Source of the DNA: Ashinkailepas kermadecensis | Lineage: Eukaryota; Arthropoda; Thecostraca; Neolepadidae | NCBI GenBank assembly: GCA_034440615.1 | Contig: JAOTOM010002640.1 | Location: forward strand, 48,246-112,245 | DNA: 64,000 nucleotides | Direction of reading: 5' to 3' | Shown here: in pieces, positions 1 to 64,000 of the stretch | How positions within the stretch are numbered: position 1 is the stretch's first letter | How the letters are laid out: each line of letters begins with the position of its first letter | Position numbers and translations under genes: made by a program | The notes under the pieces: generated by a model | Database searches by the model: none | Told to the model about the DNA's origin: nothing | Seen by the model: the letters and a program-made list of their open reading frames with translations, nothing else

Positions 1-56
1 CTGCTGAGACCTAGAAAGCATGTTTACTGTTGGCGCTGATATGGCCTCCTCACCAG

Positions 57-310
57 GCGTCCACTTCACGCGCCGTGTGCTCACCTCACACGGGCTCGCG
101 CTCAACTGCAGCGTCGACCTCGACTGGTTCCGTCACATCGTGCCCTGCGGCATCGAGGGCAAGTTCGTGACGTCACTGTCTGAGCAGCTGGGTCGGCGCG
201 TGACCGTGGCGGAGGCCGCCGGCCACGTGGTCGACGCGCTCGCCCGACTCCTCGACTGCGAGTTGGTGTGGGAGTCGGACGACACGTCGGTCCGTGACGT
301 CATCACGTGA
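57..310 (+). CDS. lipt2: Octanoyl-ACP:protein octanoyltransferase (LIPT2/LipB-like), last exon
   Basis: This is the C-terminal part of a lipoate-biosynthesis enzyme that moves an octanoyl group from acyl carrier protein to lipoyl domains in mitochondria. The translation has the family block TSHGLALNC, then a D-L-x-W-F stretch and VPCGI, whose cysteine is the catalytic thiol of LipB/LIPT2, followed by VTSLSEQLGRRVTVAEA. The exon starts after an AG at 55-56 (sequence CTCACCAG) and needs one base from the preceding exon, which lies outside the window together with the catalytic lysine region. The stop codon is TGA at 308-310. GC content at third positions is high, as in the cic exons. The residue count after the cysteine block fits a normal family C-terminus, so nothing suggests truncation at this end. 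Confidence 0.88.
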
Positions 311-525
311 CGTCATGACGGGATGGCTGATACGATTCAGACTAGTCATGGTAGGGGTGACGCATGTGCAGTGGAGTGTGTTCTGAACGATGTTAGTGGG
401 GCTGTTAACATTGGTGCATGGCTCAGGGATGCACACTTGAATAGTGAAACACATGAGAACCAGGCTGCTAGTCAGAGCGTACGGCGCAGACGTGGCGTCT
501 GTTGTGAAATGTGTACAAATTCGGA

Positions 526-531
526 AATAAA
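526..531 (+). promoter_or_regulatory. Poly(A) signal AATAAA, probably of the lipt2 gene
   Basis: A canonical AATAAA lies 216 bp after the octanoyltransferase stop codon, followed by an A-rich stretch. It is the first such hexamer downstream on the + strand, so it is the likely 3' end of the lipt2 mRNA. Confidence 0.5.
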
Positions 532-559
532 GAAAAAGAACACTTGCATCTTTAACCAG

Positions 560-1640
560 TGGGGCAGCCACTGCTTTTTAGCAGCCCGGTGCCCCTCCAT
601 TGGCTTAGAGGCCCCTTGCGTAGCACCGGGAACCCTCCGCTTTGACCCGGATCGTCTCCGTAGCTCGGTGACCTCTTTATCGACCTTAGGCCCGCTACCA
701 GTTTTGAGCCCCTCTCCATCAGTGTAGCCTGAGCCGACGCAGTTTCCCTGCATGTCCGGCCGATACCCTCTTTCACGGCTCAGGGCACTCCGTCCGGACC
801 GGAATCCCCTCTCAAAAGTTTGGGCCTCTATCACACAGGGGCTCCCTGTGTTGTTTCGGTCCCCATCGACTAAGAAGCCCTTCATACCGGCTCTGGGCCT
901 TCTCCAACAGCCCAGGGTCTTCACGTGGCTAGGGGTTCTCTCCGTCGTGGAAGAGGCCTCCTAGCGATCCAGGGGTTTAGCGATTTAGCTCTTGTCAGGC
1001 CGGAGGCCCTCTCAACAGCTTGGACCCTGCCCTTCAGACCAGGGGCCTTTGTAAGGCTTGGACACCGTCCGTCGGCCCAGTGGCCCTTTCTGATGTCTCG
1101 AAGTCCTCTCCGGCAACTAGGGCTTCCCTCCGTCATCTCAGTAGCCCCCTTTCACGGTTCAGTGTCCTTTCCGGAAAACTGGGGCCCCCTTTCAAAGACT
1201 GGGGAACCCTCCGGAAAACTGGGGGCCCTGTCCATCAGGTCATGGGTCCTTTCTTCGGCTTGGGCGCTGCCATCAGCCCAGGGACCCTTCGTATTAGCTC
1301 AGGGCCCTCTCAGTCAGCCCGGGGGCCCTTCCAACGGTCCGGGTCCCCTGCTTAGACCTAGAAACCCTTCACGTTAGCACAGCCAAGGGCCCTCAACATC
1401 TTCCCAAAGGTACCATCCGTTGACACGGGGCCCTCTTCATAGGCTCGGGACAATTTCCGTCAGCCCGGGGCCCCTTTCGTCGGTCCTGGGGCCCTTCACA
1501 TCGGCCTAAATGGCCTTGCGGACCCTCTGTACCGACGCCTTGAGGGGCCGGTGGGGGGCCCCTCAAGGCGGTCGCTGAAAGGCCCCTCCGACCCTCCAGG
1601 GGCGGCTGTCCCTTTGCCCCACCCGCCCCTTGGCCACGCC
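560..1640 (+). repeat. Degenerate GC-rich minisatellite, unit roughly 20-25 bp
   Basis: The sequence repeats variants of a unit like GGGGCCCTTTCGTCGGCT, with runs of G and C separated by CTTTC/CTTCC and TCAGC/TCGGC. Copies are strongly diverged and vary in length. Open frames here arise because the repeat lacks stops, and none matches a protein I know. The same kind of unit recurs inverted near 51.8-52.8 kb and in direct orientation near 61.4-62.9 kb. Confidence 0.6.
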
Positions 1641-3420
1641 ACTGGCCTCACCAAATGCAAACAAGGCCCTCTGAAGTGAACATTTCATCAACTTGCCTCT
1701 ACTTACCCTACCTTTTGTGTGGAGGCTTGGCGTCGCTTGTACTTCGAGAAGGTGAATGGTGGTGTTTTGCTTTCAGCTAAGCTTTTAACTTCGAACCACA
1801 GTATTATAGCGAAATAAATTCAGAACGATGGTCTAAGTCATGTTTCGTGTTGAAATATTTGACTCGAGAGTGGTTTGAGGTAAGAAAAAGTCGTCAGAGG
1901 TAACTAACTTTATGTCACCTTAGAAATGTCATCGATCTATGGAAAATGGTCTGAAAACATCGGGACTGGTCGATTGTGTCCATTGCATACCAGGGATGAA
2001 GTTTTACATACATTTGATTGGTAAGTCCCCCGTCAATATTGGCATTGCCTCCCCAAAATAATTTCAACTTTTAACATGGGACCCTATGAAGAGCTCCCCT
2101 CACCCCCACCCCCTAATATATTTGGGCTCCCATTGCCTTCATGCATTGTGTCCCCGAAATAATTTTCGGAAATCAACACCCGTGTTGCATACCTAAATGT
2201 TCTCTTTGATGCCCTTGTATTGCCCTATAACTACTAATACACGCACTTCTGTGCCAACACACGCACTTCTGCATTCCTCCAAGGATGACGTCATAGCTCG
2301 ATGACATGACATGCCTGGGTTAATTACCGTCTTCGAAAGATGCGCAAATGATGTATCATCTGCTATGACAACTTTGAGCAAACTGCCGCGTGCCGTTTTC
2401 TCGTGGTATTGGAAAAATTGATGGAAAAAGGTGGGAACCACCCCAATGTGAGCGCACATTCGATGGTTCGGTAAATTCCCAATATTCGATGGTATCCCGT
2501 GGGCCCCTTGGCCTTTTTTTAACCCTTAATATTTTTAATATGTTTTCGACCGGCCTGCCGATTGCGCTCATAGTATCACAAAAGGTAGAGGATGTCTTGC
2601 TGATGGGTCTCGATTGATGCATTAACATTGATTAATGGGTTGCTTCCGGGGTTTTCGAGCATGCTCCGTTGCAATTTCACCCATGCTTCATCCATGTCAT
2701 AAAGAAGTCCTTGGACGATTCACCCTATTGGCCATGATCTAGATATTATGTGCCCACAAGTCAAACGAATATTTGAATGTCCGTACCCCGACACCATTTC
2801 ACCACCCCCACCAGTTAGCGGCCCAGCGGATCTACACTTCGGCGCCTCATCCCGGATCCGTTTATTTTGTTATCGTCGTGGTTCCGTTGACTCCTAGAAT
2901 ATCCGGTGCTGACTGAGACACCTTTTCGTGATCAGTGGCGGGCCGGGCCACTAGACATAGGAAGAGGAACCGAATCATACGAAGACCAACGGTATTAGAG
3001 AGGTCATGTATTGGTGGACAAAGAAAAGAATAAAGACATACCCAGAATGAGGAAAAATATTTTTTTTTCATGTTTGTGATGGCGCGAGTCGGAGGCCCCA
3101 TAATGGTGTTCATGTTGCAGCATCCTACATTTTCATTTAGATGCCGTGTCCCTTCAGTTTCGTCAGAGGAGCGCCTTTTTTACATCGCGGGTTTTTTTCA
3201 GGGTGCTTGGGAGGGTGTGTGCGCAATGCGCATTGCACAACGATACGTAAGGGGTAAGGGTACATGATCGTAGTAATATGTTCGATATGTCGGCATCGCA
3301 TTTAAAACTATCCAATGGTCTTTTTTGTTAAATATTAATGTTCACATAGCATGATCACACCATGGCTGCAAATCCCATGGTGCAAATGGTGGGTTGCGGT
3401 GTTGGGACCTCGCAGGCTTG
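1641..3420. other. Gene-free interval
   Basis: No convincing coding region, RNA gene or repeat was seen. The short open frames have no recognisable motif. Base composition shifts from GC-rich (repeat side) to mixed and AT-rich. Confidence 0.4.
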
Positions 3421-3449
3421 GTAGGTAGGTAGGTAGGTAGGTACCTACC
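3421..3449. repeat. (GTAG)n microsatellite next to a transposon end
   Basis: About six GTAG units run into GTACCTACC and directly abut the left inverted repeat at 3450. The last four bases (TACC, 3446-3449) recur just after the right inverted repeat at 8428-8431, so they may be a 4-bp target duplication. Confidence 0.6.
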
Positions 3450-3479
3450 CTGCCGTACAAAGACAAAACCCTACATGTC
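3450..3479 (+). repeat. Left terminal inverted repeat
   Basis: Starts CTGCCGTACAAAGACAAAAC. Its reverse complement aligns with 8400-8427 at 26 positions with two substitutions and a 2-base gap. Confidence 0.65.
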
Positions 3480-3639
3480 GGTTTCTGTCGATTTTTCGTT
3501 CTTGATATACAAATTCCTGCCTATTCAAGCTGCATTTGTTAAAATAAAAATCACAATCTTCCGAGGAAATTCAAAAAAGTTATGCACAAAAAAATGGTTT
3601 TCAAAATCCATATGTAAATTTTGAACCTAACAAAGACAA

Positions 3640-3795
3640 GACAAAACCCATTACATCTTTCTTTTGGGGGAAAATCCCATACGTTGACAAATGACGGGCG
3701 AAAGCCAGTAAAACCTTATCGAGTGACATCAACCCGTACGTTCTCTGTCTCTCTCCCGATGCTGACGATATTCAATGCCAAAACCCACTATGTGC
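3640..3795 (+). repeat. Left subterminal motif cluster (AAAAYCCMWTACGT-like)
   Basis: Related copies occur near 3643 (AAAACCCATTACAT), 3671 (AAAATCCCATACGT) and 3779 (AAAACCCACTATGT). Another lies beyond the LINE at 4834 (AAAACCCATACGTT). They are inverted relative to the right-hand cluster, as expected for transposase-binding subterminal repeats (inference). Confidence 0.45.
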
Positions 3796-3835
3796 AAGCA
3801 TGATGACCGTGTTAGGTTTTGCTTACATCTTGGCA

Positions 3836-4525
3836 CCATTCTGGGTCACACCTCCAGGGTCTGGAGGTGAGACTTTCAGATATACAATGGGAGGGAGGGA
3901 ACTGGATGTTATTGAAGAGGAAAGGGACTTAGGTGTGTTGGTTTCAAATGACCTTAAAGCAGAGAAACAATGTAGCTCAGCTAGGAACAGGGCACTCAGA
4001 ATGCTGGGACTCATTAATAGAAGTGTGATGTATAAGAGCAAGGAAGTCATGAAAAAACTGTACTTAGCATATGTGCAACCCCACTTGGAATATTCTGTGC
4101 AAGCTTGGAGCCCCTACCTAGAAAAGGATATAGACAAGTTAGAAAGAGTGCAACGCAAAGCAACTAAACTCATCAGTGGACTAGGTAGCTTAGAATATGG
4201 AGAAAGGCTTGTGGCATTAGATATGTACTCACTCAAGTATAGGAGATTAAGGGGGGACAAGATTGAAATGTACAAAATTGTTAAAGGACTAGATCAGGTC
4301 AATTTAAATGGTGCTCTTCAGTTTAAAGTATCACACAGGGGTCACCAACTCAGGTTAGACAAGTTGAGGTGTAGGACAGTTAAGCGACAGCAGGTCTTCA
4401 GTCAAAGGGTTGTTGATCAGTGGAATGGGCTGCCTGCTGATGTTGTGGGGAGTTCCTCATTGAATGTATTTAAAAGTAGGGTGGACAAATTTTTTAGGCA
4501 GGAAAATCTTGTTTTTGATTTCTAA
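3836..4525 (+). pseudogene. LINE reverse transcriptase, C-terminal part
   Basis: The frame is open for over 230 codons and ends in TAA. It contains the block typical of the region after the RT catalytic core in CR1/L2-like elements: EERDLGVLVSNDLK, then YLAYVQPHLEYSVQAWSPYL, DIDKLERVQRKATKLI and YRRLRGDKIEMYKI, and near the end VVDQWNGLPADVV. Endonuclease and RT catalytic domains are missing through 5' truncation, so this copy cannot be autonomous, although what remains is uninterrupted and thus probably recent. Confidence 0.85.
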
Positions 4526-4823
4526 TTTGGTTGGAGGGGATAATATTTATGTTAAATGTGCACGGCACAGACCCCTTTAAGCAGGGGCTATGGTAGCACA
4601 ATGGGTATGATGGGAGGAGCTTGCAATTGTTGAGGGTGTTATGCAATAACAAGTGGATGATGCTAGATAAGCTGGGATATATAGCTTCCTAGGAACTTGG
4701 GATTAGGGATTGATTGGGGTGAGAATATGTACATTTCTAGTACCTTTTCTAGATAGGCTTAACCCAGATGGGCCCCTGTGGCTCTTATTAAGCCTTAACA
4801 CTTTATGACTTTATGACTTTATT
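3836..4823 (+). mobile_element. 5'-truncated CR1/L2-type non-LTR retrotransposon (LINE)
   Basis: The copy holds the end of the reverse-transcriptase ORF (to 4525), a 3' UTR of about 300 bp, and a tail of CTTTATGA repeats. CATCTTGGCA before it (3826-3835) and CATACTTGGCA after it (4824-4834) look like a slightly diverged target duplication. Fragments of the same family occur at 10660-10840 and 62380-62505 (3' UTR/tail) and at 13358-13445 (RT region). It sits inside the left arm of the inverted-repeat element, so it is younger than that element. Confidence 0.8.
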
Positions 4824-4974
4824 CATACTTGGCAAAACCCATACGTTGTCATATAATTGTTTTTGACACGCAACGCATGAAGTTCAAATTCGACGTATGG
4901 GATTTTGCCATGGAACTGGCATGTCTGCAAAAGCAGTGTCAGTGTTGCTCCACAGCCTCATGATACAACTGCTT

Positions 4975-5315
4975 CTGGCGACACTGTCACTCCACCGCCT
5001 CATGACATGGCTGCTCCTTCTGGCGACAGTGTCGTTCCACAGCCTCATGATACAGCTGCTCCTTCTGGCGACACTGTCGCTCCACGGCCTCATGACATGG
5101 CTGCTCCTTCTGGCGACAGTGTCGTTCCACAGCCTCATGATACGGCTGCTCCAGCTGGTGACAGTGTCGCTCTGCCACCTCATGACACGGCTGCTCCAGC
5201 TGGCGACAGTGTCTCGCCGCCGCCTCTTGACACAGCTGCTCCTGGTGGCAACGTCGCCCCACTGCCTCATTGACATGGCTGCTCCTTCTGGCGACAGTCG
5301 CTCCACCACCTCATG
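4975..5315 (+). repeat. 45-bp coding tandem repeat, about 8 copies
   Basis: Units of 45 bp encode a 15-residue proline/aspartate repeat of the form SGDxVxPxPHDxAAP. The last units carry a one-base insertion near 5268 and a two-base deletion near 5298, which shift the frame. Confidence 0.8.
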
Positions 5316-6776
5316 GCACGGATGCGTTCTCCATAGAAAGGGGTTTTCATGCAGAAGATACGTGCCAAACTCCTGTGACACAGAACATCTCAATTGGGTC
5401 CTGGTCCGCATTGGGCACATCTCCTTTGATCGGCTCCGAGGCTGAAGCAAGTCTACTGGATGATGATATTTCACCACTTATTTCAATTTTTGCCAAGTAA
5501 TTCATGTCTACCCATGCGATCCAGGGCATACCCGCTGACGTTGCGCCTCAAGTTCCAGTTGGGGCGCCTGTTCCATTCACGAATCTTGCTGACTGCAGGA
5601 GTGAAGCTGTGCGGCCACCAAAGAAAAGAGCAAGAACTGAGAGTGAAAGTCTTCAACTTTTCTCAAGCACAATGTCAAGCCTCCACCAATTACATGCGTC
5701 AGAGGGTGCCAGAAGTGTTGTGCCACTAAAATTAGTTAACAACAGAGGAACAAAATCAATGCTGAGGTCAACGGCAAAAGCTTCTCGACATGTCTATGGT
5801 ACGGTTCATTTGTTGCTCTGAAGCACGTCAGCACCAGAAGAAAAAGCAGCAAAGAGAAAGAAGTGCAGTGGAAACAGAATGCATATACATGGAGTTTGCC
5901 CACTGCACAAAATGAGGTTGTGCAGGTATGCAAGGGCTTCTTTCTCACTACACTTGGATTTTCTGAGGAAAACGGGGATGCAGTTCAAAGTGCTGCTCAA
6001 GGAGAGGGCATACTCCCAATGGAGGATAAGCGAGGCTCACATTCATCTAGGATAAAAATGGACATAGAGTGCATAAGAAGTCACATACACAGCTTCCACC
6101 CAATAAAACATCATTATCGCTATGTACTCGCTCCCAATATATTATATCTACCTGCAGACCTGACCATCACCATGATGTACCATGATTTTATCTGAACCAC
6201 CGTGAAGAAGGGGGTCGAGTGTGCGAAGCGCACAGCGAACACCTAAAAGAAGCACAAGTCGCCAGAGATGCGTATAGATCCGAAGCAAACAAGGAGTGGG
6301 AGCCTGGAACTGTGTACATATCTGCCGATATGATGAAAGTCTACATGATACCACAGCTTCCACCGAAGGTGGCACTTTTCACGCGCCGAATGACGTGTTT
6401 CAATGAAACGTTTGTATCCCTGATGCCGTCAGAACGACACAGGAGAATAGCGCACAGGCCGCATCGCACCAAATACGGCACCTGCGTTTTGTGGCACGAC
6501 GGTATGGTGGGGTGTGGCTGCGAGGAAGTTGCAGCAGCGTCCTTTTCCTCACGACAGTGTGCTGTGATGTCCAGAATGTGGTCATTTGGCTGGACAATTG
6601 CGCGGCGCAAAATAGGTCATAAACTTTAATGACGACCTTGCTGAAGGCAGTTCACAGCCCTGTGACCAAGACTGAGTCAATCAAGCTGAGGTTTTTCGAA
6701 CCAGGCCATACATCGATGTCGGCAGATGCCGTCCATGAGGTAATCTCGAAGAATCTCGAACGGACCGGCCTGGTGG

Positions 6777-6833
6777 TTCGTTGGTTATTTGGGTTTAGGG
6801 GCGCATCGACTGCAGAGGTCATGCAGCGCCAAT
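6777..6833 (-). mobile_element. 57-bp retroposed LINE/SINE tail with 15-bp target duplication
   Basis: The insert begins (+ strand) TTCGTTGGTTATTTGGG and contains GGGGCGCATCGACTGC and a GGTCAT...GCGCC end. It is flanked by perfect 15-bp direct repeats GGACCGGCCTGGTGG at 6762-6776 and 6834-6848. Insert plus one duplication is 72 bp, 24 codons, so the host frame was kept open. Confidence 0.85.
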
Positions 6834-8049
6834 GGACCGGCCTGGTGGAAGATTTCCGAGATTACCAGGACGCTGTAGCAGCGGCAGGAGTAAAATTGGT
6901 GTTGATGCAGCCAGGTGACAATATGGTCAACACCGAGGACGGTATCAGTCGGCACGCCCTGAAAGCGTTGGCAGACGATGGCCGGCGACCATACCTGGCG
7001 TCATTTAAGGAGGTAAAAGTGATCCGAGGCTCCGAAGAGCTGCTAACCAAGCAATCCCTGACAGAAGCGAGGTGTGTGGCTTACAGTCTGCTGAAGTCGA
7101 CGTGTGATGTCACGGCTCAACCGCAAGCGCGTGACAAGACGTGCGGCACGATCGACACCGAACGCCTTATGGGAAACTGCATGAAGCTCGTGCCCCACAT
7201 GCAACCGCACACACGGACGTTTTGGCTGGAGTTACTGGAGGAGGCACGGTGCCAACCTTTCAGGGAGCATACAAGGAAAAGACCACGTGCAGGTGCGCCG
7301 GAGAAGAAAAGAGACTGAAAGCACAAGTAGTCTGGCAGGTGCTGAACGAGTGGACGCATTGGAGTGATTCACTTCTGTCAGCCCCAAAATATGCCCATCT
7401 TCGTGCTATAGTATACCGATTAGTGGCATGCGACCCAATGATACTTGCAAAGTTTCTACAGGCGTGATATAAAGTATTTTATTTATGTTCCAAGTTTTTC
7501 ACATACACGTTTCCCCATGTATGTGAACAGCTGCCCTAAATTACACATAACATGTTGATGTTGCTCTCCCAAGCGAAGCATATTGCCCTTTCGGAGGATT
7601 TTGCACTTCAGGAACTTAATGGCATTATTGTGCAATGTGTACTTTCACCTCCATTATTCGCCGCCATTGGTATTCAGTTTCGGATAAAGATTTGGACGGT
7701 CTGTGGTATGTAAACAGTTCGCAAATATACAAGCATCCCAATTAAAGCTGGTGCCTTCCCATGTGGCCGGTTGTTCAGTGCAATCTGGAATCAAGGACAA
7801 GCGCCGCAAGTTAAATGTTGGTTGATAGCGAAGTCTAGCGATGAACTTGTTTGGTATTCAAGAGTTTAAAATAAACGCATATTTAAATAGAAGATCGCAA
7901 TTATTTGTATATCGCTCCTTGCAAGGAATCAACTTATGCCGTAGCAAATAGAGTAGCAGCATCTATGGCCTTTGCATAGGGCCATGGAAATATACAGGCT
8001 GGACTCGTGAGAAGAACCACTACATGCGGCTTTAATACATTTCCTTTCA

Positions 8050-8170
8050 AACAACGTATGGGATTTTGACAGACCACCACCTACGTAATGGGCTTTGCCT
8101 GGAAGTTCACGAGCATGGCAATGAACGTGGGATTTTGACCCGCTTTTACGACGTATGGGATTTTGCATTT
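8050..8170 (+). repeat. Right subterminal motif cluster (ACGTATGGGATTTTG-like)
   Basis: Copies lie near 8055 (ACGTATGGGATTTTG), 8081 (ACGTAATGGGCTTTG), 8126 (ACGTGGGATTTTGAC) and 8151 (ACGTATGGGATTTTG). One more is at 4892, right of the LINE. They mirror the left-side motifs of the inverted-repeat element. Confidence 0.5.
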
Positions 8171-8399
8171 GCATCACTGGTGAATATTGAGTTCCGAACC
8201 GGGTGCCCTAATACGTTTTTGAAATCACTCAAAATGTAAAGAAATTTTGAACATGTAATGTAGGTCAACAATTATATCCAGTCTTGAAGATTACAATGGT
8301 ATGTTCTTTTGTGAAGATATTTACCCAAAAGCACAAATGACCTATGGCACAAATGACAAAAACGTTCCTCCTGAACATTTTAAAATTCGCTAAGAAACT

Positions 8400-8427
8400 G
8401 ACATGGGGTTTTGTCTTTGCATGGCAG
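8400..8427 (+). repeat. Right terminal inverted repeat
   Basis: GACATGGGGTTTTGTCTTTG followed by CATGGCAG, the inverted partner of 3450-3479. Confidence 0.65.
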
Positions 8428-8939
8428 TACCATGGTAATGTTAATTTGTCATTTTCTCTATTCAATTTGAAAGTAAGGACTTGGACCCCCACTGGCATTG
8501 TGAGAGATCTCCAGTTCTGGGTCACACATAGACACTTACAATGTGATGAAATTCATTTTTGTTTCTGTGAAAATTGCAAGGTTTGCTATTCGAGAAGTCA
8601 AGGATGTGGTCCAGGTTTGGAATAGGTACCTACCTATATATGCATTTTCCTCATATCCTATCAACTTCAAGGGCATTAGTAGAAACATGGAAATGTAACT
8701 CATCCAACCAATGTAGATCTGGCCCTGCCACAAGACCAGCTGCCATCTACCCAGGCCAGAGCGAATTATCAATTCTGGTTGAAGCACCCTAAAGCCCAAA
8801 TAAATAAATAACTAACTAACTATCTACCCAGGCCAGAGTGCAAAGTATGGTGCTTTTGACGAGATCTTGTCTGTGTGGGGCAGCAGCCAGCAGCATAGTG
8901 GGAAACTTACTTGCCAGGTTGAGGTCAGAGTGTATACCG

Positions 8940-9665
8940 ACTTCTTCCGGAGCAGAATCGGAGTAACCTGAGAACATTGTGCTCAGTGTGCAGGCATGCC
9001 ATCTTGTCAGGGTTAAAATAATGGTTTTTCGTAAGGTGTGAGATGTCAAAGCGAGCAAAGTATGATGCCAAAATTTGCCATGGAATTAGTGTCATTTAAA
9101 ATGCTTTTAATGTCTTTCAGACTCATATTTGAGCCAATGGTGTAGGTACTTATGACTGCACCTTTATTATTTGTTTTGAGATTCATAATTTAGGAAGAGC
9201 TATATTTGGGATAGGATAATAATCCTATGCTATAAACTGGCAGTGAATGCCATATCACATTATAGATAATCCCTTGTGGCCTAGGGGTAAGATGCTCACC
9301 TCACAAGCGAAGATTGTGGGTTCGAGTCTCACCTGTCGCTACTCTTCGCCCACGGCCAATCTGCGGAGAGATTGGCGACGCTACATGACTCAACGGTCGA
9401 TGTGTCGTAAAACCAATAACCAACCAACCAACCTTTACCTGAAATTGCATTGCGAAATATTCATGTATTACCATTCCTTATCGAGAGCATGGACATGATA
9501 CTTATAAGCGAGATACTGTTAGAAAGGAGACATGAAGACTTCATAAGTATGCATCAAAGAGCAGGATGCCGATACTTCTTGGAGACGGATGTCGATCGGG
9601 TGTTCAATAAGTTGTATATTCCACCCTATTTCATGAATAATTTAACACTGCGTCTTGCAAGCTCT
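8940..9665 (+). repeat. Dispersed repeat of unknown class, copy 1 (split by a SINE)
   Basis: Two segments match 33990-34495 in the same order. One is around 9018-9085 (AATAATGGTTTTTCG ... AAATTTGCCATGGA). The other is around 9490-9655 (GAAGACTTCATAAG, CGATACTTCTTGGA, ATTCCACCCTATTTCA). The SINE at 9271-9433 lies between the two segments in this copy. No coding potential is evident. Confidence 0.55.
9271..9433 (+). mobile_element. tRNA-derived SINE, diverged copy
   Basis: It has an RNA polymerase III A box (TGGCCTAGGGG) and B box (GGTTCGAGTCT), then the family body and a tail ending GTAAAACCAATAACC with CAAC repeats. No clear target duplication was found, and it has more substitutions than the other copies, so it is probably older. 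Confidence 0.85.
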
Positions 9666-9719
9666 GTTGGTGCATTGTTGTCTGCATTTCTGGTGATTGA
9701 GATTGAGAGAAGTGTATGA

Positions 9720-11319
9720 AGCTGTGGTCTGCCTACTGACTGCTACAAAAAGTTGTTAGTTTGAGTGGTAACCGTAAGTGGAATAACCAGCATTTTTGTG
9801 TGTCGTTCTGTGTTTGTGTTTATTTATATCTTTGTTCCCACATTTGTGTCAGAGTACATGTGAAGCCCATCCTATCCAGTATGAACCTAGAGTGCAAGTA
9901 CCTGTTGTGGGCAGGCTGATAACCCACTGACACTTTACACAACTTTGAAAATAACAAGAACAAGAAAATCAACAATTTGAGAAAACCACAAAAGTAAGCA
10001 TCATGCATACATTTGTCTCAGTTGATAGCTGCCAAATTTGTTTGCTGCGCAAAAATCCCCTGCTGCCAAATTTAGTTCAGGATCACATGAGCTTAAATAT
10101 CTGTTCATGCACAATCTGTGGCCATAGAGTGGTGAGAAGTGGATCTGAATTTAGTTATGATGATTAAAAGATTCGACATTAAATGCAAATTCATAACTTG
10201 CTAATTCAAATAAATCCTGTTCCTATAGATATAGTCCTGCAGTCATGCTTTAGGTACATCACACATGCAAAGCATAACTGGTATGTAAAATGCACAATTT
10301 AAAGTGTAACTCACATCCACATAATTGGCTGAAACTGAAGTAGAACTTCAAAAAACACATCCACATTATGTTCCTGTCTTCACTTTTATATCATTGTCAC
10401 AACACTTCATGACTGTACATTGTGTACAATATATGTAGGATTAACATTTCATGTCAGCATCTTTATGAACTTGACCAGGGCATGAATGTCAATAGACTGA
10501 AAGGTCAACACATGTATATTAAACATGAGCACAACTTTTAAACTATGAATCATACATTGTTTGAGCTTGACTAAACAACTTCAACCATCAAGACAGTTCA
10601 GAAAAGGAATATGTTGATATATCTATGTGATCTATGTGGATGTGATACTGATAAGATTGGCTATGGTAGCACAATGGGCATGATTGGAGGAGTTTGGCAT
10701 TTTTGAGGAGTGTGTTATGCAATATCAGGTGAATGATGCTAGATAGGCTGGGATATATAGTTCCCTTGGAACTTGAGATAATGGATTGATTTGGGTGTTA
10801 GCATGTACTTTTCTGGTATCTTTTCTAGATGTGGCATAAATACTGGAGTAATCATGTTGATGGAAATAATTTTTCACACTTCATAAAATTATCTTACCTA
10901 ATGCACATGTTCTAGGCATGCTATTTCAGAGTTTACTTGCACCACTTCCTTAGGAGAAGTAAACAGCCAGGCAGCAGAGAAGTAAACAGCAGACTTGTCT
11001 AGCAACTTTGCAATTATGTTATGTACTAGTATGTGCAAGCTATATGAGCCTTAATTTTTTATATATTGCATTATTCCTGTTCTCATGAATTACAATTTCA
11101 GTTAAAAAAGAACGTTCTACAACAAGTGCCAGCTTTGTTTTAAATATGTAAATTGGGTCCATCCCTCCCTCTCCCTCCACAGTATGCTAACCTACCCTCA
11201 ATCATTGATCCCCCTAACCAAGCTGGCACACACTAAATACAAATGTTTTTTGGGGCAACTTTGTTCTTCAAAAAGGTGCTTTGCCCCTCCCACAACTAAC
11301 TTCATAAAGTGACACCCAT
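9720..11319. other. AT-rich, gene-free interval
   Basis: No coding region was seen. It contains one LINE 3' UTR fragment (10660-10840). The rest shows no motif I recognise. Confidence 0.4.
10660..10840 (+). mobile_element. CR1/L2-type LINE 3' UTR fragment
   Basis: The interval is closely similar to 4587-4760 of the larger LINE copy: both contain TATGGTAGCACAATGGG, ATGATGCTAGATA, GCTGGGATATATAG and ATTGATT. The 3' tail is missing and several substitutions separate the two. Confidence 0.75.
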
Positions 11320-11476
11320 CGGGGACGAGTGGTCTAGGGGTAAGATGCTCGTCTCACAATCGAAAGATTGTGGGTTCGAGTCTCACCTGTCGCTACTCTT
11401 CGCCCGCGACCAATCGGCGTGAGAGATTGGCGACGCTATATGACTCAGCGGTCGACGTGTCGTAAAACCAATAACC
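11320..11476 (+). mobile_element. tRNA-derived SINE with perfect 14-bp target duplication
   Basis: It starts GGGGACGAG, with A box TGGTCTAGGGG (a perfect match to TRGYNNARNNG) and B box GGTTCGAGTCT (10 of 11). The cloverleaf-like head has a CTCACAA anticodon loop, as in tRNA-Val. The tail shares the hairpin block found in the LINE at 55883-56632. AAAGTGACACCCAT at 11306-11319 and again at 11477-11490 is the target-site duplication. Confidence 0.95.
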
Positions 11477-13357
11477 AAAGTGACACCCATGAGCCATGTT
11501 GTTTTTACTATTACCTGTTAATATGAAGTCCTAAAGTACTAACAGCTTGAATTTTATAGTTCAATTATTTTTCAAAATGCTATCCTCTGAGTGCTGGTAT
11601 ATCAAAATATGTGAGATGCTCTTGGTTCCTGCCAGGGGGGGGGGGACTGAGCCCTGTCTTGCTAGCTCAAGAAGAATGGTGCAGGGCTTTGAACTCCAGA
11701 GTCCCTAGGTTTTGCTGCCAGTGGTTAAATTCCATGAGGACTACATAAGTGTGTTGATCTAGCTGAATCATTTGTTGCTAAGAGGAGTACTAGGTTCAAC
11801 ACTAGCAAACTGCATGCATGCATCTGATTTCCAAAGATTTCAGCATTAATGCAAGGGATTTTTGAAACCCAAAACTAATTCACATGGGAGTGACTGCTTT
11901 GAAGTGGGTCGGTGAATTTGGTGTCTAGAACATTATAGCCTGTGATCTCGGTGATGTCACATCGAAAACCTAAAGGGATTTGTACTATAGTGTGAATATG
12001 CTCTGGTAGGGTAGCTGCATTGTTTGAAGCATAGTGCAGTGCCATGTATGATGCATAACTGTGGAACGATACTGTGAACAGAGGGGTAGTAAAGTAGTTA
12101 GACGTGGCTTACCATTTCCGTCCCTGAAGATACTATTTCATTTACCATGGTGGCAGCATAGGCATGTAATGTGTCAATTATGCCATGTACCCTCATTTTA
12201 AATTGTGCTAAATAACAAGATTATCCTGTATATCTTTGTTATGAAGGGTAGCAATGCATTGGCTACAGCATTGTGAACAGCAACATAGATAGACAAGATA
12301 TTGTTATAAATGAGCAAGTGTGGTGTGATTAACTGTAACCTTGAAAATTGTGCACACATAGATGGTGTGTTGGCTAGATACCAGCAACATGTTGAAAGCA
12401 AATGATAAAAAATGATATGGAAAACGTTTTATTGACATGCTGATGCCACCATCTGTACTCAGCGTTGGAAATGCCCGGCTGTTTTGGACGCCCTCTCCGG
12501 AGGGGGCGGGTAGGCACATAGGCCCTTCTTTCACGTTGCAGGCAAGGTCGACCGAACGACCTTGACCGGTCGCCGCACGGCTCCCTGTCAAGTGAGCGAG
12601 CAGGCCGGTCCGGTGGTAGCGTGCAAGAATGGACTATGAACTATTTTTGTTCTCCGGAGCATACGTCCAGAAGTGTCCAGCATTTCCGACCCTGTGTGTA
12701 CTTGCAATTTGTCATAGCAGACAAAATTGAGTTGGCATTATAATGTTTACATACACATACACAATGCCTCTGTAAACCACGGAGGTATGTGCCCAACATG
12801 CGAGATGTGTACATTAATGTTTGTGTTTGGTGCAATATTGGCACACCTGTGTTGTTGGACATGTGCTACCACTTGTGCAGGCATGAAATAAGTTAGTGTC
12901 ATGCTCATGGTTATTTCTGAACAACCTTTCATACATTGCGGTCGGACGCGTTTTTCGCATCGAAATACAGCTCGTGGTCGCAAATTCTCGTTTCCCAACC
13001 GTATTTATAAGGACCGTGACTTATGCCTAACATGACCAATTTTTCATGTGTGTGATTGTGTGCATGTGCACTACTTTTGGTGCGGCAACAAAATCACAAC
13101 TAGAAAGGCTTGATGAGATTCAGCATACATTTTGGTTAAAGTGTCAAGTGTAAAGTTTTGGTTAAAGTGTATAGTGTTTGGCCAAGGCATGTTTTAGGGT
13201 ATCAGTATTGACTTCTGAGCGCTGACACGCCACCAAAAACTGATTGCACTACAAAACAGAAAAAAAAGCTTTCATGCCCTGCTAGACTTATAGGACCTAA
13301 ATGGGTGGGCTGATACTGGCAGATTGATTCCAAATATGGTCAGTGCAAGGTATTGCT

Positions 13358-13445
13358 TCGGGGGATCTGGAAGTAGGATATTCAGATATACAATATGAAG
13401 TAGTGACTAGATGAAATTGAATATAAAAAAAAATACCTGGGCCTG
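13358..13445 (+). mobile_element. Worn CR1/L2-type LINE fragment (RT region)
   Basis: GATCTGGAAG, TATTCAGATATACAAT and GAAATTGAATATAAAAAAAA align with the LINE RT region near 3858-3935, with many substitutions and an A-run that breaks the frame. Confidence 0.6.
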
Positions 13446-13690
13446 TTATCTTAAAGGGAATATGAAATCATATGAGCGAATGCTTCGCCCTTGCTCTCAA
13501 TATATTCTTGTCCTAGTGTGAGTTGTATTTGTTGTCATTTAAACAGTATTTTTCTCATAATGAAAGTTCAGGTGCTAAAGTATAAGGCAGAAGAAAATGT
13601 GTCATTTTGACACAGGTGACTTTCATAAATTACAATGGCTGCCATTCCTGCTCGATGTTACCAATTTCTGAGCATAGATTGTGTTAGTGA

Positions 13691-13693
<3 letters not shown>

Positions 13694-13722
<29 letters not shown>
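13694..13722. repeat. (TA)n microsatellite
   Basis: About 14 TA dinucleotides in a row. Confidence 0.9.
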
Positions 13723-13728
<6 letters not shown>

Positions 13729-15028
13729 TTGGATTTGGACGCATCCAATATGAAATTGACGGTCACACAATTTACTAAGTCACTTGGCCGCACATTGTGT
13801 GTATCCAAATTCCATTCATTTTGACATCAGGTTACAGATAATCTAGTTCTGCCATTAAGATGAAAATACAGTTGAAATTTTGCATTGGAGCTTCAAGGAA
13901 ACTTTAGGAACACATATCAGATGCCAGCATTTCTCAGAGGTTAGCAAAAAGACTACTCGAAAGTGATAATGCGACTATTTGTTACGTGAAAGCGAAACAA
14001 GGCTGACAAGGATCTAACTAAGTATGTAATTATTTGCTTCGATAAATGTCGTCTTGCACCTTAAATGCCGAATTCAGTTTCGCTGACGTCCATGACTAAA
14101 CGTCAGAACGTCCATGGGTCTATCTGTTTCGGGACACGATGTTTTCACCTCATCGCTTTCTGGCCGTAGCAATGCTGAGGTCGTGCTGCGTGTCTTGTGA
14201 CAAACCAGTGCTGGTAGTGTCGCTGCCAGTCCCTAGTTATGATGGGCTTTGTATTGTCATTCCCCGCTGACTCGTGAATACAGGGTAGGTGTGGATCGCT
14301 ATAGTCCACCGGCAGTAAATTTGCGATACAGGAATTGTATCATAAACACATCGCATCACGGATAATTAGTACAGGCTGTGGTAGTCAAAATTGGATACAA
14401 GTACAAAATGGCTTTAATGTAATGCTTGAGAGTGACGACTATTTCTACTTCCGCAGGTGCTTGTTTCTACAATCATCACTTCATGGTCTGCGTTGACAGA
14501 CGTGTGAAGATTTTCTGAACGAGTTAATGATATTCCAGATTCATGTCGTAGCACATGTAGGAAAAACCTCCACTACAACTTCTCAGGACCCAGGAAGTGT
14601 CTTCAAATACGATATTATTCAGCACAATACCACGCAGCAATGTTTTTAGTACCTTTGTTAAATATATAGTTTTATGCTCTCTGTACATTTCGAGTAGTTT
14701 CAGTCAGATAATCAGGAATTTGTTGGCTGTGAAGTTCCAGGGGTAGCTATTGTATAATATCCCCGTTCGGTTCTGCTTGTCTGCCGTTCTACATACATTC
14801 CTCGGTCCCCTAGGGAGAATCTCTAGAAACAGGTGCAAAAACACACAACACTCTTGCCCGAACTCTGATAGCTGATCATTCGGCACGTAGCACCCATATC
14901 AGACCATCAATAGCTTACATTCAATTGCGTTAGACCATCTAGCACAGCACTAAGTCACCTTCATAGTTCCGTGATCACCGGCACCGTGTGGCACCTCTCC
15001 ACCGCCGGACATAGGTGGCGATCGGCCG

Positions 15029-16030
15029 ATGCCGCACCTCTGGCTCAGCCGGCGATCGCGCAAACACCGGCCCGCCGGCGACCCGACGATCGCCGACAGC
15101 GCCAACGCCCGGCTGCCCGCCCAGCGCGTTCGCAAGTGTCGCAGCGGCGCCGTGGCCGCGGCCGGCGATGTGCCCGAGCGCTGGGACGAGGTGGCGGACG
15201 AGCCGGACGAGCCCGGCCGGCAGCTGGTGGCGGACACGCGCCGCGGCGGCCGCAGGTCGCCGGCCGGCGGTGGCCGCCGCTACCCGCCCGAGCTGTGGTA
15301 CCTGGTCGGCCGGCACGTGGCCGCTGAGGACGTGGCGCTGTTCGCGGCTATCTGCCGGGACGCGTACCGCGCCACCCTGACGCAGCCGTTCTGGACGCGG
15401 CTGTACTGGCGCCACTGGGCGTCGCCGACGCCGCTGGCGGCGCCCGACTGGCTGCACGAGCGGCGCGGCTGCCGTGCCGCCGTCGTGCGCGCCCTGCACC
15501 GCACGCACGCGCCGCTGCGGGCGCGCCGGCAGCGCGTCGCCGACGGCGGCGACACTGCGCGCCTGGTGGGCGCCACGTGCGCGAACATGGGCCGCGCGCC
15601 GGCCGGCGCCGACAACTGGCTCTACTGCTTCGTGTTCCGCCGTGGCGCCGCCAACTATCACCGGCGCTTGGCGCCACCGCAGCGGTGCGACGTGCGCGAC
15701 GCGCGCGAGGCGCTCTTCGAGAACGCCGACGACGGCACCACCGGGCTGCTGGTGAAGGCGCACGCCATCAGCCAGCTGCCGGCCGTGTTCGGCCACGTGG
15801 TGCAGAGCGTGGCCGTCACCATGACGACCGGCATGCAGATGAAGATGACGCTCGTGTTCACGGAGACCGGCTACCGGGAGGGTGGCAGCGCCGTGCCGGC
15901 CGCCTACCTGAACCGCACGCTCGTGCTGGCGCCGGTCAAGACGTTCCGAATGGTGCACTGGTGGGACGAGGAGTTCCACGAGGTGTTCCACCGGCACCTG
16001 ATAGCCGGGAAGGGCGGCCTGCCGAGCTGA
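15029..16030 (+). CDS. tmem183: TMEM183-like F-box protein, apparently single exon
   Basis: The 333-codon frame matches the TMEM183 family along its length. Near the start DPTIADSANARLPAQRVRK matches the conserved basic N-terminal segment. At about residues 90-125, PPELWYLVGRHVAAEDVALF, AAICRDAYRATL and FWTRLYWRHW form the F-box-like helix region. Further on are NWLYCFVFRR and, in the C-terminal third, a stretch equivalent to the hydrophobic segment that gave the family its name (HVVQSVAVTMTTGMQMKMTLVF). The end, APVKTFRMVHWWDEEF, is the family's closing motif. Vertebrate members are about 375 residues, so this is near full length. The ATG at 15029 is the first in frame after a stop at 14972-14974. 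The region is a CpG-rich island of very high third-position GC. No intron is needed, suggesting either lineage intron loss or a retrocopy. Cellular function is poorly known. Confidence 0.85.
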   Translation: MPHLWLSRRSRKHRPAGDPTIADSANARLPAQRVRKCRSGAVAAAGDVPERWDEVADEPDEPGRQLVADTRRGGRRSPAGGGRRYPPELWYLVGRHVAAEDVALFAAICRDAYRATLTQPFWTRLYWRHWASPTPLAAPDWLHERRGCRAAVVRALHRTHAPLRARRQRVADGGDTARLVGATCANMGRAPAGADNWLYCFVFRRGAANYHRRLAPPQRCDVRDAREALFENADDGTTGLLVKAHAISQLPAVFGHVVQSVAVTMTTGMQMKMTLVFTETGYREGGSAVPAAYLNRTLVLAPVKTFRMVHWWDEEFHEVFHRHLIAGKGGLPS

Positions 16031-18100
16031 TGGCGGTCGGCGCGGGGTAGGCGCAGTGAAGCGGCGGCGTGGCAGAGTCGTGTTGCGTGTCATCGCGCGC
16101 CATGTAGCTTCTGGGCTTTCAAGGCTCCATTTTTCGGCTATTGAATGCACTTTTGCGGGCATAAATGCCAAGGCTCACCGCCAAGTTTCGGTTGGATGAC
16201 TGATTCTCGCACCTTCCCACTAAAAAGTTGTTTCTATGCACCAGACTAAATAATGTTCCTTTGTTCATTAGCTATGTGTTATGTTTCTTCTTGAGGGATG
16301 TTGAACCTGTTCTTTTCTACCTCTTGCACTCTCCATAAATAATTTTTTTTATCGTATCCTCTTTTATAAATAGAGATGGACCACCTCAATGCAAGGGATT
16401 AGCTCGGGCGAAATGTTGGGTGTGCTCATGATTCGAACTCTGTTCAGTTCCACCGCGATCGTATAGAGCACCGCGTGTACATGGTGGTCTAATGCGTTTC
16501 ACTCGATTTGTAGGTGTGCTGCTGTTTCGTGCTTATTTGTGAGATGTTCGTAAATATGGAAACGAAATGGCACCAAAGAAACAGACTAGTAGGTCGATAA
16601 CCAAGCTCATCCGGGCTCTTGTCTGGCATGAGACTGTGAGCTGGCACGTGCATTGAGTTTGTTTTCCGATGTGGAGTGGCACGCAGCTGTGCGAGCTGGT
16701 CGTGCTGTGTGGCACGACAATCGTAGCCTCTGTTGCGTCTGTGAAAATCAAGTCGAAGCCAGTTGTTTTCGGGACATATATTTGTGAGTTGAAGCTTGTG
16801 ATTGGTACCGTATTGCTGGAACCTCATTGGAATACGCTATCATGTACGTCCGAGAGCAATACACGTGCAATTTGATAGCGTGATCCGACTCGCGGATATG
16901 TTTTACTGGTAGACAGTATCTCGTTATTGCACCGGGGTATGTTTGACGGCTGAACCGGCTGCTCAATCAGCCGGTTTTATTGAGGCTTTCGGCTCCTACT
17001 GGAGCCTTTGCCAGACTGGTGGGCACAAGAGGAGATATCGTGGTAACGTGCCACTGTGCCGTTCTGATGACTGGGTGGGGAGGAGACGGTGGCACAAGGA
17101 GGCTGCTGTAAAATTACACGAACTGATTGATCGAGTAAGGGATTTAAACGGCCGCCACAATGCCGGAACGCGGCAATGCTCTGCTCTGTAGCATGAAGCG
17201 CCAAAATGCAGTGGGTTAGGTGTGCAAGCCCTTCATTCCGCTTAGAGAGCTCGTTTGAAGAAGGCGAAGCACAACGAAAACTGCCTGACTCACCTCCGAG
17301 GCCGGGGTTCGGAAACCGATTTCAGAGGCAACGGCTAAGTGCATCGGAGCTTTCGAGCTTGTGATTGTTGGGAAGGCGACTCATCCAGAAGGAACATGCA
17401 CAGCGAGTGTCTTCTGGCACAAACCCACCTCCGTCCACCCGTATTTACATTCGACTAATGCACTAACTAATAAATAAGAGGGACTGCTCAATGGAGTTTG
17501 CGGCGTTGCCGCCAACCCAAATAAGCTCCGCCCAGACCAGCTGCCGTCGGCGGCTTGCGTCCAGTGGGTGCATACACCGCATGGATGATGTACACCAAAC
17601 TGTCTGATCCGTCTGACCGGCTTCCTAGCTGAATAACTGCATATCTGTGTTGTGTAACTGTACATAGCTTTATAACAGCCACACGACTCTGGGTGGTTTA
17701 CTTTCTCTTGTCACCCAGACGGACAAATGCCGTCATATATATATATTTGGTAAACAACATGATTGTCATTTAGATAATTGTATTGTCGCGGAACAGTCAT
17801 TTTTACATTAACAACCTACATGTCACCGCGTTTGTTTAACAAGTAACATGACGCAGAGTCCCATATGGGATGTCCAATGTCCACTGGTTTCCCTTGGCTC
17901 ACAATTGTCACATCTTCACACTGGCACCCTCCCCCCCCCACCCACTTCCCTGCCTTCTCAGAATATATATATATATAATGCATATATTTATGTGTTTGTG
18001 TGTGCGTGTGTTGGCAGGGCGTTGTGTGTGCGCGCGCGTGGACGTATGTACAGCAAGTGTCAACAATCCGAACTACATCGGAGGAATGCCGTCCACACGT
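16031..18100. other. Gene-free interval downstream of tmem183
   Basis: No supported gene was seen. It contains short alternating TA/TG tracts near 17733-17750 and 17960-18040. Confidence 0.35.
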
Positions 18101-19240
18101 GTCTCCTCCCGCCCGGGCCACCTCGCACACTCGCCTGACACTCGCACACTCGCTTGGCACTCTGCCACTCGCCGCCGCAGCGGCGCCACCCCTGACCAGA
18201 CGATTGTGCCGCCACCTGGCTGCCAGCCGTGGCCATCCACCCGCCCCCGCCGCCGCCGCCGCCGCCGCTGCCGAGTAGCGCCACACCCGCCAAGAGGCGC
18301 GCGGTCACGGCAGGGGCGCGCCGCCGCCCGCCGCCGCGGCGCCAGGAAGATCTCAGCTTTGGTTTAGTCATATCCAACGATAAATAGTCATAAGTTATAG
18401 ACAATTGGCGGCGGCGTCTTGCCAATCAGTCGTGCTACTCTCGAACCTACCCACCCGACGCCCGCACGGCCGTCACCATACGGCGAGATTTCTCAAAAAC
18501 GGAAAGGACACACACACACAGCGGTCGCCGCGCACGCGCCGACCCGGATCACCACCAAATATTGTTGGCATTATATGGCAGCATTCAAAACAACAGTACA
18601 ACGCAATACTAGTTCCAGTAAAAGCTGCCCTCTGACCAACGATAGAGCGCATCTAAGATGCCACTTGACAGATAAAGCTTAGAGAAACAGTATCCTTTTC
18701 ACGTAAAAAAACATGACGTCGGACCCGGACCCCACCCCCGCCCGCCTCCACTCTCCCCCTCGCTGGCCGGGGCCAAGGGCCGCCATTACACGTGCCGGGC
18801 CGGCCGTCAGTCGGCGACCGGAGACCCCGCCCTCGCCCCCGCCCCAGCCCCAGCCCAACCGCACAGTCCACACTCGCGCCCGCTTGTGACTCGAAATTGC
18901 CCGTCGCGCACGCCGCCGGCGAAAACTAAAACGAGGCGCGCGCGAGCGCGCGTCTAGTCAGGTACTCTGGCGGCACGAGCAGCAACGCGCCGCCGACCCC
19001 ACACGACGCCACCGTCGGCGGCCGCAGACGGCGCCGTCAGCCGGTGGCCTCCACCGACTGCGAGGTGGAGCTCTCCTGGGGAACGGCGCGTCACGTCATC
19101 ACCTCCGACCACAGCCGCCGTCGCCGAACGGCGCGTCACGTCATCACCTCCGACCACAGCCGCCGTCGCCGAACGGCGCGTCACGTCATCACCTCCGACC
19201 ACAGCCGCCGTCGCCCAATCAAATCGAACACGCAACACCA
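18100..19240. other. Two CpG-rich blocks of unknown role
   Basis: GC-rich, CpG-dense blocks lie at about 18100-18345 and 18700-19240, separated by ordinary DNA. They have the look of promoter or CpG-island sequence but no start site or protein could be assigned. A triplicated 45-bp unit lies in the second block. Confidence 0.3.
19081..19215. repeat. Exact 45-bp tandem repeat, three copies
   Basis: Three identical units start at 19081, 19126 and 19171, each containing GCGTCACGTCATCACC, which includes a CRE/bZIP-like TCACGTCA core. The perfect identity implies a recent duplication. Confidence 0.9.
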
Positions 19241-20211
19241 TGCCAGCGATTCAGAAACTTTTCGGGACATTCACACTTCCACTTGTACAGAGCGCCTCAA
19301 CTCCTCCCCGCTGAAAACGTGGCGTGTTTTGAGTAATCACAGCACTCCTCTAAACACTGCTATTCTATGCCTTAACTGCCCCTTCCCCTAATGTTTGAGA
19401 ACAGACTACACCAAAATCTGAATGTTGACCGAGATTTCGTGGCAACTGTGTAGTAAGCCGAAGCTCTTCCGCGGTCTCTCAAATGTATTGAGGTCTTTTA
19501 AATGTACTAGGAGATACGAATATAATGGTAAGAACTACTGTCGACCATTATTAGACAGCGTAATACGGTGTTGAGATGCCTGTTCCCTGGATTGTGAATT
19601 GCACCCGTGTGACGTATGCCGCGCAGAATCGCCGGCCGGTGCCGCAATGAACCAGTCTCAACTGACTGCCACATATTACGATGCAACACCCACCTTCGCC
19701 ACATATTACAGCGCATCACCCACCTGCGCCACATTCTTCTGCATATGTCGCTGTCGGACCTCGCGTATTTTCAGGATCAACATTTGCTTGTTTGGGAACA
19801 GACTGACGTGGTGGTTCTGAAAGGTGGCGATCGCCTGACCTGCGGGTGCACGAGGGGCGAAGTCAGACACTGTACGAACTCAGCGCTCTCATGCAAGGGC
19901 AGGGTCAGAGCCTGCATATATTCGCCGCTCAGGCCGATGGACGGCGTCAGGGACTGCAGACACTCAACACCCGACCACGGGCAAAACCCAAGACCAGAGT
20001 GTGACTCCGCATGCAGCGAGTATCGGCTGTAATCGTCCATTCGGCATCGCCCCATGATTGCACAATCCACCATGATCATCTAGCGAGTCTGGCCGGACCG
20101 TGGCCTCAGCAGTCAGCTGCCGACAGTCGGCGCAGCTCGTCCACAAGGTCGGCGGTCACACTCGGCCACCCTCGCCACGGACCGGGCGGCGGCCACTGCC
20201 GGCGCACTCAC

Positions 20212-20376
20212 TGGACGGGTAGAAGCCGCCCTGCTCCTGGAACAGCTGCAGCACCAGACTGCGCCTCTGGTCGAGGATGCGCCGCAGCGAGCCCGACTTC
20301 TCGCTGCCGGGCGTGCGCGGCGTGCGCGGCGAGCGGCCCACCGCCGACGGCGAGAAGTCGCCGGACTCGCTCAGCT
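20212..20376 (-). CDS. cic: cic exon 18: [18 protein letters not shown] motif
   Basis: The 165-bp exon encodes [20 protein letters not shown] and [19 protein letters not shown], ending GGFYPS. The L-D-Q-R-R-x-L-V-x-Q-L-F-Q motif is near the C-terminus of Capicua. The acceptor is CCGCCACAG and the donor is GTCCA|GTGAGT. One base is left over, so a further exon must follow; it was not found in the window. A 54-bp retroposed tail lies only 28 bp upstream of the acceptor. Confidence 0.95.
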
Positions 20377-20404
20377 CTGTGGCGGTAGCGGCGGCCGAGT
20401 CATG

Positions 20405-20458
20405 ATCGATTATTTGGGTGTAAGGGCGCGCCGACTGCAGGGCCATTTGGTGCCAATC
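20405..20458 (-). mobile_element. 54-bp retroposed tail beside cic exon 18
   Basis: The insert contains TTATTTGGGTG, AAGGGCGCGCCGACTGCAGG and a GGTGCC end. GCCGAGTCATG (20394-20404) and GCCGCGTCATG (20459-20469) are a 10-of-11 target duplication. Confidence 0.7.
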
Positions 20459-20817
20459 GCCGCGTCATGCCACACCAGTCTGGCATACTGGCCTTCTGAC
20501 ACTCCCACTCCTCTCACGCAATGGATCATCTCTCCTCATATACAATACGAGATAATAGCTGTATCATTCAACAATGTCTATTCCGACTATTTAAACATCG
20601 AATTCTTCGTTTCCTTTGCGGTGATTCGCATTTTATTTAACTTCGTTCTTCGGCGGATGCGCCTCAGCCACTGCTAGATGATACTTTAGTACGCTAGAGT
20701 TAGATAGTACCTTAGTATTCGGGACAACACGACGCTCCGCCAAACAATTGGCGACCACGTCTTCACGAAAAGAGTCCGGTATTATTTCCAAACATACAAC
20801 TACCAAGCTGCACCGTC

Positions 20818-21088
20818 CTTTGTGGTATTGTATTGTAGTTTAGGGGCGCATCGACCGCAAAGGTCATATAGCTCCTTTGTGGTTTGGTTGGTTATTGGTT
20901 TTACGACACGTCGACCGTTGAGTCATGTAGCGTCGCCAATATCTCACGCCGATTGGTCGCGGGCGAAGAGTAGCGACAGGTGAGACTCGAACCCACAACA
21001 TTTCGATCGTGAGACGAGCATCTTACCCCTAGACCACTCGTCCCCTCCTTTGTGGTTTAAGGGCGCATCGACTGCGTAGGTCATATAG
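20818..21088 (-). mobile_element. Triple nest: two retroposed tails and one SINE
   Basis: The outer insertion is flanked by AAGCTGCACCGTC (20805-20817 and 21089-21101). A second tail (20827-20872) is flanked by TCCTTTGTGGT, copied from the first. The SINE (20886-21044) is flanked by CTCCTTTGTGGTTT. The order of insertion can be read directly from the nested duplications. Confidence 0.8.
20886..21044 (-). mobile_element. tRNA-derived SINE with 14-bp target duplication
   Basis: Complete copy with A and B boxes on the - strand. CTCCTTTGTGGTTT occurs at 20872-20885 and 21045-21058. Confidence 0.95.
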
Positions 21089-21174
21089 AAGCTGCACCGT
21101 CTAATGTCCAGCGGATTTGCCGAAGATCACCGGCGGCCTCTTCACGGCTCGTAGCCGTTTTACTCTCAGCCCAC

Positions 21175-21309
21175 CTTTGATTTTGTCGGTGCAGAAGTCG
21201 GGCCCGAAGAAGCGGCTGCCCTGCTGGCTGGCGGAGAGCGGCGTGTTGGTGCCGCGGGGAGTGCCGCCCACTCCCGGAGTGTCCACCTCCGAGCCACTCT
21301 CGTCACACC
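21175..21309 (-). CDS. cic: cic exon 17
   Basis: The 135-bp exon encodes CDESGSEVDTPGVGGTPRGT, NTPLSASQQ and GSRFFGPDFCTDKIK. The T-N-T-P-x-S-A and K/R-F-F-G-P-D-F motifs fit arthropod Capicua. I chose the acceptor GCCGGCAG because it gives the required phase. Another AG further upstream (GTGTCAG) would also be in phase and lengthen the exon slightly. The donor is CAAAG|GTGGGC. Confidence 0.9.
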
Positions 21310-22064
21310 CTGCCGGCGGGACCGCATCACTCAGGGGGTGGCTCGAGGCTGACACGGGACTGGGTCGCCGGCCGCTCGAGCGTGGCTGGAGGGCAGGTCG
21401 GGACTGCACGGACGCCACTCCGGGCCGGCTCGGCTCATTGGTCACATACAGTTGGATGGTGTCGCGCCAATAGCTCGGAGCCGGCTCGGGAATTCTCTGG
21501 TGACGCCTCGCGGACGGCTCGGCATGGACAGACATTGAGCAGAGGCGCCATCACCGAGGACGGCTCTGAGTTGACTGAGTGTGTTAACAATATATGGAAT
21601 CGTCCAAACATAACTGTTATAGTCGGTGAACTGGAATTAAAACAAACGGATGGTTTAAGGACCCGTGGACCGCACACGTGAGGGCGAAAAGGTACACGAA
21701 GAAAGCCGAAAACGAAGTCGCGCCAAGGAAGATCCTGACGCGATACACGCGCGGAGGTGACCAACACTTGTTGAAGCATGACCACCCATGGCATGACAGG
21801 AAAGGACAGTAATTAATTGCATGCACTTTGTCACGCTTAGCAGTACAGCGTCATTGCGACAGCACGTGAAGCACACCGGCTGAATAGTTCCTATATTCGC
21901 GTCGCGAAACCAAGCCCACTCCACTTAAATGCAATGCATGGTGAGAGGGTGCGTGTATACCTATGGTAAACGCAAACCGGTACGTGCGTATTCCCGGCCC
22001 ACGGAGAACGCTGCCGACACCGGCCCCACTTTGTCGGCTCGGCGCACTGAGCGCAGCAACTCAC

Positions 22065-22183
22065 TCCTGCGCCGCTGGGCTTGGGTGACGCGGGGACTGA
22101 GCGCCGACGGCGACGGAATCTCGCCCGGCCGAAACTGAGGAAGTCGGGTGAACTTCTCCGAGAAATTCACCTGCTCCAACACC
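22065..22183 (-). CDS. cic: cic exon 16: C1 motif
   Basis: The 119-bp exon encodes VLEQVNFSEKFTRLPQFRPG, then EIPSPSALSPRV. This is the Capicua C1 motif (family form V-L-x-x-V-x-F-E-E-R-F-x-x-L-P-E-F-x-P), which works with the HMG box in DNA binding. The acceptor is GTGTTGCAG and the donor is CAGGA|GTGAGT. Confidence 0.95.
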
Positions 22184-22465
22184 CTGCAACACACCGGGTA
22201 GCTGTGAATGTGGTCACACTGTGAATATGGTCACACAGACCGCACCTAGCGATGCAAGACCGTCACGTCACGTGCAATGGCCGCGGCTGGTGATAAGAAC
22301 GCCTCAAAACCCTCTGGACTTGCTCGCTTACATGCTCACTCACTTAGTTATTTGGGATTTAGTGAGCCTGGATTGGTACGGTCAATGCTCACTCAGTTAT
22401 TCATGCGCTGCCTCAGTCACTTACTCACTAGCCCATTCACTTGGTTATTCACTCACGAACCAAAC

Positions 22466-22900
<435 letters not shown>

Positions 22901-23003
22901 CCTCCCGTCTGACAACCAACCAGCCAGCCAACACAATCACCCATCGACCCGGCTGACGCTGCATCTCCGCTCGGACGGCGCACCGGTGGCACTGTCGCCC
23001 CAC

Positions 23004-23326
23004 CTGTCCATGTCGTCCGGGCCGCGTCTGGAGGTGGCCGCGCCTGCGCCGGGGCCAGAGCCGGGGCCGGGGCCGGCCGAGCAGCTACCGGTGGCCGTGG
23101 CCGAGGCCGAGGCGGAGGCGGAGGCGGAGGCAGCCGCGGCAGGACGGCGCTCCTGCGAGGCGGACGTGCACGGCGGCGAGGCGAGCGCCGGCCAGTCGGC
23201 CGGCTCGCCGCCGCTGCCGGTCGAGCCGAGCCGGCGCTGCAGCGGCGCCTGGCCCAGCTGCGCCGGCGTCGGCGCCAGCACGAACGCGCCGCTGACGGCC
23301 GGCCGCTCGGGCGCCGGCATCCGCTC
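23004..23326 (-). CDS. cic: cic exon 15: FVLAPTPAQLG motif
   Basis: The 323-bp exon encodes AFVLAPTPAQLGQAPLQRRL, a short motif I associate with the C-terminal half of Capicua, followed by an Ala/Ser run (ASASASASATATG) and Gly/Pro-rich sequence ending RRGPDDMD. The acceptor is TTGCGGCAG and the donor is GGACAG|GTGGGG. The two leftover bases join the first base of exon 16 to give the arginine of R-V-L-E-Q-V. Confidence 0.88.
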
Positions 23327-23336
23327 CTGCCGCAAC

Positions 23337-23620
23337 GCGGCGCGTCGTGAGTGGAGAGGTGTGGAGTGGCGGCACGGCGAGGTGGAGAGGTGTGCAGAGG
23401 CGTCGCGGGTGGAGGGGTGTGCAGAGGCGGCGCGGCGGGGGTGGCTCGGCGTGGAGAGGCGGCACGGCGAGGGTCCGACACGTGGAGAGGAACACAGCAC
23501 AAGACGCACGTCGAGGGTCCGACATGTAATGACTACGTGGGGAGGAACACGGCACAGGACGCACGTCGTGGGTGGCTGGGTGTGGAGAGGCGGCACGGCG
23601 AGGGTCCATCCCCACCCCCC
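23337..23620. repeat. Degenerate G-rich repeat upstream of the cic exon 15 acceptor
   Basis: Imperfect repeats of GTGGAGAGGCGGCACGGCGA and GGGTCCGACA-type units fill the first 300 bp upstream (in the - sense) of exon 15. Confidence 0.6.
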
Positions 23621-24235
23621 ACTCCTACCTCAATGTCGTGCGCTTCAGTCTGGCGCACCGACGGAAACTCGCCCAAATTGACTCAGGCACACCAGGACAT
23701 ATGATAACAGCACAACCAATCATGCAAACCTACCATTCCTAAAGCGACAAAACATTTTTTGTCCATTACATCAGTTTTACTTCAGGTGTGATACTCATAT
23801 GAGAGAGTACGTCGTACAAGCGGTGGCAGATATTTTGGACTATGCATGTGCGCTAGACATTTTGGACCCAAATACATTGTGGGTCTTTCAAGTCTAAACA
23901 GATATCCATCGGTGCATTTCAGGCTAACATTTATCAATCGAAGCTGGAGCCAAATTATGTGGTTGATGTAGTGAAGGGCGGGCATCAGCTTTAGTTCGGG
24001 CTTGGTTGCATCGTGGAAGTTAGACGCGCCCAGATGAGCTAGTTATATAACGTCACGTCACGCCGTTTGGCTATCCGATCTCGAATACATTGATGAGTTG
24101 GTTCACATTTTGCTATACACGAAAATGGAACTACCGATCTCAGCAGACCACCCATCCCGGCATAAGTTGATTTGATCTGACCCAACCCGCATAACCGCAC
24201 CGCCTACCTGGCCCGACGTGGCCTGAGCACCGTAC

Positions 24236-24353
24236 CTGGTCGGTGGTGAGCTGCGCCGCTTCCGCCCTGGCCGTCGTTCCTGAGAGTGCCGCCGCCTCCG
24301 CCGGAGGTGGCCGCGACTGTGCTGCCACCACTGTGGCGCTGCACACAGAACAT
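24236..24353 (-). CDS. cic: cic exon 14
   Basis: The 118-bp exon encodes ATVVAAQSRPPPAEAAALSG and ends AAQLTTDQ, with donor GACCAG|GTACGG. The acceptor is CTGACGCAG. An alternative acceptor (TGTGCAG) 15 bp further in would also keep frame. A GTGTCA-type microsatellite begins about 15 bp upstream of the acceptor. Confidence 0.72.
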
Positions 24354-24367
24354 CTGCGTCAGGGTGT

Positions 24368-24548
24368 CGTCACTGACACTGACACTGACACTGACACGAC
24401 ACGACACGACACGACACTACACGACACGACACTGATACTGACACGACACCGACACGACACGACACCGACACCGATCTGATACTGACACTGACACTGACAC
24501 GACACAACACTGACACTGACACGATACTGACACGACACTGACACTGAG
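24368..24548. repeat. (GACACT)n-type microsatellite
   Basis: GACACT/GACACGACAC repeats lie immediately upstream of the cic exon 14 acceptor. Confidence 0.9.
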
Positions 24549-24953
24549 AGGTGGGACACGGCCAGAGGCATAGGTTCCGAGCACAGATCAGAGTATCCAA
24601 TGAGCAGAAAGCAGATCATATGGAATGCATAGCACACTTACTGTGGTCAAGGAAGCATGCATTTATGGCGCAAAACATTATCTCCACTTCGTAGCCATCA
24701 GATAAAAGCGGAATCCCGGCTAGAAGGGTCCGAATCCTTCCAACTGCGGTCTTTAGATTTGAATATAGTGCAAGACCACGCGCGTATTCATTCCCTTTGC
24801 GCGTGACGAACAACGTTCAACGCAAGACTTAACAACGCAGCGTTAAGTACTCCGCGTGCTTAACACTGACGTAACAGAATGCCCCTGCTGTGCACATAAA
24901 AACGCAAACGGAATAATTTAAGAATGTCTGAGACGAGTGCAGGCAACCTGCTA

Positions 24954-25430
24954 TCATGTCGAGACCACGGCCGCAGTTGTCTCTCGGGTGTCCGAACACC
25001 TAGTTGGTGGTTTCATCCCCTTGGTGGGAAAGTCCATTGCCTCCTCAACACGTGGCAAGGATACTTTTCTGGAGTAAATCTGGCGCATCGCTAGTGCTAT
25101 GGTTGAAGTCGGTGTTGATGAGCTTGCAGTATACAGATATTGCATTGTCCAATTGCCTTCCATGATGTTATTTGACTGACAGTCAGGGGAACTTTTAAGG
25201 TCTGAGAGCGTGCACGCCGCACAAAGAACGCCATTGCCGACACGGTCATCGACGGTCTTGGCACGTTCAAAACCGGCCATGCAGATACTAATCAGATGCA
25301 TGCAAATCACACGTGTAGGCGACATAGCAATGCGACCAGTTTTGGACCACATTAGACTGTGCACTCGGGCCAGACCGAAACACGTTTGGACCAGGAGGAC
25401 CTGAACCTTCAAGTCGGACCACTGACGACG
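24954..25430 (-). other. Open frame of unknown origin in a cic intron
   Basis: About 150 codons are open on the - strand, ending in a stop at 24954. It includes DLKSSPDCQSNNIMEGNWTM and VEEAMDFPTKGMKPPTRCS, which look less random than the surroundings but match nothing I know. It could be a transposon fragment. It is not needed by the cic reading phase. Confidence 0.25.
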
Positions 25431-25442
25431 CCGCCCAGTTAC

Positions 25443-25593
25443 CGGGACTGCCGGAACGCGGCGCCGACTGTCGCCGGACGACTGGACGTCACGGCTGGCG
25501 ACGTCAGCGCCGAAGACGTCACCAGACAGATGGCGCCGGGCGCCGTCACCTGGGCGGTGGCGGCCATCTTGTTGGACTGGACGGCGGCCGAGG
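25443..25593 (-). CDS. cic: cic exon 13
   Basis: The 151-bp exon encodes SAAVQSNKMAATAQVTAPGA and ends VGAAFRQS. The acceptor is TCTCTCCGCAG and the donor is CCCG|GTAACT. Its two leading bases complete the codon left by exon 12, and its two trailing bases are completed by exon 14. The sequence is low-complexity Ala/Thr/Ser, as in the Capicua linker. The assignment rests on phase and junctions. Confidence 0.75.
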
Positions 25594-25699
25594 CTGCGGA
25601 GAGACCGGCAAATGAGCGGGGCGGTGCGTCGCAGACGCCGTCCCACCACACACGGCGGCCCGACGCGACAATGTCGCACCAGCTTTTCAGTGCGCACTG

Positions 25700-26690
25700 T
25701 GCCGTCACCGGCACATCATGTGCCAATGTGCCATTGAGCACCGCCATTGTCACATGTGCCACTGAGCACCGTCACCGGCACCGGCACTGGAGTTGACGTG
25801 CACAACACCCAGTCAGCTGCTGTTCCGCACACAGTACACAACATTCGCCCAGTGTCAGCGACCACGCCACAATACACCGACGAAATGACTGCGATGCGGT
25901 GATAAAACTTGATAGTGTCTGAGCATTGGGGGAACAGTACCATGCATTGGGAGAAGAGTAATGCACTCTTCTGGCGGGGCGAATTCGGTTGAAAGCTACC
26001 TGTTTTGTATTTAATTTCAGAGGAAGTGCACCAACTGTACCATCGGAAAGGATACTCAGTGTTAGTGTCCAACAATTTATTATGGCCTTAGGGAGTAGCG
26101 ACTACATCGTTAGCTTATACTAGCGACACGGCGACTAGAATTGCCAGAGTGGCAAGCATAATTCCCGGCTGAATAATTTCCATGCGCAACTGAAGCTGAT
26201 TGGAAAATGTATATAACATGCAGGCACACACACATATCTACAGCAGTGTTGCAGGTATCAGCACCATGCTCGGCCGGGCAACACTGTCGGCCGAGTGTGT
26301 GCTGGATATGTGGTGGAGACAGGGCGCGGTGACGAGTGGCAGATGCACATCCGCCACTGCTGGCATTCCACTCCCGCTTGATCCTGGCACAATGCATGCA
26401 AGTCCTGTGCATTCAGCCGGCCATGCAGCGCCCAGTCTTCAGCGCGCCGGGAGGGAGTGGTCACAGCTGGGCACCGTTCCCCGACTTGGTGTCGCAACAG
26501 CTAGTGCGAGCGCACGGTCAACGTGCGAGCGCACGGTCTCCCAGACTGAGTAGAACGTGGGCAGCAGCGTGGGTTGACCGCGAATATGACGGAGACAAGC
26601 ACACGTGTCCATTGTCGGATTGAGACAACCCATTCGACGCAACTTCCCAGCTTTGACAGGGGTGCGCTGACAGAACTAGAAACACGGTGA
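25700..26690. other. Gene-free part of the cic intron between exons 12 and 13
   Basis: No exon, repeat or element was recognised here. Confidence 0.35.
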
Positions 26691-26851
26691 CAGTCACGAC
26701 TTCAGGCACGTCACAAGCACAAAAGAACAGGACAGGAATCGACTGCCTCGGTGGCATCGACGGAGCACATTCGTGGAACCTCTGCCAGCTGCGCCGCTTC
26801 GGGCCCGGCCAGCCCAGCCCAGGTCAGAGCAGGTCAGGTCGCGGGACTCAC

Positions 26852-26987
26852 AGGCCAGGTTCAGCTGGATGCCGTTTCCGGAGAGCAGCACGTTCTGCAG
26901 CTTGCCGTCGGGCGTCTGGACGGCCAGCGAGGAGACTAGGTACTGCACGGGCGGCCCGCCCGCCTTGGCGCCCGACGTCAGGATCGC
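26852..26987 (-). CDS. cic: cic exon 12 (copy of record for the 111-bp array)
   Basis: The 136-bp exon encodes AILTSGAKAGGPPVQYLVSS, LAVQTPDGKLQNVLLSGN and GIQLNLA. Family members have a comparable V-Q-Y-I/L-x-x-L segment. The acceptor is GTCGGCAG and the donor is GCCT|GTGAGT. Only this copy continues into PDGKLQNVLL and a donor. Ten further copies of its first 75 bp with the acceptor lie upstream in a 111-bp tandem array, so the real 5' boundary of the exon in mRNA could vary by multiples of 37 codons. Confidence 0.88.
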
Positions 26988-28134
26988 CTGCCGACACCGT
27001 GACGTGATCACTCCGACGTCACTCGTCTGGACGGCCAGCGAGGAGACTAGGTACTGCACGGGCGGCCCGCCCGCCTTGGCGCCCGACGTCAGGATCGCCT
27101 GCCGACACCGTGACGTGATCACTCCGACGTCACTCGTCTGGACGGCCAGCGAGGAGACTAGGTACTGCACGGGCGGCCCGCCCGCCTTGGCGCCCGACGT
27201 CAGGATCGCCTGCCGACACCGTGACGTGATCACTCCGACGTCACTCGTCTGGACGGCCAGCGAGGAGACTAGGTACTGCACGGGCGGCCCGCCCGCCTTG
27301 GCGCCCGACGTCAGGATCGCCTGCCGACACCGTGACGTGATCACTCCGACGTCACTCGTCTGGACGGCCAGCGAGGAGACTAGGTACTGCACGGGCGGCC
27401 CGCCCGCCTTGGCGCCCGACGTCAGGATCGCCTGCCGACACCGTGACGTGATCACTCCGACGTCACTCGTCTGGACGGCCAGCGAGGAGACTAGGTACTG
27501 CACGGGCGGCCCGCCCGCCTTGGCGCCCGACGTCAGGATCGCCTGCCGACACCGTGACGTGATCACTCCGACGTCACTCGTCTGGACGGCCAGCGAGGAG
27601 ACTAGGTACTGCACGGGCGGCCCGCCCGCCTTGGCGCCCGACGTCAGGATCGCCTGCCGACACCGTGACGTGATCACCCGACGTCACTCGTCTGGACGGC
27701 CAGCGAGGAGACTAGGTACTGCACGGGCGGCCCGCCCGCCTTGGCGCCCGACGTCAGGATCGCCTGCCGACACCGTGACGTGATCACTCCGACGTCACTC
27801 GTCTGGACGGCCAGCGAGGAGACTAGGTACTGCACGGGCGGCCCGCCCGCCTTGGCGCCCGACGTCAGGATCGCCTGCCGACACCGTGACGTGATCACTC
27901 CGACGTCACTCGTCTGGACGGCCAGCGAGGAGACTAGGTACTGCACGGGCGGCCCGCCCGCCTTGGCGCCCGACGTCAGGATCGCCTGCCGACACCGTGA
28001 CGTGATCACTCCGACGTCACTCGTCTGGACGGCCAGCGAGGAGACTAGGTACTGCACGGGCGGCCCGCCCGCCTTGGCGCCCGACGTCAGGATCGCCTGC
28101 CGACACCGTGACGTGATCACTCCGACGTCACTCG
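26907..28134 (-). repeat. 111-bp minisatellite carrying the cic exon 12 acceptor and coding sequence, 11 copies
   Basis: Units start (GTCTGGACGG) at 26914, 27025, 27136, 27247, 27358, 27469, 27580, 27690, 27801, 27912 and 28023. The spacing is 111 bp except for one 110-bp unit with a single-base deletion near 27677. On the - strand each unit holds GTCGGCAG, then the first 75 bp of exon 12, then 28 bp of intron. Copies are nearly identical. 111 bp equals 37 codons and the unit has no stop in frame, so the frame is open over the seven units nearest the exon and again over the four distal units. Confidence 0.97.
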
Positions 28135-28305
28135 CTGTCCGATCACGGCGCCGCACGCACGACAGGCGAGACCCGGCTGTTGCGTCTCAGCTGTACAGTC
28201 ATGCTCGCTTCCTGCGGCCAGGCGGTCAGGGAATTATCGTACTGGTGGTGGGTTGGACGGCTGCAGTGCCGTTCAGTGTCCACACCGTTGGGTCTTCTAA
28301 CACTG

Positions 28306-28346
28306 GGGGGGTACGGGCACATCGACTGCAGTGATCACGCAGTGTT
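28306..28346 (-). mobile_element. 41-bp retroposed tail
   Basis: It contains GGGCACATCGACTGCAGTGA. CTTCTAACACTG (28294-28305) and CTTCTTACACTG (28347-28358) flank it, 11 of 12 identical. Confidence 0.55.
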
Positions 28347-28589
28347 CTTCTTACACTGAGCATGTAACTATGATCATCAGTCAAGCACATATAATGCACC
28401 ACAGATGGTGGAGAAATCTGCCGTCGCCGGGGCTCTCTAGCCGTCCAGCAGGTCAGCCGAGGCAGTCCTACTACGCACGGCATCTTCCTTGAGGGAGATC
28501 TGAAGTTGACCGATGCACATGCGACCGCCCTTAATAGTGCGCCTGGAACACCTGCGGCAACCCACTACAGCCGCTGACCTGGGGTGTTC

Positions 28590-29036
28590 CACTCACCTGC
28601 AGCACCTGACTGACCTGCAAGGCCTGACTGACCTGCGGCCGTAATTGACCTGCGGGGGCGTGACTGACCTGCATGGGAGTGACTGATCTGCGGGGCCTGT
28701 CCGACCTGTGGTCGTGATTGACCTGCGAGGCTTGACTGACCTGCTGGCGCTACCGACCCATGGGAGTGACTGATCTGCGGGGCCTGCCCGACCTGTGGTC
28801 GTGATTGACCTGCGAGGCTTGAATGACTTGCTGGCGCTACCGACCCATGGGAGTGACTGACCTGCGGGGCCTGCCTGACCTGTGGTCGTGATTGACCTGC
28901 GAGGCTTGAATGACCTGCTGGCGCTACCGACTCATGGGCGTGACTGATCTGCGGGGCCTGCCCGACCTGTGGTCGTGATTGACCTGCGAGGCTTGAATGA
29001 CCTGCTGGCGCTACAGACTCATGAGGCGTGACTGAC
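28590..29036 (-). repeat. Array of splice-donor-like units at the cic exon 11 donor, about 22 copies
   Basis: On the - strand, CGCAG|GTCAGTCACGCC-type units of about 17-20 bp repeat from the true donor at 29037/29036 leftward, grouped into a higher-order unit near 88 bp. Most copies keep CAGGTCA; some have CAGATCA or CAAGTCA. Confidence 0.9.
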
Positions 29037-29642
29037 CTGCGGCGCCTGCTGTGAGGTGAGGATGACCTGACCGGGGCCGGCGGCGCCCGCCGGGCCCGTC
29101 TTCAGCACCAGGTTGGTCAGCTGGGCGGGCTGGCCGAGCCGCGGCACCGTGTTCAGGATGGCGTAGTGGGTGGCGGCCGGCTTGGCGGCGTCGCGCTGTG
29201 CCGCCGCCGGGCTGGCCGGCCGCTGCGGCCCGGGCGACATGGACTTAAACGCGCCGCCGGTCGGCTGGAAGCGGGCGGCGCGCGTGCTCGGACTGTAGGG
29301 CGGCACGTCGCCGGCGGACGGGCGCGCCTTGATGGGCTTGGGCCGCACGGCGGCGGCCGGCGCCGCCGCCGGCCGCCCCTCGGCGTCGCTCTCGTCCGTG
29401 TCGGCCACGTTCTCCTTGCAGATCAGGTCGATGTCGGCGGCGTCCTCGCAGATCACCATGCGCTCCTCGTCCGAGTCGGCGGCCAGCGAGTCGCGCCGCC
29501 GCCGCTCGTCGGCCGACCCGCGCCGCGCCGCCGCCGCCGCCGCGCCGTCCGGCTCCGCCTTCAGCGAGCTGCTCGACGACTTGCGCCGGTCCTTGGTGCA
29601 CCATTTCCACTCGGGGTGCGCCTTGAAGTGTGCCTCCTTCAC
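29037..29642 (-). CDS. cic: cic exon 11: end of HMG box and linker
   Basis: The 606-bp, phase 0/0 exon begins [20 protein letters not shown], completing the HMG region of Capicua. It then has [60 protein letters not shown] and [12 protein letters not shown], all in the order expected for the family. The acceptor is GTGCACCAG and the donor is CCGCAG|GTCAGT. The adjacent intron repeats this donor about 22 times. Confidence 0.97.
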
Positions 29643-30477
29643 CTGGTGCACACACCGGACGGGGTAACACCAGACTCGGGGCAGGGCAGCGTTGGTGGGC
29701 AGTCAACAACGCTGACCGTCCAGCGCTTGGTGTTGATCGGATATGGGCGCGCTAGCCTGGCAACCGATCTGATGTGAAATGAGACTGCATGAATCCGATC
29801 ATGGTGTGCTTTGCGAGAAGGTGGTTGTCAGAGTAGTACTGTCAGAGCCTGAGCTAGTTACACGCAACAAGGTATACTCAGAATTGAGCCTTATCTGACA
29901 AGAATCCCTAATCTGACATCGATAAAGTGCATGTAAAGTTACGTTTCAGGGCCGTATTAGGACGTGCAATGCCGTACTTGATAAGTGTATGTGAATCGGG
30001 ATTAAGTGATCCGGCCCGGAGATCGTTGTTACGCACAGAAGACAGTGTTCTGCCAAAACGAGCACGCGAAGTCCGATAATCTGGTCAGGCATCGCTCGCC
30101 GCTTTCCAAGGATCCAGACACGAACACAAGGCCCAGTGTGCTAAATCCCACCCACTCGGGACGAAAGTTCGAACTTCGAACCCACGACTTCATTTCCTCG
30201 ATTGGTGGACACCACCAGCAGTACGCAAGGCACTACCTAACCACAGTTAGGTCCCCGTGAATGAGGTCTGTTGAGCAACGGACCGTGCCACACCGTGTGT
30301 GCGTGGTAGTCATACACGTGTCAGCATGCGGATACATGGAGACGACAAAAAGTTCAACAGTGAAGCGTTCTTAGCAATAGGTCGGCCGGGTCACCAACAC
30401 GCCTGACGCCAGAAATCACAGTGAAGACGTGAGCAATCACAGCAATGTCACTACGTCACCCGGATCACTTTGTTTTC

Positions 30478-30641
30478 GGTTGGTTATTGGTTTTACGACA
30501 CGTCGACCGTTGAGTCATATAGCGTCGCCAATCTCTCACGCCGATTGGTCGCGGGCGAAGAGTAGCGACAGGTGAGATTCGAACCCACAATCTTTCGATT
30601 GCGAGACGAGCATCTTACCCCTAGACCACTCGTCCCCTGTT
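30478..30641 (-). mobile_element. tRNA-derived SINE with 14-bp target duplication
   Basis: Complete copy. ATCACTTTGTTTTC at 30464-30477 and 30642-30655. It lies between cic exons 10 and 11, about 170 bp after the exon 10 donor. Confidence 0.95.
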
Positions 30642-30810
30642 ATCACTTTGTTTTCAACCGGACCCGATGCACGTCCAGACAACCAGGCCGGACGTCTCCC
30701 ACCAGGCAGCATCGTGTCTCCGTCTCTATCCAGTTCACCGACACGCCTGACGTCCTCCGTCCCCTGCCACCCGCCGCCACCCAGCACAGAGAGCTGCCGC
30801 GGCACGGTAC

Positions 30811-30990
30811 CTGGTGAGCCAGGTCCTGGTACTCCTGCTTCTTCTCCGTCTTGAGCGCGTACCACCACTCGCCCAGGATCTTGCTGACGGTGCGGTTGTC
30901 CTGGTTGGGGTGCGACTGGTGCACGAGTGCGCGGTGCCGCTTCGAGAAGATCATGAACGCGTTCATCGGCCGACGGATGGTCGCTTTGCC
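30811..30990 (-). CDS. cic: cic exon 10: HMG box
   Basis: The 180-bp, phase 0/0 exon encodes [39 protein letters not shown] and [17 protein letters not shown]. This is the sequence-specific HMG box of Capicua, nearly identical to the family consensus, including the MNAF wedge and the LGEWW helix. The acceptor is GTCGGCAG and the donor is CACCAG|GTACCG. It binds DNA in the nucleus. Confidence 0.98.
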
Positions 30991-31446
30991 CTGCCGACCA
31001 CACCACCGTCAGCACCATCGTCAGCATGGTCAGGCATGCAGAAGTCGATTTGAAATTAGCGAACCCGACCTTGCGCGGATGGGAATCCAGCATGCTACTT
31101 CAAAAGCGCGATGCTAGTGTTTCCCCAAAGTTGATGGGGTAGCCACTGAGCTGCTAGGACCGACGTTCTACCAGTTTCGATGACCCCTGCCACCCACACC
31201 AATGGGCGACATCACCACACTTTATCGACTACTTGGGCCCGGAGTGGCTTCAACTGAACAGATCATACACCGCGCGTGCCTCCATAATCTTTGCGACCAG
31301 CATAACCATCACCGCCACCCCACGGAGGGTGACGATGATGATGGTGGTTACCATCATCATCCCACTCGTCGTAGTCTTGGAGACATAAACCCGAGCATTG
31401 ATGCTCTGCAGGTTATAAACCAGCGCTAACAAGCTATGATTGATGA

Positions 31447-31500
31447 TTATTATTGGGGTTTTAGGGAGCGTCAACCCATGTGGGTTATATTGCACCCATA
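31447..31500 (-). mobile_element. Retroposed tail, diverged
   Basis: TTATTATTGGGGTTTTAGGG, a GGTTAT block and a GCACCCATAAC end match the tail family. TAACAAGCTATG before and TAACAAACTTGCATAG after may be a decayed duplication. Confidence 0.5.
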
Positions 31501-32216
31501 ACAAACTTGCATAGACACGCGTCAGATTGTCACGTTCGAATTAAATTATGTCTGGGGAGTGAGCTGTCAACAAGCTACAAAGAAGCTCGGTGGCCAGAAC
31601 GTAAGTACGGCATTCCCGTAAGCCAATACTCTCACCGGCTTAGTGGGGCTGCTATCTGTAACACGAACCAGAGCAAAGGAAATTCACCCGTCAGCTAGAA
31701 TATGAACGGTGAATACCGAACTAAATCAGCACCCACACAGAAAACACCTCGAGCTTAACTGACGACTTGAGAAATGATTCAAGCACGAGCACCTGGTCCG
31801 GTGACGTCACAACGGCTGATTGGAGAGCAAGCTTCTCGGCTTCAGCACACAGTTCGCACAATCAACATATTCCCTCGTTGATGATCACATCGCATAGCAA
31901 ACACGTCAGAACTTCCGAGGACGGGGGCAGGCATCCATAGGTTATAGCATGTGCACTCAACGACTCTGGCTGACATCTTCGACGCAGTTTCGTGAAACTA
32001 GCTAGTCCATATCGCCTGGAAAGGCAGGCTTTCAACCCATTCTGTCACCGCGTAGCGATTTGATTATCGGTGAATTCTGGCTGCAAAAGGTCAGCCAGTC
32101 TGAAAACGCCTTTGAAGGCAGAGTACTGACGCATGGGGCAACTGGGTGCAGAACACAATACTCCACGACTCTCGGACCTCCGTTATATTTCATATAACTT
32201 TGACAATACTTCACAA

Positions 32217-32220
<4 letters not shown>

Positions 32221-32269
<49 letters not shown>
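32221..32269. repeat. (TA)n microsatellite
   Basis: About 24 TA dinucleotides. Confidence 0.95.
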
Positions 32270-32271
<2 letters not shown>

Positions 32272-32597
32272 TTAGTTAATGGAGGAACCACCATATGGTA
32301 CTGCTCGACACCAGTCCATCACCTTGAGGAGGCTCAGCTTCGCGCGAATTTGGCGCACCTGTGATATCACCCAACGCAGGCAAAACGGTTGACACCGGTA
32401 CCAGCGTGAGTACATACTCCAAATCGTGCAGTTGGGGCTCCGTATATTCGTACCATTGAGACAACCCGAATATGATACATTCTGTTAGCTCCAACTTTCA
32501 ACTGCGACGCACATTGTTGTCAAAGGGGCACTAGTGAAGTGTGTGTGATGACACACCTGTGTACTCATCGCCAACGAACCTCGACGCTTCTCCTTGG

Positions 32598-32682
32598 GTC
32601 ATTTTACGACGCATTCAACTGCTAGGTCATATGGCGTCGCCAACTTCTCACGCCGATTGGTCGCGGGTGGACTCGGTAAATG
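32598..32682 (-). mobile_element. SINE core remnant
   Basis: TTTTACGACGCATTCAACTG, CATATGGCGTCGCC and CACGCCGATTGGTCGCGGG match the body and tail of the window's SINE. The tRNA-like head is absent. Confidence 0.65.
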
Positions 32683-32861
32683 CCGTCTCTCGCCGCTTCT
32701 CCATGTGTGGAACATTACCTTTTGCAAGTATGTGCTGCTGGAATTGCAATAATTACAAACTGATGATTTTCCATTTTATGACGATGTCATTTAAATTGTC
32801 TCCTTACTTCCTTTAATCCGACTATCTAGCTATATCGAGATTGCCGCTCCCTCGAAGTCCC

Positions 32862-33630
32862 CTACGTTGCTGTGGGCAGTCGACCTTTGCGTAAAGCGCC
32901 GACGACGATCAGCTGTACTTTTTCTTCTTTTCCTAAGCGAACATTTGATGGAGATGGCGTCGGTAACATGATAAAGTTGTTGTAGTCAAGATCGTCGATG
33001 ATATCACCAGCCGTGAAGCTAAGTGATGAAGTTGTTGGTGAATATTTTTGCATCGGCTACCCCAGTATTCACATGGATTGTGCTAGCATTGAGTTCCGTG
33101 CTGTTGCAAACAAAGTAGACAGGCGTTTGTGGAGCACGTTATGCGTCATGTACATTAAGAAAAACTAATACTTGAAATGATACTTTTTTAGGGCGGTATT
33201 CCATGGCGGATCCAATGTATTGGTGCCTGAAATGTTGTTGGTTGAAACTGAGGTTTCACGCTTTTGGGATGTTTGCATGAATTGGGCAGCGATAATGGAC
33301 GCAAAGGATGTCATGTTGCACAATGCTTTACCTATATTAATTGCAAGCATTAATCTTAAAGTACCAAGTACTTTCTTGCACATGTCTTATTTTAACTCAA
33401 AATTGCTTGGGAAATAGATCAACGCCAGGAATATTTTTTTCCAGCATGTCAAGCCAGTTCTGAACCAAACGATTACATTTTTCTTTGAATTCTTGCATTG
33501 GAAAATCGCTTGCAGACACCATCTCAACGTTTTTGAAACGGTCATTTCCTTCGTAAACAATTGGACTCATTGTCGTCCCACACCACGACTTGGCACTTCC
33601 TGGCCCCCTCTTTACCCCCTGGGAAATCAC
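32862..33630 (-). pseudogene. Possible nested, decayed gene fragment
   Basis: Two - strand open stretches look protein-like. One is 33397-33630 (VYEGNDRFKNVEMVSASDFP, EFKEKCNRLVQNWLDMLEKN). The other is 32862-33053 (FTAGDIIDDLDYNNFIMLPT, GKEEKVQLIVVGALRKGRLP). Codon use is AT-rich, unlike the cic exons. I do not recognise the family; it may be a transposon-derived gene. The stretch between them is not open. Confidence 0.3.
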
Positions 33631-33666
33631 ATGCCCCTCCCATGTGGTCGGAGACGGGAAATCGTC

Positions 33667-33724
33667 GATTGATTATTTGGGTTTAAGGGCGCGCCGACTA
33701 CAGGGTCATTTGGCGCCCACAAGC
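33667..33724 (-). mobile_element. 58-bp retroposed tail with 15-bp target duplication
   Basis: It contains ATTATTTGGGTTTAAGGGCG, CGACTACAGGGTCATTTGGC and GCCCACAAGC. AGACGGGAAATCGTC is repeated perfectly at 33652-33666 and 33725-33739. It sits 65 bp from the cic exon 9 donor. Confidence 0.9.
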
Positions 33725-33789
33725 AGACGGGAAATCGTCCAGCGCCAAGCTCCCACCGTCCTGCGCGCGTCGTGGCTGTCGTGTCGTAC

Positions 33790-33933
33790 CGCTTTGCCGG
33801 CCGGCTTGCCGTCCTCCCGGCTGGCCGAGCCGAGACTGGCGGTGCGCGGCGTCCTCTCCACGGGCGTGGACGGCTCCGCGTCGCTGGCGAACACGTCGTC
33901 GTCGTCGTCGACGTCGTGCGGCTCCGGGTCGTC
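33790..33933 (-). CDS. cic: cic exon 9: acidic segment before the HMG box
   Basis: The 144-bp, phase 0/0 exon encodes an aspartate run (DVDDDDDVFASDAEPSTP), then ERTPRTASLGSASREDG. It corresponds to the acidic D-D-x-F-x-S and R-T-x-S-L-S stretch upstream of the HMG box in Capicua. The acceptor is CGTCGGCAG and the donor is AAAGCG|GTACGA. A 58-bp retroposed tail sits about 65 bp into the downstream intron. Confidence 0.88.
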
Positions 33934-33989
33934 CTGCCGACGGGGCCACAGCGTCACACGGCGTGACGTCACACCGGCGCCGGTCGTGC

Positions 33990-34495
33990 CTTCAGGCAGT
34001 GTTAACAATAATGGTTCTTCGCTGGGTGTGAGACACCGAAAACAGAATAGTAGTATGTCGAAATTTGCATGGAAGCGATGTCGCAACGCTTTTTTCAACA
34101 CAATTTTCATCCAACAGCGTACTCATACGTGTACCTTTTTCGCTTGTTGCCAGATACCTAATTTTTGGAGAACTATTTTAACGATAACGATACAAAATAC
34201 CTTTGCTTACCAACTGATATTGTATGACAGACCACATCATAGGTGATCTTTTTACTTGGAATTGTGTTAAAAGATGTTCTCAATTGTGCTAGAGATGTAA
34301 GTGTATCATGATCCGCAATAGTGAGTATAAGCAAGATACTTATCAACGGTATACTATCATAAATTTCACATGAAGACATCATAAAGACTCGTCAAGAAGC
34401 ACGATGTCGATACTTCTTTGGAAGGGATGTTCATTCAGTGTTCAGAAAGTGGCATATTCCACCCTATTTCACGAATAATTTAGCACTGCTTTTAT
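33990..34495 (+). repeat. Dispersed repeat of unknown class, copy 2
   Basis: It matches the copy near 8940-9665 in order: AACAATAATGGTTCTTCG, GAAATTTGCATGGAAG, then CATGAAGACATCATAAAG, CGATACTTCTTTGGA and ATTCCACCCTATTTCACG. It lies directly upstream of cic exon 9 in the intron. Confidence 0.55.
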
Positions 34496-34499
34496 GATC

Positions 34500-36160
34500 G
34501 CGCCAGCTCGCCGTCACCCTTTCGAGAGTAGCGTGGCGTACGATGGCGGCGCGCGACCGCTCCGGAAACGTCAGCCGCTCGGCAAATGGCACGAAACACC
34601 CGACCCGACCGCAACACGCAGCTGATGTCACGATGACGTCACGCACTGGGCGTCCGCCAAACGCGGCAGAGGTCGCCGATGCTGCCGCTTCGTCAAGGGT
34701 CTGGTCAGCATGGCCTGCCAAGTGGAGCTATACAGACAAAGAACGCGTCAGAATTGCGTGACGTCGACAACACCGGGTGGCGCCACACTTGCAGTGCAGC
34801 CGGTTAATATTTTGACGTCGGAAAACAATGCGCGGGACACGGAGGCCTAAGATGATGCACCCGTTAGGCCAACGTGAGCAGATCGAGCACTTAAGAAACA
34901 CCTGAACTTGAAACGTGCTAACTTACCAAGCATTGCGTTGTCTGTGAGCAACATTTATTTCGAAATGACCCCACTGCTAATGCAAACTATGTGAACACAA
35001 TGTTTCCGTCAACCAACACACATACGTGTGCAGCAGATAGCAAATCGCATGTCTTCTGGCAACATGTCTGATTGGTATCTGAACATTGGGCTCTTTTACG
35101 ACGAATTCGATTGCTGGGCCATATGACGTTAACAACCACTGGCGCCCATTGACCGCGGGTGGACTGGGGACACTTCCGGTCGAGGGATTGGCGATCTTGC
35201 GATCGATAGTTGAACGCCCTACCGTTGAGCTACCGCGACCATCGATCCGATCGACAGCAATGGGTGCAAACATGAGTGCAAACATTGCACATCATTGCAG
35301 CATTGTACGTCGCAATGTTACCAATATTTTCAGACAAGGGACGGCGATGTGAATCAAAGTATTCCTTTTACAAGGGAAGTTGTGTCACTTTGTTGAAATA
35401 ATGCGTAATAGATCACCATATGTCACAACCTTTTCATCTTAAGTTACACCAACGTTTTGCATCGTTGACTTCGTATGCACTTGGTGCTCATTTATGCCGC
35501 CGCCATCTACTAAATTATACATTACTTCAAAGCTTGACTGATGACAAGATTGGCATCTACATGTAACCTCAGGAGAACGTTTCACAGACTATAAAACTAG
35601 AGGAGCAGTGCATATCAGTTTTCTTGTTCGGCATTTACCAGACATCGCATCGATTCCCAAACTTAATTAAATTAGAGACGACCGAACGTCAGCAGTGAAT
35701 ATTAATCATCTCCCCAGTTCACCGATATCGGCTACCGCGTGTGTGGATTACTTTCGAACAATACCGACACTGGACACTACCGACACGTGGATCCGACAAG
35801 CAATCAGCTGACCAGGCTGATAACGACCGTCGATCATCCCAAACACGAGCCGTGACAACCGGGATTGTGGGGAGACTGTCAACATGGCGTCGAAGCTTGA
35901 GCTGCTCGGCGACAACACCGGCACGGTGTGTTCGCGTGATCAACACAACGCTCATGAGATCACCGAGCTCCATTTAGAATGCTACGCCGGATAGTTTAAC
36001 CCGAGTGAATCAGGACGCCATGTGAATTTGTTGGCCGAGCGTGACGACAGCGGCGCTGGCACATTGCCAACGGAATCGTCGACATCCGTGTCCGTCTGAC
36101 ACGGTGCCCCCGACACAACCACCGACCCGGTGCCGAGGCCACTGCTGCTCATCCAACAGC
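34500..36160. other. Part of the cic intron between exons 8 and 9 without a recognised gene
   Basis: A GC-rich patch (34490-34770) has short open frames on both strands without family resemblance. A diverged SINE is at 35093-35240. Confidence 0.3.
35093..35240 (-). mobile_element. Diverged SINE with a different tRNA-like head
   Basis: The tail-like end TTTTACGACGAATTCGATTG is on the left. On the - strand a head with A box TAGCTCAACGG (perfect consensus) begins near 35240. The core between resembles the main SINE, but the tRNA part belongs to another tRNA. Confidence 0.55.
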
Positions 36161-37185
36161 CGACACCGGTGTCGCCCTGACACACGACCACCGAGCCGGT
36201 GTCGAGCCGACTAACCACGGGTGTCGCCCTGACACGACCACCGAGCCGGTGTCGGAGCCGACTAACCACGGGTGTCGCCCTGACACACACCACTCGACCC
36301 GGTGTCGAGGCGACTAACCACGGGTGTCGCCCTGACACACGACCACGACCCGGTGTCGAGGCGACTAACCACGGGTGTCGCCCTGACACACGACCACCGA
36401 CCCGGTGTCGAGGCGACTAACCACGGGTGTCGCCCTGACACACGACCACCGACCCGGTGTCGAGGCGACTAACCACGGGTGTCGCCCTGACACACGACCA
36501 CCGACCCGGTGTCGAGGCGACTAACCACGGGTGTCGCCCTGACACACGACCAGCGACCGGTGTCGAGCGACCACCGACCCGGTGTCGAGGCGACTAACCA
36601 CGGGTGTCGCCCTGCACGACCACCGACCCGGTGTCGGCCGACTAACCACGGGTGTCGCCCTGACACGACCACCGAGCCGGTGTCGAGCCGACTAACCACG
36701 GGTGTCGCCCTGACACACGACCACCGAGCCGGTGTCGAGGCGACTAACCACGGGTGTCGCCCTGACCGACCAGCGACCCGGTGTCGAGGCGACTAACCAC
36801 GGGTGTCGCCCTGACACACGACCACCGACCCGGTGTCGAGCCGACTAACCACGGGTGTCGCCCTGACACGACCACCGACCCGGTGTCGAGGCGACTAACC
36901 ACGGGTGTCGCCCTGACGACCACGAGCCGACTACACGTGCCCGAAACGACCCGGTGTCGAGGCGACTAACCACGGGTGTCGCCCTGATACGACCACCGAG
37001 CCGGTGTCGGCGACTTACCACGGGTGTCGCCCTGACACGACCACCGACCCGGTGTCGAGGCGACTAACCACGGGTGTCGCCCTGACACACGACCACCGAC
37101 CCGGTGTCGAGGCGACTAACCACGGGTGTCGCCCTGACACACGACCACCGACCCGGTGTCGAGCCGACTAACCCAGCAGCCGACA
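36161..37185. repeat. 52-bp minisatellite, about 19 copies
   Basis: Unit of the form CGACTAACCACGGGTGTCGC followed by CCTGACACACGACCACCGAC and CCGGTGTCGAGG. Copies are near-identical with small deletions. It lies in the cic intron between exons 8 and 9. Confidence 0.95.
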
Positions 37186-37289
37186 CGCGTCCGTCTCAAC
37201 CTGCAATTTTCGCCAGCACAACAACCCATCGAATCGACAGCTGCACGACGCTGTGGTCCATCTCGACCATCGCACCATCTCTGTGATGA

Positions 37290-38230
37290 CATCAAGGCTC
37301 AGCGACGCCAAAAACCAGTTCCGAGTTCACCGCGAACCAAGTCTGAATAGCACACATGCCACATCTCCGTACCAGCCGGCGAGCACGTCGGTGCCGTCTG
37401 GACGCCCCGGTGACGTCGTGACATTCCTGTTGGCCTGTGGAGTTGGGGAGATAATAGGCGGTTGCCATTTTCCATGCAACGGCATAAGGCTGGCGTGAAG
37501 ACCTGTCGTCATCGTCGCTTACGAAGTAGACGTTAAGCGTCGTCCGGTGGTCCTTCGGCATGGAGCTTAAGTTGCTTTCTTCTTCAGTTTTTGTGAAAGG
37601 GGCAGCTGAGCCCTCTTCACCAATGTACTTACGCTCATGCTGACGCCCCACTCCACGTACGGTGCGACCGCCCGCGCGAGCCGCGGCCAGTGCAAAGTCG
37701 TCCCAAGGTCAGCGTACAGGCATCCCAACGATCGTGATCGGCCCACTCCGGCTTTCCGAGAATGGCGGACGTCAGACGCGAGGGCGTACAGGGTTCCTTT
37801 GCACGCTGTGCATTTATTGCTTTTCAGAGACCGAGGTAGAAACCAATTCGGACTGGAGTTATTTATAGGCACAATAGGGGGCGAATACAGGCAGATAACT
37901 TTATATGCTGATGTAACTGCACAACTTAGTGGGAACCGAAAAGTTCGTGGAATACGCTGTCTGACTCTCTGGGGCCGTCCAGCCGAGTCGGACGGAAGAA
38001 TAGAGAGCAGCAGTTGTCTGCTCGAGCCACTCGGGGCGGCTGATCTTCCACGGCCGGTCTCGTGGGACAAAGTTACACAGGTGAAATCAAGTCTAGAAGA
38101 GCCTGAGGCGAAACAGGTTAGCATTTCATCAGCCTATTCCATTCCTTTCCACTCTTTCCAGATAATGCTGGAACGCTTGGTACACGCAGGAGAACGGCCC
38201 ATCATATTTGGCTTCGGTCTCATATAATTT
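37290..38230. other. Open frames of unknown origin in a cic intron
   Basis: The - strand has a protein-like stretch near 37500-37640 (PFTKTEEESNLSSMPKDHRT, NVYFVSDDDD). The + strand is open from 37637 to 38227. Neither matches a known family. The cic phase does not require an exon here but would tolerate a 0/0 one. Confidence 0.2.
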
Positions 38231-38600
38231 TGAAGAATGAGGAAATTCGAAGGAGCTACACCTCTCGAACTTTGCATGTGTTCAAGAGTCGCCGCATGGA
38301 CGTTGTATGAAAAAACAAGTTCAAAATTACTGCCCCAGTTTCGAAATCGTTCCTACACCTCTGGTCCATGCCTGAATTTCTTGCGAACATCGCGGACTGC
38401 AAAGATACATGAAAACAATTTCCAGAATAAAAAAGTTATGTGCAACCAGACAGACTGGCCGCAGACGACCTCCTCGAATGCGACCTGCGAACCTGCGAAC
38501 CTGTCTGAATGACCCCCACGCGAGATCGTGCCTCTGCCGCCAGAGTGCTGGGCTCGACAGAGAGCACCGTTGCAGCACGCGCTGAGCCGGGTCTGCCTAC

Positions 38601-38708
38601 CTGTGGCAGCTCGGCGACCTGAGGCGAGCCGCCCGGCACGTCGGGCAGAGGCGGAGGCGGAGGCGGAGGCGGATCGGGGGCGTGCCGGCCGTCCGGCGGG
38701 CCGCCACC
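38601..38708 (-). CDS. cic: cic exon 8: proline-rich linker
   Basis: The 108-bp, phase 0/0 exon encodes GGGPPDGRHAPDPPPPPPPP and LPDVPGGSPQVAELPQ. The acceptor is TCTTCGGCAG (pyrimidine-rich) and the donor is CCACAG|GTAGGC. It carries no diagnostic motif. It is assigned to cic by position, strand, clean junctions and matching phase on both sides. Confidence 0.75.
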
Positions 38709-39284
38709 CTGCCGAAGAGAGCTCACTCAGAACGTGTGTCATTTTGTGACAACGACTGGGGCGGAGATGGGAGGGTGCACAACACATCCATTTAAGAACA
38801 ATTGGAGTTGAATCAGGATGCTGGAATATCTTGCCTGCAGCGTCCGAGGAACATACGTTCAATGTCGGGGAGGGGATGTATTTTGAACTATTCCGACTCA
38901 ACTTTGGGAAGAGGGCACAGCAAGTTCACTTAACTATGCTCCTCACCCCAATAGCTTCTTTTTGAACTAGCCAGTCCATAACACTAAACAACAGCAGGTG
39001 ACCTTGAACATTCGAATGGTGTGTTGTCTTTCTATTTGAGCACTTGCCTTCATTCATGTCGACGCTTCAGCAGCTCGAGGCTATCGTTGATCACACTCAG
39101 GCTCACTCAATCTTCCACGATCGAATAGCTATATCTGTTGCACTCGTACAATATCCGCGCCGTCGCACAGAACAGGCCTGAACGGTGGTGGGGCGGGGAG
39201 CGCCCGGCGTGTCCGACCGCTCGCGCTGAGCTCACAGAACCGAGCAGCTCCACCGGCACAAGGTTATGGCTGTTGTGCCCACTG

Positions 39285-39691
39285 GCCAGCGGCAGACCTC
39301 ACCTGGTGGTGGTGGTGGTGGTGGTGGTGGTGGTGGTGGTGGCTGTGGTTGCTGTCGCCACCAGCCAGGGCCAGACCTCACCTGGTGGTGGTGGTGGTGG
39401 TGGTGGTGGTGGTGATGGTTGTGGTTGCTGTGGCCACCAGCTAGGGCCAGACCTCACCTGATGGTGGTGGTGGTGGTGGTGGTGGTGGCTGTGGTTGCTG
39501 TCACCACCAGCCAGGGCCAGACCTCACCTGGTGGTGGTGGTGGTGGTGGTGGTGGTGGTGGTGGTGGTGGTGGTGGTGGTGATGGTTGTGGTTGCTGTGC
39601 CCACCAGCCAAGGCCAGACCTCACCTGCTGGTAGTGGTGGTGGTGGTGGTGGCTGTGGTTGCTGTGCCCACCAGCCAGGGCCAGACCTCAC
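39285..39691 (-). repeat. Array reiterating the cic exon 7 donor and histidine codons, 6 copies
   Basis: On the - strand each unit reads CACAGCAACCACAACC, CAC repeats, CAG|GTGAGGTCTGG, then CCAGGGC/TGGCTGGTGG. Donor positions (CTCACCTG on +) fall near 39300, 39378, 39454, 39523, 39621 and at the true junction 39691. CAC-repeat length varies between units. Confidence 0.93.
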
Positions 39692-39867
39692 CTGGTGGTG
39701 GTGGTGGTGATGGTTGTGGTTGCTGTGGCCGTTGTGGCCGCCGGACGAGGACGGTGGCGGCTGGCGGTCGGCGGCGACGTCGCCCGCCGCCGCCAGATCG
39801 CTCGGCTTCAGGTACGGTATCAGAGAGTGCCAGGCGTACACGTGGCCACCGCCCTCCGGCGGCGCAC
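39692..39867 (-). CDS. cic: cic exon 7: ataxin-1-binding-type peptide and histidine run
   Basis: The 176-bp exon encodes GGGHVYAWHSLIPYLKPSD, equivalent to the W-H-S-L-V-P-F-L peptide of the N-terminus of the short vertebrate isoform, which contacts ataxin-1. It ends in NHNHHHHHHQ just before the donor CACCAG|GTGAGG. The acceptor is CCGTCAG. Both the acceptor and the histidine-coding end plus donor are reiterated in flanking arrays. Confidence 0.93.
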
Positions 39868-40090
39868 CTGACGGCAGGTCACCGACAGGTCAAGTCAGGT
39901 CAGCGGCCGACCTGGAGCAGGTCACCGACAGGTCAGGTCAGCGGCCGACCTGAAAGCAGGTCATCGACAGGTCAGACCATCGGCGCACCTAAGCGCATGT
40001 CATCGATCGACAGGTCGGGTCAGCAACAGAGCTGAGGACAGGTCACCGACAGGTCAAGTCATCGACGCACCTGAGGGCAGGTCACTGCCA
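39868..40090 (-). repeat. Array reiterating the cic exon 7 acceptor, about 3-4 copies
   Basis: CGGCGCACCT (AG|GTGCGCCG on the - strand) recurs near 39861, 39983 and 40067. Between copies lie CAGGTCACCGACAGGTCA-type repeats. Confidence 0.7.
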
Positions 40091-40346
40091 GAGGGGCACA
40101 CGGAGGCGGACATGTGTCATGACAAGGTGGTGTCATATCAGGACACGCCTGCCCAGCACAATGGGCTTGCAGGCTTAAAGCATCAGCGCCACCAGTTCCT
40201 ACATACCAGCAAACAAGCCGCGCCATCCCCTTAATATGGAAAATCCCATGACGGGCCCACACGGCCGGCGTAAAATTTACACAAGAAGCCCACCCAGCGA
40301 TCCACGCAACATCTTTCATTAACAGCTCGCCTCGTGCAGCACTCAC

Positions 40347-40689
40347 GTCTCTCCCTGCCACTCTCAGCTGCCCCGTTTTTTGCCGACGACCCATTGACGT
40401 GGTGCGGCTGCTCGGAGAAGTCGTGCTGCTGCTCCTGCTGCAGCAGCTGGGCCTGCTGCTCTTGCTGCAGCAGCTGCTGCTGTGGCAGCGGAGGCGGCGG
40501 CAGCGGTGGCGGCAGCGACGGAGGCGGCGGCCGGGCCGTGCTCAAGTCAACGCCACACGTGGGCGCCGTCAGGGCCTGCTGCAGCAGCGCCGGCTGCTGA
40601 CGGCGCGGAGCCGACACCGACTGCGGCACCACCACCGACTGCGGCATCACCACCTTGCTGACCTGGATCGGACGCTGCAGCCGCGGCTC
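40347..40689 (-). CDS. cic: cic exon 6: glutamine/proline-rich
   Basis: The 343-bp exon begins EPRLQRPIQVSKVVMPQSVV, continues through a poly-proline run and a glutamine/leucine run (QQQLLQQEQQAQLLQQEQQ), and ends with VNGSSAKNG. The acceptor is CGTCACCAG and the donor is AGAC|GTGAGT. The donor leaves one base, which joins GT of exon 7 (CGT, Arg). Copies of the acceptor and the first bases of the exon form the array at 40690-41070. Confidence 0.88.
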
Positions 40690-41070
40690 CTGGTGACGTA
40701 CAGGTGTGTCACGACGACTCCTGATGACATACAGGACTGGCACGGGTCCTGGTGACGTACAGGCCTGTCACGGCTACAAGCGACATACAGGCTTGTCACG
40801 GCTCCTGGTGGCGTACAGGTGTCGCGGCTACTAGTGACGCATAGGCCTGTCACGGCTCCTGGTGACACACAGGCCTGTCACAACTACTTGCAACATACAG
40901 GCCTGTCACATCGGACGGTCACAGCTCCTGGTGACATACGGACCTGTCACAGCTGAAAGTCACAGCTCCCGGAAACACACAGATCTGTCACAGCGGACGG
41001 TCACACCTCCCGATGACATACGGGCCTGCGCTGCCGGCAACATACAGATCTGCCACAGCGCAGAGCCGCG
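40690..41070 (-). repeat. Array reiterating the cic exon 6 acceptor, about a dozen copies
   Basis: On the - strand the unit is CCTGTACGTCACCAG|GAGCC followed by GTGACAGG, period about 32 bp. The copy at 40690 is the true acceptor. Confidence 0.88.
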
Positions 41071-41291
41071 TAGCAGCCATCATCGGAGCCGTCGCAGCGC
41101 AGCGGAGCAGTCGTCCGATCAGTCACAGCGGAGAATCGCGCAGTGACGGTCATCCTGACCAATCACGGCTCGAACGATGTCGGCTCGTTCGCTTACCTCG
41201 ACCCGGCTTCAGCACCGAGACCTTTGACCTTTCAGTGTCTCTTTGAAATATTGCTCATTACTGCGAGCCCACGATACACGTACACGTACAC

Positions 41292-41294
<3 letters not shown>

Positions 41295-41363
<69 letters not shown>
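41295..41363. repeat. (TA)n microsatellite with TACA flanks
   Basis: About 34 TA units, flanked by CACGTA and CACATACA repeats. Confidence 0.95.
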
Positions 41364-41370
<7 letters not shown>

Positions 41371-41895
41371 CACACATACACACGCACACACACATATATA
41401 TATATATATCTATATATCTACACATATGTATATATCGTGGGATCTACCCTTGAGAGTAGAGGCTTGTGATGGAGGTAGATGATACCAGCTTAAACGAACA
41501 AACACCGTCGGGCAATCAATACATCGGGGCAAAGAGGAACTACACCAGAACACAATTGTTCAATTGAATCAATTACGTGCAGGATTCGACGCTGCGAATA
41601 ACGAGCGTATTCTAGGTGGGCTTCAATTCCCAGAACCAGCTCTGCGCTGTTCAACTCAGCAGCGCTGTCCGAGTTGATTAGGCGCACGGCGACTCGAGCC
41701 GACCAAACGTGGCCAAAACACGCCAGTGCAGCAGACTTTGGCCAAGACAACACCGATACAAAATTGACCTGTGCGCACCGGTGGGTCTACGGGCACACAG
41801 ACTGACTGCGAGGCTTTGGAGCGCAGCGCCTTAAAACGTCTCGCCTCAGCTACCGGTCTCCAATGTTCGGTCCGGCTCGGCTACCGAGTGAGTCA

Positions 41896-42630
41896 GAGCT
41901 GGGACCGGAGCTGGGACCGGGACCGGAGCCGGGACCGGAGCTGGGACCGGAGCTGGGACCGGAGCTGGGACCGGAGCCGGGACCGGAGCCGGGACCGGAG
42001 CCGGGACCGGAGCTGGGACCGGGGCTGGGACCGGAGCCGGGACCGGAGCTGGGACCGGAGCCGGGACCGGAGCCGGGACCGGAGCTGGGACCGGAGCTGG
42101 GACCGGAGCTGGGACCGGAGCTGGGACCGGAGCCGGGACCCGGGACCGGAGCTGGGACCGGAGCTGGGACCGGAGCTGGGACCGGAGCTGGGACCGGGAC
42201 CGGAGCTGGGACCGGAGCCGGGACCGGAGCTGGGACCGGAGCCGGGACCGGAGCCGGGACCGGAGCCGGGACCGGAGCTGGGACCGGGACCGGAGCTGGG
42301 ACCGGAGCCGGGACCGGAGCCGGGACCGGAGCTGGGACCGGGACCGGAGCCGGGACCGGAGCCGGGACCGGAGCTGGGACCGGAGCTGGGACCGGAGCCG
42401 GGACCGTGAGGGACCGGGAGCTGGACCGTGAGCTGGGACCGGAGCTGGGACCGGAGCTGGGACCGGAGCCGGGACCGGGGCTGGGACCGGGACTGGGGAG
42501 CCGGGACGAGGCTGGGACCGGGACCGGAGCTGGGACCGGAGCTGGGACCGGAGCTGGGACCGGAGCTGGGACCGGAGCTGGGACCGGAGCCGGGACCGGA
42601 GCTGGGACCGGAGCCGGGACCGGACCGGAC
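41896..42630. repeat. 12-bp minisatellite (GGGACCGGAGCT/C), about 60 copies
   Basis: Nearly pure units with short GGGACC insertions. It is open in several frames (G-P-E-L, A-G-T-G, P-V-P-A repeats), which generates spurious long ORFs. It starts soon after the cic exon 5 donor. Confidence 0.95.
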
Positions 42631-42692
42631 CGCGGTCGGCCGTCCGTCGTGTCGCTCGGCGGACCCGGCGGCCGCGCGCCGCCGCCGCTCAC

Positions 42693-42798
42693 CTGTATCA
42701 CCGAGCTGGGCTTGCTGTCCGGCGGCAGCGTGGTCGGCACCAGCGCCGGCTGGTGGATGACGGTGGAGACGGGCGCGTCGGGCCGCACCAGCTCGGGC
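42693..42798 (-). CDS. cic: cic exon 5
   Basis: The 106-bp exon encodes [20 protein letters not shown] and ends PSSVIQ. The acceptor is GCCGGCAG and the donor is ATACAG|GTGAGC. It starts with the base that completes arginine from exon 4 and ends on a whole codon. A 12-bp repeat array begins about 60 bp into the intron. Confidence 0.88.
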
Positions 42799-42963
42799 CT
42801 GCCGGCCGAGGCGCCGTCACCGTCACCGGCAGTCGCGGCAGCGCTCGTCGTCAACAGGGCATGATGACCTCAACAGATGATGACACAACCACTGATGGTG
42901 GCATCGGTGGTCATCGTCCGCACCGCACGGCCAGTCAGTGAAGGCGACCGATTGGATCGGATT

Positions 42964-43113
42964 GTGGCTTTATGACACACTCAGCAGCTGAGGCCATATG
43001 GCGTCGCCTGCCTCTCACGCTGACAGGAAGGGCGGGCATCGCGGGGAATCGAACCCCGTACCTCTATCTGGCGTGCCAGACGCTCAGCTCAACCACCGAG
43101 CTACCGACGCCCC
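42964..43113 (-). mobile_element. SINE with a second type of tRNA-like head
   Basis: The left end has the shared tail block (CATATGGCGTCGCCTG, CTCTCACGCTGACAGG). On the - strand the head starts GGCGTCGGTAGCTCGG and carries a perfect B box GGTTCGATTCC with a 5-bp CGGGG/CCCCG T stem. The anticodon arm is too short (TCTGG/CCAGA, 4-base loop) for a working tRNA. Confidence 0.7.
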
Positions 43114-43439
43114 GAAGGCGACCGAGGCGGGCAGCGCTGGGGCAGGTATTGGGCGAGAGTCTACGTCCAAGTTGTGCAACAATAAGCTTCCAGCACTCCC
43201 GTTTTCAGCAGGATGAAATCGTACGATCTGACTGATGCTAAAAGATACGTGATATGGCGATGACTGCATGAGAAACGAGAATAATAAGATTTCAGAAGTA
43301 TATCATCCACCCAAATATTCAATTGTCATCTTCTACAACATAGGTCAACATCTCTAACCATGTCCATAAGCCATTGGCCAGTGTAACTCAAGAGCCAACT
43401 CGTCCTTGCTGGACATGTCAATGCTGGTGCCAATGCCGC

Positions 43440-43555
43440 CCCGATAGTTCAATTGGTTAGAGCGCCGGCCTGCATTGGTCTCCCGTGTTCTTGCAGCACA
43501 AAGTTCGAGTCGCTTCACGCGCTCTTGTTTAGCCCCAGACTGGGAGGGCCAGTTG
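43440..43555 (+). mobile_element. tRNA-like SINE head or tRNA pseudogene
   Basis: GCCCCGATAGTTCAATTGGT followed by TAGAGCGCCGGCC is a good D-arm with an A box (TAGTTCAATTGG). The downstream B box (AGTTCGAGTCG) is weak and the T stem does not pair. Confidence 0.5.
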
Positions 43556-44139
43556 ACTTCATCTGGGAGCGGTACTGGACCTCACCTGACGATCTGGGAG
43601 CAGCACCGGACCTCACCTGATGATCTGGGAGCGGTACTGGACCTCGCCTGACGACTGGGAGCGGTACCGGACCTCACCTGACGATCTGGGAGCGGTACTG
43701 GACCTCACCTGACGATCTGGGAGCGGTACCGGACCTCACCTGACGATCTGGGAGCGGTACTTCATCTCACCTGATGATCTGGGAGCGGTACCGGACCTCA
43801 CCTGATGATCTGGGAGCGGTACCAGACCTCACCTGATGTCTGGGAGCGGTACCGGACCTCACCTGACGATCTGGGAGCGGTACTGGACCTCACCTGATGA
43901 TCTGGGAGCGGTACCAGACCTCACCTGATGTCTGGGAGCGGTACTGGACCTCACCTTACGATCTGGGAGCGGTACCGGACCTCACCTGATGTCTGGGAGC
44001 GGTACCGGACCTCGTCTGACGACCTGGGAGCGGTACCGGACCTCACCTGATGATCTGGGAGAGGTACCGGACCTCACCTGATGATCTGTGAACGGTACCG
44101 GACCTCACCTGACGATCTGTGAACGGTACCGGACCTCAC
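43555..44139 (-). repeat. Array reiterating the cic exon 4 end and donor, 19 copies including the real one
   Basis: On the - strand each 29-32-bp unit is TACCGCTCCCAGATCATCAG|GTGAGGTCCGG: 20 bp of exon end plus donor plus 11 bp of intron. Donor-like CTCACCTG(A) recurs about every 31 bp from 43580 to the true junction at 44139. A few copies have lost the exact GT (CTCGCCTG, CTCACCTTA, CTCGTCTG). Confidence 0.95.
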
Positions 44140-44332
44140 CTGATGATCTGGGAGCGGTACTGGACGGGCAGCTGGGCGCGGTGCGGACTCAGCTGCCAGC
44201 GGCCGCCAGAGGCCACCGCCGGCCCCTGCGGGATCGGCCGGAAGTGGTGCTGCGTGGCCGCCGGCGGCACCGGCGACGGCGGGTTCGAGGCCGAGAACGC
44301 CGGCGTCGTCGACCTCGAGTTGCCCAGCGACA
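44140..44332 (-). CDS. cic: cic exon 4
   Basis: The 193-bp exon encodes SLGNSRSTTPAFSASNPPSP and HHFRPIPQGP, ending VQYRSQII. S-L-G-N/S-S-R-S-x-T-P is conserved in Capicua-L. The acceptor is GTCGCCAG and the donor is CATCAG|GTGAGG. The last 20 or so bases and the donor are the repeat unit of the adjacent 19-copy array (43555-44139). Confidence 0.93.
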
Positions 44333-44689
44333 CTGGCGACACGGAGCATGCCGGGGCTCAGCAGACGGCGGACACCGGGGAGGTGTCACTCGGTGGGGTC
44401 AGGCTCGCCACCAAGGACGCAAAGTGGATGATTATTCGGCACATCCAGGACGTGTAGGTGGATAACTCTAGGGCAGGGTGTCTGCGGGACAGGACCAGCA
44501 GGCGGCGGACGAGTCGAGGTCGTCAGGACACCAACACCACACTCGACGACCGACCTCTCGTCGTGTGTCGACTCCCACCAGACGCGGACACCACCAGGGT
44601 CACGTGGGTGCCGACCGTTCAGTGGCACGCGCCACCTGACACCAGACGCCGCGCGGTCTGAAGCCGGACACTGCAGCGGCACACACTGA

Positions 44690-45315
44690 CGTCGCCGGCC
44701 CATCTGTCGTGTCGGCATCGCCGCTACATCGCTGCAGTGCACTGCAGCGGCACACTGACGTCGCCGGCCCATCTGTCGTGTCGGCATCGCGCTACATCGC
44801 TGCGTGCACTGCAGCGGCACACACCCCCACCCCCCCCCCCCCCCCCTGTCGTGTCGGCATCGCCGCTACATCGCTGCAGTGCACTGCAGCGGCACACACT
44901 CTGACGTGCCCCCCTTTTCGGCACTATGCTGCAGTGCACTGCAGGCCTCTGACGTCGCCGGCCCATCTGTCGTGTCGGCATCGCCGCTACATCGCTGCAG
45001 TGCACTGCAGCGGCACACACTCCGACGTCGCCGCCGGCCCACCTGTCGTGTCGGCATCGCCGCTACATCGCTGCAGTGCACTGCAGCGGCACACACTCTG
45101 ACGTCGCCGCCGGCCCACCTGTCGTGTCGGCATCGCCGCTACATCGCTGCAGTGCACTGCAGCGGCACACACTCTGACGTCGCCGGCCTATCTGTCGTGT
45201 CGGCATCGCCGCTACATCGCTGCAGTGCACTGCAGCGGCACACACTCTGACGTCGCCGCCGGCCCATCTGTCGTGTCGGCATCGCCGCTACATCGCTGCA
45301 GTGCACTGCAGCCAT
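44690..45315. repeat. 76-bp minisatellite, about 8 copies
   Basis: Unit includes TGCAGTGCACTGCAGCGGCA (itself palindromic TGCAGTGCACTGCA), CACACTCTGACGTCGCC and GTCGTGTCGGCATCGCCGCT. Some units are truncated; one contains a C-run. Confidence 0.92.
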
Positions 45316-46194
45316 ATAGCGACTGCAGGCAGAGCACCGCAGTGTGTTCCGGCACGTCCACATGACACCGGACACCGCAACTCAAGTCCCGGAGCAGCGA
45401 TGAACGCCCGGCAGCAGGGCGGCTACACAGCCGACGGGGCCACAGCACGAGCCTAGATGCGGCGGTGGCTACCTGCTGTACGAAACATCCTGTCTTAATG
45501 TTAGGCAACTCCACCAATCCAAATGGAGCGATAATGAGTCAAAGGTCAGGAAGGTTTCCGGCACCAATGCCCCCCCCCCCCCTCCACCCTTCGGCACACG
45601 ATAATTCCTGTTCCAAAAATTAGGATGGGAAATCAAATCTGGACCCGGCAAATTTAACCCAACAGGCAAGAGTTCAATGGCGATCAGCGAGAAACGTGCA
45701 TTTCCAACACAATGGAAATGCATTATGGAGTTACCGAAGTGAGCGGTCCGCAGAATGCACCAACGAAGAGCACCACCTGAATTATCAGACGAGCAGCTGT
45801 GAGCCAGACAACACCGTTACGCCATTATTTCCGAGGAGCCCATGTCGCTGTGGATGTGACTGGCACAAGCAGGGGGTGGGTCCCGCGAAATGAGGTTAGG
45901 AGAAAAGTGGAGCATATCTGTTAGTCCTTTTCACGACCAAATTATCGAAAACTTCAAAGATTCGCTATACAGTGTTAACTGATCACATACGCGGGCTACA
46001 CATCAATGATATCCATATCTGAATACAAAATGGAAAGCATAAAAAAGAACGCCAACTCAAGTTTCCAATGGTGAGCAGGAGAACTACGATGTCCGGGAAG
46101 GAATGTTGTTAGTGTGTGTGTGGGTGGGACACCCACGCCGTCAGCCGGATGGATTTATCAGCCCCGAGCACAGGCTGCCCTGACAGTGACTCAC

Positions 46195-46307
46195 CCATGA
46201 TGTTGGCGGCCTCCTCGACGCGCGGGTCAGCCAGCTGCGAGTAGCTGGGCGAGGTCGTCGACAGCGACTCGCCGCTGTTGTCGTCGCCCCACTCCTCCTG
46301 CTTCATC
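46195..46307 (-). CDS. cic: cic exon 3
   Basis: The 113-bp exon encodes MKQEEWGDDNSGESLSTTSP and SYSQLADPRVEEAANIM, matching the conserved segment between the cysteine block and the VSLGNSRS motif of Capicua-L. The acceptor is CGCGGCAG and the donor is ATGG|GTGAGT. The final G joins TG of the next exon to restore the valine of VSLGNSRS, which supports both junctions. Confidence 0.92.
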
Positions 46308-46474
46308 CTGCCGCGGGGAGGTGCCGGAGTCAGGTCACGCCATCCCCGTACAGCACAGCCTGATGCCGGGCACATACATCAGAAGGGCCAGTCATGCGAA
46401 CATGCGTCGCACCGTAAATGTGCGGAGATGTTGCGTGTGAGAGGGCGAAGTGCAATGCGTCACATATCCACACG

Positions 46475-46512
46475 TTGTAGTTTAGGGGCGCATCGACAGC
46501 AGAGGTCATACA
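46475..46512 (-). mobile_element. Short retroposed tail
   Basis: TAGTTTAGGGGCGCATCGAC, AGCAGAGGTCATACAG; target duplication unclear. Confidence 0.5.
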
Positions 46513-47690
46513 GCACACATGTCGGCACTTCGCTATCCTTATCACGTGCTGTGGTCAGGGGAAACCCGTCACATGCCCCACGCTGCAGACGTATGGGTGC
46601 AAGTGCTAGGCCATTAGCACTGCCACCCTCCGAGGAAGTGGTCAATTTTGGTCACGAAAACAGAGGGACCTGTGAGCACTATAACTAGCATGCTCAGTGC
46701 CACACCTACGCCATAAGTAATCGCAGGAATTCCCGTGGACTCAATCAACATAAACCTGCTCCTCAGCGGTCGTATCACCACCATGATATCACCATTTTTA
46801 GAACGCCAGCGGGTGTTGCCGTACGTGGGCGATACCCGTCGCCGGCTGTGAGGAGCCGCACACCACTCACTGGCGTCCGCAGCTGCAGACCCTGCCGCAC
46901 ATGTCACCACAAACCAACTCTGGGCCGGTCGAAGACCAACAGCCCTTGTTTATTTGATTCCAATATCGAGGCGCGCGAAGAGCTTGTGTAAGACGGCTTC
47001 ACCGGCCAGTAGAGAAGCGGCCGAGCCTGGTGCACGGCGCAAGTCCAGAGACATAACTACACCACGGCCAGCGGGCCTGCCGACGCCACAAGTGGGGCGT
47101 AGTTACACTGAACCAGTAAAACGCCTCAGTGGTCGGCAGGAAACGGCGGCATGCTGGCGACGGCGGCATGTGAACAGCACAACGCACAACGGTCGACGCT
47201 TTCCAGATCTCGCCCGCCCCACATGCAAGCGCTTCCCGGAGTCGATAATGTGCACGGTTTCGCGTAGTTGCCTGGTATTGTGCCCCGCCGCCGCGTACAA
47301 TGTCCGGCCGGAAGTGAGGTGCACGAGCGCAGCCTGTCGTGAGTGGTCGCGGTTCGCGCCATGGGACCGCCGCCGACCCGACTACCGCCAACTGGCCACG
47401 TCACCGCCCCCCCTACCCCATCCACTCTCAGGGCGTGGCACGCCGGACGCCCATAACGACATGGCACCTGAGCGGCGCGCGCTTTCACATCGTCAGGCGG
47501 CCATCCCGTCGAGCCGGCGGTGGGCGACGCGCACCACGCACGGCGCCAGGTCAGTCGCCCGCCCCGCGCGGTGCCGCTCCCGGGCCGGCCGGCAGCCGCG
47601 CCCCGACTCGTCGTCACCGTCCGGGCTGTCTCGGACGGAGGTCAAGAGCGCGCCGAACCGGCTGCGGCGCGCCGGAGCGACGCTGATTCA
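46513..47690. other. GC-rich part of the cic intron between exons 2 and 3
   Basis: Long + strand frames exist here but have no family motif, and the cic phase joins exons 2 and 3 directly. I regard it as non-coding. Confidence 0.35.
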
Positions 47691-47694
47691 CCGG

Positions 47695-48200
47695 CCGGCG
47701 TGGTGCCCACCGGCGGGAGGCGACACCCACTCGGAGGGACTCGCGGCCCCCGACCTCGGCCGGAGCGGTGCCCACTGGCGAGAGGCGACACCCAGTCGGA
47801 GGGACTCGTGGCCCCCGACCTCGGCCGGAGCGGTGCCCACTGGCGGAAGGCGACACCCACTCGGAGGGACTCGTGGCCCCCGACCTCGGCCGGAGCGGTG
47901 CCTACTGGCGAGAGGCGACACCCACTCGGAGGGACTGACAGTCGGTTGGTTGGTTATTGGTTTTACGACACGTCGACCGTTGAGTCATGTAGCGTCGCCA
48001 ATCTCTCACGCCGATTGGTCGCGAGCGAAGAGTAGCGACAGGTGAGACTCGAACCCACAACCTTTCGATTGTGAGACGAGCATCTCACCCCTAGACCACT
48101 CGTCCCCAGGGGCTGACAGTCCCCCACCTCGGCCGGAGCGGTGCCTACTGGCGAGAGGCGACACGCAGTCGGGGGCCCAGACTGGCCGGGTCTGGCGGCC
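47695..48200. repeat. 65-bp minisatellite, about 5 copies, split by a SINE
   Basis: Unit GGCGAGAGGCGACACCCACT, CGGAGGGACTCGTGGCCCCC, GACCTCGGCCGGAGCGGTGC. The SINE at 47944-48108 interrupts the fourth/fifth unit. Confidence 0.9.
47944..48108 (-). mobile_element. tRNA-derived SINE inserted in a minisatellite
   Basis: Complete copy. GGGACTGACAGTC (47931-47943) and GGGGCTGACAGTC (48109-48121) match at 12 of 13 positions. Confidence 0.93.
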
Positions 48201-48209
48201 CCATCTCGG

Positions 48210-49360
48210 CCGGCGCCGAGTACCTCGGCGCCTAGGACAGTCCCAGGTACCGAGTTATCGAGGTACCTCGGACACTGGCGGTGTTCAAGAGTGTATATCG
48301 GGAAGATGCCGGGTGGGGTGAAGACAAGCAGCGACAATGTGTACGTTTAGCGGTATCTCTTCTCGGTAACAATTGTTCACATTGCCCGACATTTTGGTGT
48401 GCGCGTCTCATCAATGGAAGAGGCTTAGTACCCAACAAATGTCGGGTGGCACCACACTTTCAGCCACTTCAGGTTTCACCTGATAAGTGCATGTGATAAT
48501 GCGGGGAGACAGGGGACGTGGGATGATGCCTGGTTCAACACCAGATAAAGGGGTGGAGACAAACCGGACCATTGGAGGGGTAGAAATCAGCATGGAGGTG
48601 AGGAATTGTACCCTCAAAAGGATGAAGGACGACACCTCTAATAGCGTTCTGGACACCATTATCCGGAGAAAACGATGGCTCTTGGGTGACGAGGCATGAC
48701 GTTAGGATGAGGAACGACGGGGGCTTCCGTAGTGTATCGACTATAAACCCACCAGCAGTCGGTGGGGTGGTCCTAAAGACCGGTCCGTGCAGGGTGGGGG
48801 ACGACGAGGGTTACCGAGGTCAAATCTCCGGAGAAAGTCAATCGAATAATTGGCCACCACGACCGGCACCTCCGTTGTCAGAGGCACAGAAAGTGGAACA
48901 GGAAGAAAGTACATGCAGGGTTGGCAACGCATCGCTGTCACCGTGCTCCACCATTATTCCACTCCATGCTCTCCCAGCTGGCGGGCGACAATTATTCAAT
49001 CGTGTCCCACATGTTCGCTTCACTGCAGGAATGTCTGCCTTGGCCACTGGGCGCAGGTCCAGCCAGTCTCCTGCTGGCGTCACGGTCGGCACTAGCATTC
49101 TCTCCACGTCAGGCGGGAACAAATTATGTGTCACGTGCAGGCAGTGCCCGACGGCGCCAGACACGCGAGCCGCGACCGTCGGCCGCAGGCTTCTCCAGCA
49201 CCGGCACCAACCTCAGCACAACCCGCACCGCCAACTAAACATCATATGAACAGCTGACCCTGTCGGTTGGATATCGGAGCAAACGCCCACCGAACAACCC
49301 TCTCCCCATACAACACCTAGTGAACGACACCCCACGACGAACGCGAACGGTGCGTGACGC
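48210..49360. other. cic intron without a recognised feature
   Basis: Nothing identified between the minisatellite and exon 2. Open frames are short and unlike any family I know. Confidence 0.35.
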
Positions 49361-49370
49361 CATCACTCAC

Positions 49371-49583
49371 CCTCCCGGGTAGGTGAGGCTGGAGGAGGAC
49401 CGCAGCCCCTTGCCCTTCATGCTCAGGTGGCGGCTGCAGTAGCCGCGCCGCTGCGACTCCTTGTTGCAGCCCTCCTTGCTGCACAGGCGCCGCCACTGCT
49501 TGCCGTTGAACTTCTTCCGGATGCCGTTGGGCGTCGACACGACGTCGCCCTTGTTGTATTTGTGCGGAGTGGCGGCGTTTGAC
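49371..49583 (-). CDS. cic: cic exon 2: long-isoform cysteine-rich block
   Basis: The 213-bp exon encodes [18 protein letters not shown] and [18 protein letters not shown], then [12 protein letters not shown]. This block is almost invariant in the long isoform of Capicua across animals and is diagnostic here. The acceptor is CCGCAG and the donor is GGAGG|GTGAGT. Phase: one base in, two bases out. Confidence 0.95.
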
Positions 49584-50039
49584 CTGCGGCACGGGGCGGT
49601 CAATGCGAGGTCAAGGTCACAGAACCGGCAGACTGTAACTTATGCCGGCACTGGCATCGGTCTTGGCCACAACGAATGTGAGCCCGTGCTATTTGTATGG
49701 GCACTCGGGTATAAGAATGTGACACAAGGAAATCATTTAATATCAATACCATCAGATACAAATATATCGATGATCATATAACCAAATAATTGTTCGGTCT
49801 TGGGAGCTATTCCGGCTCATTTTGACACTGATCGAATGCGTTCACTTTGTGTGCGTAGAACGTGGAAGGTGAAACAAACAAGCAATCATTGGTGTGGCAA
49901 ATGCTTTCGTGTTGTGAGGACAGCTCCACGCTCCAACGTTGATTTACCTATGGCGTGGCCCACTTCACACAGGTACACCATCAACACTCACGGCTATCAG
50001 CACACTGATGGGGTACCAGAAATATCGGCCTCGCTGGGG

Positions 50040-50262
50040 AGGTACCAGGCACCAGGGACACGAGCCGCAATGGTGAGACACCAGGCACCGAACACACCAG
50101 CTCCTCCAGTGAGGTATCAGACACCAAGGACACCAGCGCCAATGGTGCGACACCAGACACCAGACACACCAGCTCCTCCAGTGAAATATCAGACACCAAG
50201 GACACCAGCGCCAATGATGCGACACCGGACACCAGACACCAGGGACACCAGGGTCACCAGGG
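50040..50262. repeat. 72-bp minisatellite, 3 copies
   Basis: Unit built on ACACCAGCTCCTCCAGTGA and AGACACCAAGGACACCAGCG. The outer units are diverged. Confidence 0.8.
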
Positions 50263-50264
50263 TG

Positions 50265-51040
50265 ATCAGGCCTGTACGGTGCAGCACCGCTACACTCAAC
50301 ACCATCGTTATCTGGCACACGGTGGGCAGCTCGCCGTGCGAGACAATGTTCCCAGTATCGGTGACCTGATCGGGATGCGACGTGCTGATGACGACACCCG
50401 ACCTCGCCACCGAGCAACGGTCGTTGCATCACCTCGCTCGTGATCCCGCCCACAGGTGTGGCCAAAGGGGAGGGAGGCGAGGGTGTGGCACCCCTTCGTA
50501 ATTGAACAAGACGCTTTTTCGGTTAATCATCCGGTTTTCAATCGAAAAGTACTCGAAATGGTACTTCAAGGGCCAGGCACCATACAAAACTCCTGAGCGC
50601 GCCCCTGATTCTGCTGTCTGGCGTGGAGACTTTCACCCCGTGTATTCCGTAACATTATCGAAGCGCTTTTGCATCCTTGTGGTCACCGGCACCGGTGGGG
50701 ACGCATTCGAGCAATCGCCTCACTGCCAATAGCCGGTCATAGCTGTCGGATTATCTTCAGCTGCGGCATTGCTTGCTTGCGGCTTCAGCCTTGATGCACG
50801 ATTGGAGTCCGGAGGTACATCTTTCCATGTGACTCATTCACTAATGACGAGGATATCAGCCAAACGGGTTCAATCGTCTGCTCGGAGCTTTCGCTCACAT
50901 TAATCTTTCGATCAATATTCATCCGTTTACCTTGATTTTCAGAGCTGGTGGTGCCGTCAGGATCTATGCAACCTTTGCTTATTGCGTGCTCGGATCCCGT
51001 AAAGCCACCGAACACATTCGTACCAAAAACACTTTGTATC
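50265..51040. other. cic intron without a recognised feature
   Basis: No exon or element recognised. Confidence 0.35.
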
Positions 51041-51044
51041 TCCC

Positions 51045-51425
51045 CGACAGACGGACAGGGGGAGAAATGTACATCTGGCGCCACCGGAGCACTCCAGCAC
51101 CGATCACGGCAGCCGGACAGGGGGAGACATGTACAACTGGCACCACCCGAGCACTCCAGCACCGATCACGGCAGCCGGACAGGGGGAGACATGTACAACT
51201 GGCACCACCCGAGCACTCCAGCACCGATCACGGCAGCCGGACAGGGGGAGACATGTACAACTGGCACCACCCCAGCACCGATCACGGCAGCCGGACATGG
51301 AGAGACATGTACAATTGGCGCCACCCGAGTACTCCAGCACCAAGCACGGCAGCCGGACAGGAGGAGAAACGGACATGGAGAGACATGTACAATTGGCGCC
51401 ACCCGAGTACTTCAGCACCGTCACG
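51045..51425. repeat. 62-bp minisatellite, about 6 copies
   Basis: Unit CACGGCAGCCGGACAGGGGG, AGACATGTACAACTGGCACC, ACCCGAGCACTCCAGCACCG. Two later units are shortened. Confidence 0.92.
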
Positions 51426-51819
51426 GTCACGGAGCACATGCGAGAGCTATCTACTGCATCAGGACCGCCCACAAAGGCGGAACACACCGACGCGTCCACC
51501 AATCAGTAGCCAGTGAAAATCAGCTGACAACGATGGATCGACATCGCATCGCACCGGATGTCCGCAAGCAGACGACGGCCGGCGCGACCTCGGGTCGCGA
51601 CTCGGGAGGAACCTCTGTATGTTATAATTAGACCGGGACGCAGCCGGTGTGCCTGGTATTGGTCTCAGACAGGCTGCCCATAACGTCACTTGCGACCATG
51701 TCAGCCGCGGTGGTGGATCCAGGGAAGCATGGGGCCATGGCCCCTGGGCATAGAAGAGGCTGAAGCGGATAATACACATGTGCTTCAACATAGGTTGTGA
51801 CGAAGCATACAAAAATTGG

Positions 51820-52800
51820 CGCTCCAGGGGAGGGACTTCTGGGAAGTGAAGTGAAGGCTCCGAGCCGACGTGAAAGGCCTCTGGGACGACGAAAGGAACC
51901 TCGAGCTGATGGAAAGAGTCCCGGCCGATCCTCTGAGTCGATGGAGTGTCCAGAGTTCAGGGCCAACGTGAAGGGCTGGCCAACAACAGAGATGGCCTCC
52001 GGTTGTTAGAAGGATTCCTGGGCCTCTAGCCGTCGGAGAGGACCCGGGCTATCGGAGGGATCGAGCCGATACGAACGACTCCTGGGCCGACAGAGGGCCC
52101 AAATTTCTAGAAAAAAAGAGGCCCCCGGCCTGACGGAGAAGGTACCGAGCTGCTAAAGAGGGGCCCCTGAGCCGGCGTAGGGGCCTCTAGTCGCTGGCTA
52201 TGGAGGACCTCAGCCCGTCGGAGAGGCCCCTGAGTCGATGTGAAGGTCCCCTGGGTCGACGGAGGGACCCCAGCCGCCGGAGAGGACCCAAGATCGTCAG
52301 AAATGGTTTAGAGTCGATGTGATGGGCCTCTGTGCCGACGAAAAGAGCCCAAGCCGTACAAGGGGCCGCTGGCCTGACGGAGGAGACCCAATCCGTAGAA
52401 AGGACACCCGGCCTGATGGAAAGGATTTCAAGCTGTTGAAAGATGGGTTGGTTGGTTGGTTATTGGTTTTACGACACGTCGACTGTTATCATATAGCGTC
52501 GCCAATCTCTCACGCCGATTGGTCGCGGGCGAAGAGTAGCGACAGGTGAGACTCGAACCCACAATCTTTCGATTGTGAGACGAATCTTGGATCTTACCCC
52601 TAGACCACTCGTCCCCCCCCCGACCTGACGGAGAAGGGCCTAAGCCGCCTGGGAGGATTCTCAGCCAACGGAGAGGTCCCCGAGCCGCCGGAAGGGATCC
52701 CGGACGGTCGAAGAGGGTCCAGAGCCGATACGAAAAGCCCCTGACCTGAAGAAGGGGGCAGAAGCTGTTGAAAGAGGGACCTCCGACCTCCAACTACATG
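51820..52800 (-). repeat. Degenerate GC-rich minisatellite (inverted relative to 560-1640)
   Basis: Read on the - strand it shows the same unit type as 560-1640 (GGGGCCTTTTTCGTCGGC-like blocks). It is interrupted by the SINE at 52446-52620. Confidence 0.55.
52446..52620 (-). mobile_element. tRNA-derived SINE with internal 7-bp insertion
   Basis: Complete copy with an extra ATCTTGG near the A box and a deletion in the tail region. No clear target duplication. Confidence 0.9.
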
Positions 52801-52804
52801 CACA

Positions 52805-53575
52805 TCGAAACCGGTGTTCCTGCCTCTCGCTAGGGACCCTCAGCCTGCTCGCGCAATGGGCTTTGAACCCCAGAGCCCCATTAGTTCGGTCGCCAGTCGT
52901 GGTAGGGTGTGCGGGGGCGTATGGGCGGGTGGGTGGGTGACGGTATCGCTACCGTTATCACCTCGAGGTATCAGGGCTCACGTGCACGAGTGTGACATGT
53001 AGTGCGGTTATCAGGCCAGAATTTCCTATTGCCTATGTGACGCAGCCTGGCAGTGCACGCCCATCTTGCTATTGTCCCACCCGTCTACACAACTGCCTAC
53101 GAACGGGTAAGCCAGCACATGACAAGTCAACACTGGGGCACGAGCAAGACGGCTGAGACCAGGCCGAGCGCACGGGAAACTATGCAGACTGCAGAGCCCA
53201 TCGAGAGGCACCGGTGTGGTGGCGTGCACCCCCTCCCCTCCCCCGTCACCGTCACGGCAGCTCGGGCGAGGGCACACGTTCAAGGTCCCCCGGCCTCGGC
53301 TGCAGCCGGCCGGGCCTGGGCCGGAGCGTGGCTGATGGGTCGCGTGACGTCAGCGCCATTGAAATGCTGCCCATACGCGCGACAAAGCGCCGCGTGACGT
53401 CACGACTGCAGGGCACCGGCGGCGGCGGCGGCGGCGGCGGCCGCGTGCTGGCCGACCGGTCTGAAGCCCGCCGCTCCGACACTGGGCCCCATTGTTTTGT
53501 CGCGTGGATTTACGGTCGCTGCGACCCGGCTCGGTTCGATGTCGCTACGGCTGTATGCAATGCACGCAAATCCCA
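52805..53575. other. No gene recognised
   Basis: Mixed-composition intron sequence with a GGC run at 53410-53440. No exon assigned. Confidence 0.35.
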
Positions 53576-53584
53576 TCCAGAGGA

Positions 53585-53800
53585 CGCGCACAAGCGCGTA
53601 TGCATAGGCGGGCATAGGCATAAGCATAGGCGTATGCATAGGCGGATATATGCATAAGCATATAAGCATAAATGCATATAAGCATAAATGCATATAAGCA
53701 TATAAGCATATATGCATTAGCATAGGCGTATGCATAGGCGGATATATGCACAAGCGCGTATGCATAGGCGGGCATAGGCATAAGCACGCAAACGCCTTCA
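53585..53800. repeat. AT-rich degenerate repeat of GCATA/GGCGTAT units
   Basis: Alternating GCATAAGCATA and GCATAGGCGTAT blocks with 12-36-bp periodicity. It codes spurious A-Y-A-Y-A peptides. Confidence 0.8.
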
Positions 53801-54046
53801 AAGGCAGGCGTACACAAGTATGCATGTGTGCGTGTATGCGCAGCGCACGCCTGTATATATGTATACATGATCACAAGAGCGATCAAGCAGCCGTATTGCA
53901 GAAAGGATGCAGACAGGATTTCGATCCGTTTCGACGCAGCAGTTAATAACAAATTTGCACATCCAGGGACAGCGGTATCGCACCCCTGTGTGGCTTCGCC
54001 ATCCATACGTGAATACGTGTGCGTGTGTGTACGCGCGCACACGTAC

Positions 54047-54194
54047 CTGGGCGTGGCGGTCTGGGAGCGGGCCGTGCCCAGACTGCCGTGCTCGTTGAGG
54101 CTGGACGTGCTGCCTCTCGAGTGCATGGTGGAGCGCTTCACCTGCACCAGCGAGCCAGGCGTCAGGCTGAGCGAGCGGCTGCCGGGCGCCAGAC
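54047..54194 (-). CDS. cic: cic exon 1 of those visible (long-isoform, serine-rich)
   Basis: The acceptor is TTCGGCAG at its 5' side and the donor is CCCAG|GTACGT. The exon is 148 bp and starts two bases into a codon, so at least one earlier exon must exist. It encodes LAPGSRSLSLTPGSLVQ and RGSTSSLNEHGSLGTARS, comparable to the serine-rich stretch just before the cysteine block of the long Capicua isoform. It ends with two bases (AG) completed by the G opening the next exon to give arginine. Confidence 0.8.
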
Positions 54195-54260
54195 CTGCCG
54201 AACAGAGCCGCCTCAGTGAATAGATGGACACGACAGACACGTTATACGTCATATAGACAT

Positions 54261-54317
54261 GTGGTGGTGGATTTGTGCTTTAGGGCGCGTCGACTGCCCT
54301 GGTCATTTTGCGCCCAT
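54261..54317 (-). mobile_element. 57-bp retroposed tail with 14-bp target duplication
   Basis: It contains TTTGTGCTTTAGGGCGCGTC, GACTGCCCTGGTCATTTTGC and GCCCAT. CGTCATATAGACAT (54247-54260) and CGTCATACAGACAT (54318-54331) match at 13 of 14. Confidence 0.8.
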
Positions 54318-54499
54318 CGTCATACAGACATACAGACACATACATACATATACGCATATAGACACATACACACAGACATATACATACACACACAGGCAGA
54401 CAGCCCGACAGACAGACACGGACGGACGGAAGGATAGGGACATAGACGATGTGTTTGTCTTCAGCACACGATTGCGCCGGTTCTGGCACGTCAGAGGAC

Positions 54500-55750
54500 G
54501 ACAGCGGAAGCCGGCCAAGTGTGGCGGGGACGGCGGGGACTGAGGAAGCCGGCCAAGTGTGGCGGGGACGGCGGGGACTGAGGAAGCCGGCCAAGTGTGG
54601 CGGGGACGGCGGGGACTGAGGAAGCCGGCCAAGTGTGGCGGGGACGGCGGGGACTGAGGAAGCCGGCCAAGTGTGGCGTGGACGGCGGGGACTGAGGAAG
54701 CCGGCCAAGTGTGGCGTGGACGGCGGGGACTGAGGAAGCCGGCCAAGTGTGGCGGGGACGGCGGGGACTGAGGAAGCTGGCCAAGTGTGGCGACGGCGGG
54801 GACTGAGGAAGCCGGCCAAGTGTGGCGTGGACGGCGGGGACTGAGGAAGCCGGCCAAGTGTGGCGGGGCGGCGGGGACTGAGGAAGCCGGCCAAGTGTGG
54901 CGTGGACGGCGGGGACTAGAAGCCGGCCAAGTGTGGCGTGGACGGCGGGGACTGAGGAAGCCGGCCAAGTGTGGCGTGGACGGCGGGGACTGAGGAAGCC
55001 GGCCAAGTGTGGCGGACGCGGGGACGGCGGGGACGGGGAGGAAGCCGGCCAAGTGTGGCGGGGACGGCGGGGACTGAGGAAGCCGGCCAAGTGTGGCGTG
55101 GACGGCGGGGACTGAGGAAGCCGGCCAAGTGTGGCGTGGACGGCGGGGACTGAGGAAGCCGGCCAAGTGTGGCGGGGACGGCGGGGACTGAGGAAGCCGG
55201 CCAAGTGTGGCGTGGACGGCGGGGACTGAGGAAGCCGGCCAAGTGTGGCGTGGACGGCGGGGACTGAGGAAGCCGGCCAAGTGTGGCGTGGACGGCGGGG
55301 ACTGAGGAAGCCGGCCAAGTGTGGCGGGGACGGCGGGGACTGAGGAAGCCGGCCAAGTGTGGCGGGGACGGCGGGGACTGAGGAAGCCGGCCAAGTGTGG
55401 CGTGGACGGCGGGGACTGAGGAAGCCGGCCAAGTGTGGCGGGGACGGCGGGGACTGAGGAAGCCGGCCAAGTGTGGCGGGGACGGCGGGGACTGAGGAAG
55501 CCGGCCAAGTGTGGCGGGGACGGCGGGGACTGAGGAAGCCGGCCAAGTGTGGCGGGGACGGCGGGGACTGAGGAAGCCGGCCAAGTGTGGCGGGGACGGC
55601 GGGGACTGAGGAAGCCGGCCAAGTGTGGCGGGGACGGCGGGGACTGAGGAAGCCGGCCAAGTGTGGCGTGGACGGCGGGGACTGAGGAAGCCGGCCAAGT
55701 GTGGCGGGGACGGCGGGGACTGAGGAAGCCGGCCAAGTGTGGCGTGGACG
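54500..55750. repeat. 38-bp minisatellite, about 33 copies
   Basis: Unit GAAGCCGGCCAAGTGTGGCG, GGGACGGCGGGGACTGAG with a G/T variant (GGGGAC/GTGGAC) alternating between copies. On the - strand each unit contains GGCTTCCTCAG, an acceptor-like string, but no exon is attached to it. The - strand stays open for nearly 500 codons, which is an artefact. Confidence 0.95.
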
Positions 55751-55908
55751 GCGGCAGCGGCCGAGCCGCGTCGCGTCGCCTGTTCAACAGCGGTAGTGCA
55801 TCAAACGCATCCGTCGCGGTGGCATTGTCATTCGCGGCGGCGCCACTAGCACGATGGCTCGTGGCCGAGGTGCGTGCACGCAGTTAGTTAGTTATTTGGG
55901 CTTAAGGG

Positions 55909-56070
55909 TTGGTTGGTTATTGGTTTTACGACACGTCGACTGTTGAGTCATATGGCGTCGCCAATCTCTCACGCCGATTGGTCGCGGGCGAAGAGTAGCG
56001 ACAGGTGAGACTCGAACCCACAATCTCTCGATTGTGAGACGAGCATCTTACCCCTAGACCACTCGTCCCC
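55909..56070 (-). mobile_element. tRNA-derived SINE nested in the LINE tail, 13-bp duplication
   Basis: Complete copy. TTGGGCTTAAGGG at 55896-55908 and 56071-56083 is the perfect target duplication, derived from the LINE tail. Confidence 0.95.
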
Positions 56071-56224
56071 TTGGGCTTAAGGGCGCGCCGACTACGAGGT
56101 CATTTAGCGCCCATAACTATTAATTGTTCAGCAGTCTCTATAGGTCGTCCCTTGTGCTATGGGTATTCTCTTTCCTGGTGCATCTTGATGTTAACGCCCC
56201 GGGTAAATAGCATAAAACTTCACA

Positions 56225-56632
56225 TCAGATAGAGAGCCTTCCGGATTCCACAACCTGAGATTTGTCACCTAAAACTGCAAGGAGGGAGTGAGTCTGGCCA
56301 CTCCCAAAATGACGTCGACGTTCCAGCCCAAGCCTAGGGCATGACATCAGAACGTGGCTAACTGTCATTACTGCACCACATCTCGGACACAATGGATCAT
56401 TCTCACCATTGAGTAAGTGAATATGGGTGGCGTAAGTATGTCCTATGCGTAATCGACACAGCGTCACTTCGTCTCGCCTTGTTCTGCCCCAGCACGAGGG
56501 CCACTGACGGAGGGATGGCTTTATTATCCGTAACTTGCTGGAACCAAGCTCGTCCCAGCTCCTCTGCCACTTGCGCGAGTGCACGCAGAGCTGTGCACGC
56601 CGAGTGCAAGCGCCGATACGGCGCCGGCGCCA
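56225..56632 (-). pseudogene. LINE ORF2 C-terminus (after RNase H)
   Basis: It encodes SSKLRIIKPSLRQWPS, then RRDEVTLCRLRIGHTYATHI, HLLNGENDPLCPRCGAVMTV and SHVLMSCPRL. R-L-R-I-G-H-T-x-x-T-H plus the C-x-x-C ... H-x-x-x-x-C zinc-knuckle-like pattern is typical of the end of I/Jockey-group ORF2. The N-terminal endonuclease and RT are absent. Confidence 0.85.
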
Positions 56633-56642
56633 CGCAGAGATG

Positions 56643-56703
56643 ATGATGATTGGGGTTTTGGGGCGCATCGACCAGGGTAGGTCATTTAGCGCCCATAACA
56701 GTA
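56643..56703 (-). mobile_element. Retroposed tail ending in (ATC)n
   Basis: GGGGCGCATCGACC, GGTCATTTAGCGCCCATAAC on +. On the - strand it ends CCCCAATCATCATCATC. Confidence 0.6.
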
Positions 56704-56879
56704 TGCCTTATCTACTCTATCTACATATCTACATGTCATACATACATCTACATATCATACATATCTACATATCTACTGATATGTGCATTGGTGGTACGGT
56801 TTAGCACGGTATCTTCACTGTCCCGGGTATAGTATTGAAAAACCTGCTTTTGCGACGAAGCGGCACACGTTTCCTAGGC

Positions 56880-57115
56880 ATTCAGAGTTGTCTCCACGCA
56901 GAGACAACTCTGCGCCACGCAGAGAGACGCACGAGACGCCGCCGGCACCACGCAGAGAGACACACAAGACGCCGCCGGCACCACGCAGAGACGCACGAGA
57001 CGCCGCCGGCACCACGCAGAGAGACGCACGAGACGCCGCCGGCGACACGCAGAGAGACGCACGAGACGCCGCCGGCGACACGGAGAGAGACGCACGAGAC
57101 GCCGCCGGCACGGTC
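56880..57115. repeat. 32-bp minisatellite, about 7 copies
   Basis: Unit CACGCAGAGAGACGCACGAG, ACGCCGCCGGCA. The left end forms an inverted repeat AGAGTTGTCTC...GAGACAACTCT. Confidence 0.9.
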
Positions 57116-57460
57116 GCACACGGATATTTCGTACAAAGAGATGGGGGAGCTTTACCGAAATGATGAGCTCAAGCGGTTTCGAACTCGACTTGATCTGGTG
57201 TGCTACCTGGGCAGCCGGGTTCAGGGTGGAAGTCAGTTGGAAGGAGGAGCGGATCAAGCCCCTCGACACAAGTCAAATTCCACCCATTTGGGAGCAGAAT
57301 TTGGTGACGATTGTGATCATTCGTCGGGTCGGGATGGCCGGCCAGCCAGTTCGTCCGTCCATGCAAACACAGGAAGCACATCATGCTCTATCACCCGTGA
57401 TGAGCTCACAGTTGGCGGCCATGGCTGCCGGCGCGACGCTCTTGGTAACAGCTGACGCCG
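57116..57460. other. No gene recognised
   Basis: Interval between two arrays. Open on + but without family motifs. Confidence 0.3.
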
Positions 57461-57464
57461 GGGC

Positions 57465-60195
57465 CGAGTCGTGTCAGCCCACCCACGCACGGTGGATCAG
57501 CCGGGGCCGAGTCGTGTCAGCCCACCCACGCACGGTGGATCAGCCGGGGCCGAGTCGTGTCAGCCCACCCACACACGGTGGATCAGCCGGGGCTGAGTCG
57601 TGTCAGCCCACCCACACACGGTGGATCAGCCGGGGCCGAGTCGTGTCAGCCCACCCACGCACGGTGGATCAGCCGGGGCTGAGTCGTGTCAGCCCACCCA
57701 CACACGGTGGATCAGCCGGGGCTGAGTCGTGTCAGCCCACCCACGCACGGTGGATCAGCCGGGGCCGAGTCGTGTCAGCCCACCCACGCACGGTGGATCA
57801 GCCGGGGCTGAGTAGTATCCTCCCACCCCCCACACGGCGGATCAGCCGGGGCTGAGTCGTGTCACCCCCACCCCCCACACGGCGGATCAGCCGGGGCTGA
57901 GTCGTGTCAGCCCACCCACGCACGGTGGATCAGCCGGGGCCGAGTCGTGTCAGCCCACCCACACACAGCGGATCAGCCGGGGCCGAGTCGTATCAGCCCT
58001 CCCCGCCTCCCACACACGGCGGATCAGCCGGGGCCGAGTCGTGTCAGCCCACCCACGCACGGTGGATCAGCCGGGGCTGAGTCGTATCAGCTCACCCACA
58101 CACAGCGGATCAGCCGGGGCCGAGTCGTGTCAGCCCACCCACACACGGTGGATCAGCCGGGGCTGAGTAGTATCACCCCCTCCCACACACCCAGGCACGG
58201 CGAATCAGCCGGGGCCGAGTCGTGTCAGCCCACCCACACACGGTGGATCAGCCGGGGCTGAGTAGTATCACCCCCCCTCCCACACACCAAGGCACGGCGA
58301 TTCAGCCGGGGCTGAGTCGTATCAGCCCTCCCCCCGCCTCCCACACACGGCGGATCAGCCGGGGCTGAGTCGTGTCAGCCCACCCACGCACGGTGGATCA
58401 GCCGGGGCTGAGTAGTATCACCCCCCCTCCCACACACCAAGGCACGGCGATTCAGCCGGGGCTGAGTCGTATCAGCCCTCCCCCGCCTCCCACACACGGC
58501 GGATCAGCCGGGCTGAGTCGTGTCACCCCCCCTCCCACACACGGCGGATCAGCCGGGCTGAGTCGTGTCACCCCCTCCCACACACGGCGGATCAGCCGGG
58601 GCTGAGTAGTATCAGCCCCCCTCCCACACACGGCGGATCAGCCGGGGCTGAGTCGTGTCCCCCTCCCACACACGGCGGATCAGCCGGGGCTGAGTCGTGT
58701 CACCCCCTCCCACACACGGCGGATCAGCCGGGGCTGAGTCGTATCAGCCCCCCTCCCACACACGGCGGATCAGCCGGGACTGAGTCGTATCAGCTCCCCC
58801 TCCCACACACGGCGGATCAGCCGGGGCTGAGTCGTGTCACCCCCCCCTCCCACACGGCGGATCAGCCGGGACTGAGTCGTATCAGCCCCCCCCACTCCCA
58901 CACACGGCGGATCAGCCGGGGCTGAGTCGTGTCACTCCCACCCCCACACACGGCGGATCAGCCGGGACTGAGTCGTATCAGCCTCCTCCCACACACTGCG
59001 GATCAGCCGGGACTGAGTCGTATCAGCCTCCTCCCACACACGGCGGATCAGCCGGGACTGAGTCGTATCAGCTCACCCACACACGGCGGATCAGCCGGGG
59101 CTGAGTCGTATCAGCCCCCCCCCCCACACGGCGGATCAGCCGGGGCTGAGTCGTGTCACTCCCACCCCCACACGGCGGATCAGCCGGGGCTGAGTCGTAT
59201 CAGCTCACCCCTCCCCACACGGCGGATCAGCCGGGGCTGAGTCGTATCAGCCCCCCCCCCCCCCCACACGGCGGATCAGCCGGGACTGAGTCGTATCAGC
59301 TCACCCACACGGCGGATCAGCCGGGGCTGAGTCGTGTCACTCCCACCCCCACACACGGCGGATCAGCCGGGGCTGAGTCGTATCAGCTCACCCTCTCCCA
59401 CACACGGCGGATCAGCCGGGGCTGAGTCGTATCAGCCCCCCTCCCACACACGGCGGATCAGCCGGGGCTGAGTAGTATCAGCCCCCTCCCACACACGGCG
59501 GATCAGCCGGGGCTGAGTCGTGTCAGCCCCCTCCCACACGGCGGATCAGCCGGGGCTGAGTCGTATCAGCCCCCTCCCCACACGGCGGATCAGCCGGGAC
59601 TGAGTCGTATCAGCTCCCCTCCCACACACGGCGGATCAGCCGGGGCTGAGTCGTGTCACCCCCCTCCCACACACGGCGGATCAGCCGGGACTGAGTCGTA
59701 TCAGCCTCCTCCCACACACGGCGGATCAGCCGGGACTGAGTCGTATCAGCTCACCCACACACGGCGGATCAGCCGGGGCTGAGTCGTGTCACTCCCACCC
59801 CCACACACGGCGGATCAGCCGGGGCTGAGTCGTATCAGCTCACCCTCCACACACGGCGGATCAGCCGGGGCTGAGTCGTATCAGCCCCCTCCCCACACGG
59901 CGGATCAGCCGGGACTGAGTCGTATCAGCTCACCCACACACGGCGGATCAGCCGGGGCTGAGTCGTGTCACTCCCACCCCCCACACGGCGGATCAGCCGG
60001 GGCTGAGTCGTATCAGCTCACCCTCTCCCACACACGGCGGATCAGCCGGGGCTGAGTCGTATCAGCCCCCCCTCCCCCACACGGCGGATCAGCCGGGGCT
60101 GAGTCGTGTCACTCCCACCCCCCACACGGCGGATCAGCCGGGGCTGAGTCGTGTCACTCCCACCCCCCACACGGCGGATCAGCCGGGGCTAGGCG
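57465..60195. repeat. Large minisatellite, unit about 36-46 bp, roughly 65 copies
   Basis: Unit GGATCAGCCGGGGCTGAGTC, GTGTCAGCCCACCCACGCAC, GG. The GATCAGCCGGGGCTGAGTCG part is conserved. The C-rich part varies in length (CCCACCC to C-runs), so the period drifts. The left third is mostly C-A-C-G-C-A, the right mostly C-A-C-A-C-G-G. Confidence 0.95.
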
Positions 60196-60707
60196 CGAGG
60201 TGAGCGTCGCGGGAGACCCCGACCCGACCGATACTGGCTGCTCGTGTAGAGCTGTGGTGGTGCCACCACCGCCGCACACTGGAGCTACTGGGCCCGCTGG
60301 TCTTCCTACGCGAGCTCATGACGGGTTAGCCGCCGGGTTAGCCGCCAGACCTCCATCGCGATCTAGAGTTACCGGCTCCAGGGGTGCAACCTCCACCCAC
60401 AGCGAAGCTACCGGCTCCATTGATCCGAACATGGCGCTGTTAACACAAGTAGTCCAGCTCCATCATACGCCAGAAGGTTGGTTATACGGTCGACAATCGG
60501 CCCATCCAGATCGAACTTCGCCGGCGACCGGCGACACCGACCAACTCGGACTGCTGAACGACCCGAGGTGCTCCTACACTGATAGGAAAACGGGTGACCA
60601 GCCGCACCGGCACGGGCGCAGCTGTGCACAAGGCATGTCAGGGCAGTCGCAGACGGTCGACGACGACGTTTGTGACGCATTGGACTGACGCGCCGATTGG
60701 ACGGGGT

Positions 60708-60790
60708 GCCTCTGCGACGCACTCGACCGTCAGACCATAACGTCGCCACTCTTTCAAGCCGATCGCCGACGGGTGGAACCAGAAATCCGG
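60708..60790 (-). mobile_element. Diverged SINE core
   Basis: GCGACGCACTCGACCGTCAG, CATAACGTCGCCACTC and GCCGATCGCCGACGGGTGG align with the SINE tail and body (- orientation). The head is missing. Confidence 0.5.
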
Positions 60791-60799
60791 CCGCCAGAC

Positions 60800-61187
60800 G
60801 CGAACTCAAGACATCGCCGTCTAAAACGACACGCCCCATCCGTCTCACCATCGTGGAGCCCACGCCGGTTCCCGCGGGCACCCACCGTCTTTCAGAAACG
60901 GTCCGTCACCTCGACGCAAACAAACAGAGGGTCGGTCGTGCGGACGCACGTCGGCGTCCGCGGTCGGAAGCCAATAACCGGCGCGTGGGCACCGTCAGCA
61001 AACAGCAATAGCGCGCGCGCGGATCGCCCCCAGCCGGAGACCACACAGCGCTTCCGCAGACAAACGGAGGAGCGCGGTCGACACTCCACGGCAGAGTCGC
61101 GGCGGCCAGGCGGGGCCGCCTCGCCACAGGCGCGCTTCCTCACGGCCGACTCGGTGCAGTCGTGCTGCAAATGGCTACTGCCTCGCA
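60800..61187. other. GC-rich interval with open frames on both strands
   Basis: The + strand is open from about 60773 to 61234 and the - strand is also open; neither shows a known motif. Coding status undetermined. Confidence 0.25.
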
Positions 61188-61290
61188 CAACCACATACCA
61201 TCGCGGCCAGACACGGCTTCGGTGTGTTCGGTGAGTGCACAGCCACATACCATCGCAGCCAGACACGGCCCCAGTGTGTTCGGTGAGTGA
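61188..61290. repeat. 51-bp tandem duplication ending in a donor-like GGTGAGTG
   Basis: Two copies of CCACATACCATCGC(G/A)GCC, AGACACGGC, GTGTGTTCG|GTGAGTG on the + strand, differing at a few bases. Confidence 0.8.
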
Positions 61291-61399
61291 GCGAGCGCGA
61301 TTGAAGGCGTCACTCTAGAGCTTTCACTCGAACCATTTCCAGTAAGGCAAGAAATACACAACATTTTTCACTCTGGCAACGGCAGCTCTCTGGATCTCT

Positions 61400-62375
61400 A
61401 CCAGCCATCGGAAGGCTTCCTGTGTCACCGAAGCGCCTCCTATGGCATTCGAGGCTTTCCGTGTCTCCAAAGGGCATCCTATGGCGCCCGGGGAGCCTTA
61501 CGCAGTGTTTCAAATGGCGTGCTATTGCACCCAGTAGCCACTGTGTACCCGGCGGGCCTTCGGTATCATTAATAAGAAACGACTTATGGCGTTTGGGGAC
61601 ATACTGCAAAGCTCGAAGTATCCTCTTATTATTTTTGTACGAGCTGCCCTTGACATTTAAAGGTTAACAGCACTTCCCAGTGCCGACATCGTCTCAAGGA
61701 ACGTTTCTGGTAGAGCCATAGCTCGTACGGCCTCCCGTGTCGTTCGAGGAGGCTTTCTGCGTCGCTCATGGGTCTCCTATGGAGCTCGGGGGCCACACGT
61801 AGCGCGTTTGAAAAGGTATCCTGCCGCGTCCAGAAGCCACTGTGCGCCCGGGGACGTCCTTTGTCCTTACACGAGCAGTCCTGTGACATCTGGCGGCCGC
61901 ACATGGAGTTCAGAGTGTCGCTGGAGACCACACATGGAGTTCAGAGTGTCGCTGGAGACCACACATGGAGTTCAGAGTGTCGCTGGGGACCACACGTGGA
62001 GCTCAGAGTGTCGCTGGGGGCCACACGTGGAGTTCAAGGCGTCGTCGTGCTGCTTTTTAAGGACCTCCTTTGACGTTTAAGGTCAGCCGCATCTCACAGT
62101 GCCTTCACCAGTCCTCGGAATGGTTTCCGAGGCATCGAAGGGTCTACTGTGGCATTTCAGGTTTCCGGTGGCGTCAAAGGACCTCCAGGGAAGCTCCCGT
62201 AGCGCCTCAAACGGCGTCTCTTGTGCCGGTTAGGAGCCTCCTGTCAACTAGGAGGCCTCCTGTTACAATGCGAGGGGCCTTCTGTCTCAGGGAGCCTGAT
62301 ATGTCGGTGAGGGGTTTTGTGTGTAAGTGAGGGGGCCTCCTATGTCGGCCAGGGCGCTTCTAACTGACAGGAGGC
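61400..62375. repeat. Degenerate repeat region, including a 31-bp unit repeated 5 times
   Basis: Diverged CCTGTGTC/GGAGG-type units. Between about 61910 and 62035 a clearer unit GAGACCACACATGGAGTTCA, GAGTGTCGCTG repeats. Confidence 0.6.
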
Positions 62376-62379
62376 CAGT

Positions 62380-62505
62380 TAGACTTGAGATAAGGGATTG
62401 ATTGGGGTGAGAGTATGTACATTTCTAGTACCTTTTCCAGATAGGCTTAACCCAGATGGGCCCCTGTGGCCCTTATTAAGCCTTAACACTTTATGACTTT
62501 ATGAG
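62380..62505 (+). mobile_element. CR1/L2-type LINE 3' tail fragment
   Basis: It matches the end of the 3836-4823 copy: GGGATTGATTGGGGTGAGA, TGTACATTTCTAGTACCTTT, GGCTTAACCCAGATGGGCCC, then ACACTTTATGACTTTATGA. Similarity is high, so it is fairly young. It interrupts the degenerate minisatellite. Confidence 0.88.
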
Positions 62506-62910
62506 GCCTGTGCCGGTTAGAGGGTCCCCTGCGTGGGTCAAGGGCCTCTTTTATCGGCGAGGGGCTTTTGTCGGCCAGAGAGTCTCCTGTGTCAGTGAGA
62601 GGCTAGCTTGTGTTGACGAGGGGCCTCCTGTGTCGACTGGGGAGGCTGTGTCGATTGGGGGAGGCTGTGTCGGCCGGGGGTCTCCCGTCAGTGAAAGGCC
62701 TCCACTCAGGAGTCTCCCGTGTCAGTGAGAGGGCTATCTGTCATTCCGGGGGCCCCCGCGTCAGCAAGGGCCTCCTGTGTCAGTCAGGGACCTACTGTAT
62801 CAATCAGGGGCCTACTGTGTCAGTCAGGGGCCTCTTGGTTCTGTCAGGCATCTTTCTGTGTTGATCAGGGAGTCACCGGTGTCGGCGAGGATCTCCGCTG
62901 TCGGTTGAGG
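62506..62910 (+). repeat. Degenerate GC-rich minisatellite, third location
   Basis: Units of 20-27 bp such as GGGGCCTCCTGTGTCAGTCA. Related in style to 560-1640. Confidence 0.6.
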
Positions 62911-63118
62911 ACCCCATGTACATGTTTTCATTTACCCAAAGCTGGGAGGCGACACCCTCAGTTAGAAGGGGCAGTGGGCGACCGCCCCCTGCCCTCGAAT
63001 TATACGGCCATTCCTGTGGTGTTCGGTCGTCTTATTTTCGTGGAGACACCCTGTTTGTCTTCCTGTGGCGCCACTCCCAGGAGAGGGGGTCCCCCTGCAC
63101 TCATCTCTTTTCGAAAGA

Positions 63119-63283
63119 TGGGGACGAGTGGTCTAGGGGTAAGATGCTCGTCTCACAATCGAAAGGTTGTGGGTTCGAGTCTCACCTGTCGCTACTCTTC
63201 GCCCGCGACCAATCGGCGTGAGAGATTGGCGACGCTACATGACTCAACGGTCGACGTGTCGTAAAAACCAATAATAACCAATA
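63119..63283 (+). mobile_element. tRNA-derived SINE with perfect 13-bp duplication
   Basis: Complete copy. TCTTTTCGAAAGA at 63106-63118 and 63284-63296. Confidence 0.95.
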
Positions 63284-63349
63284 TCTTTTCGAAAGAAAGG
63301 CGAACAGTGGAAGCCGTTTTGAAAATGACGACACCGGAATATCGAATAA

Positions 63350-63740
63350 ATGCACATGTCGATAACATTTCCCGCCACCCGCTCCCCCTTTGCGCTCGAT
63401 GCGACTGGCACATCACCGACTTGGAGCATGAAGCGGGACGTGATCCTCGCCCACTCCCTCGCGTTGCGCACGTGGGGATTCCCCAACAAGCACGGGAAGC
63501 GCCCGCTCACCAACAGCCGTACGGTCTCTGACAACGACAGCGCTGAACGACGCGCCGGCACGCGGCGCTGGCCGGGACCGACGCGCGCACCACGCCGCCC
63601 ACGCGCCGCGACACGCCGGCGGCGATGCGTGGGTGACCGAGCGTATCGGCGAGACTGCGGTCTGCCGGACCGCGCCGCCACCGTGGGCGGTGGTCGCGTC
63701 GGCTCAGGGCCGCATCGGAACGGCGACAACGTACTACTGA
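63350..63740 (+). other. Candidate coding exon, unidentified
   Basis: In one + frame almost every codon from about 63430 to 63540 ends in G or C. It reads MKRDVILAHSLALRTWGFPN then KHGKRPLTNSRTVSDNDSAE, similar in codon style to the cic exons. I do not recognise the protein. It could be a coding exon or simply GC-rich DNA. Confidence 0.3.
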
Positions 63741-63969
63741 CGTCACAAATAGCTTGGCAGTCAGGCTGGGCGTCCTGAATATCCTGCTTGGGTATACGTG
63801 TGGTCGGAAACAGTATACCCGTGCAGAATATGCAGGTGCCAGGACACTCAGCCTGACTGCCAAGTGATTTGTGACGCCAATGGTACCTAGGTGTGGTGGG
63901 CAACACTATACCCATGCAGGATATTCAGGTGCCAGGACACTCAGCCTGACTGCCAAGCTATTTGTGACG
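63741..63969. mobile_element. 229-bp MITE with perfect 28-bp terminal inverted repeats
   Basis: CGTCACAAATAGCTTGGCAG then TCAGGCTG (63741-63768) is the exact reverse complement of 63942-63969. A second, slightly diverged right arm lies at 63849-63876, so part of the element is duplicated internally (the TATACCC...CAGGTGCCAGGACACT segment occurs twice). No coding capacity. Confidence 0.88.
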
Positions 63970-64000
63970 ACAATTATACCACCAGCATTGACAGCTGACT

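Follow-up and report, generated by a model that had tools for sequence, protein, structure and literature searches.

A tandem array at an acceptor of capicua in the barnacle Ashinkailepas kermadecensis is probably a minisatellite derived from an intron-exon border

The 64,000-nucleotide stretch of Ashinkailepas kermadecensis DNA analyzed here (the window) carries the gene capicua (cic) on its minus strand, and the 5' part of the eleventh exon of our cic model is repeated, together with its splice acceptor, in a tandem array (A11; Table 1). At a probability of about 0.8, we regard A11 as a minisatellite that grew from the intron-exon border, a structure known as a "mirage" or "exon stuttering", with the proximal acceptor likely used and the extra acceptors predicted to be spliced out. 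We favor this reading because the orthologue of another barnacle has a single copy of the repeated stretch and because other border arrays occur in cic and elsewhere in the assembly. A11 is thus one of many splice-border arrays in the gene and the genome, the others of which did not figure in a preliminary description of the locus.

Results

The cic gene model

The cic model comprises 19 hand-placed exons between positions 54194 and 19037. The model is partial: it begins at 54194 and leaves the exon 3 acceptor without placement, while exon 13 was placed by frame and splice sites alone and homology support for exon 12 comes from P0121 only, a fragment of the capicua protein of another barnacle, Amphibalanus amphitrite. 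When the proximal A11 copy is included, exons 3-19 form a single open frame of 1,051 residues to the stop codon. Identification as cic is based on a protein search in which 387 of 7,983 scored candidates reached E 0.001 or better, many of the best 120 of these 387 being named capicua. It is also based on matches of the translated sequence to the N-terminal domain, the HMG box and the C-terminal motifs. In a tree of 46 sequences (support values not displayed) the window's cic is placed among crustaceans, beside an ostracod. A separate protein search with model residues 495-640 gave no match at E 0.001. Arrays occupy 21% of the cic span.

Structure of array A11

TRF reports A11 with a period of 111, 11.0 copies and 99% matches, and comparison of the units confirmed the 11-fold amplification of the exon's 5' part and acceptor that the preliminary description had put forward; gene, exon and AG acceptor had also been named correctly, its "exon 12" being the 11th exon of our partial model. 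The exonic parts of the units start, on the minus strand, at 28096, 27985, 27874, 27763, 27653, 27542, 27431, 27320, 27209, 27098 and 26987. Ten units are complete, nine of them identical 111-mers and one of 110 bp that lacks a single A on the minus strand near 27677, and they are followed by a final partial unit formed by the start of the real exon 11. Each unit joins 75 nt of exon (25 codons) to 36 nt with TGTCGGCAG at its end. The flanks are unique, and the two ends of the array have a 2-bp CG in common. Since the units are nearly identical, recent expansion or homogenization is indicated, as had been proposed. The terminal units are the same as the inner ones and so show no escape from homogenization, unlike those of amphioxus BflGb6, where such escape is reported as a tendency of mirages and does not define them.

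The array itself is beyond chance. A unit length that is a multiple of three, together with 12 intronic codons free of stops, is unsurprising (roughly 1/3 x 1/2 by our own arithmetic). The 36-nt intronic piece of every unit contains an inverted repeat, GTGACGT...ACGTCAC. The last two units had an ordinary predicted RNA structure (z -0.17), and comparison with a phage collection gave no match.

Table 1. Features of the cic locus discussed in the text (window coordinates)
Feature	Position	Strand	Basis
Exon 10, joined to exon 11 in the model	29037..29642	-	Gene model; colinear with P0121
Exon 11; first 75 nt are the proximal A11 copy, remainder unique	26852..26987	-	Frame, splice sites, orthologue P0121
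Exon-proximal acceptor AG of exon 11, predicted to be used	26988..26989	-	Frame kept, orthologue match
Border array A11: 111-bp unit x 11 (75 nt exon + 36 nt with AG acceptor); one unit 110 bp	26913..28134	-	TRF and unit comparison
Border array D3: 31-bp unit x 19.6, exon 3 donor (CAG/GTGAGG)	43561..44165	-	TRF, gene model
Border array A5: 28-bp unit x 8, exon 5 acceptor (CACCAG/GAGCC), 6 nt exon	40684..40909	-	TRF, gene model
Border array A6: units of about 38-43 bp, exon 6 acceptor, 9 nt exon	39859..40085	-	TRF, gene model
Border array D6: units of about 67-97 bp, exon 6 donor (CACCAG/GTGAGG)	39285..39719	-	TRF, gene model
Border array D10: 87-bp unit x 4.3 (shorter sub-periods), exon 10 donor (CGCAG/GTCAGT)	28591..29049	-	TRF, gene model
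Border array D18: 30-bp unit x 2.2, exon 18 donor	19668..19734	-	TRF, gene model
Array abutting the last exon's acceptor: 45-bp unit x 3.0, 6 bp off, no span	19081..19215	-	TRF, gene model
Array near the exon 14 acceptor: 27/32-bp units, about 11 bp upstream, no span	23337..23474	-	TRF, gene model

Acceptors and reading frame

All 11 acceptors of A11 are identical and have the 20-nt upstream context in common. In silico, splicing to any of acceptors 5-11 preserves the frame as far as the stop codon and gives products of 1,051-1,273 residues with 1-7 copies, while acceptors 1-4, which belong to the four distal units, are out of frame and lead to premature stops. These results bear out two further statements of the preliminary description, namely that the 37-residue unit is open with the nearest seven acceptors in frame, and that a one-base deletion near 27677 shifts the four distal units. 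With the exon-proximal acceptor the reading frame stays intact across the proximal copy, and from the sequence we consider it likely that this acceptor is used and that the ten extra acceptors are spliced out with the intron. Counting against its use are its low score and the presence of stronger sites in the same intron: with a matrix built from the gene's other 17 acceptors (left-out scores of 0.5 to 15.4), each A11 acceptor scores 3.8 bits, fifth lowest among 18, and 14 of the intron's 153 AG sites exceed this value, the highest being 10.2 at 28211. In its favor, the acceptor ends in TCGGCAG, the same as the acceptors of exons 1, 7, 8 and 9.

Orthologues over the exon 11 edge

The nearest match over exons 10-12 is P0121 (286 residues, 59% identical), which is colinear with these exons and has a single copy of the stretch repeated in A11. 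Its sequence there is GQVILSPQQGSQAAGSSSVQYLVSSLAVQTADGKL, which runs colinearly from exon 10 into the proximal A11 copy; VQYLVSSLAVQT occurs in P0121 once, with ADGKL, from the unique part of the exon, immediately after it. In a multiple alignment, three tick sequences also match over the exon 11 edge (Ixodes, VQYLLPSSISLQPSPAGVKSVLQMAIPSGSIQLG), and a comparable single motif is present in these ticks, a shrimp and a cockroach, the last two found by pattern only. Artemia, Tigriopus, Cherax and Halocaridina gave no alignment over exon 11 in the multiple alignment, and alignments of insect sequences were uninformative for this exon. When the repeated A11 reading served as the query of a protein search, P0121 alone was retrieved (E 2.3), and no repeat-bearing protein.

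Other border arrays of cic

Seven of the 36 splice junctions of cic (four donors, three acceptors) lie inside tandem arrays, and two more lie within 15 bp of one (Table 1). The spanning arrays reach 6-75 nt into exons, and many copies in D3 retain the donor motif. Exon 6 is flanked on both sides, with one border array at its acceptor and another at its donor.

In six of the seven border arrays, use of the duplicate sites would result in a frameshift or a stop. At the exon 3 donor a stop starts 1 nt into the intron, and at the exon 10 and exon 18 donors a stop follows 15 nt downstream. The exon 6 donor has two duplicate donors ahead of the first stop (165 nt), both out of frame; upstream of the exon 5 and exon 6 acceptors, in-frame stops occur at 81 and 25 nt, respectively, with no frame-keeping duplicate found within these distances. 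A11 alone would add whole 37-residue repeats, and chance can explain its open, in-frame unit as an exception among seven. Free use of duplicate sites would break cic, and because the duplicates at the six other border arrays would be harmful if used, the gene must generally ignore such sites.

Border arrays in the wider genome

An exon-against-intron screen of cic that followed the design of the bird study yielded 47 proximal and 8 distal matches above the best of 20 shuffles. The matches come from exon edges in three introns, and part of those from exon 6 are CAC repeats. Among 23 arrays in cic, the seven that span a junction compare with 2.0 expected under a limit of 80 exonic nt (P 0.002, 2,000 placements) and with 1.2 expected under a limit of 40 exonic nt (none of 2,000). 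When no exonic limit is imposed the excess is weak (7 vs 4.8 expected, P 0.15), and arrays spanning or within 15 bp of a junction then number 9 against 5.4 expected (P 0.04).

The assembly sampled has 907,663,968 bases in 4,689 contigs, and 70 of 138 kinase-domain matches were examined, some of which share a contig and are perhaps the same gene. In this sample the edges of HMM matches are taken to stand for exon borders, and the edges of whole-domain matches may not be borders. In ten of the 70 loci an array repeats the edge of an exon at the splice site: six clear cases among the first 50 (donors L015, L027 and L044; acceptors L028, L036 and L046) and four among the further 20 (donors L063, L070 and L073; acceptor L075). 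Units in these ten arrays are 32-90 bp long. In L027 and L073 the best copies listed have 98-100% identity, as in A11. We did not count L032, with only 6 nt of overlap; L043, L048, L049 and L074, with the array beside the match edge; L077, with an array up to the acceptor and an unclear match edge; or L007, L020, L021 and L030, with weak copies. Loci L002-L031 were screened in contig orientation, which has no effect on same-strand copies, and L015, L027, L028, L032, L036, L044 and L046 were viewed in gene orientation.

Border-crossing arrays were without clear excess in the kinase loci, at 7 of 115 arrays vs 4.6 expected (P 0.16) in the first 50 and 5 of 32 vs 4.3 expected in the further 20. 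As cic supports a targeting of borders under restricted placement only and the kinase samples have no excess, we make no claim of targeting. Nor do we put forward base composition as a cause. Within the window, GC correlates with arrays in 4-kb bins (rho 0.84; 0.52 with arrays masked), and this did not hold across the 50 kinase loci, of which arrays cover on average 15% (rho -0.11, P 0.47).

Discussion

Origin and tolerance of A11

Growth of A11 as a border minisatellite may have started with a tandem duplication across the border, whose ends share the 2-bp CG, and proceeded by slippage or unequal exchange; its uniformity would reflect recent expansion or gene conversion. The copy beside the intact exon would still give the correct splice, and such arrays are therefore likely tolerated. 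The predicted rule is that splicing takes whichever site lies closest to the exon body – the last acceptor or the first donor – as in exon definition. The simplest account is a minisatellite-rich genome in which exon borders are permitted sites.

The preliminary description went further and raised the possibility that the repeats reach the protein. In such a ladder of in-frame acceptors, some of the six next acceptors would also be used, adding one to six 37-residue repeats to CIC with heritable length variation. The sequence agrees with this to the extent that acceptors 5-10 are in frame and meet no stop and local sequence is the same at every A11 acceptor, so that protein-length variation from the array is possible. 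We nevertheless find such use unlikely and the proposal unsupported: the P0121 orthologue has one copy, the ticks, shrimp and cockroach have a single motif, the duplicates at the six other border arrays would frameshift or truncate the product, and the search with the repeated reading returned no repeat-bearing protein. Were the ladder to operate at appreciable rates, which we judge slightly less probable again, six upstream acceptors would allow one cic allele to provide graded repressors with one to seven VQYLV repeats, unit number would act as a heritable length dial drifting fast by unequal exchange, and border arrays genome-wide would form a standing source of isoforms.

An array inflated or invented in assembly could account for the near-identity of the A11 units; given the unique flanks, the one distinct 110-bp unit and the many comparable arrays with diverged units in cic and other contigs, we hold this to be very improbable. 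A search of the assembly for a second haplotype, which bears on copy-number variation and not on this reading, placed A11 once, and exon 10 in one full-length place with nine short partial matches. Least probable of all, by a small step, is that border arrays are kept because spare splice sites improve splicing. The junction excess in cic under restricted placement and the donor motifs kept by many D3 copies are in keeping with such selection, but the kinase loci have no clear excess and the duplicates would mostly be harmful if used.

Relation to known systems

The mirages of amphioxus and the exon stuttering of birds are the same kind of structure as the cic arrays. In amphioxus, passages on Adh3, TnC, the globins BflGb6 and BflGb9, and PGBD5 describe minisatellite-like tandem duplications over exon-intron borders, at donors and acceptors, with copies that carry AG/GT and units of 10-160 bp (PMC3087553; PMC3902484), and regular splicing is described as intact (PMC3087553). 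The cic repeats likewise cover acceptors and donors, both of which are also affected in the kinase loci. Unlike the amphioxus cases, which concern few reported genes of a chordate, they occur in a barnacle and at seven borders of one gene, and the A11 unit is open and in frame. In birds, the passages on stuttering describe how the edge of an exon, splice site included, is present in many copies within the neighboring intron, alongside arrays confined to introns; the phenomenon is tied there to GC-rich dot chromosomes, and gerbils are also mentioned, with data not shown (PMC12954441). The bird paper contains no "Branchiostoma" and has "amphioxus" only within a reference (PMC12954441). The cic gene resembles the bird case in its exon-edge copies in adjacent introns above shuffled controls. 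Array cover correlates with GC within the window and shows no relation to it in the 50 kinase loci, which suggests a difference from the GC-tied bird arrays.

Intron gain by tandem duplication, in the case outlined in PMC4974935, also began with a duplication across an intron-exon border, as in A11, and a new intron arose; in contrast, the cic model needs no new intron, with only 36 non-exonic nt between exon copies. Internal tandem repeats in human segmental duplications are described as minisatellites that alter exon/intron limits, and many have transcript support (PMC2812944), whereas the cic arrays are known here from DNA. Passages of two barnacle genome papers do not mention border arrays (PMC8270832, PMC8917513), and a literature search that covered mainly open papers, judged by titles, abstracts and passages, brought up no arthropod case that we recognized. 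As far as these partial sources and searches showed, splice-border minisatellites had so far been described from lancelets, birds and gerbils (the last with data not shown).

Occurrence at several borders of cic and in about one in seven kinase loci suggests a mutational mode that is widespread or arises repeatedly. Border arrays would mislead gene prediction through false exons and false frameshifts, and could serve as raw material for alternative splicing. With 11 same-context acceptors in one intron, A11 would constitute a natural experiment, one that could show whether order of synthesis or proximity to the exon governs the spliceosome's choice, and a clean test of choice among identical splice sites.

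Tandem repeats of the window also lie away from splice junctions. Three short arrays are wholly within cic coding exons (40615-40654, 40484-40531 and 23089-23131), with units of 18, 15 and 12 (6) bp, each divisible by three. Large minisatellites occur upstream of the modelled exons, at 54506-55754 (38 bp x 33) and 57457-60190 (43 bp x 60).
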